From: Burkholderiaceae bacterium
GTDB taxonomy: Bacteria > Pseudomonadota > Gammaproteobacteria > Burkholderiales > Burkholderiaceae_E
NCBI GenBank assembly: GCA_021166725.1
Contig: JAJPES010000065.1
Coordinates: 20,962 to 84,961, forward strand
Length of the DNA stretch: 64,000 bases
Reading direction: 5' to 3'
Below, piece by piece: positions 1 through 64,000 of the stretch. The notes beneath the pieces are model-generated. The model was not told where the DNA came from and ran no database searches. It saw nothing but the letters and a program-made list of their open reading frames with translations. Numbering within the stretch: position 1 is the stretch's first letter; each line of letters opens with the position of its first letter. A program made the position numbers and the translations under genes.

Positions 1-1282
1 CCTTCGGCAGTTGCGGATAGCGCGCATGCAGCTCGGTGCGCGCGACGATCGGGTCCTTCGGTGCGCCGGGCAACGGCTCGCCGTGCGTCCACCGCCCGCG
101 GCGCGCAGACAGGTACGGCGCGAGCTGGTCGAGCGCTGCCTCGGCCAGTCGCCGGTAGGTGGTGATCTTGCCGCCGTAGATGTCGAGTTGCGCGGCGCCG
201 TCGAAAGTGCGCAGCTCCAGCGTGTAGTCGCGCGTGATCTCCGACGGGTCGCTCGAACCGTCGTCGTACAACGGGCGCACGCCGGTGTAGCTCCAGACGA
301 CGTCGCGTTCGGCGAGCGGGCGCGCGAGGTAGCGGTTCGCCGCGCGCAGCAGGTAGCGGGTCTCGTCGGCGTCGATCGCGCGCGCGGATCCGATCGAATC
401 GACGCGCACGTCGGTGGTGCCGATCAGCGTGAAGTCGCTTTCGTACGGAATCAGGAAGACGATGCGCCGGTCGTCGTTCTGCAGGATGTAGGCATGCGAC
501 TGTGCATGGATGCGCGGCACGACCACGTGGCTGCCCTTGACGAGCTGTACCGACGCGCGCGGCGAGCGCCCCCCCGCGGAAGCGGCGACCGATTCGACCC
601 ACGGACCGGCCGCGTTCGCCAGCGCGCCGGCATCGAGCGTCTCGCGTTCGCCGTGTTCGTGCTCGATCGTCACCCGCCAGCGGCCCTGGCGCGCACGCGC
701 CGCGACGAAGCGCGTGCGGGGAAGGATGGTCGCACCGTGCGACTGCGCAGACCGGAGGTTCAGGATGACCAGCCGCGCGTCGTCCACCCAGGCGTCGGAG
801 TAGGCGTAGCCGTGGCGATAGCGCGCCGCCAGCGCAGCGCCGGTGCCGTCGCGCGACAGGCGTATCGATTCGGAGCGCGGCAGGCTGATCTGCCCGCCGA
901 TCCGGTCGTAGAGGAACAGCCCCGCACGGATCATCCACGACGGACGCAGCCCGGCGGCGTGCGGCATCACGAAGCGCAGCGGCCAGGCGATGTGCGACGC
1001 GATGCGCAGCAGCACCTCGCGCTCGGCCAGCGCCTCGGCGACCAGGCGGAACTCGTACTGTTCGAGATAGCGCAGGCCGCCGTGGATCAGCTTCGTGCTC
1101 GCCGACGAGGTCGCGCCGGCGAAGTCGCCCTGCTCGACGAGCGCCACCGAAATGCCGCGCCCGGCCGCGTCGCGCGCGATGCCCGCGCCGTTGATGCCGC
1201 CGCCCACCACCAGCAGGTCGAAGCGGCGCATCGCTGCGGGCGCGTCGGCGGGGGCTGCGCCGAAGGCGGCCGAAGCGTTCAT
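1..1282 (-). CDS. glpD: glycerol-3-phosphate dehydrogenase, 3' end beyond the left edge (partial)
   Basis: Minus-strand reading MNASAAFGAAPADAPAAMRRFDLLVVGGGINGAGIARDAAGRGISVALVEQGDFAGATSSASTKLIHGGLRYLEQYEFRLV: FAD-binding GlpD signature; no stop before the edge. Confidence 0.9.
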   Translation of the reverse strand, partial: MNASAAFGAAPADAPAAMRRFDLLVVGGGINGAGIARDAAGRGISVALVEQGDFAGATSSASTKLIHGGLRYLEQYEFRLVAEALAEREVLLRIASHIAWPLRFVMPHAAGLRPSWMIRAGLFLYDRIGGQISLPRSESIRLSRDGTGAALAARYRHGYAYSDAWVDDARLVILNLRSAQSHGATILPRTRFVAARARQGRWRVTIEHEHGERETLDAGALANAAGPWVESVAASAGGRSPRASVQLVKGSHVVVPRIHAQSHAYILQNDDRRIVFLIPYESDFTLIGTTDVRVDSIGSARAIDADETRYLLRAANRYLARPLAERDVVWSYTGVRPLYDDGSSDPSEITRDYTLELRTFDGAAQLDIYGGKITTYRRLAEAALDQLAPYLSARRGRWTHGEPLPGAPKDPIVARTELHARYPQLPK

Positions 1283-1313
1283 CGCACGCGCTCGCGTCGT
1301 GCTGCCGGCGCGC

Positions 1314-2336
1314 TCATGTCGTGCGCTCCCGCCGCGTTGTCGATGTCGTCGCGGCAGGGCGCGCCGCCTTCGCCTTCACGTCGCCGAGCACGCGCCGTGC
1401 GGTCGGCTCGTCGACGATCAGCGTATGCACGAAGCCGCCGGCGAGCGCCGCGCGGATGCCGTCGACCTTGCCGGTGCCGGAGGCGATGCAGATCGACTGC
1501 CGCGCGCGGAACAGGTCGAGGTCGGGTCCGCTCGCGCGTGCGTTCAGCGCGACGTCGCGCCAGCTGCCGTCGCCGCGAAAGAAGACGGTGGCGATGTCGC
1601 CGACCACGCGTTCGCGACGCAGGTCGCGGCGGTCGGACGCTTCGAGGAAGCCGCCCGCATGCACTTCGCTGGGCACCTCGCTGGAGAACGCGCCGACGCT
1701 GAACACGAGGATGTCGGCGCGCTGCTGCAGGTCGAGCAGGCGACGAACGCTGCGCTCGCGCCACAGCGCGGTCTTCGTCTGCGGATGATCGAAGAACGCC
1801 GGTACCGGAAAGGCGTGCGCGCGCGCACCGTAGTTCGCCGCGAAACGCAGCACGAGATCGGTGCCGAAGGCGCTGTCGATGCTCTGCGGCGTTCCGGCGC
1901 CGTTCAGCGCGACGAAGTCGACGTTCTTCGTCGGCTTGGGCTTGAGCCGCTCCGACAGCCGGCGCACCGTGGTGCCCCAGGCGATGCCGACGACGCAATC
2001 GTTGCCGATCACCGAGTTCAGGTATCCGGCGGCATCGGCCGCCACCCGCTCGAGCCAGTCGGCCTCGCGCGCCGAATCGGGCACCGCGACGACGCGCACG
2101 CTGCGCACGCCGTAGCGCTCGCGCAGCATCGACTCGAGCTGCAACGGCTGCTCGGCCGGATCGTGCACGTGGATCTCGACCAGTCCGTGATCGTGCGCCC
2201 ACGACAGCAGGCGCGACACCGTGGAGCGCGACGTGCGCAGTTCCTCGGCAATCCGCTCGGTGGTGAGTCGCTGGTAGTAGTAGAGCTTCGCCACGCGCAC
2301 GGCGAGCTCCTGATGGCGGGCGCCCTGATCGTCCAT
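1314..2336 (-). CDS. SorC/DeoR-type sugar-binding transcriptional regulator
   Basis: MDDQGARHQELAVRVAKLYYYQRLTTERIAEELRTSRSTVSRLLSWAHDHGLVEIHV: HTH plus SorC-like sugar-binding domain; upstream of glpD. Confidence 0.85.
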   Translation of the reverse strand: MDDQGARHQELAVRVAKLYYYQRLTTERIAEELRTSRSTVSRLLSWAHDHGLVEIHVHDPAEQPLQLESMLRERYGVRSVRVVAVPDSAREADWLERVAADAAGYLNSVIGNDCVVGIAWGTTVRRLSERLKPKPTKNVDFVALNGAGTPQSIDSAFGTDLVLRFAANYGARAHAFPVPAFFDHPQTKTALWRERSVRRLLDLQQRADILVFSVGAFSSEVPSEVHAGGFLEASDRRDLRRERVVGDIATVFFRGDGSWRDVALNARASGPDLDLFRARQSICIASGTGKVDGIRAALAGGFVHTLIVDEPTARRVLGDVKAKAARPAATTSTTRRERTT

Positions 2337-2430
2337 GCACGCAGTTTCATGCAGTTTGAACGAACGTGCAAGCGCGCGCATGCGAGACTGCGGCCATCGC
2401 CGACTCCCGGGCACGCCGAGAAACGCGCAG

Positions 2431-3114
2431 ATGCGCGAGCTCCCGAAGATCTTCGTCACCGGCCTGCTCGCCGCGCTGCCGCTGGCGGCCACCGTGCTCA
2501 TCGTCGTCTGGGGCGCGCGCCTGGTCGTCGGCTGGGTGGGTCCGGGCAGCCTGATCGGCGACGTGCTGGTGTCGATCGGCCTGGGCGTCACCGGCTACGA
2601 GGTGATCGCGTGGGCAATCGGCGTGGCAATCGTGCTGTTGGCGATCCTGCTGCTCGGCGTGCTCGTGCGAACACGATTGCGCGGCGCGGTCGAGACGGTG
2701 CTCGACGCGGTGATGCAGCGCATTCCGGTCGTGCGCAACGTCTACGAGACGGCGCGCCGTTTCGTGGACCTGGTCGCGCAGCGCGATCGCGAAGGCATGC
2801 GATCGATGAGCCCGGTGTGGCTGCATTTCGGCGGCGGCGACGGCGCCGCGGTACTCGGCCTGTTGTCCACGCCGCAGCCCGTCGAGATCGGCGGGCGCGA
2901 ATATCTCGCGGTGATCGTTCCCACCGCGCCGGTTCCGGTGGGCGGCGGCCTGCTCTACGTTCCGCCCGAATGGGTGCGGCCCGCCGACATCGGCGTCGAC
3001 GGACTCACCAGCATCTACGTGTCGATGGGAATCACGTCGGCGCAGCACATCGGCGCGCGCGCGCCGCGCGCCGACGAAGCTCCGGCTGCGCCTGCGGCTA
3101 CACCCCCCAGGTGA
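2431..3114 (+). CDS. DUF502 family membrane protein
   Basis: MRELPKIFVTGLLAALPLAATVLIVVW...PVVRNVYETARRFVDLV...VPTAPVPVGGGLLYVPPEWV. Confidence 0.8.
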   Translation: MRELPKIFVTGLLAALPLAATVLIVVWGARLVVGWVGPGSLIGDVLVSIGLGVTGYEVIAWAIGVAIVLLAILLLGVLVRTRLRGAVETVLDAVMQRIPVVRNVYETARRFVDLVAQRDREGMRSMSPVWLHFGGGDGAAVLGLLSTPQPVEIGGREYLAVIVPTAPVPVGGGLLYVPPEWVRPADIGVDGLTSIYVSMGITSAQHIGARAPRADEAPAAPAATPPR

Positions 3115-3457
3115 TGTCCTTGCCCGCGCGATGCGCTTCCTGCAACAGGTCGATGAACGGAAACGCGCGCTGCGCGAGCGACACCGGATAGGGGTCGTTC
3201 TCGGTATCGTTCTTCTCGGCGTCGGAAGCCGCGCCCGGCGCCGGCCCCACCGACTCCATCGCGCGGCGCTCGGCGCGCAGCTCTTCCTTCTCCTGCGCGA
3301 TCGCCCGGTTCAGCGCGTCGACGGCGCCCGGCATCTGGGCGACCGTGATGACTCCCGTGCGACCCGGCTCCTTGCCGATGATCTGCAGGATCCACTCGGC
3401 GACGGGCTTGGTCATGATTACGGAGCCGGTGGCGCGCGACTTGAACTCGTAGATCAT
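3098..3457 (-). CDS. DUF1840 family protein
   Basis: MIYEFKSRATGSVIMTKPVAEWILQIIGKEPGRTGVITVAQMPGAVDALNRAI. Confidence 0.8.
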   Translation of the reverse strand: MIYEFKSRATGSVIMTKPVAEWILQIIGKEPGRTGVITVAQMPGAVDALNRAIAQEKEELRAERRAMESVGPAPGAASDAEKNDTENDPYPVSLAQRAFPFIDLLQEAHRAGKDITWGV

Positions 3458-3497
3458 CTGGACCTCCGTTGTGGGCCTACAGCCCTACCATTATCGA

Positions 3498-4070
3498 ATG
3501 AACTTCCTGGCTGCGATGCGCCGGCAAACCCGAATGCCGGGTGCGCTCGTCGTCGGCATGCTGCTGGCGCTCGGCGCCTGCCACCCGGCCTACGACTGGC
3601 GCGAAATCCACGAACCCGAAGCAGGCTACCGCATCCTGCTGCCTGCCAAGCCCGTATCGATGACGCGGCCGATCGATCTCGACGGCGTGGCGGTGACGAT
3701 GTCGATGACGGGCGCTCGCGTCGACGAAGCCCTGTTCACCGTGGGGTCGGTCGTGCTGCCGTCGTCCGACGAAGAGACGCGAGCGCACGCGACGCAGGCG
3801 ATGCGTACGGCGATGGAGCGCAATGTGCAGGGGCATGAGACGAAAGTCGCGCAAATCGAGGTCCCGGTGCTCGATACGGCCGGTCGCCCCGCGGGCAGCG
3901 TCGCCGCAACGCACGTCGAGGTCGACGGCAGCGTCGCCGGCGAGCCGGCGCACATGAGCGCGACCTTCGTCGCGCGCGGGGATCGTGCGTGGCAGGTGGT
4001 GTTGATCTCGCCGTCGGCCGACAGGGAGGCCGCGAAGCTCTTCCACGAATCGTTCCGGATCGCGAAGTGA
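3498..4070 (+). CDS. hypothetical lipoprotein-like exported protein
   Basis: N-terminal hydrophobic segment with LALGAC lipobox; no recognised domain. Confidence 0.6.
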   Translation: MNFLAAMRRQTRMPGALVVGMLLALGACHPAYDWREIHEPEAGYRILLPAKPVSMTRPIDLDGVAVTMSMTGARVDEALFTVGSVVLPSSDEETRAHATQAMRTAMERNVQGHETKVAQIEVPVLDTAGRPAGSVAATHVEVDGSVAGEPAHMSATFVARGDRAWQVVLISPSADREAAKLFHESFRIAK

Positions 4071-5299
4071 GCGCGGTGCTGGCGGCACCGGTGGCGATCC
4101 GCGTCTTCGTCGCCTTCGCCAGCGGCTACTTCATGTCCTACGGGCTGCGTTCGGTGAACGCGGTCATCGCCCCCGACCTGATCGCCGAATTCGGGCTGAG
4201 CAACGCGCAGCTCGGGTCGCTGTCGTCGGCGTACTTCCTCGCTTTCGCGTCGGTACAGGTGCCGCTCGGCGTGCTGCTCGATCGCTTCGGCTCGCGCCGC
4301 GTCGATGCGACGCTGCTGCTGGTGGCCGCCGGCGGATGCCTGCTGTTCGCCGGCGCACGCTCGGCGTCGATGTTGTGGATCTCGCGCGCGCTGATCGGCG
4401 TCGGCGTCTCGGCGGCGTTGATGGCGTCGCTGCGCGCGTTCCGCTTCTGGTACGCGCCGGGCCGCCAGCAACAGCTCACCGCGTGGATGCTCGTCGCCGG
4501 CGCGCTCGGTTCGCTGGCGACGACGGTGCCGGTGCAGCTGGCGCTGCCGGCGATCGGCTGGCGCGGCGTGTTCGCCGTCGCGGCGCTGCTGCTCGTCGCG
4601 ACCAGCGCGGCGATCTTCTTCCTGCTGCCGTCCGACGAACCGATCCCCGCGCGCCACGACACCGAGTCGTCGTGGAACGTGTACCGGCAGGTCTTCTCCG
4701 ATCGCTACTTCTGGCGCTTCGGCGTGGTCTCGCTCACCGTGCAGGCGAGCTTCGTCGCCTTCCAGGGCCTGTGGATCGGCCCGTGGCTGCGCCGCGTGCT
4801 CGACATGCAGGCCGACGCCGCGGCGCAGGCGCTGTTCGTCTTCAACCTGGTGCTGATGCTCGGCTATCTGGGGCTGGGAATGGCCGTTCCCTACTTCGTG
4901 CGCCGCGGCTGGTCGACGCTGCGCGTGGTCGCCACCGGCACCGCGACGATGCTCGTGCTCGAGCTCGCCATCGCGCTGTCGAGCGGCGCGTGGGCGTGGA
5001 TGCTGTGGGTCGCACTGGCGATCGCCGCCACCTGCCACACGCTCTCGCAGACGCACGTGAGTCTTTCGTTCCCCGAGCGCCTCACCGGGCGCGCGTTCAC
5101 CGCGTACAACCTGCTGACGATGAGCGGCATGTTCGTCGCGCAGTGGCTGTTCGGCGTGATGGTCGACCGCCTGGGCGGCGAACACGATCCGCAGGGCTTT
5201 CGCCGCGCGATGCTGCTGTGGGTGGCGATGCAGGCGTGTGCGCTCGCCGTGCTCGTGTTCTGGAAGGTGCAGCCGAGGCGGCCGTCGCCGGTGCGCTGA
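4067..5299 (+). CDS. MFS transporter
   Basis: GTG start overlapping the previous stop; multiple TM helices; GVLLDRFGSRR MFS motif. Confidence 0.85.
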   Translation: MSAVLAAPVAIRVFVAFASGYFMSYGLRSVNAVIAPDLIAEFGLSNAQLGSLSSAYFLAFASVQVPLGVLLDRFGSRRVDATLLLVAAGGCLLFAGARSASMLWISRALIGVGVSAALMASLRAFRFWYAPGRQQQLTAWMLVAGALGSLATTVPVQLALPAIGWRGVFAVAALLLVATSAAIFFLLPSDEPIPARHDTESSWNVYRQVFSDRYFWRFGVVSLTVQASFVAFQGLWIGPWLRRVLDMQADAAAQALFVFNLVLMLGYLGLGMAVPYFVRRGWSTLRVVATGTATMLVLELAIALSSGAWAWMLWVALAIAATCHTLSQTHVSLSFPERLTGRAFTAYNLLTMSGMFVAQWLFGVMVDRLGGEHDPQGFRRAMLLWVAMQACALAVLVFWKVQPRRPSPVR

Positions 5300-5308
5300 G
5301 GCTCGCCC

Positions 5309-6349
5309 TCAAGCCTCGTCGAAGCGGATTGTCGTCCCCGGCTGCGCGAACGGCTGCGTGCGATACAACCCGTTGGCCAGGTTGTGCTCGTCGCGCGCCG
5401 CTTCGGCGAAGTCGAGCACCGGCGCCAGGCACGCGTCGCGATCGTGCGCCGCCTGCGCCCACTCGTCGCGCGTGCGCGAGGCGAAGCGCTGCTCGAACTT
5501 CGCGATGGTGGCGGGCCAGGTGGGCGGGCGGTACTGGTCCTTCGGATCGACCTCGCCGAGCAGGCCGGTGACGTCGAGCAGTTCGCGGTAGAACTTCGGT
5601 TCGAGCGGGCCGACCGCGACGAAGCGATCGTCCTTGCAGCGATAGATGCGATAGAAGGGCATCGCTCCGTCGAGCAGGTTGCTCGCCCTTTCCAGGTTCC
5701 AGACGCCGCCGGCGAGCAGGCCGTAGAACATCGGCGTGAGTCCGACGGTGCCGGCGAGGATGCTGGTTTCCACGACGCCGCCGCGCTGCGTGATCGAGCG
5801 CTGCACGAGTTTCGCGAGCACGCCCACCAGCAGATGCATCGCGCCGCCGCCGAAGTCGGCAACGAGGTTCAACGGGATCACCGGCTGCTCGCGCCGGCCG
5901 ATCGCCGCGAGCACGCCGGCGCGCGCCAGGTAGTTGATGTCGTGCCCGGCGCGCGCGGCGAGCGTCCCGCGGCTGCCCCAGCCCGACAGCCGCCCGACGA
6001 CGAGGCGCGGATGCGCATCGAGCAAAGCAGAAGGGCCGATGCCGAGCCGTTCGAGCACGCCGGGCCGGAAGCCTTCGAGCAGCACGTCGGCGTCGGCGAG
6101 CTCGGCGTGCAGTGCATCGAGGCCGGCGCGCTCCTTCAGGTCGAGCAGCCGCTTCTCCTTGCCGACGTTGAGCAGGTCGTATTGCGGCGGAACGCGAACG
6201 CCCAGGCCCGGGTCGGCGGGCGGAGAAACGCGCACGACGCGCGCACCGAGCGAGCGCAGCAGTTGGCCGGCGAAAGGCACCGGACCGATCGCGTGCAGTT
6301 CGACGGTCTTCAGGCCTGCCAGCGGTAGTTTCGATGCGGATTCGGTCAT
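5309..6349 (-). CDS. CaiB/BaiF family (type III) CoA-transferase / alpha-methylacyl-CoA racemase-like
   Basis: LAGLKTVELHAIGPVPFAGQLLRSLGARVVRV...LDLKERAGLDALHAELADADVLLEGFRPGVLERLG. Confidence 0.88.
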   Translation of the reverse strand: MTESASKLPLAGLKTVELHAIGPVPFAGQLLRSLGARVVRVSPPADPGLGVRVPPQYDLLNVGKEKRLLDLKERAGLDALHAELADADVLLEGFRPGVLERLGIGPSALLDAHPRLVVGRLSGWGSRGTLAARAGHDINYLARAGVLAAIGRREQPVIPLNLVADFGGGAMHLLVGVLAKLVQRSITQRGGVVETSILAGTVGLTPMFYGLLAGGVWNLERASNLLDGAMPFYRIYRCKDDRFVAVGPLEPKFYRELLDVTGLLGEVDPKDQYRPPTWPATIAKFEQRFASRTRDEWAQAAHDRDACLAPVLDFAEAARDEHNLANGLYRTQPFAQPGTTIRFDEA

Positions 6350-7875
6350 GGCCCGGGCATCGTAGCACCGGCTGCGGCGCCGAAGTCCAGCGCACGCCGA
6401 TAAGCGACTGCCTCGGCCACGTGCGGTGCGCCGATGCGCGCTTCGCCGGCCAGGTCGGCGATGGTTCGCGCGAGTTTCTGCACGCGGTGCAATGCGCGCG
6501 ACGACCAGTGCTGCCGTCGCGCGACCTGTCGCAGCAGCGACGCCGCGCGCTCGTCGAGCGTGCAGTGCCGGTCGATCTGCGGCGGCGGCAGGAACGCGTT
6601 GGCCAGTTGCTGGCGTTCGCGCTGCAGCGCGCGTGCGCGCGCGACGCGCGCCGCGACGACGCGGCTGGGTTCGCCGTCGGCGGCCTGCATCAGCTTCGCT
6701 TCGCTCACCGGTGCGACCGGGATCAGCAGGTCGATGCGATCGAGTAGCGGCCCCGACAGCCGCGAGCGATAGCGTTGCACCTGCTCGGGCGTGCAGCGGC
6801 AGCGCGCTGCGCCGAAGTAGCCGCAGGGGCACGGGTTCATCGCCGCGACCAGCTGGAAGCGCGCCGGAAATTCGACCTGTCGGGCGGCGCGTGCCACCGC
6901 TATACGGCCGGTTTCGAGCGGTTCGCGCAGCGCTTCGAGCACGGCGCGCGAGAACTCGGGCAACTCGTCGAGGAAGAGCACGCCGTTGTGCGCGAGGCTC
7001 GCTTCGCCCGGACGCGGGTTCGACCCGCCGCCGACGATCGCCGCAGCGGAGGCGCCGTGATGCGGCGCGCGGAACGGACGCCGGCCCCAATGCTCGGTGC
7101 GGAACGCTCCATGCAGGCTTGCCAGCGCCGCGCTTTCCAGCGCCTCGGCGGTTTCCATCGGCGGCTGGATGGTCGGCATGCGGTGCGCGAGCAGCGACTT
7201 GCCCGAACCCGGCGGGCCGATCATCAGCAGGTTGTGTGCCCCGGCTGCCGCGACCTCGAGCGCGCGCTTGGCGAAGGGCTGCCCCTTCACGTCGGCGAGG
7301 TCGTCCCCGGCGGGGGAAGCCGAATTCGGCGCGGCGGGCTCGATGCGCACGAGCGGGCTCGACCCGCTCAGGTGCGCGGCGACGCCGAACAGGTCTTCCG
7401 CTGCGAGCAGGCGCACGCCGTCGACCAGCGCCGCTTCGTCGCCGTTGGCCGCGGGCAGCAGCAGCGAGCGTTGGTGGGCCTCGCGCGCGACGGCGAGCGC
7501 CATCGCCAGTGCGCCGCGAATCGGGCGGATCGCACCGGTGAGCGAAAGCTCGCCGACGAACTCGAATTCGTCGAGCGCGTTGGCCGGTACCTGCCCGCTC
7601 GCTGCGAGGATGCCGACGGCGATCGGCAGGTCGAAGCGACCCGAAGCCTTCGGCAGGTCGGCTGGTGCCAGGTTGACGGTGAGGCGCCGGTTCGGAAAGT
7701 CGAACCCGGCGTGCAGCAGCGCAGCGCGCACGCGATCGCGGCTCTCGCGCACTTCGGCTTCGGGCAGTCCGACGATGTGGAAGGCCGGCAGTCCGACGCC
7801 GATATGGACTTCGACGTTGACGGCAGGCGCGTCGAGGCCGACGAGCGCGCGGCTGCGGACGACGGCGAGCGGCAT
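6346..7875 (-). CDS. comM: YifB family Mg chelatase-like AAA ATPase (ComM)
   Basis: MPLAVVRSRALVGLDAPAVNVEVHIGVGLPAFHIVGLPEAEVRESRDRVRAAL...GPPGSGKSLLA; 4-bp overlap with downstream gene. Confidence 0.92.
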   Translation of the reverse strand: MPLAVVRSRALVGLDAPAVNVEVHIGVGLPAFHIVGLPEAEVRESRDRVRAALLHAGFDFPNRRLTVNLAPADLPKASGRFDLPIAVGILAASGQVPANALDEFEFVGELSLTGAIRPIRGALAMALAVAREAHQRSLLLPAANGDEAALVDGVRLLAAEDLFGVAAHLSGSSPLVRIEPAAPNSASPAGDDLADVKGQPFAKRALEVAAAGAHNLLMIGPPGSGKSLLAHRMPTIQPPMETAEALESAALASLHGAFRTEHWGRRPFRAPHHGASAAAIVGGGSNPRPGEASLAHNGVLFLDELPEFSRAVLEALREPLETGRIAVARAARQVEFPARFQLVAAMNPCPCGYFGAARCRCTPEQVQRYRSRLSGPLLDRIDLLIPVAPVSEAKLMQAADGEPSRVVAARVARARALQRERQQLANAFLPPPQIDRHCTLDERAASLLRQVARRQHWSSRALHRVQKLARTIADLAGEARIGAPHVAEAVAYRRALDFGAAAGATMPGP

Positions 7876-7958
7876 GGCGACTCCCGGCGGCGTCCGGTTC
7901 TCGAAGCGGGGGAGCGCCGGGCTTCAGCTGCGCTGCGCGTACGCGCAGCGACAGCCTC

Positions 7959-8123
7959 CTAGGAGGCTGTCGGACTATGGACAGGGGTCGCGGTGGTGGC
8001 CGAAAACCCCCGGGGCCAGGCCCGGGTTCGGGGGGGAGGCGGGTGTATGGAACGGCGTGGGGCACCCCCCCACCCCCCGCCCCCCCCGCCCCCCCCCCTG
8101 TCCATAGTCCGAGAGCCTCCTAG
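7959..8123. mobile_element. 165-bp MITE-like element with ~26-bp terminal inverted repeats and CTAG at both ends
   Basis: Left AGGAGGCTGTCGGACTATGGACAGGG (from 7961) against right CCCTGTCCATAGTCCGAGAGCCTCCT: 25/26 complementary; CTAG at 7959-7962 and 8120-8123; no coding capacity. Confidence 0.7.
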
Positions 8124-8509
8124 ATAACCGGACCCGGGTCGTCGGGCGTGGACGGGCCCGGACCGGGCATGGCGATGGGCGCGTCGTCGCGCGCACCCGC
8201 CGAACGGCCGGCCGCTGCTTCCGACGCGTCGGAGGTCGTGCCGGCCTGCGCGGCGCCCCCCTCCGAGGCGCTCGCACCCGGCGCCTCGGCGTCGAGGCGC
8301 TGCTCGAGCGTTGCGATGCGTTCCTGCAGGCGCGACATGCGCTCGAGCTGCGCGTCGAACTCGTCGCGCGTGACGAGATCGACGCGCTGGAAAGTCTGCG
8401 CGAGCATCGCTTTCAGGTTGCGCTCGATGTCGGCCGCGGGGCTGTTGCGGAACAGATCGGAGACGCGCTGTTGCAGCTCGGCGAGCAGCGATTGCGGTGT
8501 CGTGTTCAT
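8120..8509 (-). CDS. ubiK: ubiquinone biosynthesis accessory factor UbiK (BMFP/YqiC family)
   Basis: LLAELQQRVSDLFRNSPAADIERNLKAMLAQTFQRVDLVTRDEFDAQLERMSRLQERIATLEQRL. Confidence 0.88.
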   Translation of the reverse strand: MNTTPQSLLAELQQRVSDLFRNSPAADIERNLKAMLAQTFQRVDLVTRDEFDAQLERMSRLQERIATLEQRLDAEAPGASASEGGAAQAGTTSDASEAAAGRSAGARDDAPIAMPGPGPSTPDDPGPVI

Positions 8510-8748
8510 CGTGAAACGAGTCTAGCACCGGCGATCCGCGGCGCTGCGCTTCGCCCCTCGGCCCTGTGGCCGATGCGAAAGGTTCGGTGCACGCCCGGTG
8601 CACGAACGCGCAGCCACGCGTGCCGATGCATCGCCGCGGGGCATGCGGCGCAACCAACGCGGACGAAACGCACCGCGCGCGGGCCGAATGCGCGGTGGCA
8701 CGGAAGCTGCCTCTGCATGGGCGTCGAGCCTTGCACGGAGAACCTTCG

Positions 8749-9549
8749 ATGCGCGCGTTCCGAGCCCTGCCGATGCTGGCCGTGGCCTTCCTTCCGGTCC
8801 TTGCGACGTCGGTCCATCCGCAGACGACGACCGATCCGAATGCACCGACCCCGCACGCGCTCACCACCAACGTGTCGTTCGCCAGCCAGTACCGCTACCG
8901 CGGCATCGCGCAGACCGACGGCAAGCCTGCGCTGCAGGGCGGGTTCGACTACTCGCATGCAAGCGGCGTCTATCTGGGCACGTGGGGCTCCAATGTCAGC
9001 TGGCTCGCCGACAGCAACGACGACGTGAGCAACAGCGTCGAACTGGACGCCTACGGCGGCTGGCGCGGCAAGCTGGGCGATGTCGGCTACGACGTCGGCG
9101 TGCTCCGCTACCTCTATCCCGGCAGCTATCCCGACGGCTTCGTCGCGCCGCATACCACCGAGCTGTACGCCGCGGGCAGCTGGCGGATGTTCACGCTGAA
9201 GTACTCGCACGCGACGACGAACCTGTTCGGCGTTCCCGACAGCGAAGGTTCGCGGTACCTCGACCTCGCGGCGAACCTCGACGTGGGCGGGGGCTTCGCG
9301 CTCGCCGCGCACGTCGGCCATCAGCGCATCCCGTCCGGCTCGCTGCGCGGGATCCGCATTCGTTCGTCCGACGACTGCAGCTACACCGACTGGAAGCTCG
9401 GCGTCGCGAAAGCGTGGGCCGGACTGGACTGGAGCCTCTCGTACGTCGACACCGACGCAAAGGCAGGCACCGGCGAGTGCTATCGCAGCGCTCGCAATCG
9501 AGACCTCGGCAAGGCCGCTGTCGTACTGACGGCGGGCAGGTCGTTCTGA
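8749..9549 (+). CDS. TorF family putative porin
   Basis: Signal peptide then NVSFASQYRYRGIAQTDGKPALQGGFDYSHASGVYLGTWGSNVSW. Confidence 0.85.
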   Translation: MRAFRALPMLAVAFLPVLATSVHPQTTTDPNAPTPHALTTNVSFASQYRYRGIAQTDGKPALQGGFDYSHASGVYLGTWGSNVSWLADSNDDVSNSVELDAYGGWRGKLGDVGYDVGVLRYLYPGSYPDGFVAPHTTELYAAGSWRMFTLKYSHATTNLFGVPDSEGSRYLDLAANLDVGGGFALAAHVGHQRIPSGSLRGIRIRSSDDCSYTDWKLGVAKAWAGLDWSLSYVDTDAKAGTGECYRSARNRDLGKAAVVLTAGRSF

Positions 9550-9942
<393 letters not shown>

Positions 9943-9959
9943 GATACCGGGGAGAACCG

Positions 9960-11390
9960 ATGGCTGCCTTCCGTTCGGCGTGCGACACCGCCTCGCACGC
10001 GCGCCTCGCCGGCGTTGCGCCCCGCCTCGCCGCAGCCGCGGCGTCGCTGCTCGCCGCCGCACCCGCGTTCGCCGCGCCCGAGCCGGTGAAGGGCGACGTC
10101 GCGTGGATCACCGTGGCGACACTGCTCGTCGTGATGATGACGATCCCCGGGCTCGCGCTCTTCTACGGCGGCATGGTGCGGGCGAAGAACATGCTGTCGG
10201 TGCTGATGCAGGTGCTCGTCGTGTTCGCGCTGATCGTCGTGCTGTGGACGATCTACGGCTACTCGATCGCCTTCGGCGGCGACGGTGCGTTCTTCGGCAA
10301 CTTCTCGAAGGCGTTCCTCGTCGGTATCGGGCCCGGCTCGACGGCGGCGACGTTCAGCAAGGGCGTGGTGCTGCCCGAACTGAGCTTCGTCGCCTTCCAG
10401 GGCACTTTCGCCGCGATCACCTGCACGCTGATCGTCGGTGCATTCGCCGAGCGCGCGCGCTTCGCCGCCGTGCTCGCGTTCTCGGCGTTCTGGTTCACGT
10501 TCAGCTACCTGCCGATCGCGCATGCCGTCTGGTACTGGGCGGGGCCCGATGCGATCACCGACGCCGCGTCGCTCGACGTGGTGAGCGCCGGCGCCGGCTT
10601 CCTGTGGCGGCGCGGCGCGCTCGACTTCGCCGGCGGGACGGTCGTGCATATCAACGCGGGCGTGGCGGGGCTGGTCGGCGCGTGGGTGATCGGCAAGCGC
10701 ATCGGCTACGGGCGCGAGTCGATGGCGCCGCATTCGCTCGTCTCGACGATGATCGGCGCGTCGCTGCTGTGGGTCGGCTGGTTCGGCTTCAACGCCGGCT
10801 CGAACCTCGAGGCGAACGGCGGTGCTGCGCTCGCCTTCGCGAACACGCTCATCGCGACCGCAGCCGCCACACTGTCGTGGACCTTCGGCGAGTGGTGGTT
10901 CAAGGAGCGGCCGTCGATGCTCGGCGCCGCTTCGGGCGCGGTGGCCGGGCTCGTCGCCATCACGCCCGCATGCGGCTTCGTCGGTCCGGTGGGCGCGCTG
11001 GTCATCGGTTTCGTCGCCGGACTCGTCTGCCTGTGGGGGGTCAACGGACTGAAGCGCCGGCTCGACGTCGACGACGCGCTCGACGTGTTCGGCGTGCACG
11101 CCGTCGGTGGCATCGTCGGCGCGCTGCTCACCGGCGTGTTCGCCGCGCCGGCGCTCGGCGGCACGGGCGTCTACGACTACGTCGCGAATGGGGTGTCGTC
11201 GGACTATTCGATCGTCGGACAACTGTGGGTGCAATTGCAGGCGGTGCTGTTGACGATCGCCTGGTCGGGTGTCGTCGCCTTCGTCGGCTTCCAGCTCGTC
11301 CGGTACACGATCGGGCTGCGCGTGCCCGAGGACGAGGAACGCCAGGGACTCGACATCGTCGCCCACGGCGAGACCGCCTATCATCGGTGA
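9960..11390 (+). CDS. amtB: ammonium transporter
   Basis: WITVATLLVVMMTIPGLALFYGGMVRAKNMLSVLMQ...; directly follows glnK. Confidence 0.96.
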   Translation: MAAFRSACDTASHARLAGVAPRLAAAAASLLAAAPAFAAPEPVKGDVAWITVATLLVVMMTIPGLALFYGGMVRAKNMLSVLMQVLVVFALIVVLWTIYGYSIAFGGDGAFFGNFSKAFLVGIGPGSTAATFSKGVVLPELSFVAFQGTFAAITCTLIVGAFAERARFAAVLAFSAFWFTFSYLPIAHAVWYWAGPDAITDAASLDVVSAGAGFLWRRGALDFAGGTVVHINAGVAGLVGAWVIGKRIGYGRESMAPHSLVSTMIGASLLWVGWFGFNAGSNLEANGGAALAFANTLIATAAATLSWTFGEWWFKERPSMLGAASGAVAGLVAITPACGFVGPVGALVIGFVAGLVCLWGVNGLKRRLDVDDALDVFGVHAVGGIVGALLTGVFAAPALGGTGVYDYVANGVSSDYSIVGQLWVQLQAVLLTIAWSGVVAFVGFQLVRYTIGLRVPEDEERQGLDIVAHGETAYHR

Positions 11391-11391
11391 G

Positions 11392-11847
11392 GTGCGGTTC
11401 CGCCTGCCCCCGCCCGCGTCGCTCGCCGTCCACCCGTTCGTGCGCGCGCTGCCTGCCGTCCTGCGGCAGGCAGCGCCGTTCGGCATTGCGGTCGCGCTGG
11501 CGCTGCTCGTGCGCCATCTCGTCGTCGAGCCGACGCCGATCGCGCATGCCTGCGATCCGGTGCCCTGGTCCGGCGCCTGCGCGCTTCGCACGCTGGTGAT
11601 CCTGGCCTTCGTCACGCAGGGCATCGGATGGGCGGCGCTCGCCGCGGGCCTCGCGGCGACGGTCGCGCGCGTCCCGCTGCTCGCGCACTTCGCGCTCGTG
11701 CTCGGCGCAGCGGGGCTCGTGCTCTACTCGTTCACGCCCTCTGCGGTCGGCGCGCTGCTCGGCATGCTCGTGCTCGCGCGCGAGCGGCGCGTGCCGGTGC
11801 ACGCCAGGGCGAACAGCGCAAGCCCGCCGAGGAACACGACCGCCTGA
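11392..11847 (+). CDS. small hypothetical membrane protein
   Basis: GTG start; several TM segments (FGIAVALALLVRHLVV, LVILAFVTQGIGWAALAAGL); 3' end overlaps the opposite-strand GH17-like gene. Confidence 0.5.
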   Translation: MRFRLPPPASLAVHPFVRALPAVLRQAAPFGIAVALALLVRHLVVEPTPIAHACDPVPWSGACALRTLVILAFVTQGIGWAALAAGLAATVARVPLLAHFALVLGAAGLVLYSFTPSAVGALLGMLVLARERRVPVHARANSASPPRNTTA

Positions 11848-13583
11848 GCATTGGCCAGCGTCTCCTGCGCGAGGCCCAGCGCGGCGCCGGCGAAGAGCAC
11901 CGCGCACAGCGCGCGCTCTTCGCGCGCATCGCGCGGCAGCGTGTCCCCGCGCAACGCGAGCAGTCCTTGCAGCACGAGCGGCATGGCGAAGCTCGCCCAC
12001 GGAAAGCCGCGATAGCGGGCGTCGAAGACGAGCAGCACGACGCTCGTCGCCGCTGCGAACAGCCAGCCGAAACGCAATATGCCGAGCCAGCGTTCGGCTG
12101 CGCCGACGCGTGTCGCCGAAGCTTCGTCGCCGACGGAATCGCGGCCGGGGTCGGCGCTCGTGTCGCCGGCGACGTCGCCGCGTACGCGCCCGAGCGCCGC
12201 GTACACGCCGGGTACCGTCGCCGGCGCCGCGCCGTGGACCGGTCGCGCAAGCCGCAGCGTCGCCAGCCAGGCAAAGGCGAGAGTCGCCAGCGCGCCGACG
12301 ATCGCCGGCAGTTCGTCCGTCCAGTCCTGGTTCCACTGCACCGCGTGGCGCCATTGCGCGACGAGCAGCGCTCCGGCGGCGCAGCCGACCAGCGCCCCCG
12401 CCCATATCGGCGCGAGCGCCGCTTGCCCGGCGCTGCGGCGTGGCCTCGTCGCCGGCAGGCAGGCGGCGAGCAGCGCGAAGACGAGCGCGCCGGTGGCGCC
12501 TGCCGCCAGACCCTGGCGCCAATGCGGATCGGCATTCACCGGTCCGTGCCAGGGAAACGCGCGCTCGCCGTCTCGGGTGAACAAACCCCAGTACCCGCCC
12601 ATCGCGCCCTCGAGCCGCCGTTTCCACGGCTGGTCGAACGCCTCGATCAGGTTGTAGCGCACCGTGCGCTCGGCTGCCGCATCGACGAAAGCGCGCACGA
12701 AGCGCGCCTGCTCGACGCGTCCGGGGACGGCCGCACGGCGCTGCCGTCCGGCGCGCGGCCAGCCCGTTTCGCCGATCAGGATCTCGCGTCCGGGGAAGGC
12801 GTCCTGCACTTTCCGGCGCACGGCGAGCACGTGCTCGACCGCACGCCCGACCGCTACCGGTTCGTCCTCCCAGTACGGCAGCACGTGCACGGTGACGAAG
12901 TCGACCGCATCGGCCAGGCGTGGATGGCGCAGCCAGAACTCCCAGACGTCGGCGTAGGTGACGGGCAGGTCGAGCTCGCGTTTCGCCCGCTCGGCCAGCG
13001 CGATCAGCTCGTCTTCGGCGAGCTCGCCGCGCAACAGCACCTCGTTGCCCACGACGAGCGCACGAATCGTCCCAGCGTGGCTTTTCGCGAGTGCGAGCGC
13101 ACGCTTCAGCTCGACTTCGTTGCGCTCGCGATCGCGCCCGATCCACACGCCGAGCAGCACCTGCAGGCCGAGCTCGTTCGCCACCGCCGGTACCTGGTCG
13201 AGCCCCTGGTCGATCGAGTAGGTGCGAACGCAGCCGGTGATCGTCGCCAGGCGAACGAGATCGGCACGGATGCGCTGGCGCGTCACTCGATTCGCCGCAT
13301 CGAACGGCGTCTCGCCGGGTTGGTGGAACGGTGCATACGAGACGCAGTCGACGCGCTCGACCGTCGGCTGCGGAACAGAGCGTTCCACGCCCTGCCAGGT
13401 CCACCATGCGAGCAGCGCCGTGGCGAACAGCGCGAGCACGAACCGCTCGCGAGCACGCGGGCCGGCGGCTGAAGCGGGTTCAGGGATCGAAGTGGAAGGC
13501 ACCGGGGTTGCTATCCCCGCGGCGGAACAGGAACAAGACCGGGTTTTCCCGTGGTTCGACGGGAACTTCGGTAATGTTCGCAC
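11724..13583 (-). CDS. GH17-like (beta-1,3-glucanase-type) membrane-anchored protein
   Basis: VDCVSYAPFHQPGETPF...CVRTYSIDQGLDQVPAVANELGLQVLLGVWIG...GNEVLLRGEL...ILIGETGWPRAGRQR, C-terminal TM helices; exact start uncertain. Confidence 0.75.
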   Translation of the reverse strand: MRTLPKFPSNHGKTRSCSCSAAGIATPVPSTSIPEPASAAGPRARERFVLALFATALLAWWTWQGVERSVPQPTVERVDCVSYAPFHQPGETPFDAANRVTRQRIRADLVRLATITGCVRTYSIDQGLDQVPAVANELGLQVLLGVWIGRDRERNEVELKRALALAKSHAGTIRALVVGNEVLLRGELAEDELIALAERAKRELDLPVTYADVWEFWLRHPRLADAVDFVTVHVLPYWEDEPVAVGRAVEHVLAVRRKVQDAFPGREILIGETGWPRAGRQRRAAVPGRVEQARFVRAFVDAAAERTVRYNLIEAFDQPWKRRLEGAMGGYWGLFTRDGERAFPWHGPVNADPHWRQGLAAGATGALVFALLAACLPATRPRRSAGQAALAPIWAGALVGCAAGALLVAQWRHAVQWNQDWTDELPAIVGALATLAFAWLATLRLARPVHGAAPATVPGVYAALGRVRGDVAGDTSADPGRDSVGDEASATRVGAAERWLGILRFGWLFAAATSVVLLVFDARYRGFPWASFAMPLVLQGLLALRGDTLPRDAREERALCAVLFAGAALGLAQETLANAQAVVFLGGLALFALACTGTRRSRASTSMPSSAPTAEGVNE

Positions 13584-16396
13584 CCCATGTCCATTCGTTT
13601 CCCGAGTCGATGCTGACCGAATTGCGTGCCCCGGCGCGGCGCCTGTACGCGGCAGTCCGCCGGATCCCCTCCATGGTATCGGCGCCGGCGCTGCTGCTCG
13701 CGCTCGCCGTCGTCGCGGTCAACTTCGCCGGCTGGCAGTTGCTCAACCCGTCCGTGGAGGCGCCCGACTTTCACGGCCGCGTGACCGGCATGGCGTACAA
13801 CGCGTTCCAGCGCTGGGATGACCCCACGCAACGACGTTACCCGCGCATCGAGGACGTGGATACGGACCTGGCGATGCTCGCCGACCATACGCGGCGCATC
13901 CGCACTTACAGCTCGAGCGAGATTCCGCAACTGCCCGCGCTCGCCGAGCGCCACGGGCTGAAGCTCACTGCAGGCGTCTGGCTCGACCGCCGCTCGTTGA
14001 ACAACCGACGCGAGATGGAGGCCGCCAAGCAGGCCGCTGCCGAGCATTCGAGCATCGAACGGATCATCGTCGGCAACGAATCGCTGCTGCGCGAGGACCT
14101 CACGGTGGCCGAGCTGATCGGCTACCTGAAGGAGATGCGCAAGGCCACGCGCGTGCCGGTGTCCACCGCCGAACCGTGGCACGTCTGGTTCACGCACCCG
14201 GAGCTCGCCCGGCAGGTCGATTTCATCACCGTGCACCTGTTGCCGTACTGGGAGGGCGTTCCCGAGGAAGCCGCGCTCGAGCACGCGATGCAGCGACTGG
14301 ACCAGCTGCGACGACGCTTCCCCGACAAGCCGGTGGTGATCGGCGAGATCGGCTGGCCGAGCCGCGGCGACCGCTTCGAGGAGGCGCGCGCCACGCCGGC
14401 GATGCAGGCGCGCTTCATCCGCGATTTCGTCACCCATGCGCGGGCGAACTCGATCGACTACTACCTGATGGAAGCGGTCGACCAGCCGTGGAAGAGCGCC
14501 AACGAGGGCCGCGTCGGCGCGTACTGGGGCGTGTTCGACGCAGACCGCACACCGAAGTTCGCGATGACCGGCCCGGTCGAGAACGACCCGCACTGGGGCG
14601 ACAAGGCGCTGGCGGCGTCGCTGCTCGCCTTGGGGCCGATTTTGTGGTTCTTCGCGGCCTTCGCGCGCATGCGACTGGCCAGCCGCGTCGCCTTCGCGGC
14701 GATGATCCAGGCGGTGGCATCACTGGCCGTGTGGCTCTTCGCTCTGCCCTTCGACTACTACCTGCGCCCCACCGACTGGGCCGCGCTCGTGCTGCTGCTG
14801 CCGTCGCTCGGTGCGATGGTCGCGATCCTGCTGGCCAACGGATTCGAGTTCGTCGAGATGTACTGGTCCGGCAACCTGCGCCGCGGCTTCGCGCCGCGGC
14901 CGCTGCCCGACGGTGCGCGCGAGCCGCGCGTGTCGGTGCACCTGGCCTGCTGCAACGAGCCGCCCGAGATGGTGATCGCCACGCTCGACAGCCTTGCGCG
15001 GCTCGACTACTCGAACTACGAAGTGCTCGTCATCGACAACAACACGAAAGACGAGGCGTTGTGGAAGCCGGTGCAGGCGCACGTCGAGCGGCTGGGCGAG
15101 CGTTTCCGCTTCTTCCACCTGCCCAGCTGGCCGGGCTTCAAGGCGGGCGCGCTGAACTTCGGCCTCGGGCAGACCGATCCGGCGGCCGAGGTGGTGGGCG
15201 TCGTCGATGCCGACTACGTCGTGCGTCGCGACTGGCTGCGTTCGCTGGTCGCGCACTTCGACGACGCGAAGGTCGCCGTCGTGCAGGCGCCGCAGGCGCA
15301 TCGCGACTGGCAGAACCAGCCGCTGCGCCGGATGATGAACTACGAGTACGACGGGTTCTTCCGCATCGGCATGCATCATCGCAACGAGCGCGATGCGATC
15401 ATCCAGCACGGCACGATGACGCTGATCCGGGCGCAGGCGCTGCGCGAGCACGGGCAATGGGCCGAGTGGACGATCTGCGAGGACGCCGAGCTGGGCCTGC
15501 GCCTGATGCAGGCGGGCTATTCCACCGTCTACGTCGACGAGCCGATGGGCCACGGGCTCGTGCCGCAGGACTTCGGCGCGTTCCGCAAGCAGCGCAGGCG
15601 TTGGGCGCAGGGCGCGATGCAGATCCTCGAGGGGCATTGGGGCGCGCTGGTGTCGGGCGAGCGCCTGAGCGCAGGCCAGCGCTACCACTTCCTCACCGGC
15701 TGGCTGTCGTGGCTGGGAGACGCGCTGCACCTGGTGTTCGCCTTTGCGGCCATGCTGTGGACGGTCGGCGTGCTGGCCGCGCCGCACTGGTTCAGCCTGC
15801 CGATCGCGTTGTTCATGCTGCCGCTGTTCGTCTTCTTCGTCGTCAAGGCGGGGTTCGGCCCGCTGCTCTACGCGCGTCGCGTGCGCTGCCCGGCGTCCGA
15901 CATCGCCGGCTCGGCGCTCGCCGGCATGGCGTTGTCGCATGCGATCGCGCGCGGCGTCTTCAGCGGCCTGGCCTTGCGTCGCGCGGTGTTCGAGATCACG
16001 CGCAAGGCGAGCGGCAACGATGCGAAGGCGACCTCGTCCTGGCGCGCGCTGCCGGTGCGCGAGGAGGCGTTCCTCTTCGCCGGGCTCGTCACCTGTGCGA
16101 TCGGCGTGCTGCTCACGCAGCCGCAGCGCCAGCTCGAGGCGACGATGTGGACGACGATCCTGCTGCTGCAATCGCTGCCCTATGCGGCGGCGCTGGCCTG
16201 CAACGCGCTCGCGCGCGTGCCGGAACGGGCGCGTGCGAGCGCGAGCGCAACGGCAGGTGCCAGTTCAACCGCGGCGCTGCCGCCGGCATCGGTCGCCGTC
16301 CTGGGAGCGGGCCTCGCGCCGGCAGGCGCCGGCGCCTTGGGTCTCGCGCCGGCGACGACCGGCGCCTTGCGTCGGAACCCGGGCGACGCGAGCTGA
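13574..16396 (+). CDS. fusion of GH17-like domain and family 2 glycosyltransferase (beta-glucan synthase-type)
   Basis: N-terminal GH17-like region (IRTYSSSEIPQLPALAERHGLKLTAGVWLD...VIGEIGWPSRGDR) followed by GT2 motifs (VVDADYVVRRDWL, EDAELGLRLMQAGYSTVYVDEPMGHGLVPQDFGAFRKQRRRWAQGAMQIL). Confidence 0.85.
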   Translation: MFAPHVHSFPESMLTELRAPARRLYAAVRRIPSMVSAPALLLALAVVAVNFAGWQLLNPSVEAPDFHGRVTGMAYNAFQRWDDPTQRRYPRIEDVDTDLAMLADHTRRIRTYSSSEIPQLPALAERHGLKLTAGVWLDRRSLNNRREMEAAKQAAAEHSSIERIIVGNESLLREDLTVAELIGYLKEMRKATRVPVSTAEPWHVWFTHPELARQVDFITVHLLPYWEGVPEEAALEHAMQRLDQLRRRFPDKPVVIGEIGWPSRGDRFEEARATPAMQARFIRDFVTHARANSIDYYLMEAVDQPWKSANEGRVGAYWGVFDADRTPKFAMTGPVENDPHWGDKALAASLLALGPILWFFAAFARMRLASRVAFAAMIQAVASLAVWLFALPFDYYLRPTDWAALVLLLPSLGAMVAILLANGFEFVEMYWSGNLRRGFAPRPLPDGAREPRVSVHLACCNEPPEMVIATLDSLARLDYSNYEVLVIDNNTKDEALWKPVQAHVERLGERFRFFHLPSWPGFKAGALNFGLGQTDPAAEVVGVVDADYVVRRDWLRSLVAHFDDAKVAVVQAPQAHRDWQNQPLRRMMNYEYDGFFRIGMHHRNERDAIIQHGTMTLIRAQALREHGQWAEWTICEDAELGLRLMQAGYSTVYVDEPMGHGLVPQDFGAFRKQRRRWAQGAMQILEGHWGALVSGERLSAGQRYHFLTGWLSWLGDALHLVFAFAAMLWTVGVLAAPHWFSLPIALFMLPLFVFFVVKAGFGPLLYARRVRCPASDIAGSALAGMALSHAIARGVFSGLALRRAVFEITRKASGNDAKATSSWRALPVREEAFLFAGLVTCAIGVLLTQPQRQLEATMWTTILLLQSLPYAAALACNALARVPERARASASATAGASSTAALPPASVAVLGAGLAPAGAGALGLAPATTGALRRNPGDAS
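16318..16377 (+). repeat. two imperfect ~30-bp tandem copies at the 3' end of the GT2 fusion gene
   Basis: CTCGCGCCGGCaggcgCCGGCGCCTTGggtCTCGCGCCGGCgacgaCCGGCGCCTTG. Confidence 0.7.
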
Positions 16397-16469
16397 GCGT
16401 CGGGGCGCCGACCCCGACGCTACAATCGGTGCGTGGCTGCCATCGCGGCAGCGCGCACCGTTTCCGTCC

Positions 16470-17762
16470 ATGCTCCCCGATTTCGCCCAGGCGATCTCCG
16501 CGCCGCTACAGGATTTCGAGCGGCACCTGCTCGATGCGAGCGCTCGCATCGAACGCTGGTTCCGCCTCGAATGGCAGGACCACACGCCGCCGTTCTATGC
16601 GTCGGTCGACCTGCGCAATGCCGGTTTCAAGATCGCGCCGGTCGACACCAACCTGTTTCCGAACGGCTTCGAGAACCTCGCCGAGGACACGCTGCCGCTG
16701 GCCGTGCAGGCGGCGATGGCGGCGATCGAGAAATACTGCCCCGACGCGCGCAACCTGCTGCTGATTCCCGACGTCCGGCGCCGCGACGCGCGCTACCTGC
16801 GCAACCTGCGCCGGCTGACGACGATCCTGCGCCAGACCGGGCTGCGCTTGCGCTACGGCAGCGTGGACCCGACGCTCGAAGCGCCGCTGCGCATCGAGGC
16901 CGGCGACGGCGAAGCGCTGCTGGTCGAGCCGCTGGTGCGGCGCGGATTCCGCGTCGGCCTGGCCGACTTCGATCCGTGCTCGATCCTGCTGAACGACGAC
17001 CTTTCCGCGGGCCTGCCCGTCGTGCTCGAGAACGTGCACGAGCAGGTGCTGCTGCCGCCGCTGCACGCCGGCTGGGCGCTGCGACGCAAGTCGCGGCACT
17101 TCGCCGCCTACACCGATGTCGCGCGCCGCTTCGCCAGGCAGTTCGACTTCGACCCGTGGCTGGTAACGACGAATTTCGTCGAATGCAGCGAGGTCGATTT
17201 CGTCGGCGGAGCGGGTGTCGATCGCGTCGCGGCGGGTGTCGACCGGATCCTTCGCCAGTCGCGCGCGCGCTATCGCGAGCACGAGATCGACGAGCCGCCC
17301 TTCGCGGTCGTGAAGGCGAACGCGGGCACCTGCGGCATCGGCGTCACCGCGGTGCGCGAGGCGGCGCAGGTGCGGCGGGCGAGCCCCGTCGAGCGCGCGG
17401 CGATGGCTTCGAGTGCGAGCGGGCGCACGGTGAACGAAGTCGTCGTGCAGGAAGGCGTGTACACCGTCGAGACGGTCGACGGCGGCGTCGCCGAGCCCGT
17501 CGTCTACACGATCGACCGCTACGTCGTCGGCGGCTTCTACCGGGTGCACACGCAGCGCGGGCCGGACGAGAACCTGAATGCGCCGGGCATGCACTACGTG
17601 CCGCTGCCCTTCGCGGCGAGCTGCAACCTGCCCGATCGCGGCGAGTCGGTCGAACACGCGGTGAACCGCTTCTACGTCTACGGTGTCGTTGCGCGTCTTG
17701 CGCTGCTCGCCGCGGCGATCGAACTCGAGCAGACCGACCCCGACCCCTCGCTGTACGGTTGA
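16470..17762 (+). CDS. gshA: glutamate--cysteine ligase (proteobacterial type)
   Basis: YASVDLRNAGFKIAPVDTNLFPNGFENL...FAVVKANAGTCGIGV; immediately upstream of gshB. Confidence 0.88.
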   Translation: MLPDFAQAISAPLQDFERHLLDASARIERWFRLEWQDHTPPFYASVDLRNAGFKIAPVDTNLFPNGFENLAEDTLPLAVQAAMAAIEKYCPDARNLLLIPDVRRRDARYLRNLRRLTTILRQTGLRLRYGSVDPTLEAPLRIEAGDGEALLVEPLVRRGFRVGLADFDPCSILLNDDLSAGLPVVLENVHEQVLLPPLHAGWALRRKSRHFAAYTDVARRFARQFDFDPWLVTTNFVECSEVDFVGGAGVDRVAAGVDRILRQSRARYREHEIDEPPFAVVKANAGTCGIGVTAVREAAQVRRASPVERAAMASSASGRTVNEVVVQEGVYTVETVDGGVAEPVVYTIDRYVVGGFYRVHTQRGPDENLNAPGMHYVPLPFAASCNLPDRGESVEHAVNRFYVYGVVARLALLAAAIELEQTDPDPSLYG

Positions 17763-17777
17763 CGAAGGAAGCTGAAC

Positions 17778-18743
17778 ATGCGCCTGCTGGTGATCCTCGA
17801 TCCGCTGCCGCAGATCAAGACCTACAAGGACACGACCTACGCGATGATGGTCGAGGCCGCCGCGCGCGGCCACGCACTCTTCGTCTGCGAGCAGCACCAG
17901 CTGTCGTATGCGAACGAGCGCGCGATGGTCGTCGCCACGCCGCTGACGATCACCGATGCCACCGGCAGCGGTGCGCCGTGGTACGCGCTGGGCGAGCCGG
18001 TGCGCGAGCCGGTCGCCGCCTTCGACGCGGTGCTGATGCGCAAGGATCCGCCCTTCGACATGGAGTACGTCTACTCCACCTACCTGCTCGAGCAGGCGGT
18101 GCGCGAAGGAGGGCGCGTGTTCAACGATCCGCGTGCGATCCGCGATCACAACGAGAAGTTGTCCATCGCCGAGTTTCCCGAGTTCGCCGCGCCGACGCTG
18201 GTGACGCGCTCGGCCGACGAGCTGCGCGCGTTCGTCGACCAGCACGACGAAGCGGTGTTCAAGCTGCTCGACGGCATGGGCGGCACGTCGATCTTTCGCG
18301 CCAAGCGCGGCGACCCCAACCTGTCGGTGATCATCGAGGCGCTGAACCTGTTCGGCGCACGCAGCGTGATGGCGCAGCGCTACATCCCCGAGATCAGCGA
18401 GGGCGACAAGCGCGTGCTGCTGATCGGCGGCGAGGTCGTTCCCTTCAGCCTCGCGCGCATCCCCAGGACCGGCGAGTTCCGCGGCAACCTCGCTGCCGGC
18501 GGCACCGGCGTTGCGAAGGAGCTGTCGGCGCGCGACCGCGAAGTCGGCGAGGCGCTCGCACCGAAACTGGCGGCGCGCGGCTTGCTGCTCGTCGGGCTGG
18601 ACCTGATCGGCGACTACGTCACCGAGATCAACGTGACGAGCCCGACCTGCTTCCAGGAGATCCGCCAGCAGAAGGGCTTCGACGTCGCGCGCCTGTTCGT
18701 CGACAAGCTCGAGGCGGCGCTCGCGCAGCCGAGCGTGGCCTGA
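17778..18743 (+). CDS. gshB: glutathione synthase
   Basis: MRLLVILDPLPQIKTYKDTTYAMMVEAAARGH...LLDGMGGTSIFR...INVTSPTCFQEI. Confidence 0.95.
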   Translation: MRLLVILDPLPQIKTYKDTTYAMMVEAAARGHALFVCEQHQLSYANERAMVVATPLTITDATGSGAPWYALGEPVREPVAAFDAVLMRKDPPFDMEYVYSTYLLEQAVREGGRVFNDPRAIRDHNEKLSIAEFPEFAAPTLVTRSADELRAFVDQHDEAVFKLLDGMGGTSIFRAKRGDPNLSVIIEALNLFGARSVMAQRYIPEISEGDKRVLLIGGEVVPFSLARIPRTGEFRGNLAAGGTGVAKELSARDREVGEALAPKLAARGLLLVGLDLIGDYVTEINVTSPTCFQEIRQQKGFDVARLFVDKLEAALAQPSVA

Positions 18744-18781
18744 GCGATGACCAGTCGTTCCGGCGACGCGCACCGCTTGCG

Positions 18782-19207
18782 ATGATCGGCATTCTCGTCG
18801 TCTCGCACGAACCCTTCGGCAGCGCGCTGATCCGCTGCACGCGCCACGTGTTCGGTCGGCTGCCGCCGCAACTGGCCGCGCTCGACGTCGTCCCCGACGA
18901 GAACCCCGAGATGGCGTTGAGCGCCGGGCGCGAATTGCTCGCGCGCATCAACGACGGCAGCGGCGCCGTCGTGTTCACCGACGCGTACGGCGCCACGCCT
19001 TCGCGCATTGCGGCGCAGCTCGCCGTGCCCGATCGCGTGCGCGTCGTGGCCGGCGCAAACCTGCCGATGCTGCTCAAGGCGCTGCAGAATCGGCGCATGC
19101 CGGTCGACGAGCTCGTCGAAGCGTTGCTCGACAGCGGCCACCGTTCGATTCGCGCGCTCGACGCCGACGACGGTGCGGCGTCCCCGCCCGGGCCGGCCTC
19201 GCCATGA
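18782..19207 (+). CDS. PTS sugar transporter subunit IIA (mannose/fructose type)
   Basis: MIGILVVSHEPFGSALIRCTRHVFG...DAYGATPSRIA. Confidence 0.88.
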   Translation: MIGILVVSHEPFGSALIRCTRHVFGRLPPQLAALDVVPDENPEMALSAGRELLARINDGSGAVVFTDAYGATPSRIAAQLAVPDRVRVVAGANLPMLLKALQNRRMPVDELVEALLDSGHRSIRALDADDGAASPPGPASP

Positions 19208-19476
19208 CGAAGGCCGAGGTCATCGTCGTGAACCGGCTCGGACTGCATGCGCGCCCGTCGGCGCGCATGACCGCAACCGCGTCGCGCTATCGGGCCGAAG
19301 TCTGGCTGTCGAAGGGCGCGCGCCGCGTGAACGCCAAGAGCATCATGGGCGTGATGATGCTGGCCGCCGCGAAGGGCAGCACGCTGGTCATCGAGGCGGA
19401 AGGGCCCGACGAGGCCGAGGCCGTCGAGGCGCTGCGCGCGCTGGTCGCCGCGGGCTTCGAAGAGGAGCCGGGCTGA
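19204..19476 (+). CDS. ptsH: phosphocarrier protein HPr
   Basis: VVNRLGLHARPSARMTATASRYRAEVWLSKGARRVNAKSIMGVMMLAAAKGS: His-15 and Ser-46-type sites both present. Confidence 0.95.
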   Translation: MTKAEVIVVNRLGLHARPSARMTATASRYRAEVWLSKGARRVNAKSIMGVMMLAAAKGSTLVIEAEGPDEAEAVEALRALVAAGFEEEPG

Positions 19477-19480
19477 TCCC

Positions 19481-21199
19481 ATGTTCAGCCTGCACGGCAT
19501 CGGCGTCGGCGGCGGGATCGTCATCGGACGAGCGCGCCGGCTGGAAGCGAGCGAGCGCGACGTGCCGCGCTACCGTGTCTGCGACGACCAGGTCGAGCGC
19601 GAGCTGGCGCGGCTCGAGACGGCGATCGAGGTGGTCAAGGCCGAACTGCAGGCGATCGCCGAGCAGCTGCCGGAGGAAGGCCCCGCCGAAGCGCGCGCGC
19701 TGCTCGACGTGCACGCGATGATCCTCGACGATCCGGCACTGGTCGATGCGGCGCGCGACAGCGTGCGCGAGCACCTGCGCAACGCCGAGTGGGCCTTCGC
19801 CGCGCAGGCCACGCACCTTGCTGCGCAGTTCGACGAGATCGACGACGAGTACCTGCGCGAGCGCGGGCGCGACGTGCTGCAGGTCGCCGACCGCGTGACG
19901 CGCGTGCTTTCCGGGTCGCGCACGCGCACGTATACCGGACGCGACGAGCCGCGCATCTTCGTTGCCGAAGACCTCTCGCCGGCCGACATGCTTTCGCTGC
20001 GCTCCGCGGTGGGCTTCGCGATCGACCAGGGCGGCGCCACTTCGCATACGGCGATTCTCGCGCGCGGGATGAACGTCCCGGCCGTCGTCGGCGCCGGCCT
20101 GGCCAGCCGGCTGATCGCCGACGACGACTGGCTCGTGCTCGACGGCGAGCAGGGCGTCGTCATCGTCGCGCCCGACGAAAGCGTGCTGTCTCAGTACCGC
20201 CATCTGCAGGCGTTGAGCCTGCGCGAGCGCGAGGCGCTGCAGAAGCTGTTGCACGTGCCGGCAATCACGAAGGACGGCACGTCGATCCAGCTGTGCGCGA
20301 ACATCGAGCGGCCCGACGAAGCGGTTGCGGCGCTCGCCGGCGGTGCCGAGGGCGTCGGCCTGTTCCGCTCGGAGTTCCTGTTCCTGAACCGGCGCGAGCT
20401 GCCGGACGAAGACGAGCAGTACGAGGCCTACCGCGAAGCGGTGGTGGCGATGCAGGGGCGGCCCGTGACGATTCGCACGCTCGACGTAGGCGCCGACAAG
20501 GCGCTCGCGCGCAGCGGCGCGCAGATCGCGCAGAATCCGGCGCTGGGCCGGCGCGCGATCCGCTACTGCCTGTCGCAACCGACGATGTTCCTCGCGCAGC
20601 TGCGCGCGATCCTGCGCGCCTCGGCGCACGGTCCGGTGCGGCTGCTGATCCCGATGCTCGCGCACGGGCACGAGATCGACCAGACGCTGCGCCTGATCGG
20701 CATCGCCAAGGTGCAACTGAGCGAGCGCGGCATCGCCTTCGACGAGGGCATGCCGGTGGGCGGCATGGTCGAGATCCCGGCGGCGGCGCTGTCGGCCAGT
20801 CTGTTCGTGCGCCGGCTCGATTTCCTGTCGATCGGCACCAACGATCTCACGCAATACACGCTGGCGATCGACCGCGCGGACCACGAGGTCGCGTCGCTCT
20901 ACGAACCCTTCCACCCGTCGGTGCTGCGGCTGGTGGCGATGACGATCCGCGCCGCGCGGCGCGCCGGCAAGCCGGTGGCGGTGTGCGGCGAGATGGCCGG
21001 CGACTGGGGCGCCGCGCACCTGCTGCTCGGCATGGGCTTGCGCGAGTTCTCGATGCACCCGGCGAGCCTGCTGCGCGTCAAGCGCGAGATCCTTCGCGCC
21101 GACGTGACGCAGCTGGCGCCGCGGGTGGCGCGGCTGCTGCAGGCGGTCGATCCGCTGCGGATGCGCGCGCAGCTCGCGCGGCTCGTCGGCGCACCCTGA
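19481..21199 (+). CDS. ptsI: phosphoenolpyruvate--protein phosphotransferase (EI)
   Basis: GGATSHTAILARGMNVPAVVG...GVGLFRSEFLFLNR...SIGTNDLTQYTLAIDR. Confidence 0.96.
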   Translation: MFSLHGIGVGGGIVIGRARRLEASERDVPRYRVCDDQVERELARLETAIEVVKAELQAIAEQLPEEGPAEARALLDVHAMILDDPALVDAARDSVREHLRNAEWAFAAQATHLAAQFDEIDDEYLRERGRDVLQVADRVTRVLSGSRTRTYTGRDEPRIFVAEDLSPADMLSLRSAVGFAIDQGGATSHTAILARGMNVPAVVGAGLASRLIADDDWLVLDGEQGVVIVAPDESVLSQYRHLQALSLREREALQKLLHVPAITKDGTSIQLCANIERPDEAVAALAGGAEGVGLFRSEFLFLNRRELPDEDEQYEAYREAVVAMQGRPVTIRTLDVGADKALARSGAQIAQNPALGRRAIRYCLSQPTMFLAQLRAILRASAHGPVRLLIPMLAHGHEIDQTLRLIGIAKVQLSERGIAFDEGMPVGGMVEIPAAALSASLFVRRLDFLSIGTNDLTQYTLAIDRADHEVASLYEPFHPSVLRLVAMTIRAARRAGKPVAVCGEMAGDWGAAHLLLGMGLREFSMHPASLLRVKREILRADVTQLAPRVARLLQAVDPLRMRAQLARLVGAP

Positions 21200-22295
21200 A
21201 CTTGCGTCCGAGGTGCCGCGCGAGCATCGGCGGCGGCATCCGGATCCAGTGCGAGCGGGCGTACAGCAGCAGCCGCGCCGCGCGCGCTGCGCGGTTCGTC
21301 GCATCGGGGTGCATCGGAAACAGCGCGAGCGGCATCAGGCGATCGGTGAGACGCACCACTGCAGCCGGCGGAGCGCCCGCCTGCGATGCTTCGATCAGCT
21401 CGGCGGGAATCGGCGTGCCGAGGCAACGCTGCGCCTGGCGCAGCGCGTGGAATGCCGGACGCGCGAGATCGAGCGCCTCGGCGCGCGGCCAGAATTCGTC
21501 CCGGAAGCCGGGCTCGTGCGTCGCGAAGTGGCGCAGCAGTTCGTCGATGTCGACGAGATCGCGCAGCGCATCGGCGAGGTCGGAGCTCGACATCAGGTGC
21601 GCCATCGCGTGCAGCGTCATGTCGATCGGCGACAGTACGTGCAGTGCGGTACCGGGCAACGGGCGAGCATGCTCGAGCAACAGTCGCGCTTCCGGCCTGG
21701 CGCGTCCCGTCGACATCACGATGTTGTGGTGCAGGTCGACTTCGACCCGGCGCTCGGCGTGGCGCAGCGGCGGCAACTCGTGCGACCAGCTGCGGTAATA
21801 GCGGTCGTCGTGCTCGTCGAGCGGCACGGCCGTCCAGCCGCGCTGGCGCAGCCGCGACTCGACGTCGGCGAGTCGTTCGCGCGGCAGCATCAGGTCGACG
21901 TCGACGAGGTGGCGACCGACTGCGTTCGGCAGTCCACCCAGCGCGTAGGCGCAGCCCTTGAGCGCGACGAGCGGCGCAGGCAACTCGTCGCGCAGCGCGT
22001 GGATCACCCGATCGAGTTCCCACAGCGCAGCGCGACGCTGCGCCTCGGCGTGGGCGAGCGCCCCGAGCAATTGATCGACGGCCGCTCGGGGCAGCGCGTC
22101 GAGCAGCCCTGCCTCGCGCAACTGCCACCCGATGCGCGCGAGCAGCCTTGCGCGCCGCAGCACGCGCAGCAGCAAATCCAGGTCGCGCGGCGGCAGGCCG
22201 ACGATGCGATGCGGCTCGCGCAGTGCAGCGACGACGAGCCCCGCGACGCGCGTCGCGGGCGATGCGTCGACGCCGAGGGCCTCGCGTTCAGGCAT
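21078..22295 (-). CDS. nucleotidyltransferase family protein (NTP_transf_5-like; HPr-rel-A cassette member)
   Basis: LVALKGCAYALGGLPNAVGRHLVDVDLMLPRERLADVESRLRQRGW...EVDLHHNIV; start overlaps the kinase stop by 8 bp. Confidence 0.8.
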   Translation of the reverse strand: MPEREALGVDASPATRVAGLVVAALREPHRIVGLPPRDLDLLLRVLRRARLLARIGWQLREAGLLDALPRAAVDQLLGALAHAEAQRRAALWELDRVIHALRDELPAPLVALKGCAYALGGLPNAVGRHLVDVDLMLPRERLADVESRLRQRGWTAVPLDEHDDRYYRSWSHELPPLRHAERRVEVDLHHNIVMSTGRARPEARLLLEHARPLPGTALHVLSPIDMTLHAMAHLMSSSDLADALRDLVDIDELLRHFATHEPGFRDEFWPRAEALDLARPAFHALRQAQRCLGTPIPAELIEASQAGAPPAAVVRLTDRLMPLALFPMHPDATNRAARAARLLLYARSHWIRMPPPMLARHLGRKFRVRRRAARAARASAADRPPAAAAPPAAPAASRRREGSRA

Positions 22296-23217
22296 CGACC
22301 GGTTCTACCAGCGCCTCGAGCGCCTCGACCGCTTCGTCGAGCGACGAATAGCGAAGGCGCATCCGGCGCGATGCGCCGACGATCTTCTTCACGGTGTCGA
22401 ACGCCGGTTCGCCGAGCAGTTCGTAATTGAAGGCGTTGGTGGCCAGCGAGAAGAAGGCTCGATCCGCGGGAACGGGTTCGAGCTCGAGTGCGGCGTCCGC
22501 AGCCCAGCGCGGAAAGACGATCCAGGCCGCGCGCGCCGTTTCGCTCGCTCGCGCGACGCTGTCGGAGGGCGCGCGCAGATGCACGATGTCGCCTTTTGCG
22601 GTCGCCTCGATGCGCGGCCCGAAGAACGCGTCGGGCGCGAATGCGCGCAGCACGTCGATCGATTCGTTCTTCAGCGGCATCGGTCGCGGAAAAGGAACGA
22701 AGTCCATCGTGCCGGGACGTACGAGGCCGAACTCGTCGGACAACAGGCGCCAGCCGCGATGCGCGAGTGCCGCGCACAGCGTCGTCTTTCCGTGGCCGGG
22801 CATCGCCGGCATGACGAGAGCGCGGCCGTCGCGCTCGAGTACCGCGGCGTGCAGCATCAGGAAGCCGTGGAAGCGCAGTGCGACGACGAGGTTCAACCCC
22901 CATTCGAGAACCGCGAGCGCGTGCGCCGCGGGCCGGTCTTCGTGCGGCGCGCGCCCGTCCACTCGAAAGCGCACGCGTCGGGCGGAGCCCGGCCCGCGAA
23001 GCGGCGCTTCGCACAGCGACACATGACCGTGGAAGACGCGCTCGTCGTCGACCAGCGGGTAGTTGCGATACAGCGCATGCAGGGCTCGCGCGGGCTCGCG
23101 CAGGCCGACGGTCATGCGCAAGTCGAAGGGGCCGATGCGCAGCCCGAGGCCGCCGCGAATTCGCTCGACGAACGTTTCGGCGTCGATCGTGGCGACTGTT
23201 GCCGCAACGTCGTTCAC
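22288..23217 (-). CDS. HprK-related kinase A (P-loop kinase)
   Basis: GTG start overlapping the upstream stop (GTGA); VLERDGRALVMPAMPGHGKTTLCAALAHRGWRLLSDEFGLVRPGTMDFVPFPRPMPLKN. Confidence 0.85.
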   Translation of the reverse strand: MNDVAATVATIDAETFVERIRGGLGLRIGPFDLRMTVGLREPARALHALYRNYPLVDDERVFHGHVSLCEAPLRGPGSARRVRFRVDGRAPHEDRPAAHALAVLEWGLNLVVALRFHGFLMLHAAVLERDGRALVMPAMPGHGKTTLCAALAHRGWRLLSDEFGLVRPGTMDFVPFPRPMPLKNESIDVLRAFAPDAFFGPRIEATAKGDIVHLRAPSDSVARASETARAAWIVFPRWAADAALELEPVPADRAFFSLATNAFNYELLGEPAFDTVKKIVGASRRMRLRYSSLDEAVEALEALVEPVDA

Positions 23218-23516
23218 ATCGGGGCCGACTCGATGAGCCCGACGGTCTCGAGGTGCTGCAGCAGGTTCGCGACGTGGTGCAGGAATTGCGGATCGGGCTT
23301 GACGTCCTGCAGTTCGGCCAGCGCAAACGCCGCCTCGGCGGCATTGCGTGGCTCGATCAGGCACTCGCGCAGCAGCAGTGCCGCGCCTTCGTTCAGGAAA
23401 TGCGTCTGCCCGGACGGCCGGTGATAGAGGACGTGTCCGGACTCGGAATGCGCCCAGGCGAAGGGCGCGCCGGACGGAACCCGCCAGCGTGGCGGTCCGC
23501 CGGCGGGCGGGTTCAT
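23214..23516 (-). CDS. PqqD-family peptide chaperone-like protein (HPr-rel-A system)
   Basis: RWRVPSGAPFAWAHSESGHVLYHRPSGQTHFLNEGAALLLRECLIEPRNAAEAAFALAEL; ATGA overlap with the upstream gene. Confidence 0.78.
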   Translation of the reverse strand: MNPPAGGPPRWRVPSGAPFAWAHSESGHVLYHRPSGQTHFLNEGAALLLRECLIEPRNAAEAAFALAELQDVKPDPQFLHHVANLLQHLETVGLIESAPM

Positions 23517-24025
23517 ACGTCGGTGATGTTCACGCGCACGCCGAACGACGCGATCGAAAGCGCCGAGACGAAGGCGCCGTGGACACCGTCGTTCACGTTC
23601 TTCTCGGCGAGGTTCTGCGCGTTGTTGCAGTTGCCGTTCGGCGAGTAGTAGTACGTGCCGCCCTGGTCGCACATCTCGGTTGTCGAGACGTCTGCGTATG
23701 TGGGCTTGCCATTGGAACCGGTGCCGTCGTACTTGCAGTACGTGCGGCCAGGCGTGAACCTGGTGACCTCGATCGGCCCGGTGTCCGGGACGAACCAACC
23801 CTTGTCGTTTCCGCCCAGGCCAGGATCCTTGGCGCAAAAGGCCGTTTCGGTTTCGGATCTCGCAAGAACGGCGCTGGTGCGCGCGATTTCGGCCGCGACG
23901 CCCTGGCGCAGCGAGAAGATCGTCGGCATCGCGACGAGCAACGCGCGCCGGCCGGTGGAGGGGATGCGATTCGAGGAAGGCGCCGAGGTCCATGCATCGC
24001 CCGGCCTGCCAATGGACTCGTTCAT
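23513..24025 (-). CDS. uncharacterised 170-aa protein heading the HPr-rel-A-type operon; hydrophobic N-terminal segment and four Cys after it
   Basis: RRALLVAMPTIFSLRQGVAAEIARTSAV...AFCAKDPG...TYCKYDGTGSNG...EMCDQGGTYYYSPNGNCNNAQN; GGGGAG ahead of the ATG; stop overlaps the pqqD-like start. Confidence 0.7.
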   Translation of the reverse strand: MNESIGRPGDAWTSAPSSNRIPSTGRRALLVAMPTIFSLRQGVAAEIARTSAVLARSETETAFCAKDPGLGGNDKGWFVPDTGPIEVTRFTPGRTYCKYDGTGSNGKPTYADVSTTEMCDQGGTYYYSPNGNCNNAQNLAEKNVNDGVHGAFVSALSIASFGVRVNITDV

Positions 24026-24166
24026 CTGTTGCTCCCCGCCACCCGTTCTTGTCTTTCAAAAGACCATGCAAGAATTACGCCAATTCGCGTGCTTTCAGGG
24101 GAAATCTGGGTACCGAAGCGCCTGGCAGACGCGTTGTGTAAAGCCTGCCGACATCCTGCGCCGAAG

Positions 24167-25453
24167 TCAGCCCTTCGGTGGCTGCGGCAACCGTGCGAAC
24201 AGCCACGCCCCCGTGCCGAGCATCAACGCGATCGTCGCGAACGCTGCCGTGAAAGGCGGCCAACCGCGCGCCACCGCGAACGACGCCACAGCACCGGTCA
24301 GCCACTGCATCAACGCCACGCCGAGGAACAGCGCCATCGTGAACAGCGACAGCGCGCGTCCCGTCATCGAGGCGGGATAGGCGTCGCGCACGTCCGGGTA
24401 CTGCAGCACGCCGTAGCCGAAGAGCAGCGAGAAGGCGATCGAGATCGCCACGTCGAACCAGGCGTTGAAGCCGGGTGCGAGCAGCACGAACAGCGCCGCG
24501 CAGCCGAGCGTTCCGCCGAGCAGCCAGCGTCGCCGCGTCGCGCGTCCCGGGTCGAGTCGGCCGAACAGCGGCGGGCTGATCATCGATGCCACCGACACCG
24601 CGATCGCGACATTGCCGCTGGCCACGAGCGAGAAGCCGTAGCGATCGACCAGCAGCGGCCCGAGCCACAGTCCGCGCAGCGAGACGAAAGCGGCGTAACT
24701 GACCGTGGCCAGCGCGAGGATGCCCCAGGTATGCGGCATCGCGAACAACGACGCGAAGCCGCGCAGGGCCTGTCCGAGCGACTCGCGTTCGGTGTCCTGC
24801 GGTGAATCCGTCGCCGCCGTCGTCGAACGCTCGCCGTCGACGCGGGTCGAAGGCGCTTCCCGTTCCCGCACGAAGTGCGCGATCGCCAGCCACGCCACGG
24901 CCGACAGAACGCCGAGCGCGACGAAGCCCGAGCGCCACGTGCCCATCTCGATCAACCAGGCGAGCGGCGTGCCGGTGACGAGCATGCCCATGCCGCCGAG
25001 CCCCAGCACGAGCCCCGACACCGATGCGTAGCGCGCGGCCGGAAAGCGCTGCGCGATGAACACCGTGCAGACGAGGAAGGCCGGTGCGCAGCCGATGCCG
25101 ATCAGCGCCTGGCCGACGAGCAGCACGCCGAACCGATCCGTGTACGCGGACAGTGCCGATCCGACGATGGTGAGCGGGAACGCGACGAGCACCGTGCGAC
25201 GCACGCCGTACAGGTCGATGCCGATGCCCATCAACAACTGCAGCGCGCCGAATGCGAGATGGAAGGTTCCGGCGAACACGCCGAGCGCCTGCGGGCCGAG
25301 CCCGAATTCCGCCTGCAGTTGCGGCGCCATGATCGCCGCCACCGTGCGATAGGCCTGGCTCAGCGCGAAGCCGCCGGTGAGCGCGAGCAGCATCGCCCAG
25401 GCGGATGACGAATGTCCGGAGGGGCGGGAGCGAAAGGCGGAATCGGCGGGCAT
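24167..25453 (-). CDS. MFS transporter
   Basis: 12-TM-like pattern, GIDLYGVRRTVLVAFPLTIVG; similar architecture to the MFS gene at 4067. Confidence 0.85.
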   Translation of the reverse strand: MPADSAFRSRPSGHSSSAWAMLLALTGGFALSQAYRTVAAIMAPQLQAEFGLGPQALGVFAGTFHLAFGALQLLMGIGIDLYGVRRTVLVAFPLTIVGSALSAYTDRFGVLLVGQALIGIGCAPAFLVCTVFIAQRFPAARYASVSGLVLGLGGMGMLVTGTPLAWLIEMGTWRSGFVALGVLSAVAWLAIAHFVREREAPSTRVDGERSTTAATDSPQDTERESLGQALRGFASLFAMPHTWGILALATVSYAAFVSLRGLWLGPLLVDRYGFSLVASGNVAIAVSVASMISPPLFGRLDPGRATRRRWLLGGTLGCAALFVLLAPGFNAWFDVAISIAFSLLFGYGVLQYPDVRDAYPASMTGRALSLFTMALFLGVALMQWLTGAVASFAVARGWPPFTAAFATIALMLGTGAWLFARLPQPPKG

Positions 25454-25532
25454 CGATGGCAGAGAGCGGACGGCGACGATGCCGTCGGCGGAGGTCGAAG
25501 AGGGAAATCCCCCTGGCCGCAGGGACTGCCGA

Positions 25533-26468
25533 CTATAAGCCCTGCCGGCGGCCGCGCATGGAGCGAAGCGTGCTCGCGATCGGATGGGGCCCGGCGAGCA
25601 GTTCGATCAGCGCTTGTGCGGCCACCGAAGGCGAGCGCCCGGCGCGCCGGATCATTCCCATCGTCCGCTCGATGCGCGGAGAGTGCAGCGGCACCTCGGC
25701 CAACCCGGCGAAGGCCAGCAGCGGCGTCGTCGACGACGGCAGCGCGGCCACGCCCAGGCCCTCGCGCACGAGTGCGCCGACGGTGGCGAGGTGCGCCGCG
25801 TCGTAGCCGCCGCGCGCATCGATTCCGGCCTGCGCGCAAGCGGCTTCGATGTGCTGGCGCACGCTGGAGGTTCGCGACATCGAGACCATCGGCGAGCTCT
25901 TCAGCATCTGCTGCCACGAGATCGAGCGTCGGCGCGCCAGCGGATGGTCGTGACGGCACAGCATCACGAAGCGGTCGACCAGCATCGGCGCGAAGCTGAA
26001 ACAGCGCTCGTCCGCGGGGGCGACCGTCAGGCCGAAATCGGCTCTGCCGCTTTCGACGAGTTCCTGGATCTCGTCATGCAGTGTGTCGCGGATCGCCACG
26101 TCGATGCCGGGGTGCAGGCGCTTGAGCCGCGCCAGCGCGCGCGGCAGCGTGAGCGCGGCGAGCGAGGGGAGCGCCGCGACGACGACGCGACCGCGGCGAC
26201 GCGCGAGGTAGTCGCGCAGGTTGCCGGTAACCGCGTCGAACTCCTCGATCAGCCTCGACGCCAGGCGCAGCAGTTCCTGGCCTTCGGCGGTCAGTGCAAG
26301 CCGGCGCGTCGTCCGATCGAACAGGCGCACGTCGAGCACGAACTCGAGCTTGCGCACGGCCGCGCTGAGCGCCGGCTGCGAAAGGTGCAGGCGCGCGGCG
26401 GCTTCGCGAAAGCTGCCGAGTTCGGCCACCGCGCGAAATGCCTGGAGCTGGCGAAGCGTCACATTCAT
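25533..26468 (-). CDS. LysR family transcriptional regulator
   Basis: MNVTLRQLQAFRAVAELGSFREAAARLHLSQPALSAAVRKLEFVLDVRLFDRTTRRLALTAEGQ. Confidence 0.93.
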   Translation of the reverse strand: MNVTLRQLQAFRAVAELGSFREAAARLHLSQPALSAAVRKLEFVLDVRLFDRTTRRLALTAEGQELLRLASRLIEEFDAVTGNLRDYLARRRGRVVVAALPSLAALTLPRALARLKRLHPGIDVAIRDTLHDEIQELVESGRADFGLTVAPADERCFSFAPMLVDRFVMLCRHDHPLARRRSISWQQMLKSSPMVSMSRTSSVRQHIEAACAQAGIDARGGYDAAHLATVGALVREGLGVAALPSSTTPLLAFAGLAEVPLHSPRIERTMGMIRRAGRSPSVAAQALIELLAGPHPIASTLRSMRGRRQGL

Positions 26469-26558
26469 AAACCGATTCGATCAATACATCCGATAAATCG
26501 ATTTGCCAAGCGTTTCGAGCGACAGGCAACCTCGTCCGATGGTGCGAGGAAGGGTCGA

Positions 26559-27959
26559 ATGACGGCGCAAGGCGCGGTGCTGGTCGGTTGCGGGGCCGGT
26601 TTCTCGGGAGACCGGCTCGATGCGCCGCTGCCCGTCGTGCGCAGCCTCGTACGCTCGCGCCGGCCGGCGGCGATCATGTTCGAGACGCTGGGCGAGCGCA
26701 CGCTCGCGCTCGCGCAACTCGCCCGGCTCGAGGACCCGGGCAGGGGCTACGAGCCGCTGCTCGAGCGGATGCTCGAACCGATCCTCGCCCTCTGCCTCGA
26801 GCACCGGGTCGCGATCCTCGGCAATTTCGGTGCGGCCAACCCACCCGCTGCGGCGAAAGCGATCCGCGCGCTGGCGCAGCGCCTCGGCTGCCGCGCGCCG
26901 CGCATCGCCGTCGTCACCGGGGACGACCTGGTCGCGGGAGCGATGCTCGCCCACCTCGAGCAGGAAGACGGCTCGCCGTGCGCGTCGGAGCGCGTGTTGA
27001 GCGCGAACGCCTACCTCGGCGCGCAACCGCTGATCGACGCGCTCGCTGCCGATGCCGACGTGGTCGTGACCGGACGCGTGGCCGACCCGGCGCTCGCGCT
27101 CGCTGCGTTCGCGCACCACCACGGCTGGTCGCTCGCGCAGCGCGAGCGCGTCGCGGCGGGAACGCTCGCCGGACACCTGCTCGAGTGCGGCGCGCAGGTC
27201 AGCGGCGGCTACTACGCCGACCCCGGCTTCAAGGACGTTCCCGATCCGCACCGCATCGGCTTCCCGATCGTCGAGATGCGCTCCGATGGTTCCTTCGTGA
27301 TCGGCAAGGCCGACGACACCGGAGGGCTGGTCGACCGGCACACGGTGGCCGAGCAGATCCTCTACGAGATCCACGATCCGTCGCGCTACCTCACGCCCGA
27401 CGTCGTGCTCGACGTCACGCAGGTCGAGATTGCCGAGGCCGGGCCGAATCGCGTCGCCGTCGGCGGTGCGATCGGGCACGCGCGTCCCGAGCGGCTGAAG
27501 GTCACCGTGGGGCACGAAGCGGGCTGGATCGGCGAGGCCGAGATCTCGTACGCCGGCCCGAACGCCGTTGCGCGCGGGCAGCTGGCCATCGACGTCGTGC
27601 GTCGCCGGCTCGGCGACGACGTGCGCATGCGCGCCGACCTGATCGGGGTGGCGAGCGTCTTCAACGACGACGCCGGTCGCTTCCTCGACGCGTGTGCCGC
27701 CGAAGGCGGGCACGAGGCGCGCGACCAGGACGTGCGCGAGCGGCAAGCGCGCGAACTGCGCGACGTCCGCGTGCGCATCGCCGTCGCCGGCGAGTCGAAG
27801 GAGCTCGTTGCGCGCGCCGGCGAGGAGGTACTCGCGCTCTACACCTGCGGTCCCGCCGGCGGCGGCGGCGTACGCAGCTCGGTGCGCCGGCGCATCGCGA
27901 CGAGTTCGGCGTACATCGCGCGCGAGCGCGTCGCGCCGTCGGTGGAGATCGTCGGATGA
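26559..27959 (+). CDS. acyclic terpene utilization AtuA-like (DUF1446) protein
   Basis: VLVGCGAGFSGDRLDAPLPVVRS...IMFETLGERTLALAQLAR...ILGNFGAANPPAAAKAI...VVVTGRVADPALALAAF. Confidence 0.85.
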   Translation: MTAQGAVLVGCGAGFSGDRLDAPLPVVRSLVRSRRPAAIMFETLGERTLALAQLARLEDPGRGYEPLLERMLEPILALCLEHRVAILGNFGAANPPAAAKAIRALAQRLGCRAPRIAVVTGDDLVAGAMLAHLEQEDGSPCASERVLSANAYLGAQPLIDALAADADVVVTGRVADPALALAAFAHHHGWSLAQRERVAAGTLAGHLLECGAQVSGGYYADPGFKDVPDPHRIGFPIVEMRSDGSFVIGKADDTGGLVDRHTVAEQILYEIHDPSRYLTPDVVLDVTQVEIAEAGPNRVAVGGAIGHARPERLKVTVGHEAGWIGEAEISYAGPNAVARGQLAIDVVRRRLGDDVRMRADLIGVASVFNDDAGRFLDACAAEGGHEARDQDVRERQARELRDVRVRIAVAGESKELVARAGEEVLALYTCGPAGGGGVRSSVRRRIATSSAYIARERVAPSVEIVG

Positions 27960-28357
27960 GCGGCATCGAGCAAGCAAGCCCGAGCCGCGAAACCGACGGC
28001 TTCGTCGACGTGCCGCTGCACCGCGTTGCCCACGCCCGTGCCGGCGACAAGGGCGACCGGCTCAATGTCAGCGTGATCGCATACCGTGCCGAGTGCTATC
28101 CGCTGCTGTGCGAACAGCTGAGCGCCGAGCGCGTCGCGCGGCGCTTCGCGCACCGCAGCCCCGGCGTCGTGCGGCGCTACGAGTTGCCGCGCCTGTGGGC
28201 GCTGAATTTCGTCGTCGACGACGTGCTCGAGGGCGGCGTCAACGACGCGTTGAATCTCGACGGACACGGCAAGACGCATTCGTACCTGGTGCTGTCGATG
28301 ACGGTTCGCGTGCCGCGCGAACTGCTGGATCCCACGAAGGAGGAACCCGAAAGATGA
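27956..28357 (+). CDS. AtuA-associated small protein (AtuA C-terminal-like domain)
   Basis: VPLHRVAHARAGDKGDRLNVSVIAYRAECYPLL...LPRLWALNFVVDDVLEGGVNDALNLDGHGKTHSYLVLSM; ATGA coupling to AtuA-like gene. Confidence 0.75.
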   Translation: MSGIEQASPSRETDGFVDVPLHRVAHARAGDKGDRLNVSVIAYRAECYPLLCEQLSAERVARRFAHRSPGVVRRYELPRLWALNFVVDDVLEGGVNDALNLDGHGKTHSYLVLSMTVRVPRELLDPTKEEPER

Positions 28358-29325
28358 AGCGCAATCCGAAACTCTTCGCCGCGGCGATCGCGGCCTGCGC
28401 GGCGGTCGCCTTCTCCGGCGCAGCGTCCGCGCAGGAGAAACTGCTGATCGGGGCGACGTCGGCCTCGTCGAGCCAGTACGGCTATTTCGTCGCGCTGTCG
28501 CAGCTGATCAACGCGAAGGTCCCCGGTGTCGAGAGCTCGGTGGTCGAGACCGGCGCCACCGTGGACAACCTGCGGCGCATCGGGCGCAACCAGATCGACC
28601 TCGGCCTCGTCACGACGAACGTCGGCTACCACGCGTATGCGGGCGTCGGCGACTTCGCCGGCAAGAAGGTCGACAGCCGACTGATGTTCGTCTATTCGCC
28701 GGCGCCGCAGAACGTCGTCGTGCGCGCCGACAGCGGCGCGCAGAAGCTCGCCGATCTCGCCGGCAAGCGCTTCAATCCGGGGCTGAAGGGATCGGCGACC
28801 GAGAAAACCGCCGAGAGCGTGTTCAAGGCGCTCGGCATTGCACCCGACTACGTGCGTGGATCGACCACCGACATCGTCGACTCGATCAAGGACAACCGCG
28901 TGATCGGCTACGTGAAATCGGGCGTGGGCGACAAGCTCGACGGCTCCTCGCTCGACATCGCGACCTTCACGCCGGTGCGCGTGCTCTCGCTCACGCCCGA
29001 GCAGAAGAAGACGGTCGCCGAGAAGTTCCCCGACCTGTCGGTGGTCGACATTCCGGCCGGCGCGGCCGAAGGCATTCCGGCGTACAGCACCTGGAGCTTC
29101 GGCCTGGCGGTGCACGCGCGTCCGGGCCTGTCCGACGAAACCGCGTACGGCATCGCGAAGGCCGTCTTCGAGGACAAGACGGTGCAGGTCGGCGCGATGA
29201 GCAGCCTGAAGGGCATCGACATGATCAAGCTCACGCTCGAGAACGGAACCGTCCCGTTGCATCCCGGCGTCGTGCGCTACCTGAAGGAGAAGGGCGTGTC
29301 GATTCCGCAGAAGCTGCTGCCCTGA
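28354..29325 (+). CDS. TAXI family TRAP transporter solute-binding protein
   Basis: Signal peptide, LLIGATSASSSQYGYFVALSQLINAKVPGVESSVVETGATVDNLRRIGRNQIDLGLV. Confidence 0.88.
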   Translation: MKRNPKLFAAAIAACAAVAFSGAASAQEKLLIGATSASSSQYGYFVALSQLINAKVPGVESSVVETGATVDNLRRIGRNQIDLGLVTTNVGYHAYAGVGDFAGKKVDSRLMFVYSPAPQNVVVRADSGAQKLADLAGKRFNPGLKGSATEKTAESVFKALGIAPDYVRGSTTDIVDSIKDNRVIGYVKSGVGDKLDGSSLDIATFTPVRVLSLTPEQKKTVAEKFPDLSVVDIPAGAAEGIPAYSTWSFGLAVHARPGLSDETAYGIAKAVFEDKTVQVGAMSSLKGIDMIKLTLENGTVPLHPGVVRYLKEKGVSIPQKLLP

Positions 29326-29350
29326 GCCCGTCCAGGCGGAGCCGACGGGC

Positions 29351-31258
29351 ATGAGCGAGCCGGCACGCGGCGCACGCGCATGGGCGACGAAGGCGCTCGC
29401 CGCGCTGCTGGGCGCCTTCATCCTCTACACGTCGGCCTTCGGCGCCTTCGAGGGCCTGATCCAGCGCGCGATCTTCCTCGCGCTGGTCGTGTGCCTGGGG
29501 CTGCTGATGTTCCCGCTGGGCGCCGGCAGGCCCTGGCGGCCCGCTGCAATCGTCGTCGACGCGTTGCTCGCGGCGGCGACGCTGGCCGCCTGCGGCTACG
29601 TCGTCGTGCACTACGACGAGATCATGACGAGCCTGCCGACGGCGACGCCGCTCGACGTCGCGCTCACGGTCGGCATCGTCGTCGCAGTGCTCGAAGTCTC
29701 GCGACGCGCGATCGGCAGCATCTTTCCGGCGATCGCGCTGGCCGGCATCGCCTATGCGCTGTTCGGGCAGTACGTTCCGGGTTCGCTCGGGCATCGCGGC
29801 TTCGACATACAGTTCGTCACCGAGACGCTGCTGCTCGGCGACCTCGGTATCTGGGGACTGCTCGTCGGCGTAGCGAGCACGACGATCGGCGCGTTCATTC
29901 TCTTCGGCAGCGTGCTGCTGTTCACCGGCGGCGGGCAGACCTTCATGGAGCTGGCGGTGCGCCTGAGCGGACGCAGCCCCGGCGGCGCAGCCAAGATCGC
30001 CACCGTCGCCTCGGGCCTGTTCGGTACGATCAGCGGCAGCGCGGTGGCCAACGTCGCCACCACCGGCAACTTCACCATTCCGCTGATGAAGCGGCTCGGC
30101 TATCCGCCCGCGCTCGCCGGCGGCATCGAGGCGGTCGCTTCCACCGGCGGACAGATCGCGCCGCCCGTGATGGGCGCCGCCGCCTTCGTGATGGCGGAGA
30201 TCATCGGGCGCAGCTACTTCGACATCGCGAAGTCCGCCGTGCTGCCGGCGTTCCTGTTCTATCTCGGCTGCTTCGCCACCATCCACTTCATCGCGCTCGA
30301 CCGCGGGCTGCGCGTCGTTCCCGAGGACGAAATGCCCGCGTGGCGCACCGTGCTCGCACCTCGGCGAACGATTCCGATCGTCGCCGCCTTCGCGGCGCTG
30401 CTCTACGGCGTGCTCACCGGCCGCTCGGTGCAGAGCGCCGCCTTCTTCGGCGTCGTCGGCCTGTTCGCCTCCTACCTGCTGCTGAACGTGCGTTCGGTCG
30501 CGGACCTCGGCCGCTCGCTGCGCGTGATCGTCGACAGCCTGGAGGACGCCGGCAAGGCGCTCGTGATGATCGGCGTGCTGCTCGCCGGCGCGCAGATCCT
30601 CGTGAGCATGGTCAACATGACCGGGCTCGGCGTTGCCCTGTCGTCGATGATCGTCGCGCTGGCGGCCAACGAGATCTGGCTCATCGCGCTCGTCACCGCG
30701 CTCGTCTGCACGGTGCTCGGCATGGGCATGCCGACCACCGCCGCCTACGTGCTGGTGGCCGCCGTGCTTGCGCCTGCGCTGACCAAGGTCGGCCTGGACC
30801 CGATCGTCGCGCACATGTTCGTGTTCTATTACGCGACCATCTCGGTGATCACGCCGCCCGTGTGCGTTGCGGTGTTCGTCGCCGCCGGCATCGCGCAGAC
30901 GAACTGGCTTTCGGTGGCGCGCGAAGCGGTCAAGCTCGGAGCGGTCACCTATGTGATCCCGTTCATGTTCATCGCCTATCCGGGCATGCTGGCCACCGGC
31001 AGCGCGCTCGATTTCTTCGAGGCGATCGTCTCCGGTACCGTGTTCACCATGGCCTTCGCGATGTTCTTCGGCGGAGCGCGTTTCTTCGCTTCCCGCCTTC
31101 TCAACGCGGCGGTGTTGCTGGCGATCGCGCTGCTGTCGGCGTTGCCCACCTGGTACGGACTGGGCGTGTCCACCGTCGGCCTGCTGTTGCTCTGGACGAT
31201 GCGTCGAAGCCGCCTGCATGCTCCGGTCCATGCAGCGGCGTCCGAAGTAGCCCGATGA
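29351..31258 (+). CDS. TRAP transporter fused permease (4TM/12TM)
   Basis: Long polytopic ORF, GTISGSAVANVATTGNFTIPLMKRLGYPPALAGGIEAVASTGGQIAPPVMGAAAF. Confidence 0.93.
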   Translation: MSEPARGARAWATKALAALLGAFILYTSAFGAFEGLIQRAIFLALVVCLGLLMFPLGAGRPWRPAAIVVDALLAAATLAACGYVVVHYDEIMTSLPTATPLDVALTVGIVVAVLEVSRRAIGSIFPAIALAGIAYALFGQYVPGSLGHRGFDIQFVTETLLLGDLGIWGLLVGVASTTIGAFILFGSVLLFTGGGQTFMELAVRLSGRSPGGAAKIATVASGLFGTISGSAVANVATTGNFTIPLMKRLGYPPALAGGIEAVASTGGQIAPPVMGAAAFVMAEIIGRSYFDIAKSAVLPAFLFYLGCFATIHFIALDRGLRVVPEDEMPAWRTVLAPRRTIPIVAAFAALLYGVLTGRSVQSAAFFGVVGLFASYLLLNVRSVADLGRSLRVIVDSLEDAGKALVMIGVLLAGAQILVSMVNMTGLGVALSSMIVALAANEIWLIALVTALVCTVLGMGMPTTAAYVLVAAVLAPALTKVGLDPIVAHMFVFYYATISVITPPVCVAVFVAAGIAQTNWLSVAREAVKLGAVTYVIPFMFIAYPGMLATGSALDFFEAIVSGTVFTMAFAMFFGGARFFASRLLNAAVLLAIALLSALPTWYGLGVSTVGLLLLWTMRRSRLHAPVHAAASEVAR

Positions 31259-32172
31259 CAACCGGAGAGACAATAGCGACCGTTGCCGTGGTCGGATGCG
31301 GCACCGTCGGCGCGAGCTGGGCGGCGCTGTTCGTCGCGCACGGTCTGCAGGTGCAGGCAACCGATCCGGCGCCGGGCGCAGAAGCGCGTCTGCGCGAATT
31401 CGTCGAGCGGGCGCGTGAGCCGCTGCGCGCCCTCGGCCACGCGGGCGAGGGGCGGCTCGATTTCACGAGCGAGCTCGAGCAGGCGATCGATGGTGCGCAC
31501 TTCGTGCAGGAGAACGCACCGGAGAACGAAGACACGAAGCGCGCGCTGCTCGCACGCATCGATCGCCTCGCCCCGCCCGAGGTCATCGTCGCCGGAAGCA
31601 CGTCGTCGCTGCTGCGCAGCCGTCTCGTCGTCGACTGCGTGCATCGACGCCGGCACATCTGCGCGCATCCGTTCAATCCGCCGCACCTCGTGCCGCTGGT
31701 CGAGATCGTCGGCGAGGACGACGAAGTCGTGCAGCGCGCGGTTCGTTTCTACCGGGGGCTCGGCCGGCATCCGATCGTCCTGCGAAAGGAGATGCCCGGC
31801 CATGTCGCGAACCGCATGGCGTCGGCGCTGTGGCGCGAGGCGGTGTACCTCGTCGAGCAGGGGGTTGCCAGCGTCGAGGACATCGACGCCGCGGTAACGC
31901 ACGGCCCGGGCTTGCGCTGGGCGATCTTCGGTCCGCACCTCACCTACCATCTCGGTGGTGGCGAGGGTGGCATCGAGCATTACCTCGAGCACCTGGGTCC
32001 GAGCCAGGCGCGCCGCTGGGCGTCGCTCGGCGCGCCGGTGCTCGACGATGCGACGAAGCGCGCGCTGGTCGACGGCGTGCTGGAGGAGGCAGCCGGGCGT
32101 TCGGTCGGCGAGCTCGAACGAGCCCGCGACGCCGCGCTGGTCGCCCTGCTGCGAACGCTCGTCCGCCGCTGA
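31255..32172 (+). CDS. 3-hydroxyacyl-CoA dehydrogenase / carnitine dehydrogenase-like NAD-binding protein
   Basis: VAVVGCGTVGASWAALFVAHGLQVQATDP...FVQENAPENEDTKRALLARID...ICAHPFNPPHLVPLVEIV...KEMPGHVANRM. Confidence 0.9.
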   Translation: MTTGETIATVAVVGCGTVGASWAALFVAHGLQVQATDPAPGAEARLREFVERAREPLRALGHAGEGRLDFTSELEQAIDGAHFVQENAPENEDTKRALLARIDRLAPPEVIVAGSTSSLLRSRLVVDCVHRRRHICAHPFNPPHLVPLVEIVGEDDEVVQRAVRFYRGLGRHPIVLRKEMPGHVANRMASALWREAVYLVEQGVASVEDIDAAVTHGPGLRWAIFGPHLTYHLGGGEGGIEHYLEHLGPSQARRWASLGAPVLDDATKRALVDGVLEEAAGRSVGELERARDAALVALLRTLVRR

Positions 32173-32257
32173 GCGGCGGCCCGGGCCGCGTTTCCCCGCG
32201 GATCGGCGATCATTCGGCCCAGGTGCCAGCCTGCTCGCGCTCGTGCGAGCCCGCCCG

Positions 32258-33295
32258 ATGATCCTTTCGCCATGCCGAGCCGCGTGGTCCGCCAGCGCGC
32301 AGCGCTTCCCCGCGTTGCGTGCGGTGCTGGCCTGCCTGTTCGCAGTTGCGGCACTGTCGGCCGGCTGCTCGGGTCGCTCCTCGACGCCGTTGCAGGGCTA
32401 CGTCGAAGGCGAGTTCGTGCTCGTCGCCTCGCCCTACGGCGGCACGCTCGAGCGCCTTTCGGTGGCACGCGGCGGCACGGTGAAGCGCGGCGATGCGCTG
32501 TTCAAGATCGAGGACTCCTTCGAGCAGGCGGCCGTCGACGAGGCGCAGGCGCGCGTCGAGGCGGCGCAGGCGCAGATCGAGAACCTGAGTGCCTCGCGTC
32601 GCGTCGCCGAAATCGACGCGCTGCAGCAGCAGGCGGCCGCAGCTCGCGCGTCGCTCGCGTTGTCGGAGGAAACGCTCCGGCAGCAGCAGCGGCTTCGTTC
32701 GCAGGGCTTCGTCTCGCAGGCGAGCCTCGATGCTGCGCGCTCGGCGAAAGAAAGGGACGCGGCCCAGCTTGCACAGGCGCAGGCGCAGGTGCGCAATGCG
32801 CAGGCGAGCATCGGACGCGAGCCGGAGATCGCGGCCGCGCGCGCCGAGCTGGAGGCGGCGCGCGCGGCGTACCAGCAGGCGGCTACGCGCGTCGAGCAGA
32901 AGGCGCCCGTCGCGCCTGCCGATGCGGTGGTGGCCGACACGTATTTCCACGTCGGCGAGTCGGTGCCGGCGGGCGCGCCCGTCGTGAGCCTGCTGCCCCC
33001 GCACAACGTGAAGCTGCGCTTCTTCGTGCCGCAGGCACGGGTGGGCGCGCTGCGCATCGGCGATGCCGTGCGCGCGCATTGCGACGGATGCGAGATGCCG
33101 ATCGACGCGCGCGTGTCGTTCATCGCGCCGCGCGCCGAGTACACGCCGCCGGTGATCTACGGCGAGAATGCGCGCCAGAAGCTCGTCTTCCTGGTGGAGG
33201 CGCGACCCTCGCCCACCGCGGCGGCACGCCTGCACCCCGGGCAGCCGCTCGACGTCGAGCTTCTCGGCACGCAGCAGGGCGGAGCACCCGGGTGA
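32258..33295 (+). CDS. HlyD-family periplasmic adaptor (membrane fusion protein)
   Basis: Lipobox ALSAGC, YVEGEFVLVASPYGGTLERLSVARGGTVKRGDALFKIEDSFEQAAVDEAQARVEAAQAQ; followed by ABC ATPase and permease. Confidence 0.88.
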   Translation: MILSPCRAAWSASAQRFPALRAVLACLFAVAALSAGCSGRSSTPLQGYVEGEFVLVASPYGGTLERLSVARGGTVKRGDALFKIEDSFEQAAVDEAQARVEAAQAQIENLSASRRVAEIDALQQQAAAARASLALSEETLRQQQRLRSQGFVSQASLDAARSAKERDAAQLAQAQAQVRNAQASIGREPEIAAARAELEAARAAYQQAATRVEQKAPVAPADAVVADTYFHVGESVPAGAPVVSLLPPHNVKLRFFVPQARVGALRIGDAVRAHCDGCEMPIDARVSFIAPRAEYTPPVIYGENARQKLVFLVEARPSPTAAARLHPGQPLDVELLGTQQGGAPG

Positions 33296-33326
33296 CGCGG
33301 GGCCGGCAGCGACCGGAGGCGCGCCA

Positions 33327-34322
33327 GTGAGCGAAACGCGCGTGCCCGACGCCGATCCAGGGGGCCCGGCACTCGCGATCGACGTAGTCGGGCTGGACAA
33401 GCATTTCGGCGACAAGCACGTCGTCGTCGACCTGTCGCTGCAGGTGCGCGAAGGGGAGATCTTCGGCTTCCTCGGGCCGAACGGCAGCGGCAAGACGACG
33501 TCGATCCGGATGATGTGCGGGCTGCTGCGCCCCGACAGCGGTAGCGGCACCTGCCTGGGTTACGACGTGATCCACCAGACCGAACAGATCAAGCGTCGCG
33601 TCGGCTACATGACGCAGCGCTTCTCGCTGTGGGAAGACCTGACGATCGCGGAGAACCTCGACTTCGTGGCGCGCATGTACGAGGTGCCCCGGCGGCGCGA
33701 GGCGGTCGCCCGCGCTCTTCGCGCGCTCGGCCTGGCCGACCGAAGCGCGCAGCTCGCCGGCGCGTTGTCGGGCGGCTGGAAGCAGCGCCTCGCGCTCGCC
33801 GCGTGCCTGCTGCACCAGCCGCGCCTGCTGCTGCTCGACGAGCCCACGGCCGGCGTCGACCCGAAGGCGCGCCGCGATTTCTGGGACGAGATCCACCGGC
33901 TCGCCGCCGGCGGCATCTCGGTGCTCGTCTCGACGCACTACATGGACGAGGCCGAGCGCTGCCATCGCCTGGCCTACATCGCCGAGGGGCGGCTGCTCGC
34001 GCAGGGCACCGCCGACGAGGTGATCGCCGGGCAGCATATCGCCGCGTGGTCGGTGGCCGGGCGCGATGCGCCCGACGAGGTCGCGCGGCTTCGCGCGTTG
34101 CCCGGCGTCGTTCGCGTCACCTCGTTCGGCAACACGCTGCACGTCACCGGCCACGATGCCGCGCTGCTCGAACAGAGCATGCAGTCGGTTGCGCTGCGCG
34201 AGCACCTGCACGTGCAACGCATCGAACCGACGCTCGAGGATGCGTTCATCAGCCTGATGGACGCGCCGGCAGCCGGTCGCACGCCGCGGGCGCGCCCCGT
34301 CGCGGACGGCGCATCGAGGTGA
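33327..34322 (+). CDS. ABC transporter ATP-binding protein
   Basis: Walker A GPNGSGKTTS, LSGGWKQRLALAACLLHQPRLLLLDEPTAGVD. Confidence 0.93.
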   Translation: MSETRVPDADPGGPALAIDVVGLDKHFGDKHVVVDLSLQVREGEIFGFLGPNGSGKTTSIRMMCGLLRPDSGSGTCLGYDVIHQTEQIKRRVGYMTQRFSLWEDLTIAENLDFVARMYEVPRRREAVARALRALGLADRSAQLAGALSGGWKQRLALAACLLHQPRLLLLDEPTAGVDPKARRDFWDEIHRLAAGGISVLVSTHYMDEAERCHRLAYIAEGRLLAQGTADEVIAGQHIAAWSVAGRDAPDEVARLRALPGVVRVTSFGNTLHVTGHDAALLEQSMQSVALREHLHVQRIEPTLEDAFISLMDAPAAGRTPRARPVADGASR

Positions 34323-35452
34323 CGCGCTTTTCGCCGAGCCGCTGGTGGGGCATCGTCGTCAAGGAGTTCATCCAGCTCCAGCGCGACCGACTCACCTTCG
34401 GCATGATCGTCGGCATCCCGGTGATGCAGCTGCTGCTGTTCGGCTTCGCGATCAACACCGATCCGCGGCACCTGCCCACCGTCGTGCTCGCGCTCGACCA
34501 CAGCGTCTTCTCGCGCAGCATCGTCGCCGGCCTGCAGAACACCGGCTACTTCGAGGTGGTCGCCTCGGCGCGCTCGTCCGAAGAAGTCGACGAGATGCTC
34601 TCGCGCGGCGACGTGCAGTTCGCAGTGACGATTCCCGAGGACTTCTCGCGCCGCCTCGTGCGCGGCGAGCGGCCCGCGCTGCTGGTCGAGGCCGACGCAA
34701 CGGACCCGGCCGCCACCGGCGCCGCGCTCGCTTCGCTCGACACGATGGTCGCGGCGGTCGTCGCGCGCGATGCAACGGGCGTGCTGCTGCCGCGCGCGCC
34801 GCCGCCGTCGCCGGTCGAGCTGCGGCTGCACCGTCGCTACAACCCCGAAGGCATCACCCAGTACAACATCGTTCCGGGGCTGCTCGGCGTGATCCTCACG
34901 ATGACGATGGTGATGATGACGAGCCTGGCGCTGACGCGCGAACGCGAGCGGGGCACCTGGGAGAACCTGATCGCCACGCCGGCGCTGCCGATCGAGGTGA
35001 TGACCGGCAAGATCGTCCCCTACGTGGCGATCGGGCTCGTGCAGGTCGGGCTGGTGCTGGCCGCCGCGCGCTGGGTGTTCGACATTCCACTGCGCGGCAG
35101 CCTCTTCGTGCTGTTCGCCGCTGTGCTGCTGTTCATTGCGACGAACCTGGTGCTCGGCATCACCTTCTCGTCGATCGCGCGCAACCAGCTGCAGGCGCTG
35201 CAGATGACGATCTTCTTCTTCCTGCCGTCGATCCTGCTGTCGGGCTTCATGTTCCCGTTTCGCGGCATGCCCGAGTGGGCGCAATGGCTGGGGTCGCTGC
35301 TGCCGCTGACGCACTTCCTCGTGCTCGTGCGCGGCATCCTGCTCAAGGGCAACGGCTGGCACGAGCTGTGGCCGCAGGTGTGGCCGATCGCGCTGTTCGC
35401 GGTCGTGGCGGTCGCCGTGGGGCTGCGATTCTATCGCAGGACGCTGGACTGA
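34319..35452 (+). CDS. ABC-2 type transporter permease
   Basis: GTG start; KEFIQLQRDRLTFGMIVGIPVMQLLLFGFAINTDPRHLPTVVLALDHS plus C-terminal TM helices. Confidence 0.9.
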   Translation: MTRFSPSRWWGIVVKEFIQLQRDRLTFGMIVGIPVMQLLLFGFAINTDPRHLPTVVLALDHSVFSRSIVAGLQNTGYFEVVASARSSEEVDEMLSRGDVQFAVTIPEDFSRRLVRGERPALLVEADATDPAATGAALASLDTMVAAVVARDATGVLLPRAPPPSPVELRLHRRYNPEGITQYNIVPGLLGVILTMTMVMMTSLALTRERERGTWENLIATPALPIEVMTGKIVPYVAIGLVQVGLVLAAARWVFDIPLRGSLFVLFAAVLLFIATNLVLGITFSSIARNQLQALQMTIFFFLPSILLSGFMFPFRGMPEWAQWLGSLLPLTHFLVLVRGILLKGNGWHELWPQVWPIALFAVVAVAVGLRFYRRTLD

Positions 35453-35474
35453 CGATGCGCCGGAGCTCCGGCGT

Positions 35475-36311
35475 TCAGAGCATCTCGAGCGGCGTCGGCC
35501 CGTCGGGCGGCGCGAACAGTCGATCGAGCTCGTCGGACTCCTGAGGCGACAGCGGCCGCTGCAGCACCTCGGCGTTCTCGCGCAGGCGTTCGCGGTGTGA
35601 GGTTTTCGGGATCGCGATCACGCCGGGCTTCGACAGCAGCCACGCGAGCGCGAGCTGCGCCGGCGTGCGTTCGACGCGTTTCGCCATCTCCTGCAGTCGC
35701 CGGTCTCGCAGCAGCCTTGCCTGCTCGATCGGCGAATAGGCCATCACCGGGATCGAGCGCTCGCGCAGCCACGGCAGCAGGTCCCATTCGATGCCGCGCC
35801 GGCCGAGGTTGTAGAGCAGCTGGTGGGCGGCACAATGCGTGCCGTCGGGCAGCGACCACAGCTCGCGCATCTCGCCGAGGTCGAGATTGCTCACGCCCCA
35901 ATGGCGGATCTTTCCCGCGCGGCGCAGCGCCTCGAAACCCTCGACGGTGTCGGCGAGCGCAAAACTGCCGCTCCAGTGCAGCAGATACAGGTCGATGCAG
36001 TCGGTGCGCAGCCGCTTCAAGCTGCGCTCGCAGGCGGCAACGCTGCCGTCGCGTGAAGCGTTCGACGGCAGCACTTTGGTGACCAGGAAAACCTGGTCGC
36101 GCCGTCCGCCGATTGCTTCGCCGACCAGCGATTCGGAGCGTCCGTCGCCGTACATCTCGGCGGTGTCGATCACCGTGAGCCCGAGGTCGAGGCCGAGGCG
36201 GATGGTGGCGATCTCCTCGGCACGCGCGGCGCCCGTCTCGCCCAGGTTCCACGTGCCCATGCCGAGCGCGGCAAGGCGCTCGCCTCCGGGGAGGGGGACA
36301 GTGGAAGTCAT
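35475..36311 (-). CDS. aldo/keto reductase
   Basis: ALGMGTWNLG...VIDTAEMYGDGRSESLVGEAI...DLYLLHW...WGVSNLD...IPKTSHRERLRENAEVL. Confidence 0.92.
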   Translation of the reverse strand: MTSTVPLPGGERLAALGMGTWNLGETGAARAEEIATIRLGLDLGLTVIDTAEMYGDGRSESLVGEAIGGRRDQVFLVTKVLPSNASRDGSVAACERSLKRLRTDCIDLYLLHWSGSFALADTVEGFEALRRAGKIRHWGVSNLDLGEMRELWSLPDGTHCAAHQLLYNLGRRGIEWDLLPWLRERSIPVMAYSPIEQARLLRDRRLQEMAKRVERTPAQLALAWLLSKPGVIAIPKTSHRERLRENAEVLQRPLSPQESDELDRLFAPPDGPTPLEML

Positions 36312-36388
36312 CGGTTGACGATACTCCGGCCCGAATTGCGCCGCCTGGAGGACGAATGCGAGATGTCTCGAGATGGCAGCGTTCGATA

Positions 36389-36399
36389 TGTACTGTACA
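36389..36399. promoter_or_regulatory. candidate TA operator, palindrome TGTACTGTACA
   Basis: Inverted repeat 9 bp upstream of the RHH antitoxin ATG. Confidence 0.4.
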
Positions 36400-36407
36400 T
36401 TACAGAA

Positions 36408-36710
36408 ATGACACAGATCAACCTGCACGTTACCCCTGATTTCGAAGAAGCCCTCGAGGCGCTGATGCGTGGCCGTGCGCTGCGGAGCAAGTCCGAAGCG
36501 ATCCGGCACGCGGTGCAGGAGGCCGCGGCGCCATATCTCGCCGTGCCTCCACGGGATTTCTCGTTGTTGCAAGGACTGCTGCTGCGCAGGTGCGCCAAGA
36601 AAGGCGAAGCGACCGGTCGTCCGATTGCCGAGTTGGAACGCGAGATCGACGACGAGATGGACCGCGCGCTGGCGCCTCGCCTGCCGGCGCCGAGCAAGCG
36701 CGCGAAATGA
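36408..36710 (+). CDS. VapB-like antitoxin (ribbon-helix-helix)
   Basis: MTQINLHVTPDFEEALEALMRGRALRSKSEAIRHAVQEA; overlaps PIN-domain toxin start. Confidence 0.75.
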   Translation: MTQINLHVTPDFEEALEALMRGRALRSKSEAIRHAVQEAAAPYLAVPPRDFSLLQGLLLRRCAKKGEATGRPIAELEREIDDEMDRALAPRLPAPSKRAK

Positions 36711-37117
36711 TCGTCGATACCTCCGTCGTCGTGGCACTTGCGGCCGGCGAGGCGAGCACCGGCTGGATCCGCAAGACGCTCGACGAACATGCCAGCGCTG
36801 CGTTGCGCATGTCCTGGGTGAACATCGCCGAGTGCGGAATGGTGCTCGAGCGCGCCGTGAGCGGCTCGTCCGAAGCCCTCGAAAGCGCGCTGGCCGCTAT
36901 CGGCATCGAAGCGCTCGAGGCCGATTACTCCATCCTGCGGCTGGCGATCGACGCCCGGGCGCGCTACCCACTGAACTTCGGCGATTGCTTCGCTTACGCG
37001 CATGCGCGTGCTCGAAACGAACCGCTGCTCACGCTGGACCGGGACTTCCTCGCTACCGATCTCGTCGACGTGTTGCACCCCCGGGCCCGTTCGCGCGGAG
37101 CGCGCGCAACGCGCTGA
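36707..37117 (+). CDS. VapC-like PIN-domain toxin
   Basis: MIVDTSVVVALAAGEASTGWIRKTL...FGDCFAYAHARARNEPLLTLDRDFLATD. Confidence 0.88.
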   Translation: MIVDTSVVVALAAGEASTGWIRKTLDEHASAALRMSWVNIAECGMVLERAVSGSSEALESALAAIGIEALEADYSILRLAIDARARYPLNFGDCFAYAHARARNEPLLTLDRDFLATDLVDVLHPRARSRGARATR

Positions 37118-37138
37118 CATCGCGCGCCTGCACGCCGC

Positions 37139-38074
37139 TCAGAATCGCGCCTCGGCGATCATCCGGCGGCGCATCGCCTCGTCCGGCATCACGCCCATGC
37201 CCGCCTGCGCATTCGCGCGCATGTGGTCCGGATTCCCCGTCCCCGGAATCGCGCAGGTCACCGCGGGGTGCGACACGACGAACTTCAGCAGCAACTGCGC
37301 CCAGCTGTCGCAGCCGATCTCGCTCGCCCACGAGGGCAGTGGCCGGTCGCGCAGCGAGCGCAGCAGCCCTCCGCCGCCGAACGGTCGATTGACCAGCACG
37401 GCGACGCCGCGCTCGGCAGCGAGCGGCAGGATGCGCTCGTCGGCCGTGCGTTCGTCGATCGAGTAGTTCAACTGCACGAAGTCGAGCGGTTCGGAACGCA
37501 GCACCTGCTCGAGCTGCGGATACGCGCTCGACGTGTAGTGCGTGACGCCGACGTAGCGGATGCGGCCGTTCTCCTTCCATTTGCGCAGCACCGGCAGGTG
37601 CGTTCGCCAGTCGACGAGGTTGTGCACCTGCATCAGGTCGATCGTCTTCGCGCGCAGCAGTAGCAACGACTCCTCCATCTGCCGCAGGCCGGCTTCGCGC
37701 CCGGAGGTCCAGACCTTCGTCGCGACGAAGGCACGATCGCGCGTGCGGGTCTGCTCGAGCAGCCGCCCCGCGACGTCTTCGGCGCGCCCGTACATCGGCG
37801 AGCTGTCGACGACCGAGCCGCCGGCGTCGAACAGCGCGAGCAGCACCTGGCGCAGGCGCTCGTATTCGGCGCCGGTGGGCGCGACGTCGAAACCCTGCCA
37901 GGTGCCGCAGCCGATGACGGGGAGCGGCTCGCCGGACGACGGGATCGGTTTGCGGTGCATCGTGACATCCCGGGAAGCATCGTGCTGCGCGAAGGTGGGC
38001 ACGGCGTGACGCGCCAGCGCAACCGCGGCCGCGCCGCGGGTCGCGATGCCGAGCATACGGCGGCGTGGGTTCAT
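37139..38074 (-). CDS. aldo/keto reductase with N-terminal signal-like segment
   Basis: PVIGCGTWQGFDVAPT...VVDSSPMYGRAEDVAGRLLEQTRTRDRAFVATKVWTSGREAGLRQMEESLLLLRAKTIDLMQVHN. Confidence 0.88.
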   Translation of the reverse strand: MNPRRRMLGIATRGAAAVALARHAVPTFAQHDASRDVTMHRKPIPSSGEPLPVIGCGTWQGFDVAPTGAEYERLRQVLLALFDAGGSVVDSSPMYGRAEDVAGRLLEQTRTRDRAFVATKVWTSGREAGLRQMEESLLLLRAKTIDLMQVHNLVDWRTHLPVLRKWKENGRIRYVGVTHYTSSAYPQLEQVLRSEPLDFVQLNYSIDERTADERILPLAAERGVAVLVNRPFGGGGLLRSLRDRPLPSWASEIGCDSWAQLLLKFVVSHPAVTCAIPGTGNPDHMRANAQAGMGVMPDEAMRRRMIAEARF

Positions 38075-38128
38075 GCTGCCGGTCGCGAGAGTCGTGCCGC
38101 CCCGCCCGATGTCGAACGTGCAGCAGTA

Positions 38129-38608
38129 TCAGTGCAGTGCCCCACGGCAGAAATGCCCGTGCAGCGCCGGACCCATCAGCTCCCGGAACTGCTCGGCCGA
38201 CATCCGCAGCAGCCGCTCGTGATCGCCGCCCTCCAGGTAGACGACGTCGTTGTCGTCCAGCTCGTCGTCGACGATCGTCTCGACGCCCCAGGCCATGCCC
38301 ACCGGCGGCACGGCACCCGGCACGCAGTCTTCGAACATCGACGCGATGCGCCGCTCGTCGCACAGGTGAAGATGCCTGCGCCCGAGCATGACGGACAACT
38401 GCCCGAGCATGACCGACTTGTCGGATGGAACCACCGCGAGCATGCAGCCCGCATCGTCCTCGAGCAGCACCGACTTGGCGAGCTGGGCCGGCGGTACGTG
38501 GGCGCTGCGCGCGGTTTCCGCACTGGTGCGGCTCGGCTCGTGCTCGCAGATCTCGTATTCCGTACCGTGGCTGTCGAGGTAATCGGTCAGGCGATGGGAG
38601 ATCGACAT
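38129..38608 (-). CDS. YbaK/aminoacyl-tRNA deacylase-domain protein
   Basis: MSISHRLTDYLDSHGTEYEICEHEPSRTSAETARSAHVPPAQLAKSVLLEDDAGCMLAVVPSD. Confidence 0.85.
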   Translation of the reverse strand: MSISHRLTDYLDSHGTEYEICEHEPSRTSAETARSAHVPPAQLAKSVLLEDDAGCMLAVVPSDKSVMLGQLSVMLGRRHLHLCDERRIASMFEDCVPGAVPPVGMAWGVETIVDDELDDNDVVYLEGGDHERLLRMSAEQFRELMGPALHGHFCRGALH

Positions 38609-38764
38609 GATGGCCTCCGCCGTTCGTGGGATGACGATCCGCCCGGCGGCGAAGCCGGCCGGGCTTCACGGTACAAGTAGTCTGCGCCCCATCGGGGCGT
38701 GCCACAACCCGCGTTCCCGAGGCCTTGCGTGCGACCATCGACCCCACCGTCCTTCGTCCACGAC

Positions 38765-39469
38765 ATGCCCATCTCGCCCAAAGCCGTCGTGCTCCTCAGC
38801 GGCGGCCTCGACTCGACCACCGTCCTCGCGATCGCCAGGAGCCGAGGCTTCGTTGCCTGCGCGCTGAGCTTCCGCTACGGACAGCGCCACATCATCGAAA
38901 TCGACAGCGCGCGCAGAGTCGCGCACGCCTTCGGCGTGCAGGACCACGTCGTTGCCGAGATCGACCTGCGGGTCTTCGGCGGATCGTCGCTGACCACCGA
39001 GGCGGAAGTTCCGAAGGACCGCCCCGCCTCGGAAATGAGCCGCGGCATCCCGAGCACCTACGTCCCGGCGCGCAACACGATCTTCCTGTCGTTCGCGCTC
39101 GGCTACGCCGAGGTGCTCGGTGCGAGCGACATCTTCATCGGCGTCAACGCGCTCGACTACAGCGGCTACCCCGATTGCCGCCCGGAATACATCGACGCCT
39201 TCGAGCGGATGGCCAACCTGGCGACGAAGGCGGGCGTCGAGGGCACGGCCAGGACGAAGATCCACGCGCCGCTGAGCCACATGACCAAGGCCGACATCGT
39301 GCGCGCCGGGACCGCGCTCGGCGTCGACTATTCGATCACGAGCAGCTGCTACGACCCGGGCGCCGACGGGCGTCCCTGCCTGCGCTGCGACTCCTGCAGG
39401 CTGCGCGCGAAGGGCTTCCGGGATGCGGGGCTGAAGGATCCGCTGCTGGAGCGCTTCGAAGCACCGTAG
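38765..39469 (+). CDS. queC: 7-cyano-7-deazaguanine synthase
   Basis: [24 protein letters not shown]...[10 protein letters not shown]...[25 protein letters not shown]. Confidence 0.95.
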
Positions 39470-39490
39470 GCAAGCGCGGAAAGGGCAGGC

Positions 39491-40435
39491 TCACTTCCTC
39501 GACGACAAGGCGTCGCCCCCCGCCGCCCCGCGCGCCGACCCCTCTCCCGTCAGCACCGGTCGCAGGTTCTCGATCTCCTCGACCATGAAGTCGAAGAACG
39601 CGCCCACCCGCGGTGTACGCCGAAGCTCGCGCGTCGTCATCACGCGCCAGGGTCGCGTCAGCGCGGGAATCGGCCCGAGCACGCGCACGAGTTCGTGTTC
39701 GTCGTCGCCCAATGCGGTCGGCAACGCGGCAAGTCCGATCCCCGACAGCGCCGAGCGCAGCACTCCGAGAATACTGTCGTTGCGCGCGACGAAATGCGCC
39801 TTCGGCGCGACCTCGCGCAACCATCCGGCGGCACGGTGCAGCGACAGCGTGTCGTCGAAGCCGATCAACGGGTGCCGCTCGAGGTCTGCTACGCAGGTCG
39901 GCCGCCCGCGCAACTCGACGTAGCGCCGGCTCGCGTAGACGCCCCATTGCGATACGCCGATTCGACGCGCGACGAGGGCGCTGTCGGGCGTCTCTCCGGC
40001 GCGCAGCGCGACGTCGGCCTCGCCACGCTCGAGATCGACGTACTTGTCGCTCATCACGAACTGCACGTCGATGCCGGGATAGCGCTCGTGGAAGCGGTCG
40101 AGCAAGCCCGCCGCCGCCATCCGGAAGACGAGCGGCTCGGGACACGTGACGCGCACGACGCCGGAGAGATCGTGTCGAAAAGCCTCGATGCGTTGCTGCA
40201 ACGCGAGCACCGCCTCTTCCACGCGCTGTGCTTCCGCCAGCAGCGACTCGCCGAAAGCGGTCAGCCGGTAGCCGGTGGGCAGGCGGCGCACCAGCGGATA
40301 GCCCACGCCGCGCTCGAGCGCGCAGAGTCTGCGCTGCACGGTGGATTGATCGACGCCGAGAAGGCGCGCCGCCGCGATCGTGCTTCCCTGGCGGGCCACG
40401 GCGAGGAAGGGCTTCAGGTCGTCCCAGTCGAACAC
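39491..40435 (-). CDS. LysR family transcriptional regulator
   Basis: VFDWDDLKPFLAVARQGSTIAAARLLGVDQSTVQRRLCALERGVGYPLVRRLPTGYRLTAFGE. Confidence 0.92.
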   Translation of the reverse strand: MFDWDDLKPFLAVARQGSTIAAARLLGVDQSTVQRRLCALERGVGYPLVRRLPTGYRLTAFGESLLAEAQRVEEAVLALQQRIEAFRHDLSGVVRVTCPEPLVFRMAAAGLLDRFHERYPGIDVQFVMSDKYVDLERGEADVALRAGETPDSALVARRIGVSQWGVYASRRYVELRGRPTCVADLERHPLIGFDDTLSLHRAAGWLREVAPKAHFVARNDSILGVLRSALSGIGLAALPTALGDDEHELVRVLGPIPALTRPWRVMTTRELRRTPRVGAFFDFMVEEIENLRPVLTGEGSARGAAGGDALSSRK

Positions 40436-40543
40436 GGGGCCCCCGCATTTCTGCGGCCAGATTATGCAGCGGTGCGCCTTACGCCGTGGCGGTCGCCCTC
40501 CTAGACTGAGCGGTTCCTGATTCCCACTGGATGGAGGCCGACC

Positions 40544-40978
40544 ATGAAGAACCTCGCGAACTGGTTCCTGCGACTTGCGGTGCTCTACTTCATCGCCGGC
40601 GTGTCGTTGGGGCTGTACATGGCGGCCAGCCAGGACCACACGATGCACCCGGTGCACGCGCACCTGAACTTGCTCGGCTGGGTGAGCCTGGGGCTGTTCG
40701 GACTGTTCTATCGCGTCGTGCCCGAGGCCGCGACGACGAGGCTCGCGCAGGCGCACTTCTGGCTCTACGTGCCGGCGCATTTCGTGATGATGGTGCTGCT
40801 GTTCGAACTGTTCCGCGGTCATGCCGCGGTCGAGCCTTTCCTCGGCGTGGCGGCGTTCGTCGTCGGCGCGGGCGTGCTGTGCTTCGCGGCCGTGGTGTGG
40901 CGGCACACCGGTAACGTCGCCGAATCGTTTGGCGAGCGGTTGATCGCCCGACCGGCAGCGCGACACGAGATCGTCTGA
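40544..40978 (+). CDS. small membrane protein resembling 'cytochrome-c oxidase'-annotated (COX I-like) proteins
   Basis: LAVLYFIAGVSLGLYMAASQDHTMHPVHAHLNLLGWVSLGLFGLFYRVVPEA. Confidence 0.7.
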   Translation: MKNLANWFLRLAVLYFIAGVSLGLYMAASQDHTMHPVHAHLNLLGWVSLGLFGLFYRVVPEAATTRLAQAHFWLYVPAHFVMMVLLFELFRGHAAVEPFLGVAAFVVGAGVLCFAAVVWRHTGNVAESFGERLIARPAARHEIV

Positions 40979-41123
40979 GGCGAGCGCAACGGCGCTCGCG
41001 CGCCGACGGAACGCGACCCGCGCGGTCGCGCTTTCCGAGCAGCATGGGCCCGGGTGAACCTGCGCCCGGAACGACCGACGCCGAACCGGAGTCGTTCGCT
41101 ACTCCTTGCTGCCGGATACGGCG

Positions 41124-41588
41124 ATGCGCCTGCGACTTCCGTCGTCCTTGCTGCTGTGCGCACTGGCTTTGCAAGCCGGATGCATGCTTCCGATTCCTAC
41201 GCCCGAGCACAAGGTGCTCGCCGGCAAACCGGTGTCCGAGGAGCAACTCGCCATCCTCACCCCCGGCGTCACGACGCAACGCGAGGTCGTGGACCGCCTC
41301 GGCCAGCCGGACGTCGTCCGGGAAGAGGCTCGCCTGTACGCCTACGACTGGGTGATGCGACAGGGGATCCTGCGCTGGGCCATCGGGGGCGGATATTCCG
41401 GCGCAGCAGGCATGACGGACCTGCCCAGGCACTACCTGCTGCTCATCCGATTCGACGAGAACGACCGCGTGCAGCGTTTCGAGAGAGCGGTTCGCTCGCC
41501 ACTCGAGCCGTACGGAAAGTTTCTCGAGAAATGGGTGGCCGGCTCCGGCACGAAGTCGTCCGAAGAACCGAAGCAGCAACGGGATTGA
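41124..41588 (+). CDS. lipoprotein (BamE/SmpA-like fold suspected), paralogue A1
   Basis: LALQAGC lipobox; LTPGVTTQREVVDRLGQPDVVREEARLYAYDW; paralogue at 54248. Confidence 0.7.
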   Translation: MRLRLPSSLLLCALALQAGCMLPIPTPEHKVLAGKPVSEEQLAILTPGVTTQREVVDRLGQPDVVREEARLYAYDWVMRQGILRWAIGGGYSGAAGMTDLPRHYLLLIRFDENDRVQRFERAVRSPLEPYGKFLEKWVAGSGTKSSEEPKQQRD

Positions 41589-41595
41589 ACGGCCG

Positions 41596-42249
41596 ATGCG
41601 ACGCGTGCCCGGCAAGCTTGTCCTCGCCTCGATACTCCTCGCTCTTGTGGGCTGCGCCTCGACCGGTGCGCCGACTGCCGAGGAAAGAACGGCGGTCGCC
41701 GCGAGCGAGAAGGCGATCGTGCTGGTGAGGGTGCAATGCACGATCGAGAACCGACAGCCATGTGAACCCTTCCGTCACGTGGTGGGGGACGACAACATCG
41801 GCGTGGGTCTGGGTTCGTTCCAGACCGGCGGCGAACCCGAGCGGCTGGCAAGCCGCTTCCTGTCGCCGCAATCGCGCAAGGACGGCTGGACCTTTCTCGT
41901 CCTCGCGCCGGGCACCTACTACCTGGCCTTCTACCCGCCCCGGCGCACCGACGTGTTCACCTATGCGCGCGGCATCAAGGACGCCCCTCGCTGGCGGATC
42001 GACGTCCCGCCGGACGCCCGTATCGCCTACGTCGGAACGATGCGTCTCAGCGGCGCAAGCGATCGCCTGCTCTTCGGCGGATCGATCATGCGATCGATCC
42101 GCGCCGACGAGATGAGCGTGGCGAACGAAGAAGAGCTCGCGCGCGCGCTCGTGAAGGCGGAATTGCCGGGGGCCGGCGAACTGCACACCGTGCTCATGAA
42201 GTTGCAGGAAGGGCCGACGATCCTGCATGCGCCGTTGCCGGCGCGGTAG
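41596..42249 (+). CDS. lipoprotein, paralogue A2
   Basis: LALVGC lipobox; paralogue at 54720. Confidence 0.65.
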   Translation: MRRVPGKLVLASILLALVGCASTGAPTAEERTAVAASEKAIVLVRVQCTIENRQPCEPFRHVVGDDNIGVGLGSFQTGGEPERLASRFLSPQSRKDGWTFLVLAPGTYYLAFYPPRRTDVFTYARGIKDAPRWRIDVPPDARIAYVGTMRLSGASDRLLFGGSIMRSIRADEMSVANEEELARALVKAELPGAGELHTVLMKLQEGPTILHAPLPAR

Positions 42250-42274
42250 CGCCCGTGGCTCCCGGATCGGGCCC

Positions 42275-43657
42275 TCAAAGCCTCCTGACTTTCACCGCCT
42301 TTCCCTTCACCTTGCCCTCGCCGAGCCCGCGCAGCACTTCCGCCGCGATCGCCCGCTCGACGGCCACGCAGGTCGAGAATTCGTCGACGTCGATCTTGCC
42401 GATCTGCCCGGCCCGGAAACCGAGGTCCTTGGTGAGCGCGCCCAGCACGTCACCGGGGCGGATCTTGTCCTTGCGTCCGCCGAGAATCTGCAGCGTGGTC
42501 ATCGGCGGGCGCAGCGGCTGCGGGTCGCGCGAAGGCACGAGCTCGCTCAGCGAGTGCCATTCGCTGTCTTCGCCCTGCATCCGCTGGATGCGGGCGATGC
42601 GCTCCATCTCGTTGCGGCTGACCAGGCTGAACGCCCGCCCGGTTTCGTCGACGCGACCGGTGCGCCCCACCCGATGCGTATGCACTTCGCTGTCGGGCGT
42701 CACGTCGACGTTGATCACCGCCTCGATCCCGGCGATGTCCAGGCCGCGCGCCGCCACGTCGGTGGCCACCAATACGCTGCAACTGCGGTTGGCGAAGCGC
42801 ACGAGCACCTGGTCGCGCTCGCGTTGCTCGAGATCGCCGTGCAACTCCAGCGCGACGATGCCCTGCGCCTGCAGCAGTGCGCGCAGTTCGCTGCAGCGCT
42901 GCCGGGTATTGCAGAAGGCCAGCGTGCTCACCGGCCGATAGTGATCGAGCAGCAGGCCGACGGCGTGCAGCCGCTGGTCGTCCTGCACTTCGTAGAAGCG
43001 CTGGCGGATCTTCGTAGCCGCGTGGCGCTCGTCGAGCGTGACCTCCTTCGGTTCGCGCAGGAAGCGCCGCGCGAGCTTCGTGACGCTGGGCGGGTAGGTC
43101 GCCGAGAACAGCAGCGTCTGGCGCTCGCGCGGGCAGCGCTCGATCACGTACGCGATCTCGTCGGCGAAACCCATGTCGAGCATACGATCGGCTTCGTCGA
43201 GCACCAGCGTGTTCAGTGCTTCGAGCGACAAGGTCTCGCGCGACAGATGGTCGACGATGCGCCCCGGCGTGCCGACGACGATGTGCGCACCGTGCGCCAG
43301 GCTCGCGATCTGCGGCCGAATCGTCGAGCCGCCGCACAGGACCAGCACCTTGACGTTGTCTTCGGCGCGCGCGAGGCGCCGGATCTCGCGCGCAACCTGC
43401 ACCGCGAGTTCGCGCGTCGGGCACAGCACCAGCGCCTGTACCGCGAAACGTCGGACGTCGAGCCGCGCCAGCAGCGGCAGCGCGAAAGCCGTCGTCTTGC
43501 CGCTGCCGGTTTTCGCTTGCGCGATCAGGTCGTGACCGGCCAGCGCCAGCGGCAGGCTCGTCGCCTGGATGGGCGTCATGCGCTCGTAGCCAAGCTGCGC
43601 GAGGTTGGCGAGCGCGGCGGGGGAGAGGGGAAGGGCGTCGAAAGCGGTGTCGATCAT
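42275..43657 (-). CDS. dbpA: DEAD-box ATP-dependent RNA helicase, DbpA-type
   Basis: AQAKTGSGKTTAF, VLDEADRMLDMGF, HRVGRTGR and DbpA-like C-terminal RNA-binding domain. Confidence 0.92.
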   Translation of the reverse strand: MIDTAFDALPLSPAALANLAQLGYERMTPIQATSLPLALAGHDLIAQAKTGSGKTTAFALPLLARLDVRRFAVQALVLCPTRELAVQVAREIRRLARAEDNVKVLVLCGGSTIRPQIASLAHGAHIVVGTPGRIVDHLSRETLSLEALNTLVLDEADRMLDMGFADEIAYVIERCPRERQTLLFSATYPPSVTKLARRFLREPKEVTLDERHAATKIRQRFYEVQDDQRLHAVGLLLDHYRPVSTLAFCNTRQRCSELRALLQAQGIVALELHGDLEQRERDQVLVRFANRSCSVLVATDVAARGLDIAGIEAVINVDVTPDSEVHTHRVGRTGRVDETGRAFSLVSRNEMERIARIQRMQGEDSEWHSLSELVPSRDPQPLRPPMTTLQILGGRKDKIRPGDVLGALTKDLGFRAGQIGKIDVDEFSTCVAVERAIAAEVLRGLGEGKVKGKAVKVRRL

Positions 43658-43691
43658 CCCGGATTGTCGCAGAGGCGCAGAATGCGCCCCC

Positions 43692-44540
43692 ATGAGATCA
43701 CCCAAGAGACTGCAGTCGCTGATCGACGAAGGCCTGATCGACCAGGTCGTGCGCCAGTTGATGAGCGGCAAGGAAGCTGCCGTCTACGTCGTTCGATGCG
43801 GCAGCGAGACGCTTTGCGCCAAGGTCTACAAGGCGGCCACCGAGCGCAGCTTCCGCCAGGCGGTGGACTATACCGAGAACCGCAAGGTTCGCAACAGCCG
43901 CCAGGCGCGCGCGATGGCCAAGGGCACGCGCTTCGGCAAGCAGGCGGCCGAGAGCGCCTGGCAGAGCGCCGAGGTCGACGCGCTGTACCGACTGGCCGCC
44001 GCCGGTGTGCGCGTGCCCGCGCCGCGCAATTTCTGCGACGGCGTGCTGCTGATGGACCTCGTCACCGACGAGAACGGCGACGCCGCCCCGCGCCTGAACG
44101 ACGTGGCATTCACCCCCGAGGAGGCGCGCGAGCACCACGCGAGGCTGCTCGTCGAAGTGGTGCGCATGCTGTGCGCCGGCGTCGTGCACGGCGACCTGTC
44201 GGAGTTCAACATCCTGCTCGCAGCCGACGGCCCGGTGATCATCGATCTGCCGCAGGCGGTGGATGCGGCCGGCAACAACCACGCCCCTCGGATGCTGCTG
44301 CGCGACGTCGCGAACCTGCGAGGCTTCTTCGGCCGTTTCGCGCCCGAGCTGCTCGAGACCGACTACGGTCACGAGATCTGGGATCTGTATCGGCGGGGCG
44401 CGCTGAACCCCGACGTCGCGCTCACCGGTCGTTTCGTGCACGACACCCGGAAGGCGGACGTCGGCAGCGTGCTGCGCGAGATCGACGATGCCCGCGACGA
44501 GGAGGCGGCGCGCCGGTTGCGCGCGCAAGCCGCGGCCTGA
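43692..44540 (+). CDS. RIO1-like serine protein kinase
   Basis: ISGKEAAVY-like MSGKEAAVYVVR, VVHGDLSEFNILL, IIDLPQAVD. Confidence 0.9.
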   Translation: MRSPKRLQSLIDEGLIDQVVRQLMSGKEAAVYVVRCGSETLCAKVYKAATERSFRQAVDYTENRKVRNSRQARAMAKGTRFGKQAAESAWQSAEVDALYRLAAAGVRVPAPRNFCDGVLLMDLVTDENGDAAPRLNDVAFTPEEAREHHARLLVEVVRMLCAGVVHGDLSEFNILLAADGPVIIDLPQAVDAAGNNHAPRMLLRDVANLRGFFGRFAPELLETDYGHEIWDLYRRGALNPDVALTGRFVHDTRKADVGSVLREIDDARDEEAARRLRAQAAA

Positions 44541-44594
44541 CGGGTAGGCCGGCACGACTGCCCGGCGGCTCGTGCGGGGCCGCCCTGCGGCCCC

Positions 44595-44623
44595 TTGAAA
44601 TCCGCGCCGGCACTCCCAGCTTC
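44595..44623 (+). promoter_or_regulatory. orphan heat-shock (sigma-32-type) promoter-like sequence
   Basis: CTTGAAA-N14-CCCAGCTT; same layout as the element upstream of the intact hsp20 gene at 55436. Confidence 0.5.
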
Positions 44624-44731
44624 GGCCCACGAACCCCCAAACAAGGAGGCAATTCTCGACCCGGCGAGCATCGGCGCATTCCGAAACGCGCCGAGTTCCA
44701 GCCGCGACGCATCGAGGTGCGGGCGGGTTGA
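44595..44731 (+). pseudogene. collapsed remnant of an hsp20 gene pair
   Basis: Promoter/RBS segment, then TCGACCCGGCGAGCATCG (matches 55698-55715), then the hsp20-2 3' end ending IPKRAEFQPRRIEVRAG* style (matches 56335-56388). Confidence 0.8.
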
Positions 44732-44850
44732 GCGCACGGCCCGGCGGCGAGGCTGCCGGGCGAAGAATGCGTCGCCGGCGTCGCCCAGCAGCAGCGACGC
44801 ATTCGCCATGCACGAGGCTCTCGCGCGTTCTCGCGAAATTGCGAATCCGG

Positions 44851-46389
44851 TCAACATCGGAGCCGGGACGAGGCGGCGCTGATCTCTGCCGCCCATAGCG
44901 GATTGAGTCGCCAGAGCGGCTGCATCGCATCGGCAGTGGCCGGCGCCTCCGACCACTGTCTCAGCCAGCCTGCTGCTTCGGCGTCGTGTCCGAGCGCGGC
45001 GCTCGCCGCGCCCGCCGTGCGCATCGCCGCGCGCCACGACGGTCGAACCTTCAACGCCGCGATCGCATGCTTCAGCGCGCCTTGCGCGTCGCCGGTGAAC
45101 AGCAGCGCCAGCGCAAGCAGGTCGTACCAGACGAAGTTCTGCGGATCGAAACGGTTCAGTTCGAGTCCGTCGCCGAGCGAGCGGATCGCGGTGCGCGCGT
45201 CCCCCGCGTACAGGCTCGCCATCCCGTGCACCAGGTGGCCGAGCGCGAAGCTCGGACTCAACTCCCGAGCGACTTCGGCGCTTCGCAGCGCGCGCTCGAC
45301 GTCGTCGGCGTAGTTGGCGACGATTGCGAGCGCGTAGTGCGCGTAGGGGTTCAGCGGGTCGAGCCGCACCGCCTCGAGCGCGGCAGCGACGCCTTCGGCC
45401 AGGTCTGCCTGCGGTTCGTCGCTCCATCCGTACGCGACGAGCCCCGCATTCACACGGCCGATCCACAGCGATGCCTCGGACAGCCCCGGATCGACGGTTC
45501 GTGCCTGGCGAAACAGTTCGCGTGCCTTGCGGTGGGTGTCGCGCGTCACGTGATGAAACAGCCAGGAGCCGTGCGCCACCAACTCCCACGCGGTCACGCT
45601 CTGGCTGCGCCGAGACGCGGCATCGCTGCCGACGCTGTCGAGCAGTTGCGGCTCGATCGCTCCTGCGACCTGTCGACACAGCGAGTCCTGGACGGCGAAG
45701 AGATCGGCGTCGGCGAAGTCGTAGCGTTCCGCCCACAGGCATCGTCCGGTGCGCGCCTCGACGAGCCGTGCGGAGATGCGAAATCGCGTGCCCGACCGGT
45801 GCACCGAGCCTTCGACGAAGTAGCGGACGCCGAACTCGGCGGATGCCGTGCGAGCGTCGACCGACGCGAGCTTGAAGGTCTGGCTCGCGTTGCGCCCCAG
45901 TACCGAGAACCAGCGAAAACGTACGAGCGCTGCGATCAGCGCCTCGGTGACGGCGTCGGCGAGGTACTCCTGCGAGGGGTCGTCGCCCAGGTGCGTGAAC
46001 GGCAGCACCGCGATGCGCGGGCGTCCGCGCTGCTCCGCCTCGGATTCCCCGAGCGGTGCGAGCTCCGACTCCTCCACAGCGACCACGCCGCGGAGCCGGT
46101 AGCCCAGGCGCGGAACGGTGTCGATCGCTATCGCGGCGTCGGTGCTCCCGCCGGCGAGCAGCTTGCGCAGCGCCGCGACCTGCACCGGCAGATTGCTTTC
46201 CTCGACGACGAGGCCGGACCAGGCGGCGCGCATCAGCGCTTCCCGGGAAACCGGCTCGCCGGCTGCCTCGAGCAGCGCGTGCAGCAGGCGCAGTCCGCGT
46301 TGGCCGACCGCGACCGCGGTGCCGTCGCGCACGAGCGTGCCGCGTGCCGTATCGAGCAGGAACGGACCGAACGCAAAGCGTTTCGCCAT
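44851..46389 (-). CDS. CadC-like winged-helix transcriptional regulator with C-terminal TPR-like region
   Basis: RFAFGPFLLDTARGTLVRDGTAVAVGQRGLRLLHALLEAAGEPVSREALMRAAWSGLVVEESNLPVQVAALRKLL. Confidence 0.85.
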   Translation of the reverse strand: MAKRFAFGPFLLDTARGTLVRDGTAVAVGQRGLRLLHALLEAAGEPVSREALMRAAWSGLVVEESNLPVQVAALRKLLAGGSTDAAIAIDTVPRLGYRLRGVVAVEESELAPLGESEAEQRGRPRIAVLPFTHLGDDPSQEYLADAVTEALIAALVRFRWFSVLGRNASQTFKLASVDARTASAEFGVRYFVEGSVHRSGTRFRISARLVEARTGRCLWAERYDFADADLFAVQDSLCRQVAGAIEPQLLDSVGSDAASRRSQSVTAWELVAHGSWLFHHVTRDTHRKARELFRQARTVDPGLSEASLWIGRVNAGLVAYGWSDEPQADLAEGVAAALEAVRLDPLNPYAHYALAIVANYADDVERALRSAEVARELSPSFALGHLVHGMASLYAGDARTAIRSLGDGLELNRFDPQNFVWYDLLALALLFTGDAQGALKHAIAALKVRPSWRAAMRTAGAASAALGHDAEAAGWLRQWSEAPATADAMQPLWRLNPLWAAEISAASSRLRC

Positions 46390-46511
46390 GAGCTGCTCCG
46401 TTTCATGCAATTTAACGCGAATTCAGCGCGGCTTCCGTGACAGCCACGGCCGCCAGGTCGAAGCTGCAGCGGTGAGCCGAAAGTCGGCTCGCGAACCAGA
46501 CGGAGACGACC

Positions 46512-46925
46512 ATGGAAACGATCGATGCCAACCGCGAACGGTTCGTCGTACGCGGGTCGGAGTCCTTCACCAGCGCGCAAGGCGCGCGCTACGCGCCGGG
46601 CATCAGTGCCGAGACGGTAGGTGCGGAATCACTGTTCCTCGGACTGATCACGCTGCCCGCCGGCAAGCGCACGAAAGCGCATACGCATCGACACGAGACG
46701 GCGCACTACATGCTGAGCGGCGGTGAAGTCGAACTGTGGACGGGCGAACGCCTGGAGCATCGTCGGGTCGCGCGGCCGGGCGACTATCTGTTCATCCCGG
46801 CGGGAATGCCGCACGTTGCGGTGAATCGTGGATCGGACCCCGCCGTGTTCGTCGGGGCGCGCAGCGAGGCGTCGGTGCAGGAGAGCGTGACGATGCTGCC
46901 GGAGTTGGACGGGCTCGTGCCGTGA
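46512..46925 (+). CDS. cupin-domain protein
   Basis: TLPAGKRTKAHTHRHETAHYMLSGGEVELWTGERLEHRRVARPGDYLFIPAGMPHVAVN. Confidence 0.88.
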   Translation: METIDANRERFVVRGSESFTSAQGARYAPGISAETVGAESLFLGLITLPAGKRTKAHTHRHETAHYMLSGGEVELWTGERLEHRRVARPGDYLFIPAGMPHVAVNRGSDPAVFVGARSEASVQESVTMLPELDGLVP

Positions 46926-47108
46926 ACGAACTGCGGACTTCATGCGAGTCGGCCACGTGGTAAGGATCGCCCTGGAGACGAGCCCCGCCGCATTGCGCTC
47001 GTGTCGTTTTGTGTCAAGAATGGCGCTCGTCGTCGAGCCCGCCGCAGCCCGCCGCGTGCGGGGCGGGTCGCCAATGGGAAACGGCCCCCTGGGCCGTGGA
47101 GGATGTAG

Positions 47109-48044
47109 ATGCAGGCCTTGCCCGGCGCGGCGCAGTTGCGCACGCACAGCGCCCTCGGCTGGAAGGTGGGAGTACACGACAACTTCCTTCCGCTCGAAGT
47201 CTCGATCACGCGCGGCGCCGACTTCCACGCGGCGCTCACCGCCAGGCAACTCGGCGCGGCGCAGCTCGCCTACGTCGATGCCGACGCGCATCGCGTCACC
47301 CGCACGCGCACGCTGTCCGAGCGTTCCGAAAGCGCGTTCCTGAAGCTCTTCTGGCAGGTGGGCGGCGCGAGCCGGCTCGAGCAGGCCGGTCGCCGCAGCG
47401 AATTGACGCCCGGTGCCTGGACCTTCTACGACACGTCGCGTCCCTATTCGATCGAGATCGGCGACGCCAGTCAGTTCGTCGTCGCGCTGCTGCCGCTGGA
47501 TGCCTATCCCGAGTGGAAGTCGCTCGCGACGGACGGGTTGGGCCAGTCGTTCCGCTCCACCGGCGCGTCGCGCGTCGCACTGGGTTCCGTGCTGAGCGCG
47601 TTGCGCGACCCGCAGGCCTGCGATCCGGCGTCCGCCGAGGCGGTCTGCACGTCGATCGCCGGGCTCATGCTCGCCGCCGCGCAGAGCGCGAGCGACGTAC
47701 GCGGCACGCGAGTCGACGCACAACTGGCGCGCGCACGCCGCTACATCGCCAGTCGTATCGAGGACCCCGAGCTATCTCCGGACACCGTCGCCGCCGGGTT
47801 GCGCGTTTCCCGCCGCACGCTGTATGCGTGGTTCGAACCCATCGGACAGTCGCCGGGCGCCTTCATCCAGCAAACCCGCCTCGATCGCTGCCGACGGGCA
47901 CTGCTCGACGCCGACAGCCGCGACAAGACGATCACCCGCATCGCCTTCGACAACGGCTTCAGCGACATGGCGCATTTCAGCCGCCTCTTCAAGGCGGCCT
48001 TCGGCGCAGGCCCGCGCGAGTATCGCCGCCGCGCGCAGACCTGA
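47109..48044 (+). CDS. AraC family transcriptional regulator
   Basis: C-terminal double HTH: RRYIASRIEDPELSPDTVAAGLRVSRRTLYAWF...ITRIAFDNGFSDMAHFSRLFKAAFGAGPREYRR. Confidence 0.9.
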   Translation: MQALPGAAQLRTHSALGWKVGVHDNFLPLEVSITRGADFHAALTARQLGAAQLAYVDADAHRVTRTRTLSERSESAFLKLFWQVGGASRLEQAGRRSELTPGAWTFYDTSRPYSIEIGDASQFVVALLPLDAYPEWKSLATDGLGQSFRSTGASRVALGSVLSALRDPQACDPASAEAVCTSIAGLMLAAAQSASDVRGTRVDAQLARARRYIASRIEDPELSPDTVAAGLRVSRRTLYAWFEPIGQSPGAFIQQTRLDRCRRALLDADSRDKTITRIAFDNGFSDMAHFSRLFKAAFGAGPREYRRRAQT

Positions 48045-48189
48045 AACTGCACGCCGGATCAACTCCGATCGCACGCCGCTGCAAGTCCGGCGGCTCGTAC
48101 TGAGGGACGATGGCCGTCGCTGCGGCATTCGACCGCTGCGGGATGCGCCGTGCGCGGCGCGTTCTCCAGCAACGATTCCAGGAGACGCC

Positions 48190-49620
48190 ATGACAACCTA
48201 TCTCAACACGGTCGATGGCCAGTCCGTCGGCTCGGACAAGACCTTCGCGTCGATCAACCCGGCCACCGGCGAAACGCTCGGCAACGTGCCCGTTTCCACT
48301 CGCCAGCAGGTGGCCGACGCGATCGCCGCCGCGCGCGCCGCGCAGCCCGCCTGGGCCGCACGGCCCGACGCCGAAAGAAAGGCGCTGATGATGAAGGTGG
48401 CCGAGATCATCAAGGCCAACGACGCCTACCTGGCCGACTGGGTCACGCGCGAGCAGGGCAAGCCGCTCGGCGGTGTCGGCCCCGACCAGGTGCCCGGGGC
48501 GCGCTTCGAGGTCTGGGGCTGCGAGGTGTGGACGCAGGTGCCGGCCAGCCTCGACCTGCCGATGGAAGTGGCCTTCGAGGACGAGACGCGTCGCGACGAA
48601 GTGCACCGCAAGCCCTACGGCGTCATCGCCGCGATCGCGCCGTGGAACTGGCCGCTGCTGATCGCGATCTGGCAGATCATTCCGTCGATTCGCGCCGGCA
48701 ACACGGTGGTGATCAAGCCCTCGGAATACACCTCGATCGGCACGCTGGAGATGGTGCGGCTGATCAGCGAAGCGTTGCCGAAGGGCGTCGTGAACACCAT
48801 CAGCGGCCCGGGCGAGGTCGGTTCCTGGCTGGTGTCCGATCCCGGCATCGACAAGGTGATGTTCACCGGCTCGGCGCGCACCGGCGCGAAGATCGCCGAG
48901 GCGGCCGCGAAGAACGTCGTTCCCGTCACGCTGGAACTCGGCGGCAACGATGCCGCGATCATGCTGCCCGACGCCGATCCGAAGGCCATGGCGATGGGCC
49001 TGTTCTGGGGCGCCTTCATCAACATGGGCCAGACCTGCGCCGCCGCCAAGCGGCTCTACGTGCCCGAGAGCCTGTTCGAGCCGACCGTGCAGGCGCTGAA
49101 GGAACTCGCGCAGGCGATGCCGATGGGCAACGGGCTCGAAGAGGGCGTGGTGATGGGCCCGATCCAGAACAAGATGCAGTACGACAAGGTGGTCGACCTG
49201 GTGGAAAGCGCGAAGACGCAGGGCGGCAAGGTCGTCTGCGGCGGCGCGCCGAAGGGCGGCCCCGGCTACTTCTATCCGCTCACGCTGGTCACCGGGCTGA
49301 AGGACGGGGACCGCCTGGTCGACGAGGAGCAGTTCGGTCCGGTGCTGCCGATCATCCAGTACCAGAACGTGGAGGACGCGATCGCCAGCGCCAACCGGCT
49401 CGACGCCGGCCTGGGCGCGTCGGTGTGGTCGACCGACGTCGAGAAGGCGAAGCAGGTGGCCAGCCGCATCCAGGCCGGCACCGTGTGGATCAACCAGCAC
49501 GGCATGATCCACCCGATGGTGCCGTTCGGCGGAGTAAAAGGCTCGGGCTACGGCGTGGAGTTCGGGACCGACGGGCTGAAGGCGGTGACGCAGCCGCAGG
49601 TGATCAGCATCAAGAAGTAA
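48190..49620 (+). CDS. aldehyde dehydrogenase family protein
   Basis: GVIAAIAPWNWPLLIAIWQIIPSIRAGNTVVIKPSEYT...TLELGGNDAAIML...NMGQTCAAAKRLYV. Confidence 0.93.
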   Translation: MTTYLNTVDGQSVGSDKTFASINPATGETLGNVPVSTRQQVADAIAAARAAQPAWAARPDAERKALMMKVAEIIKANDAYLADWVTREQGKPLGGVGPDQVPGARFEVWGCEVWTQVPASLDLPMEVAFEDETRRDEVHRKPYGVIAAIAPWNWPLLIAIWQIIPSIRAGNTVVIKPSEYTSIGTLEMVRLISEALPKGVVNTISGPGEVGSWLVSDPGIDKVMFTGSARTGAKIAEAAAKNVVPVTLELGGNDAAIMLPDADPKAMAMGLFWGAFINMGQTCAAAKRLYVPESLFEPTVQALKELAQAMPMGNGLEEGVVMGPIQNKMQYDKVVDLVESAKTQGGKVVCGGAPKGGPGYFYPLTLVTGLKDGDRLVDEEQFGPVLPIIQYQNVEDAIASANRLDAGLGASVWSTDVEKAKQVASRIQAGTVWINQHGMIHPMVPFGGVKGSGYGVEFGTDGLKAVTQPQVISIKK

Positions 49621-49628
49621 GGCGAAGG

Positions 49629-49660
49629 CTCGGAATGCCGCCTGACCGCGGCATTCCGAG
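49629..49660. terminator. 13-bp perfect inverted repeat with 6-nt loop between ALDH and PQQ dehydrogenase genes (hairpin; no T-tract)
   Basis: CTCGGAATGCCGC-ctgacc-GCGGCATTCCGAG. Confidence 0.5.
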
Positions 49661-49754
49661 TGCCGCGGCGCGCCGGGACCGGCGCGTCGCCGGAATCACT
49701 CGCGCAGCGGTACGTGGGCTTCGAACCCGACGACCGAATCAGGAGGAGACCCGA

Positions 49755-51872
49755 ATGAAACGCACCGTTGCCGCTTTCGCCGTCCTGGCCGCACTCGCTC
49801 CCCCGGCGCTGGCGGCGCCGAAGAATCCTGCCGACGTCGACGGCGCGCGCATCGTCGCCGCCGACCGCGAACCGGGCAACTGGATGAGCCACGGGCGCAC
49901 CTACGACGAGCAGCGCTATTCGCCGCTGAAGCGGATCGACGACGGCAATGTCGGCAAGCTCGGCCTCGCATGGACCTACAAGCTCGACGTCGACCGGGGC
50001 GTCGAGTCCACCGCGATCGTCGTCGACGGCGTGATGTACACGACCGGCGCACAAAGCATCGTCTACGCGCTCGACGCGCGCAACGGCAAGCTGCTGTGGC
50101 GCTACGACCCGCAGGTGCCCGGCGAGAACCTCACGCAGGGCTGCTGCGACACCGTCAACCGCGGCGTGGCGGTCTGGAAAGGCAAGGTCTACGTCGGCAC
50201 CTTCGACGGCCGCCTGGTCGCGCTCGATGCGCGCAGCGGCACGCCGGTGTGGACCGTCGACACCGTCGAGAACCGCAAGAAGAGCTACACGATCACCGGC
50301 GCGCCGCGCATCGTGAAAGGCAAGGTGCTGATCGGCAATGGCGGCGCCGAGTTCGGCGTGCGCGGCTACGTCACCGCCTATGACGCCGAGACCGGCAAGC
50401 AGGCGTGGCGCTTCTACACGGTGCCGGGCGATCCGAACGATCCGCCCGAAGACAAGGCGATGGAGATCGCGCTGAAGACCTGGAGCGGGCGCGGCTGGCT
50501 CGACTGGGGCGGCGGCGGCACGGTCTGGGATTCGATGGCCTACGACCCCCAGTTGAACCTGCTGTACATCGGCACCGGCAACGGCTCGCCGTGGAACCAC
50601 AAGTTCCGCAGCGACGGCAAGGGCGACAACCTCTTCCTGTCGTCGATCGTCGCGCTCGACGCTGACACCGGCGAGTACGCCTGGCACTACCAGACGACGC
50701 CCGCGGACCAGTGGGACTACACCGCCACGCAGCACATCGTGCTGGCCGATCTGAACATCGACGGCCAGCCGCGCAAGGTGCTGATGCAGGCGCCGAAGAA
50801 CGGCTTCTTCTACGTGATCGACCGCACCAACGGCAAGCTGATCTCGGCGAAGAACTTCGTTCCGATCAACTGGGCGACGCACGTCGATCCCGCCACCGGC
50901 CGTCCCGTGCTCACGCCCGACGCCGACTATCTGTCGGGGCCGAAGGTCGTCGTCCCGAGCTTCCTCGGCGCGCACAACTGGCAGCCGATGTCGTTCAACC
51001 CGAAGACGGGCTACGTCTATCTTCCGGGGCAGGAGAGCATGGCCGGCCTGCAGGCGCAGGAAAAGCCGCTCTTCATCCCGCACAAGGCGGTGGTGAACCT
51101 CGGCGTCGAGGTGCCCGACCTGCCCGAAGATCCGAAGGTGGAGGCGCAGATCCGCAGCGCATGGAAAGGGCGGCTCATCGCGTGGGATCCGGTGAAGCAG
51201 GCGCCTGCGTGGACGCACGAATACGCCGCGCCGTGGAACGGCGGCACGCTGAGCACCGCGGGCAACCTCGTGTTCCAGGGCACCGCCGACGGCCGCGCAG
51301 TCGCGTACGCGGCCGACAGCGGCAAGCAGCTATGGCAGGCACGCGTGAACTCGGGCTCGATGGCAGGCCCGGTCACCTACGAGGTCGACGGCGTGCAGTA
51401 CGTCACCTTCATGGCCGGCTGGGGAGGCGCCTTCCCGCTGGTGACCGGTCCGCTGTCGCTGTCGGCGCGCGTGCAGCCGGAGGCGAGAATCGTCACCTTC
51501 CGCCTCGGCGCCAGCGGCAAGCTGCCCCCGGCGAAAAAGGCCGTCGTCGCGCTCCCGCCGCTGCAGAAGATTACGGCGAGCCAGGACGAACTGAAGCAGG
51601 CGCGCACGATGTTCAACGGCTTCTGCGGCTCGTGCCACGGCCTGAACGCGGTCAGCGGCGGCGTGCTGCCCGATCTGCGCTACATGACGCCGGCGCGCCA
51701 CGAACAGTATGTCGCCGTGTTGAGCGGTGCGAAGCTGAACCGCGGCATGCCGAGCTTCGCTTCGGTGCTTCAGGCGAAGGACATGGAGCTGATCCGCCAG
51801 TACATCGTCAAGCGTTCGCACGACCTGCAGGAGCAACTGAAACTGCTGCCGGCGGGGACGGCGGCGAACTGA
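49755..51872 (+). CDS. PQQ-dependent alcohol dehydrogenase with C-terminal cytochrome c domain (quinohemoprotein)
   Basis: Signal peptide; NWMSHGRTYDEQRYSPLKRI; vicinal Cys GCCDTVNRG; C-terminal heme motif CGSCH. Confidence 0.92.
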   Translation: MKRTVAAFAVLAALAPPALAAPKNPADVDGARIVAADREPGNWMSHGRTYDEQRYSPLKRIDDGNVGKLGLAWTYKLDVDRGVESTAIVVDGVMYTTGAQSIVYALDARNGKLLWRYDPQVPGENLTQGCCDTVNRGVAVWKGKVYVGTFDGRLVALDARSGTPVWTVDTVENRKKSYTITGAPRIVKGKVLIGNGGAEFGVRGYVTAYDAETGKQAWRFYTVPGDPNDPPEDKAMEIALKTWSGRGWLDWGGGGTVWDSMAYDPQLNLLYIGTGNGSPWNHKFRSDGKGDNLFLSSIVALDADTGEYAWHYQTTPADQWDYTATQHIVLADLNIDGQPRKVLMQAPKNGFFYVIDRTNGKLISAKNFVPINWATHVDPATGRPVLTPDADYLSGPKVVVPSFLGAHNWQPMSFNPKTGYVYLPGQESMAGLQAQEKPLFIPHKAVVNLGVEVPDLPEDPKVEAQIRSAWKGRLIAWDPVKQAPAWTHEYAAPWNGGTLSTAGNLVFQGTADGRAVAYAADSGKQLWQARVNSGSMAGPVTYEVDGVQYVTFMAGWGGAFPLVTGPLSLSARVQPEARIVTFRLGASGKLPPAKKAVVALPPLQKITASQDELKQARTMFNGFCGSCHGLNAVSGGVLPDLRYMTPARHEQYVAVLSGAKLNRGMPSFASVLQAKDMELIRQYIVKRSHDLQEQLKLLPAGTAAN

Positions 51873-51918
51873 ACCCGGTTGCCGCGGGCGGGAGCGCCGG
51901 TGCAGCGCGCACCGGTGC

Positions 51919-52108
51919 GCCGTCCGTCAGCATCTGCTGCAGGTTGTCCTTCTCCTCGACCATGAAGTCGAAGAACGCCGCGACGCGCGGCGTGCGACGC
52001 AGCTCGCGCGTGGTCAGCACGCGCCGTCCAGGTACTTGTCGCTCATGGCGAACTGCACTTCGATGCCGGCGCATTTCGTGATGATGGTGCTGCTGTTCGA
52101 ACTGTGTC
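51919..52108 (-). pseudogene. multi-piece remnant: LysR C-terminus + LysR internal piece + cox-like gene piece (the last reads on + strand)
   Basis: MTTRELRRTPRVAAFFDFMVEEKDNLQQMLTD; TACTTGTCGCTCATggCGAACTGCACtTCGATGCCGG; GCCGGCGCATTTCGTGATGATGGTGCTGCTGTTCGAACTG, each matching the locus at 39.5-40.8 kb. Confidence 0.8.
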
Positions 52109-52126
52109 CCGACCGCGATCTGAACC

Positions 52127-52558
52127 CTATATGTTGCGCAGGTTGCGAGCGGTCGCACCGCGCACGGCCGACAGAGGAATGGCTCGATCGAAGGTTGCAA
52201 GACATCCGTGGTGGGCAATCGCCAGAGCGAGCAGGTAGACATTGCTGATCTGTTGATGGCCATGGACGCGATCGAAGTCCACTCGATCGTCATCGCGCAG
52301 GGAGACGTCGTCGGGCCAGAACTCGTGGTCGAGAGCCGAACACGCCTCACGTAGCCGATCGCGCACCCGTCGAATCCCGACGGCGCCGCGACGACCGTAG
52401 CTCGGCGAGTTCATCACGCGGATCACGCGGTTCTCGACCAACGGACAAGTTGCGATGCGTATGCCGCGCGTCTCGATGAGCTGGTTGGCCTGCTCGGAGA
52501 AGATGTGCGCGTCGTCGAACAGCGCTACCCAGACGTTCACGTCGAGCAGCAGGCGCAT
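52127..52558 (-). CDS. VapC-like PIN-domain toxin
   Basis: [30 protein letters not shown]...[30 protein letters not shown]. Confidence 0.85.
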
Positions 52559-52797
52559 CAGATGCCTTCGCGCTCCATGATCTCGCGCACGTGTTCCGCG
52601 GTGATCACCTCGTCACGCTTCGGGAGCACGGCGAAGCGCCCTCGCAGCCGCTGTTGCGGCAGATCCGGAGCGACGTCCTGATTCAGGCCTTGGCGAATCA
52701 ACCGCGTGACAGCCTCTCCGATCGAGATCCGTTCACGCGTTGCGACCTGCTTGGCAGCCAGGAATGCGTCTTCGTCGATGTTCAAGGTGGTTCGCAT
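52558..52797 (-). CDS. VapB-like antitoxin
   Basis: [38 protein letters not shown]; immediately upstream of PIN toxin. Confidence 0.8.
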
Positions 52798-52952
52798 ATT
52801 TTTGACATCATTACATCGAATCAGCATCAGGCCATCGAACGAGTCAACGCAAGTGCCATGGCAGGGGCGCCGCCAAAACCGAAAAGCCGTCTGGCAGCGA
52901 TCTCGGCAGCGACATACGATATCCGCAGTCGGCCATTCTCGGGAGAGCGGAC

Positions 52953-53753
52953 ATGGCGCGAACGACCGCTGCGTGGCTCGGAACCCTGGTCGTGCTCGGA
53001 TCATTCACGGCGTCGCAGGCTGCGCACGCGAAACTCGATACCGCGACTGACCGTCGCTACAGCGGCGTCTACTCGAACGCCTGCACCGACCCCGTCGCGC
53101 TGCGGGTGCGCTTCTTCGAGGACACGATGGCCGTCGAGCGCGCCGGCAGGAGTGTCGTGGCGAACAAGGTGCGGATGCAGAAAGCATCCCGCGCCGGCGC
53201 GACGCCCGACTTCCAGGGCTTGGTCGTGGGAGAGGTTCGCGGCGGCGACGGCCTCGCGTTCGCGCTGCACCACAACCCCGAAGGCCTGTTCGCGACGATC
53301 GAGGGCGGCACGAAGTCTCTCGCCGCGCTCGGCCCCGGCGTGCAGGGCCAGCGGCTGCGGCACTGCGATCCGAACCGCAACGCGCTTCCCGGTGCGGCTC
53401 CGGCGCAGGCCACGCAGTCGCCGCCCGACCTGCTGCGCGACGCGCAGTTCCGTGCCGCGTATTCGAAGGCGCTCGGACCGTTGTCGCGCGAGCGCTGGCT
53501 CGAGCGGATGGACGGCCCGGCGCCGCCGCTGCGCAAGCTTACGATCGGCGGCGTCGAGTACACCGTGGCGGCGGTGTGCAAGCCGCACGACTGCGCGGAG
53601 CACAACATGGTCGTGCTGTACGAGCCGCGACAGGGCTCGGTATACGGGCTCGTTCAACAGCGCGGGGGCAAGCGGATGCTCGGCAGTCCGCCGGGCACGG
53701 TGGCCGCCGAGATCGAGAAGCTGTGGACGACGGAGTGGCGCGGTGGACGGTGA
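52953..53753 (+). CDS. exported protein with C-terminal Ivy-like (inhibitor of vertebrate lysozyme) domain
   Basis: Signal peptide; [44 protein letters not shown] resembles the Ivy C-PHDC core. Confidence 0.65.
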
Positions 53754-53777
53754 GCGATCACCCACATCCACCGCACC

Positions 53778-54160
53778 CAGGGCCGTCGTTCTCCTCAGCG
53801 GCGGCCTCGACTCCACCACCGTCCTCGCCATCGCGAAGAGCCGGGGTTTCGAGCCCTGCGCGCTGAGCTTTCGCTACGGCCAGCGCCACGCGATCGAGCT
53901 CGACAGCGCACGCCGGGTGGCGCAGGCCTTCGGCGTGAGAAATCACGTCGTCGCCGAGATCGACCTGCGCGTGTTCGGCGGCTCGGCCTTTCGCTCGGCG
54001 TCGACTACTCGATGACCAGCAGCTGCTACGACCCGGGCGCCGACGGACGCCCGTGCGGGCGCTGCGATTCGTGCGGCCTGCGCGCGAAGGGCTTCGCGGA
54101 GGCGGGGAAGGAAGATCCGCTGTCGCTGCGCTTCGGGTCGGGGGAGAGGCGCGCGTCATA
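53778..54160 (+). pseudogene. queC: queC paralogue with ~330-bp internal deletion and frameshift
   Basis: [70 protein letters not shown] then, in another frame, [34 protein letters not shown]. Confidence 0.9.
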
Positions 54161-54247
54161 GATCCCCTCGAACGACACCGCATCGATCGGTTGCGCAATC
54201 ACTCGTGCAGGTCGGCGAGGAGAAGCAGTGGCGGATGCGCGACGCGG

Positions 54248-54712
54248 ATGCGCCTGCGACTTCGGGTGTCCTTGCTGCTGTGCACGCTGGCCCTGCAGGC
54301 CGGATGCATGCTCCCGATTCCCACGCAGGAGCGCAAGGTACTCGCCGGTAAGCCGGTGTCCGAGGAGCAGCTCGCCTTCCTCACCCCCGGCGTGACGACG
54401 CAACGCGAGGTCGTCGACCGCCTGGGCCAGCCGGACGCCATCTGGGAGGAGGCTCGCCTGTACGCCTACGACTGGGTGATGCGACAAGGGATCCTGCTCT
54501 GGGCCATCGGGGGCGGGTATTCCGGCGCCGCAGGCATGGCGGATCTGCCCAGGAACTACCTTTTGCTCATTCAATTCGACGACGACGACCGCGTGCAGCG
54601 CTTCGAGCGAGCGGTTCGCTCACCGCTCGAGTCATACGGCCAGTTCCTCGAGAAGTGGGTGGCCGGCTCCGCAACGAAGTCGTCCGAAGAACCGAACCCG
54701 CGACGGGATTGA
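54248..54712 (+). CDS. lipoprotein, paralogue B1
   Basis: MRLRLRVSLLLCTLALQAGCMLPIPTQERKVLAGKPVSEEQLAFLTPGVTTQREVVDRLGQPD; paralogue of 41124. Confidence 0.7.
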   Translation: MRLRLRVSLLLCTLALQAGCMLPIPTQERKVLAGKPVSEEQLAFLTPGVTTQREVVDRLGQPDAIWEEARLYAYDWVMRQGILLWAIGGGYSGAAGMADLPRNYLLLIQFDDDDRVQRFERAVRSPLESYGQFLEKWVAGSATKSSEEPNPRRD

Positions 54713-54719
54713 ACGGCCG

Positions 54720-55373
54720 ATGCGAAGCGTTCCCGGCAGGCTTTTTCTCGTCTCGATACTCCTCGGTCTCGTGGGCTGCGCCTCGATCGGTGCGCCGACC
54801 GCGGAGGAAAGGACGGCGCTCGCCGCGAGCGGGAACGCGATCGTGCTGTTGCGGGTGCAATGCACGATCGAAGACCGGCAGCCGTACGAACCGTTCCGCC
54901 ACGTGGTGGGGGACGACAACATCAGCCTGGGACTGGGATCGTTCGAGACCGGCGGCGAACCCGAGCGGCTGGCGAGTCGCTTCCTGTCGCCGCAATCGCG
55001 CAACGACGGCTGGACCTTTCTCGTCCTCGCGCCGGGCACCTACTACCTCGCCTTCTACCCGCCCCGGCGCACCGACGTGTTCACCTATGCGCGCGGCATC
55101 AAGGACGCCCCTCGCTGGCGGATCGACGTCCCGCCGGACGCCCGGATCGCCTACGTCGGAACGATGCGTCTCAGCGGCGCAAGCGATCGCCTGCTCTTCG
55201 GCGGATCGATCTTGCGATCGATCCGCGCCGACGAGATGAGCGTGGCGAACGAAGAAGAGCTCGCGCGCGCGCTCGTGAAGGCGCAATTGCCTGGGGCCGG
55301 CGAACTGCGCACCGTGCTCATGAAGTTGCAGGAAGGGCCGACGATCCTGCACGCGCCGTTGCCGGCGCGGTAG
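54720..55373 (+). CDS. lipoprotein, paralogue B2
   Basis: Paralogue of 41596; 3' half almost identical at the nucleotide level. Confidence 0.65.
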   Translation: MRSVPGRLFLVSILLGLVGCASIGAPTAEERTALAASGNAIVLLRVQCTIEDRQPYEPFRHVVGDDNISLGLGSFETGGEPERLASRFLSPQSRNDGWTFLVLAPGTYYLAFYPPRRTDVFTYARGIKDAPRWRIDVPPDARIAYVGTMRLSGASDRLLFGGSILRSIRADEMSVANEEELARALVKAQLPGAGELRTVLMKLQEGPTILHAPLPAR

Positions 55374-55435
55374 CGCGCGAAGCACGACGACGACGACCAG
55401 CCCGGCGCCGGCATCGCACGGGCGCTGCGTGCCCT

Positions 55436-55464
55436 CTTGAAATCGTCGCGCCCGCTCCCAGCTT
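55436..55464 (+). promoter_or_regulatory. heat-shock (sigma-32-type) promoter-like sequence upstream of hsp20
   Basis: CTTGAAA-N14-CCCAGCTT about 35 bp before the ATG, with AAAGGAGG RBS. Confidence 0.55.
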
Positions 55465-55498
55465 CGCGCCACGAACCCCCAGTAAAGGAGGCATCCCG

Positions 55499-55951
55499 AT
55501 GATCGGAAGTCTGTGGAGTGGTTTCGACGCCGGCATGTTCGACGACCTCCGCCGCATCGAGCGCGAGTTCGGCCGGCTCTTCCAGGACGGGCAGCCGGTG
55601 CCGGCCGGCATCCGCGCGATGCGCCGCGGCGCGTTCCCGCCGATGAACGTCGGCGTCACGGCCGACCGTGTCGACGTGTACGTGTTCGCCGCGGGAATCG
55701 ACCCGGCGAGCATCGACCTGTCGATCCAGCAGAACGTGCTGTCGATCTCGGGGCGACGCGACCCGCCGGAAAGCGCCGACAAGGCCGCGTACTACCGCCG
55801 CGAGCGCTTCAGCGGCGAGTTCCGGCGTGCCGTGACGCTGCCCGAGGACGTCGATCCCGAGCGCGTGGACGCGAAGTACCGCGACGGTGTCCTGCAGGTG
55901 ACGATCCAGCGCCGCGAAGCGACCCGTCCGCGTCGCGTACCGGTGCAGTGA
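55499..55951 (+). CDS. Hsp20/alpha-crystallin family small heat shock protein
   Basis: NVGVTADRVDVYVFAAGIDPASIDLSIQQNVLSISGRRD...RFSGEFRRAVTLPEDVDPERVDAKYRDGVLQVTI. Confidence 0.92.
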   Translation: MIGSLWSGFDAGMFDDLRRIEREFGRLFQDGQPVPAGIRAMRRGAFPPMNVGVTADRVDVYVFAAGIDPASIDLSIQQNVLSISGRRDPPESADKAAYYRRERFSGEFRRAVTLPEDVDPERVDAKYRDGVLQVTIQRREATRPRRVPVQ

Positions 55952-55965
55952 CTCAGGAGGCGATC

Positions 55966-56388
55966 ATGGAAGAACGCAACGAAATGGCAACGCGCCAGTC
56001 GGGTGGCGTTGAATCGGCCTCGTCCGCGCGGGACCAGGCCGGCGGCGACGAGAACGTGGCGACGATGGCGCCTGCCGTCGACATCTCGGAGAACGAGCAG
56101 GGCATCACGCTGCGTGCCGAAATGCCCGGCGTGTCGAAGGACCGGCTCGAAGTGCGCGCCGACCGCAACGGCCTGTCGATCCGCGGCGACGTCTCGATCG
56201 AGATGCCGCAGGGCATGCAGGCGCTGTACGCCGACGTGCAGGCGACGCGCTACGTGCGCAGCTTCACGTTGAGCGGCGAGCTCGACCCCGAGCGCATCGA
56301 CGCGCAGCTCAAGGACGGCGTGCTGACGCTGCAGATTCCGAAGCGCGCCGAGTTCCAGCCGCGGCGCATCGAGGTGCGGGCGGGTTGA
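55966..56388 (+). CDS. Hsp20/alpha-crystallin family small heat shock protein
   Basis: APAVDISENEQGITLRAEMPGVSKDRLEVRADRNGLSIRGDV...YVRSFTLSGELDPERIDAQLKDGVLTLQIPKRAEFQPRRIEVRAG. Confidence 0.92.
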   Translation: MEERNEMATRQSGGVESASSARDQAGGDENVATMAPAVDISENEQGITLRAEMPGVSKDRLEVRADRNGLSIRGDVSIEMPQGMQALYADVQATRYVRSFTLSGELDPERIDAQLKDGVLTLQIPKRAEFQPRRIEVRAG

Positions 56389-56422
56389 CGGACGAGGGCC
56401 CGGCGGCTGCGCCGCCAGGCCC

Positions 56423-56560
56423 GCAGACCTCGTATTGCGTGCCGTGCCGGTCGAGGTAGTCGCTCAGGCGAGTGGAGATCGACATGATGTGCCTCCGCCG
56501 TTCTCGAAGGGGCGAGAACCCGGCGGAAAAGCCTGCCGGGCTCCGCGGAGCGATCAGTGT
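56423..56560 (-). pseudogene. N-terminal and upstream remnant of the YbaK-domain gene
   Basis: MSISTRLSDYLDRHGTQYEVC then divergence, against MSISHRLTDYLDSHGTEYEIC at 38608; upstream CCTCCGCCGTTC and CCCGGCGG...GCCGGG also shared. Confidence 0.8.
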
Positions 56561-56627
56561 GCGCCGGCCGCGGACGGGCGACAACCGGGGCACCCGGGTC
56601 GGTGATCCGGCCCGGGCGCCTGCTGCG

Positions 56628-56880
56628 TCATCCCGGGCGGATGTTCTGGTTCACGCGGAACATGTTCTCCGGGTCGTACTTGCGCTTGACCTGTGCCAGG
56701 CGATCGTAGTTCGGGCCGTACGCGGCGCCGACACGGTCGCTCTCGTCGGAGGTGAGGAAGTTCACGTACACGCCGCTGCCGGCATAGGGCGCCGAGGCCT
56801 CGAAGAAGTCGCGGGCCCATCGGATGCCGCGTTCGTCGTCTTTGGGGTTGCGGAATGCAGCGGGTGGCCTGTAGCGCAGC
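56628..56880 (-). pseudogene. C-terminal fragment of a berberine-bridge (BBE) FAD-linked oxidase
   Basis: YRPPAAFRNPKDDERGIRWARDFFEASAPYAGSGVYVNFLTSDESDRVGAAYGPNYDRLAQVKRKYDPENMFRVNQNIRPG*; no N-terminal FAD domain. Confidence 0.8.
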
Positions 56881-57159
56881 GAACGCGCCAGTCGGAGAGC
56901 GTCGCTGCGACAGCGACGTCGGTGTCGAGAGCCGCTCGCAAAATCACCATGAACTCACCGGTGATGTGTGCGCAACCGCCACTCGTCGCTGGCGGTCTTT
57001 GTCGACCTCGTCCGGATCGGGGCCGTCTTCGGGCCAGAAATCCTCGAACAACAACTCGGCGATTGCGGCCTGCGCCGCGTTGCGATGACGCGAGAACGAG
57101 CCCGCTGCGTTCGGTGTCCGAGTGCTGTTGCCTCGTGGCGTATTGAGGAGCCTGAAGTG

Positions 57160-57407
57160 ATGAGTGAAACGTCCACCTATCCCTTGCGCCTGCCGAAGTC
57201 GATCGAGGCAGCGGTCGAGAAGATCGCTCCGAAGAAGGCATCAGCATGAACCAGTTCATGGCGACCGCGGTTGCCGAGAACCTCTCCGCGATGAACACCG
57301 CAGCCTGGCTAACCGAGCGCAAGGACCGAGCCGCTCAGGCTGCGCGGAGGAAGATCCTGCGTCTCGAGGGCGGTGTTCCGCCGCGGGAAGGTGACGAAAG
57401 GGAGTAG
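57160..57407 (+). pseudogene. frameshifted RHH-type antitoxin gene
   Basis: MSETSTYPLRLPKSIEAAVEKIAP then +1/-1 shift to EEGISMNQFMATAVAENLSAMNTAAWLTERKDRAAQAARRKILRLEGG. Confidence 0.65.
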
Positions 57408-57420
57408 CCGCTGCGGCCGC

Positions 57421-57717
57421 TTATCGCCCCTTTCCGCCAGGGGGAGGCCGGCGGCTGATCCGCTCCGCCATTCGCGTCTGCCACCCCGGGCCCGTGGCAC
57501 GCCACCGTTCGATGACGTCCGCAGGCAGCCGAAGCGTGATCAACTTGCGCGGATTCGAGGACACCGGTCGCCCGCCCCTATTGACCACGGCTCGCGACAA
57601 CATCTCTTCGGTGAGCTCGGGGAGTTCCTCGTACTCCTGCGGCTGGATGACGTGTGCGTCAACTTTCGCGAGGTCCGACTTCCAGCTGCGATGAGAAGCG
57701 CGCCTTCTCCCGGTCAT
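57421..57717 (-). CDS. brnA: BrnA family antitoxin
   Basis: PELTEEMLSRAVVNRGGRPVSSNPRKLITLRLPADVIERWRATGPGWQTRMAERI; overlaps the brnT 3' end. Confidence 0.78.
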   Translation of the reverse strand: MTGRRRASHRSWKSDLAKVDAHVIQPQEYEELPELTEEMLSRAVVNRGGRPVSSNPRKLITLRLPADVIERWRATGPGWQTRMAERISRRPPPGGKGR

Positions 57718-57949
57718 TGGCTTTCCTCATGCTGAAAACGTGCCGAACCGCGCCACGCGCCGTGTAGCAGATGACGACCATGCGCCCGGCGAGCATGCCG
57801 TAGCAGATGATCCGTCGCTCATCGTAGTTCCGGCGCGTGTCTTCGATTTCGACCGTGATCCCGCTGAAGACCCTGCGGGCATCTTCGAAGTCGAGTCCAC
57901 GGTCCTTCAGCGTGCGAACCCGCTTGCCTGGGTCGAACGAGACACGCAT
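57659..57949 (-). CDS. brnT: BrnT family ribonuclease toxin
   Basis: VSFDPGKRVRTLKDRGLDFEDARRVFSGITVEIEDTRRNYDERRIICYGMLAGRMVVICYTARGAVRHVFSMRKANDREKARF. Confidence 0.85.
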   Translation of the reverse strand: MRVSFDPGKRVRTLKDRGLDFEDARRVFSGITVEIEDTRRNYDERRIICYGMLAGRMVVICYTARGAVRHVFSMRKANDREKARFSSQLEVGPRES

Positions 57950-58444
57950 AGTTATTGTAGTTACGGAAACAGGTCGGCGCAACGAGTGCCGCCGTTTCAA
58001 TCGGCCGGGGCTGAGGACCCTCGCTTCGACGGGTGGTCAAGGCACGCGAACTCGCGAGTCGCAGCTGCTGCGCTTTCCTCTCGAAGCTGCCGTGACAAGC
58101 ACGCCACGGCAATCGTTGTCCTGCCTTTTTGCTTAGGCAGTTTGGTGGTGCCAGTCCCGATAGCCGCAATCAAAGCGGCGACGCGACGCTCCGATCCGCG
58201 CTCGCAATTGAAGCGTTCCTCGTCGTGGAATCGATTCCACATGCGAAGGCGCTCGTTTTGCGAGCGTCGAATCGGGAGTTCCGTGCGCCGGATCATGAAT
58301 TCCGAGCGGATCGGCGCACCCGCGCGACCCGGCTCCAGCACGCGGGGGCCAGCCCGAGCGTCATCAGGCACACCCGGCCACTCGTCGTACAGCTGCAGCC
58401 CCTTCTGGGGCGAGCATTCGAGCATGGCGGCCGCAGAGCCGACG

Positions 58445-58512
58445 GCACGGCGTGGTGCTGGTCGAGGTAGCCGGTCAGGGAAGTGGTGGAGATCGACGTC
58501 GTCGACGCGAGG
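58445..58512 (-). pseudogene. second, more decayed YbaK N-terminal remnant
   Basis: GCTGGTCGAGGTAGCCGGTCAGGgaagtggTGGAGATCGACgtcg, similar to the N-terminal region at 38560-38610. Confidence 0.5.
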
Positions 58513-58819
58513 CAATGCCTTGCACCCCGCGCCGCCAATCGCGATACTCCCACCCGCGCATCAAGAAGGGCCCCGCCCCTGCCAACCTGCCCGCCCGGGC
58601 AAGGTGGTTCGCGAAAGCGGATGCGGCCAACCTCGGCAACCAAACGGGTGAACGAATGAACGAGCCTTCCTCCCTGCGCCCCCGCGCCTGACCGCGCGCG
58701 AGCCCCGCACCACTTCCGAATACACGCAGCACGCCCGACCCACGTCACGGGTCCGGGGGATTTGATCCCGCTTGCGGCCCCGGGCACATCGCCGAAGCCG
58801 CTAAAGAGGAGCACCACGA

Positions 58820-60574
58820 ATGCGCACCCACGCGCTTCGCAGCCTGGCCCTGCACGGCCTCGACCACCTCGACGCGGTCGTCGTCGCCGCGCTCGCCTCC
58901 GAAGAGCCGCTGCTGCTCGTCGGCCCGCACGGCAGCGCCAAGTCGGCGCTGCTCAACCGCATCGGCGCCGCGCTCGGCCTCGAGCATCGCCACTACAACG
59001 TCGGTGCAGTGTTTCACGCTATCCGCCACTTACGGGCCGCGCCTTTGCCCACGGAGCCGCGTTGCGAATCCTCGCCATGCCGCCCGGCATGGCTGTGGTT
59101 CGCGCCTTGCTCCGCGGGCAAATCCGCTGGCCCATAAGCGGCGCATGGCGTGAAACACTGCACTGCCCTGGTCTCCTTCGACGACCTGCTCGGCTCCCCG
59201 CGGCCGAACGAGGCACGCACCGAACTGCAATACCTGCGCACGCCGGCCACGCTGTGGGACGCGGAGTCGGTGTTCCTCGACGAGATCTCGCGCTGCCGCC
59301 CCGAGGTGCAGAACAAGCTCTTCTCGATCGTGCACGAGCGGCGCGTGATGGGCGTGGCGCTCGAGCGGCTGCGCTACCGCTGGGCGGCGATGAATCCACC
59401 GGCGGCCTTCGATGCGACGGGCGACATCGACGACGCGTATCTCGGCTCGCAGCCGCTCGACCCCGCGCTCGCCGATCGCTTCGCGTTCATCGTCGAGTTG
59501 CCGACGATGGCGGAGATGACGCCGGCCGATCGACGTCGGCTGATCGCGCACGGCGACGACTTCGCACCGGCCCCGATGCCTCCGCTGCGCGCCCTCGTCG
59601 ACGCCGCCCATGAGCGCCAGCGCCTGTCGCTCGAAGCCTTCGACGACTGGGTCGTCGGCTACGTCGACTCGCTGGTCGCGCCGCTCGCCGAAGCCGGCCT
59701 GCCGATGTCGGGCCGACGCGCCGCGATGCTGCGCCGGTCGATCCACTTCGTGCACGGCGCGCGCGAAGCGCTCGGCTGCGCGAAGAAGAACCGCCCGAGC
59801 CAGGCGCAAGCAACGCCGAACGGCGAGACCCCCGAGCCAACCTGCACGATCGACGACTCCGCCCTCGAAGCGCTGCGCTGGGGCCTGCCGCACCGCGCGC
59901 GCGGCCGCGCGGCGTGGCAAGAGTCGACGCTGCTCGCGCTGCACCGGCACGCGGTCGAGCTCGCGGGCGAACCGCTCGGCTCGCCGCTCGCGCGCCTGCG
60001 CAACGAGCCGAACCCGGTGCGCCGCATCGCGCTCGCGCTCGCGATGCCCGCAGGAACGCTGTCGCGCACCGCGTTCTCCGCGCTCGTCGCCGACGCGTGT
60101 GCCGCGCAGGACGTCGCCGGCCGCTACCTGCTCGCGCGCCGCCTGCTGCCCGTGCTCGCCGAGCGCGACACGGCGAACGCGCCCACGCTCGAGATGCTCG
60201 CCGAGCCGCTCGGCCGCGTGCTCGACTTCGAGCGCGACGCGACGCACCGCTTGCAGCTCACGCGCGCCGAGGTGACGCGTTACAACGAGCTGCTCGCCGT
60301 GCTCGCGAAGCTCGACGCGTCCGACGAGCGCGAGGCGTCGCTCGGCAACGTGCTCTACACGCTCTTCGCTGTCGAGCACGCGAGTTTCGATGCGAAGGAA
60401 GTGATCGCGCGCGACGCGCAGTTCGCGCGATGGTTCGCACAGTGCCTGGAGAAGACGGCGGACGACGCGGCGAAGCCAAGCTCGCGCGCGAACCCACCGC
60501 GTCCGAAGGAAGGCGGGACGACGCCGAAGCCCACGCGCGCCGCTGCCCGCTCCGCCACCACGAAGGTGGCCTGA
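58820..60574 (+). pseudogene. MoxR-type AAA ATPase gene interrupted by a hairpin element (single in-frame TAA at 59135-59137); downstream part also open as 59150-60574
   Basis: LLVGPHGSAKSALLNRIGAALGLEHRHYN | element | ALVSFDDLLGSPRPNEARTELQYLRTPATLWDAESVFLDEISRCRPEVQNKLFSIVHERRV; both halves in the same reading frame. Confidence 0.85.
59004..59163. mobile_element. ~160-bp foldback/MITE-like element, nearly palindromic over its whole length
   Basis: Ends GTGCAGTGTTTCACGC...GCGTGAAACACTGCAC exact; inverted homology continues to a central GCCATGCCgcccGGCATGGC; interrupts a conserved AAA sequence. Confidence 0.78.
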
Positions 60575-61227
60575 TGCGCGAATCCGCCGCCTCAGCGCTG
60601 CACAACATGTCGGCGCCGCCGCGCAGCACCGTCGACGTGCGGCCGTTGCGTGTGACCGGCAAGGCGCACGGGCGCTCGGCGAGCGGCTTTGACGATGCCG
60701 GTAGGCAAGGCCGCGCCGGCGCCAAGGGCCGCACGCCCAGCGGCGAGTTCTTCGCCCGCGTCTGCCTCGTCGGCCTGCTGCACGACGGCCGCGCGCACGA
60801 ACTGTGCGGCCGCGACATCGCGCGTTCGGTCTGGCGAGAACCCGACGAGTTGATCGACGCCGTGGCAATGCTGCGAACGAACGGGGAACACGGCCCGCGC
60901 TTCAAGGCCGAACGACTCGCCGTGCGCGAGCTGTCGCCCACCGCGCTGCACGACGAGTTCCTCGAACGCGTCGCCGCGCTCGGCCCCATGAACCTGCCGC
61001 CACTGTTGCTCGCGCGCAGCATCCCGCAAGGCGGCGCCGTGCCTGTGCAGCGCCCGACCGAGCCGCTCGTCGCACTGCGGCTGCTCGCCGGCACGGCAGG
61101 CGGGCTCTTCCTGCGCGCCCGCGCACCGAGCGTCGGCCTCTTCCTCTTCGGCACGCCCGGCGCGTCGCTCGGCGCGAACGACACGACCTTCGACTACTAC
61201 CTGCCCGCCGGAGCCGCACGCCGATGA
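60574..61227 (+). CDS. hypothetical protein of the MoxR/VWA locus
   Basis: TGATG overlap with the AAA gene; GEFFARVCLVGLLHDGRAHELCGRDIARSVWREPDELIDAVAMLRTNGEHGP. Confidence 0.7.
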   Translation: MRESAASALHNMSAPPRSTVDVRPLRVTGKAHGRSASGFDDAGRQGRAGAKGRTPSGEFFARVCLVGLLHDGRAHELCGRDIARSVWREPDELIDAVAMLRTNGEHGPRFKAERLAVRELSPTALHDEFLERVAALGPMNLPPLLLARSIPQGGAVPVQRPTEPLVALRLLAGTAGGLFLRARAPSVGLFLFGTPGASLGANDTTFDYYLPAGAARR

Positions 61228-62651
61228 CTAGCGTCCACGCCGTTCACGACACCGAGCGCCACGCCTCCGAGCTCCAGGCGCGCGCGCTGCGCGACCGCAT
61301 CCACGCCTGCGTGCCCGTCACCGGCCAGGCCTTCGCGAAGCTGCTCTCGCTGCTGTCGATCGAGGTGTCCGATGAGATCCCGACCGCCTCCGTGACGACC
61401 GGCGCGCGCTCGTCGATGCTCGTGAACCCCGAATTCGTCGCGCGCCACTGCCGCACCGACGAGCACCTGTCGATGCTCGTGTTGCACGAGCTGTACCACG
61501 TGCTGCTCGGCCACACGCGGCTCTACCCGCGCGCGACGCCCGCGCAGAACTGGGCGTTCGACTGCCTGATCAACGCGCAGCTGTGCCGACTGTTCCCGAG
61601 CGCGCGATACACGACCTTCTTCACGCAGTTCACGCAGCAGGCGAGCGGACCCGTCGTCCTGCTCGCCCCGCCGCCCGGGTGGGACCCGGATCCGCATCGG
61701 CCGCACGAGACTCGCGCGCAGCAGCTCGTCTGCTACGGCGAAGGCAGCGCCGCGCTGCTGCTCGAGGAGACGCACTGGCGCCTGTACAGCGACGAGTCGG
61801 TGACGACCGAGGAGCTGTACCGGTGGCTCGAACGAGCGGCAGTCGCAGGCGAACTCGAGAATGCGCCGCTGCTCGGCAACCACGACCCGACCGGCACCGA
61901 CGTCGACGCGACACTTCTGCACCCGGACGCGCTGCGCGAGATCCGCGACATCGTCGCGCGCTGGCCGATGATCGAGCTGCGCAGCGGCCGCGACCAGGGC
62001 GGCGAGATGCGGCGCGACCGCATCACGCTCGCCGAGCGCCGATCGCACGCGACACGCGTGCTGCGCCGCGCGATCGCGCAGGCGGCCAGTCGCTCGGGCA
62101 GCGGACTCGCGCAACGCACCGCCGCCACCACCGTGCCGACGCTGTCGCCCTTCGATCGCGGCCACGATCGCAGGGCCGCCGTGCAGCGCGTGCTCGGCTT
62201 CGAGCCGCTGCTGTGGTCCGACGCGTCGAGCGTTGTGCAGCGCAGCTCCGTCGAGCGCGTGCGCGTCTACCTCGACCTGTCGGGTTCGATGAGCGGCGTG
62301 CTGCCCGCGCTCTACGCCGCGCTCGTCGGCTGCCTCGACCTCGTCGAGCCCGTCGTCTTGGGCTTCTCGACCGGCATTGCACCGCTCACGCACGCGCAGC
62401 TACGCGCCGGCGTGCGCCTGAGCACCGGCGGCACCGACATCGACGCCGTCACCGACCACCTGCTCGATGCCGGCGTGCGCCACGCGCTCGTCGTCACCGA
62501 CGGATGGGTGGGCAAGGTGCCCGACGAGCATCGTCATCAGCTCGCGAGGCGCGGCGTGAAGCTCGTCGTCGCGATTACCGATCGCGGAGACGCGTCGTTC
62601 GCCGAGCGGATCGGCGCGCCGGTCCACCGGCTGCCGCCGCTCGACGCCTGA
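61224..62651 (+). CDS. putative metallopeptidase plus VWA-like domain protein
   Basis: LSMLVLHELYHVLLGHTRLYP...WAFDCLINAQL (HExxH-like metallopeptidase); RVYLDLSGSMSGVLPALYAAL...GGTDIDAVTDHLL...ALVVTDGWVG (VWA). Confidence 0.82.
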   Translation: MTSVHAVHDTERHASELQARALRDRIHACVPVTGQAFAKLLSLLSIEVSDEIPTASVTTGARSSMLVNPEFVARHCRTDEHLSMLVLHELYHVLLGHTRLYPRATPAQNWAFDCLINAQLCRLFPSARYTTFFTQFTQQASGPVVLLAPPPGWDPDPHRPHETRAQQLVCYGEGSAALLLEETHWRLYSDESVTTEELYRWLERAAVAGELENAPLLGNHDPTGTDVDATLLHPDALREIRDIVARWPMIELRSGRDQGGEMRRDRITLAERRSHATRVLRRAIAQAASRSGSGLAQRTAATTVPTLSPFDRGHDRRAAVQRVLGFEPLLWSDASSVVQRSSVERVRVYLDLSGSMSGVLPALYAALVGCLDLVEPVVLGFSTGIAPLTHAQLRAGVRLSTGGTDIDAVTDHLLDAGVRHALVVTDGWVGKVPDEHRHQLARRGVKLVVAITDRGDASFAERIGAPVHRLPPLDA

Positions 62652-62708
62652 TGTTTCCCGTCCGTCCACCACCCCAAAATCCCCTGCCACCCGACCCCGG
62701 AAAATGCC

Positions 62709-63884
62709 ATGCCAATGCACCTAGGAAGCACGCACACCGAATCCGCCGAGTTCGTCCTCCCCGGCCACCCCGACAAGCTCTGCGACGCGCTCGCCGATGC
62801 GATCGTCGAGCACGTGATGCACGGCGATGCGCTCGGCCAGTGCGGCATCGAAGCCCCCTGCATCTTCGACCGCGTCTTCGTCACCGGCCGCGTCGCCGCG
62901 CACCGCGAGGTGCTCGACACGCTCGACATCGACGCGCTCGTGCGCCGCACCTACCGCGAAGCCGGCTACGGCGAAGACGCCGCCGGCCACGTCTGGGGCC
63001 CGCGCCCCGAGGACCTGCGCATCGAACGCGCGATGCGCATCGGCGAGTTCGAGCCCGGCGAGCGCGAGCACCGCCACCTCTCCGACGACCAGGCCATCTG
63101 CATCGGCTACGCGAACACGATGCGCGACACCGACCACCTGCCGCCCGCGCACTGGCTCGCGCGCCGCATCGCGCGCGAGCTCTTCCGGCTGCGCATCGAG
63201 AAGGGCGCCGGCGAGATCGGCCCCGACGGCAAGGTGCTCGCGCAGGTGCGCACCGACGGCCTGCAGTGGCAGCCGCTGCGCGTGTCGATCTCGCTGCACC
63301 ACGACGAGGGATCGGACTGGCTGCTGCTGCGCCGGATCGCCGAGGAGGCGGTGGCGACCGCGTGCGCGGGCAAGACAATGCCGGAGATCGTGCTAAACGG
63401 CGCGGGGATGTTCGTCTGCGGCGGGCCGAACGGGGACAACGGGACGACGGGAAAAAAGCTGGTGATGGATGCGTATGGGCCGACGGTGCCGATCGGGGGC
63501 GGGGCTTGGTCGGGAAAGGATTTCAACAAGGTGGATCGGGTGGGGGCGGTGTTGGCGCGGGAGATGGCGCTCGAGGCGGTGGGGCGGGCGAGGTATGAGG
63601 CGCGGGTTGAGGTTCAGTATGAGCCGGGGTGTCCGGAAGCCGCTTCGACCGCGCTTTGGATTGATAGCGCATCGCAAGGGGCGCTGCCGAACGCGCTCGC
63701 ATCAACAAACGCATTTCGATCGGGTCGCCTTTCCCGAGAAGTCGGCGCGTCGCTGCCGGAAATCGCTCGCTGGGGAACGTTCCAGTCCCGATTTTTTAGG
63801 GGCATGGCACAGGTGAACTCTAGTGAAACAGACTTACGTACGCGAGAACAGCCCGCTTTGCTGTCAACGTCGGTTGAAATCTGA
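62709..63884 (+). CDS. divergent S-adenosylmethionine synthetase (MetK-like)
   Basis: TESAEFVLPGHPDKLCDALADAIVEHV, CGGPNGDNGTTGKKLVMDAYGP, GGGAWSGKDFNKVDRVGAVLARE; C-terminus unusual and near an IS-like end. Confidence 0.8.
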   Translation: MPMHLGSTHTESAEFVLPGHPDKLCDALADAIVEHVMHGDALGQCGIEAPCIFDRVFVTGRVAAHREVLDTLDIDALVRRTYREAGYGEDAAGHVWGPRPEDLRIERAMRIGEFEPGEREHRHLSDDQAICIGYANTMRDTDHLPPAHWLARRIARELFRLRIEKGAGEIGPDGKVLAQVRTDGLQWQPLRVSISLHHDEGSDWLLLRRIAEEAVATACAGKTMPEIVLNGAGMFVCGGPNGDNGTTGKKLVMDAYGPTVPIGGGAWSGKDFNKVDRVGAVLAREMALEAVGRARYEARVEVQYEPGCPEAASTALWIDSASQGALPNALASTNAFRSGRLSREVGASLPEIARWGTFQSRFFRGMAQVNSSETDLRTREQPALLSTSVEI

Positions 63885-64000
63885 CCCACTTTCGATAGGA
63901 AACGTCGGAGTAAATCTGACCCACCTGGTTCTCTCGTGAGGGCGCTGCTGGGTCGCGCAGCGACGCAGCAGCGCCCATCGTCATCTGGCTGCCTTCGACG
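63862..64000. mobile_element. terminal part of an IS21-like insertion sequence, continuing beyond the window
   Basis: Two subterminal repeats TTGAAATCTGACCCACTTTCG and AGTAAATCTGACCCACCTGG, the type of multiple end repeats seen in IS21-family elements; no transposase visible in the window. Confidence 0.45.

Follow-up and report, generated by a model that had tools for sequence, protein, structure and literature searches.

A small protein with a twin-arginine-like leader as the probable substrate of a kinase and nucleotidyltransferase cassette in a Burkholderiaceae genome

The DNA analysed here (the window) is a stretch of 64,000 nucleotides from a Burkholderiaceae bacterium, in which an HprK-related kinase, a PqqD-like protein and a nucleotidyltransferase are encoded together behind a gene for a small protein, and the question raised by the locus is what this enzymatic machinery acts upon. 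The cassette is interpreted as a self-contained modification system and as a Gram-negative counterpart of the pathway for linear polyphosphorylated peptides (LPP), the scheme as a whole being given a probability of about 0.68. That the small protein (hereafter referred to as the head) is the substrate is considered quite likely. It is probably both the modification substrate and an exported product, since it is present in most of the loci surveyed and its leader spacing matches that of the LPP precursors; its modification is unproven.

The four genes lie on the minus strand. The head gene (23513..24025), read from the sequence as an ORF with an ATG start and an upstream ribosome-binding site (GGGGAG), encodes a putative substrate of 170 aa and is followed by the genes for a PqqD-family discrete recognition protein (23214..23516; TIGR04353, 43.2 bits, cut-off 35), an HprK-related kinase A with a GTG start (22288..23217; TIGR04352, 322.9 bits, cut-off 200) and an NTP_transf_5 nucleotidyltransferase (NTase) with LKG and DVD motifs (21078..22295; PF14907, 160.7 bits, cut-off 31.2). 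A sequence-only reading of this DNA had described this order with overlaps of 4, 4 and 8 bp, and had named the other three proteins; the coordinates and direct reading of the sequence confirm the order and the overlaps (ATGA between the head and PqqD genes, GTGA between the PqqD and kinase genes and 8 bp between the kinase and NTase genes), and all three identities are borne out by the scores above. The cassette is thus the HPr-rel-A cassette of NCBIfam, with the adjacent kinase and PqqD-like protein both above the curated cut-offs of their equivalog models and with the third partner, the NTase, following. It is flanked by an MFS transporter gene upstream and a convergent ptsI downstream.

The head protein sets the locus apart from the cassette as named in NCBIfam, in that it belongs to no NCBIfam or Pfam family. 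The head ORF is a real gene, since a profile built without it matched it alone among the 394 ORFs of the window (E = 4e-11), against a best E of 0.034 among 2000 shuffles of the window head scored with the same profile. None of the 48 aligned heads tested falls in a described family of either library, the only library matches among them being one chance-level amidase and one generic Tat-signal at 0.0087. Sequence and fold searches with the head (model pLDDT 68.6) revealed no relative of solved structure. The literature searched contains no papers on HPr-rel-A, on the HprK-related kinase or on PqqD with exosortase, and no description of the head protein family.

HprK_rel_A loci were drawn from relatives, from one scan of genome contigs, biased toward kinases resembling that of the window, and from a phylum-wide sample, in which the kinase was above the cut-off in 61 of 399 genomes. 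A head protein was identified with the profile (E < 1e-4) in 76 of the 89 non-redundant loci, usually directly before the PqqD gene, and at E < 1e-5 in 25 of 30 held-out loci that were not used in profile building. Nearly all loci have, upstream of PqqD, a gene for a small protein that carries a common leader, and an NTase partner is present in 69 of the 81 loci having enough downstream DNA. The source genome holds a second complete cassette (on contig C75, L002), with a different head of 226 aa. The loci are spread over the Pseudomonadota, with one example from the Planctomycetota (L033). As regards the 13 loci without a scored head, it lies farther downstream in the same cassette in L013 and is encoded on the opposite strand in L087, contig ends truncate L034 and L062, and an upstream RR-containing ORF in L068 is too divergent for scoring. 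No head was found in L065, L066 and L069 despite several kb of upstream DNA; in these three, the PqqD and kinase matches lie within a single ORF.

Residue conservation was counted in 41 cluster representatives with less than 60% identity. The head consists of a Tat-like leader, a variable middle region and a conserved C-terminal Ser motif. The leader (residues 26-48, RRALLVAMPTIFSLRQGVAAEIA; 23882..23950, minus strand) comprises a twin-arginine-like signal and a probable PqqD recognition region around Pro34, with the Arg-Arg pair present in 41/41 representatives, Pro34 in 38/41, Leu39 in 40/41 and Ala48 in 38/41. The family pattern, RRxL[LVI][KR]GAAxxAPx[IV]LTLRSGAALA|xxS, resembles a twin-arginine signal that has an AxA cleavage site; a Lys or Arg stands four residues on from the pair in 37/40, AxA is found in 79% and TatC is encoded in the source genome. 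The window leader is a shortened copy, which has no K/R after RRALL, lacks four h-region residues and has two residues inserted before Ala48. Cys64 and Cys119 are each conserved in 35/41. The first candidate phosphosite, Ser51 (codon 23873..23875, minus strand), is the third residue past the predicted signal-peptidase site and is Ser in 35/41, while the second, Ser160 (codon 23546..23548, minus strand), is part of the C-terminal motif S...ASF and is Ser in 37/41. The motif [ACSG]xxS[LFIVM] occurs within the last 35 residues of 61 of 68 heads (90%), compared to 10% for preceding windows and 25% for shuffles. The C-terminal motif types, SxxAxxS, SCWxS and GYWKN, track the kinase tree, requiring 13 changes where shuffled types require 34.5, as is expected if cassettes move as units. 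Heads of the GYWKN subtype differ strongly from the rest and are without the [ACSG]xxS[LFIVM] motif, yet have the cassette.

In the LPP clusters of the Bacillota (lppA-K-B-S-D-N), genes for an HprK-like kinase and a discrete recognition element are accompanied by those for an NTP transferase, a pump and a SipW-like peptidase. The leader of LppA carries P-13, V-11, L-10 and T-1, and phosphorylation is confined to core residue Ser3, which receives more than one phosphate (PMC13381572). Recounted from the leader Pro, these positions become P 0, V +2, L +3, T +12 and Ser3 +15. The same count in 63 heads places Ile/Val at +2 in 56, Leu/Met/Val at +3 in 58, Ala at +12 in 55 and Ser at +14 or +15 in 58, against 8-19% Ser per later position pair; in the window copy, a small insertion places the same ARTS block two residues farther on. 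The Pro, the Val or Ile, the Leu, the cleavage position and the Ser three residues past it are in register in the family. Both systems also combine a recognition protein and an HprK-like kinase with an NTP transferase, have precursors of 35-200 aa whose N-terminus is conserved and whose C-terminus varies, and occur near polysaccharide loci, a setting known for LPP and paeninodin loci alike. The spacing match is strong evidence, though not proof, of an analogous and possibly homologous use of the leader. The sequence-only reading had taken the small protein to be either an exported product or the substrate of modification, and had suggested a neighbourhood survey in which its absence from other loci would refute the idea; the counts in the 89 surveyed and 30 held-out loci rule out such an absence, and the inference draws support from the Tat-like leader and the LPP-like PxVL...xxS spacing.

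The heads differ from LPP precursors in lacking the leader Tyr (Tyr-16, YxxP) and the HQxIxFET part, their leader being Tat-like and without the aromatic of the [YW]xxP motif that is bound by lasso and LPP recognition proteins, and in possessing the extra C-terminal Ser motif and the two Cys. No SipW-like signal peptidase or MsbA-like transporter was found among the recurrent cassette neighbours, so that the LPP criterion is not met, and the hosts are Pseudomonadota, apart from the one planctomycete, rather than Bacillota.

The association between head and kinase extends to whole genomes. Among 61 relatives, the head profile matched at E < 1e-7 in exactly the 14 kinase-bearing genomes and in none of the 47 kinase-free genomes (Fisher p = 4e-14, overstated as kinship is ignored); the sensitivity of this comparison is partly circular, some loci having helped build the profile, while its specificity is not. 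Weak matches occur in six kinase-free genomes (E 2.5e-4 to 6e-3), the strongest of which (L106) was rejected as a head, being a long protein of solute-binding-like type that has an Arg-Arg signal of its own. One genome (G041) has a permuted cassette, kinase-NTase-head-PqqD, in which the head still adjoins PqqD, another (G002) has a tandem pair of heads, and G001 and G017 each have one additional head without a nearby kinase. The tandem and stand-alone heads look like the result of one machinery serving several substrates.

A rival explanation is that the head is exported as an effector or a structural component and is merely co-operonic with the enzymes, whose real substrate would be a different molecule, for instance a precursor of exopolysaccharide. 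In its favour, heads lie remote from any kinase in two genomes, an XrtA/PEP-CTERM exopolysaccharide gene (TIGR03013, TIGR04063 or TIGR02915) lies near 17 of 43 loci (flanks up to 6 kb), a few cassettes have no nearby head and the GYWKN subtype is very different. This explanation is regarded as unlikely, given that the head family and the kinase co-occur across genomes, the head-PqqD adjacency survives permutation, the leader is conserved beyond the needs of a signal peptide and shows the LPP-like spacing, and the stand-alone heads retain both the leader and the C-terminal motif, as additional substrates would. TIGR03013 was detected in 13 of the 14 genomes that have the kinase and in 12 of the 47 that do not (p = 9e-6, the genomes being related and not independent), and in the source genome the gene lies elsewhere. 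It can only be speculated, with little confidence, that the heads represent a new class of ribosomally made, kinase- and NTase-modified, Tat-exported proteins acting as matrix anchors, whose phospho-Ser attaches or primes the XrtA-type exopolysaccharide.

The PqqD family profile matches lasso B1 proteins in the PDB, TfuB1 (6jx3, 2e-4) and TbiB1 (5v1u, 0.014). A sequence search of the PDB with the single window kinase gave no match and an alignment search only a weak one (HprK 3TQF, E 0.076), and a fold search was therefore used, in which the AF2 model (pLDDT 94.8) matched PEPCK and HprK structures. The catalytic residues are His123, the P-loop GHGKT with Lys144, and Asp161-Glu162, with the His, the GxGK[ST]T pattern and the Asp-Glu pair conserved among the kinases examined. 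The fold, the P-loop and the catalytic His/Lys/Asp positions are shared with HprK (TIGR00679; PDB 3TQF, 1KKL), whereas the second Asp of the Asp-Asp in HprK and lasso kinases is Glu in all the aligned cassette kinases and the HprK motif criterion is not met. The DxD motif of the NTase is retained in 69 of 70 homologues.

Phosphorylated lasso peptides of the paeninodin/pseudomycoidin type share with the cassette the HprK-like kinase, the B1 recognition protein and an NTase, which in those peptides adds hexoses to phospho-Ser, and with the heads a conserved C-terminal Ser (PMC9266682). The lasso kinases PadeK and ThcoK phosphorylate the last residue of their precursors; in pseudomycoidin, the C-terminal Ser is phosphorylated by PsmK and receives hexoses from the NTase homologue PsmN, or possibly a nucleotidyl group that is then replaced by a host enzyme (PMC9266682). 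In the heads, however, the Ser is not the last residue and the substrate would be a protein-sized exported polypeptide. Membership among the lasso peptides was rejected, as no macrolactam cyclase was seen among the cassette neighbours and no B2-type peptidase family matched above the cut-off anywhere in the source genome.

By analogy with these systems, the PqqD-like protein would act as a discrete recognition element binding the head leader at its PxIL part, and the kinase would transfer phosphate, perhaps more than once, to a conserved Ser of the head, with Ser51 as the likeliest site and Ser160 as the alternative. The NTP_transf_5 protein may then add a sugar or a nucleotidyl group to the phosphate, as inferred from PsmN, and the leader, serving also as a twin-arginine signal, would direct the modified protein to Tat for export and to an ordinary signal peptidase for trimming. 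This would account for the absence of genes for a dedicated leader peptidase or pump. It is established at the level of sequence that the genes overlap, that the head family is tied to the cassette, that leader and Ser positions are conserved and that the catalytic motifs are intact, while the chemistry and the biological role of the cassette are inferred from comparative evidence, without biochemical data.

The scheme is favoured by the presence of a head in most cassettes, the head/kinase co-occurrence, the head-PqqD adjacency, the tandem heads, the LPP spacing, the lasso B1 match, the HprK/PEPCK fold, the tracking of the kinase tree by motif type, the presence of TatC and the PsmK/PsmN precedent of phosphorylation followed by hexosylation (PMC9266682). 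Features that do not fit it well are the degenerate window leader, with its missing K/R after RRALL and shortened h-region, the Asp-Glu of the kinase in place of Asp-Asp, a mature head of ~120 aa, far above most RiPP cores, the absence of the [YW]xxP aromatic and the inactivity of the LPP-cluster NTase in its heterologous host (PMC13381572).

The same system could operate with Ser160 as the phosphosite, the N-terminal Ser being merely signal-peptide context. The enrichment of the C-terminal motif well above controls, the PadeK/ThcoK precedent (PMC9266682) and the agreement between motif type and kinase clade make this variant possible, if doubtful; the GYWKN subtype has the cassette without the motif, the Ser stands up to ~27 residues from the C-terminus and is not terminal, and the exact LPP spacing belongs to the N-terminal Ser. 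Ser160 is placed second to Ser51 because of this spacing and the GYWKN subtype.

The enzyme cassette was already named in NCBIfam and its chemistry has precedents in LPP and paeninodin. New are the family of putative substrates, a leader that apparently serves two purposes, the lack of any dedicated peptidase or pump and the distribution over the Pseudomonadota, with the planctomycete example. A curator-named kinase cassette without a paper in the literature searched thus gains a candidate substrate, with two residues as candidate sites, and the phosphopeptide logic of LPP and paeninodin is extended from the Bacillota to Gram-negatives, with different export and leader removal. The leader motif offers a way of finding further such substrates, and the XrtA exopolysaccharide link makes the purpose of such phosphopeptides directly testable.

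The neighbourhood of the window cassette suggests one more target. It adjoins gshB-EIIA-HPr-EI rather than XrtA genes, and the kinase could be thought to act on the adjacent HPr (19204-19476) and regulate carbon metabolism, the head being incidental. Such a role on HPr is unlikely, since none of the 43 other cassettes has HPr or EI beside it and the source genome encodes an authentic HprK elsewhere (TIGR00679, 308 bits); the kinase, which has genomic partners different from those of HprK, travels with the head and not with HPr. As a general role it was rejected, and as an account of the cassette it is highly improbable. A promoter and terminator scan yielded 0 promoter-like sites. The 3' ends of the NTase ORF and the convergent ptsI share 122 bp.

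Two cysteines, in the columns corresponding to Cys64 and Cys119 of the window head (23513-24025, minus strand; 170 aa), are conserved in 35 of the 41 cluster representatives (under 60% identity) of the head, the small protein encoded before PqqD and the putative modification substrate. By this conservation, a disulfide between them may be possible in the putatively exported protein.

Another complete cassette is present on contig C75 of the window's genome (locus L002 / L105); its head belongs to a different motif type from the window head, and the two kinases of this genome fall in separate clades of the kinase tree. A head subtype with a GYWKN-like motif and without the C-terminal Ser motif, observed at loci L003, L004, L005, L061 and L071, pairs with its own kinase clade in that tree.

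Stand-alone heads with neither PqqD nor kinase nearby were identified at L103 (4381-5115, minus strand) and L104 (3858-4553, minus strand), and each of these genomes carries a cassette elsewhere; such heads are possibly additional substrates. The region upstream of the cassettes at L065, L066 and L069 lacks a head and contains instead an ORF for a PrmC-like methyltransferase, and at these loci a single ORF contains both the PqqD and the kinase matches. In the closest relative (L012 / L026), the head sequence that precedes PqqD changes reading frame between the leader and the C-terminal part, reflecting either a frameshift or an assembly error.

At the other end of the window cassette, the 3' ends of the nucleotidyltransferase ORF (minus strand) and ptsI (plus strand) share 122 bp (21078-21199), an unusually long convergent overlap, in which an Ala/Arg-rich C-terminal tail of the nucleotidyltransferase is encoded antisense to ptsI.

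Follow-up and report, generated by a model that had tools for sequence, protein, structure and literature searches.

A foldback element within a MoxR-type ATPase gene carries a covarying core hairpin that occurs with the ends of two transposase families

MITEs are normally viewed as deletion remnants of a single parental IS. Those derived from IS630/Tc1-mariner elements are known, e.g. Correia/NEMIS of Neisseria and Nezha of cyanobacteria. The element analysed here resembles such IS630-derived MITEs (~100–160 bp, IS630-type terminal inverted repeats (TIRs), TA duplication, non-coding, dispersed), but differs from them in a central hairpin which is conserved across genera and is common to IS5-ended elements. 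Similarly, part of the family built on this hairpin has the IS5 TIRs and CTAG/YTAR flanks of IS5-family MITEs, although the core is the same as in the IS630-ended elements. Rickettsia palindromic elements are palindromes lying in phase inside genes. The insert described here shares this in-phase position within a gene but, unlike them, introduces a stop codon and is bounded by IS ends. REP/BIME elements consist of a palindrome of 20–40 nt with a GTAG-type tag and are associated with a RAYT gene. Another repeat of betaproteobacteria, BRE, is ~90 bp long, is arranged in tandem in Bordetella, is partly transcribed and in some cases lies inside genes (Hot et al. 2011, PMC3110155). Compared by description, BRE has hosts overlapping with those of the core (Polaromonas, Delftia, Bordetella, Acidovorax) but is set apart by its ~90-bp length, its tandem arrangement in Bordetella and the lack of described TIRs (PMC3110155). 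Tandem cores were searched for in four genomes, including a Bordetella MAG, and none was seen. BRE could not be identified with the core from the published description (PMC3110155). MITEs have also been reported in Polaromonas JS666 (Mattes et al. 2008, as cited in PMC10969869), and the core occurs in the same genus (L134, L152 and L197). A search of the literature, of partial coverage, with strings of the core sequence matched only unrelated works and yielded no report of the core.

The window, i.e. the whole stretch of DNA analysed, comprises 64,000 nucleotides from a Burkholderiaceae bacterium. The features of the locus within it are as follows.

58820–59137, + strand: N-terminal part of a MoxR-type AAA ATPase with Walker A, running into the element up to the TAA
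59150–60574, + strand: C-terminal part of the ATPase with Walker B (AAA_5, 28.5 bits), with a possible GTG restart within the element
59002–59003, no strand: left presumed 2-bp target duplication (CG here, consensus TA)
59004–59163, no strand: type-A foldback element of 160 bp, best read as a non-autonomous IS630-type MITE
59004–59019, + strand: left TIR, matching the TIR of IS630 elements in the genomes G005 and G012
59053–59114, no strand: conserved covarying core hairpin of 62 nt (favoured folding strand at this copy: −)
59074–59093, no strand: central stem-loop GCCATGCC-GCCC-GGCATGGC inside the core
59148–59163, − strand: right TIR
59164–59165, no strand: right presumed 2-bp target duplication (TG here, consensus TA)

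A preliminary description had called the segment a near-perfect foldback with exact inverted ends of 16 bp. These ends (GTGCAGTGTTTCACGC at 59004–59019 and GCGTGAAACACTGCAC at 59148–59163) were found again, and the element folds along its whole length, although the label was slightly generous: the outer 44-nt arms are complementary at 82% of positions and the whole 160 bp is 78% identical to its own reverse complement. RNA folding, which had been proposed as a check, gave −118.9 kcal/mol for the + strand and −126.5 kcal/mol for the − strand (z ~ −12), and none of 200 shuffled sequences folded as well. The element contains no transposase gene, is short and occurs in several copies, as an IS630-type MITE does. 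Rfam 15 returned nothing above the gathering score for the 160 bp, only sub-threshold microRNA look-alikes, and the comparison with annotated plasmids and phages gave no match. Another foldback lies in the window at 7961–8124 (ends AGGAGGCTGTCGGACTATGG/CCATAGTCCGAGAGCCTCCTAG, MFE −120); its end sequence adjoins type-B elements (see below) elsewhere in the genome (L006, L008 and L009).

The proposed in-phase insertion into a MoxR-type AAA gene was confirmed by the comparison with relatives. Four congeneric genomes (G012, G009, G013 and G007) have the gene uninterrupted, with the empty site HYN-ASLVSFD. The closest of them, G012, shows 97% protein identity over the N-terminal part and 92–96% DNA identity of the flanks. 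The distance from AAC to CTGGTCTCC (CTCGTCTCC in G012) is 6 nt in the empty and 168 nt in the filled site; the insert is 162 bp, which corresponds to the 160-bp element plus a 2-bp duplication and is a multiple of three. The segment is absent from the homologues and is therefore not a spacer conserved among them. An artefact of assembly is hardly credible as the source of the insert: the assembly is fragmented and repeats lie at contig ends, but this element lies within its contig, differs by at least 14% from every other copy and is flanked on both sides by the relatives' coding sequence, so that a false join is unlikely.

The reading frame from ATG 58820 crosses the element and, as had been observed from the sequence, is blocked by a single TAA (59135–59137), the same frame continuing beyond it; GTG 59150, located 12 nt after the stop, is the start of an ORF of 474 aa, the remainder of which is intact. 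Walker A (GPHGSAKS) is on the N-terminal part, whose bpMoxR match is weak (22.1 bits, below the cut-off of 27), and Walker B (VFLDE) is on the C-terminal part. Of the fates considered earlier for the ATPase (dead, split or expressed by bypass), loss is the most likely, since the insertion has left the two Walker motifs on different ORFs. Neither half would be expected to work as an ATPase, and the interrupted gene is most likely dead. An in-frame palindrome might instead be tolerated, as in Rickettsia, or read-through or restart might leave the ATPase active, for which the preserved frame, the only stop and the nearby GTG with its intact ORF could be quoted. We consider this improbable because a stop codon is nevertheless present, the Walker motifs are separated, an insertion would be in phase by chance in one case of three anyway, and translation would be impeded by the −119 kcal/mol hairpin in the mRNA. 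As a gene disruption, the interruption is in itself ordinary. A SAM-I/IV riboswitch lies immediately upstream of the interrupted gene (window 58553–58653, + strand; 57.4 bits, cut-off 41.1), and the MoxR gene is preceded by the same riboswitch in four congeneric genomes (55–61 bits). A MoxR operon preceded by a SAM riboswitch is a combination that we did not expect.

A search for other copies of the 160 bp, which had also been suggested, was positive in both the host genome and its genus. Three full copies are present in the host genome, four in G005 and one in G009, in addition to 45-bp deletion forms and solitary ends. The two other host copies are 79–81% and the G005 copies 83–86% identical to 59004–59163, and no close copy (>86% identity) was among those found. 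The ends of the element (TA|GTGCAGTGTT...) agree with the terminal repeats that intact IS630-family (Tc1/mariner) elements carry in sister genomes, the match being limited to ~13 nt at each end. The TIRs of these IS630 elements, which lie inside CTAG, are TAGTGTAGTGTTCG.../...GCAACACTGCACTA in G005 and TAGTGCAGTGTTGC.../...AGAACACTACACTA in G012. A DDE_3 transposase is present in both genomes, and the one in G012 is an intact IS630 transposase of 375 aa (NF033545, 272 bits). No DDE_3/IS630 transposase was detected in the host assembly, which is 89% complete. In the wider family, TA flanks 36 of the 59 IS630-type copies on either side, in most cases as part of CTAG; the presumed duplicates at the insertion in MoxR differ from each other (CG/TG).

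Dispersed copies, empty sites, matching terminal repeats and the TA duplications of family copies thus all bear out the earlier term "MITE-like", although it missed a very large family with a covarying core and the ends of two transposase families. The best reading of these sequence comparisons is that 59004–59163 is an IS630-type MITE mobilised in trans, the helper being now missing from this genome. As no IS630 transposase could be detected in the host assembly, the copy is probably a stranded one. The non-identical target duplication and the lack of a close copy indicate either an old insertion or the loss of its source. A transposase supplied in trans would have inserted the 160-bp element at a CTAG-like YR site; the insert adds 162 bp in phase and parts Walker A from Walker B within the gene. 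We have high confidence in the overall interpretation that a non-autonomous IS630-type miniature element was inserted in trans into MoxR and that it belongs to a modular family with exchangeable ends and a fold under selection.

In G005 and G009, GGTGCTTGCCCCCGCTTCGCGGGGG-type hairpins, a further repeat, lie next to several of the A copies (flanks of L011, L018, L016 and L020). Elements of type B, a second foldback type in the host genome (ends CTAGTACGCCGACCC) which has other arms and the same centre, were found to abut precisely on the terminus of a mini type-A element or on a solitary A end, with the CTAG shared (L038:1500-1720 in G000 C42 and L036:1500-1700 in G012 C25). These arrangements are nested or adjacent insertions.

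The element is one of a large family of ~160-bp foldbacks built on one conserved hairpin core. The central ~62 nt form a conserved, strongly covarying hairpin, whose central stem GCCATGCC/GGCATGGC is replaced by CATAGC/GCTATG and GCGATGCC/GGCATCGC in other copies. When 16 cores drawn from several genera were aligned, 95.7% of the cells of 22 pairs were paired and 11 of these pairs changed on both sides; the covariation score was 0.387 compared with 0.135 for shuffled alignments (0 of 500 reached it). Pairing was kept at 96–100% in both the middle and the central stem of 97 ungapped cores, with GC/CG/AT exchanges, and the letters of the internal loop (GCA opposite GA, bulged A) were nearly invariant. 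The ~62-nt core is absent from Rfam. According to the covariance model R1, whose E-values are rough, the core occurs in 104 of the 300 Burkholderiales genomes sampled (about one third) and in 65 of 134 genera. It was found in 65 of 369 genomes of the class and, at stricter E-values, in 29 of 399 genomes of the phylum, being sparser in other Pseudomonadota. The core counts per genome are to be read as "at least", and the named records carrying the core are nearly all Burkholderiales. In some distant relatives, inverted pairs of cores ~105 bp apart with a BIME-like arrangement were observed (G530 C37:65459-65626, G530 C8:6679-6846 and G630 C66:494-661).

The ends of most core elements are of the IS630 type. 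A second kind of IS630 TIR, TAGTGTCCTGTCCCG, is shared by core elements and IS630s with annotated transposases on plasmids of Methylibium and Cupriavidus. Another large group has GGGCAACGCTGAACAAGTC-like ends. The genome G061 contains both an intact IS5-family IS (1,174 bp; NF033581, 335.6 bits) flanked by GGGCAACGCTGAACAAG ends and core elements with IS5-type GGGAAACGCTGAACAAGTC ends; it is the one genome in which this end class was linked to a transposase. A match to the IS5-type end on a Variovorax plasmid had no IS annotated between the ends, and a search for a mobiliser of the type B (TAGTACGCC) ends found none. Elements of both end classes are 158–163 bp long, with one exception of 189 bp, both classes lie in CTAG/YTAR sites, and the core consensus is identical in the two groups. 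Because the IS630- and IS5-ended groups share length and core consensus, the core is tied to no single transposase. With IS630 or IS5 terminal repeats on different members, it would be independent of the enzyme, a structural module that swaps its ends in the course of evolution; the shared site choice of IS630 and IS5 may have helped this exchange. Core elements with asymmetric ends CCTAAATCCGGCAGTTG... / ...CACCCAAAAGGTGA were also found (L103, L161, L188 and L206); these may represent a third type of mobile end.

The palindromic structure, the intergenic repeats and the inverted paired copies in some distant genomes would fit a REP/BIME-type element with a RAYT (Y1) transposase as its mover. 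We give this explanation very little credence and set it aside, since the elements are ~160 bp long instead of 20–40 nt and have the TIRs of DDE IS, matching IS630, with TA duplication.

The fold also showed a preference for one strand. For this comparison, sequences with similar arms were pooled, which gave 29 clusters. Arm G·U pairs were commoner on the strand GGCGCAAACC...GATTTGCAAC (3.5 vs 1.5 per element), and 22 of the 29 clusters favoured this strand and 5 the other (p 3e-4, an optimistic value since clusters share ancestry). The same strand folds more stably (p 1e-5, the clusters being not fully independent). These two biases suggest that selection acts on the element in single-stranded form, either as RNA or as ssDNA. 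One conserved core pair (columns 11–53), which is C·A on the favoured strand and G·T on the other, counts against this interpretation. The orientation of the elements relative to genes showed no clear bias (12 and 14 tandem, 16 convergent, 7 divergent), and thus no link to neighbouring transcription.

The core could also be an inert leftover of one founding MITE, kept by descent and supplied with new ends by nested CTAG insertion and deletion. The occurrence of both IS630 and IS5 copies in CTAG/YTAR and the adjacent and nested elements within one genome (L038 and L036) are in agreement with such a history. Nevertheless, compensatory stem changes around invariant loop letters across many genera, strand-biased G·U pairs and a constant length would not be expected of inert DNA, and we consider it unlikely. 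The core would most likely be kept via selection on the single-stranded fold, RNA or ssDNA, of GGCGCAAACC-GCAGC...GCGAGGATTTGCAAC. Tentatively, at somewhat less than even chances, the core may be a selected structured nucleic acid defining modular foldbacks throughout Pseudomonadota which take different DDE ends, the lasting unit then being the hairpin rather than the IS.

The interesting part of these results, beyond the disruption of a gene, is the shared covarying core with exchangeable ends. One core of constant size is combined with the ends of two unrelated transposase families across a whole order and beyond. If this view is true, the interior of such an element would be a functional module, and a single covariance model would suffice to annotate a class of repeats that is large and apparently undescribed.
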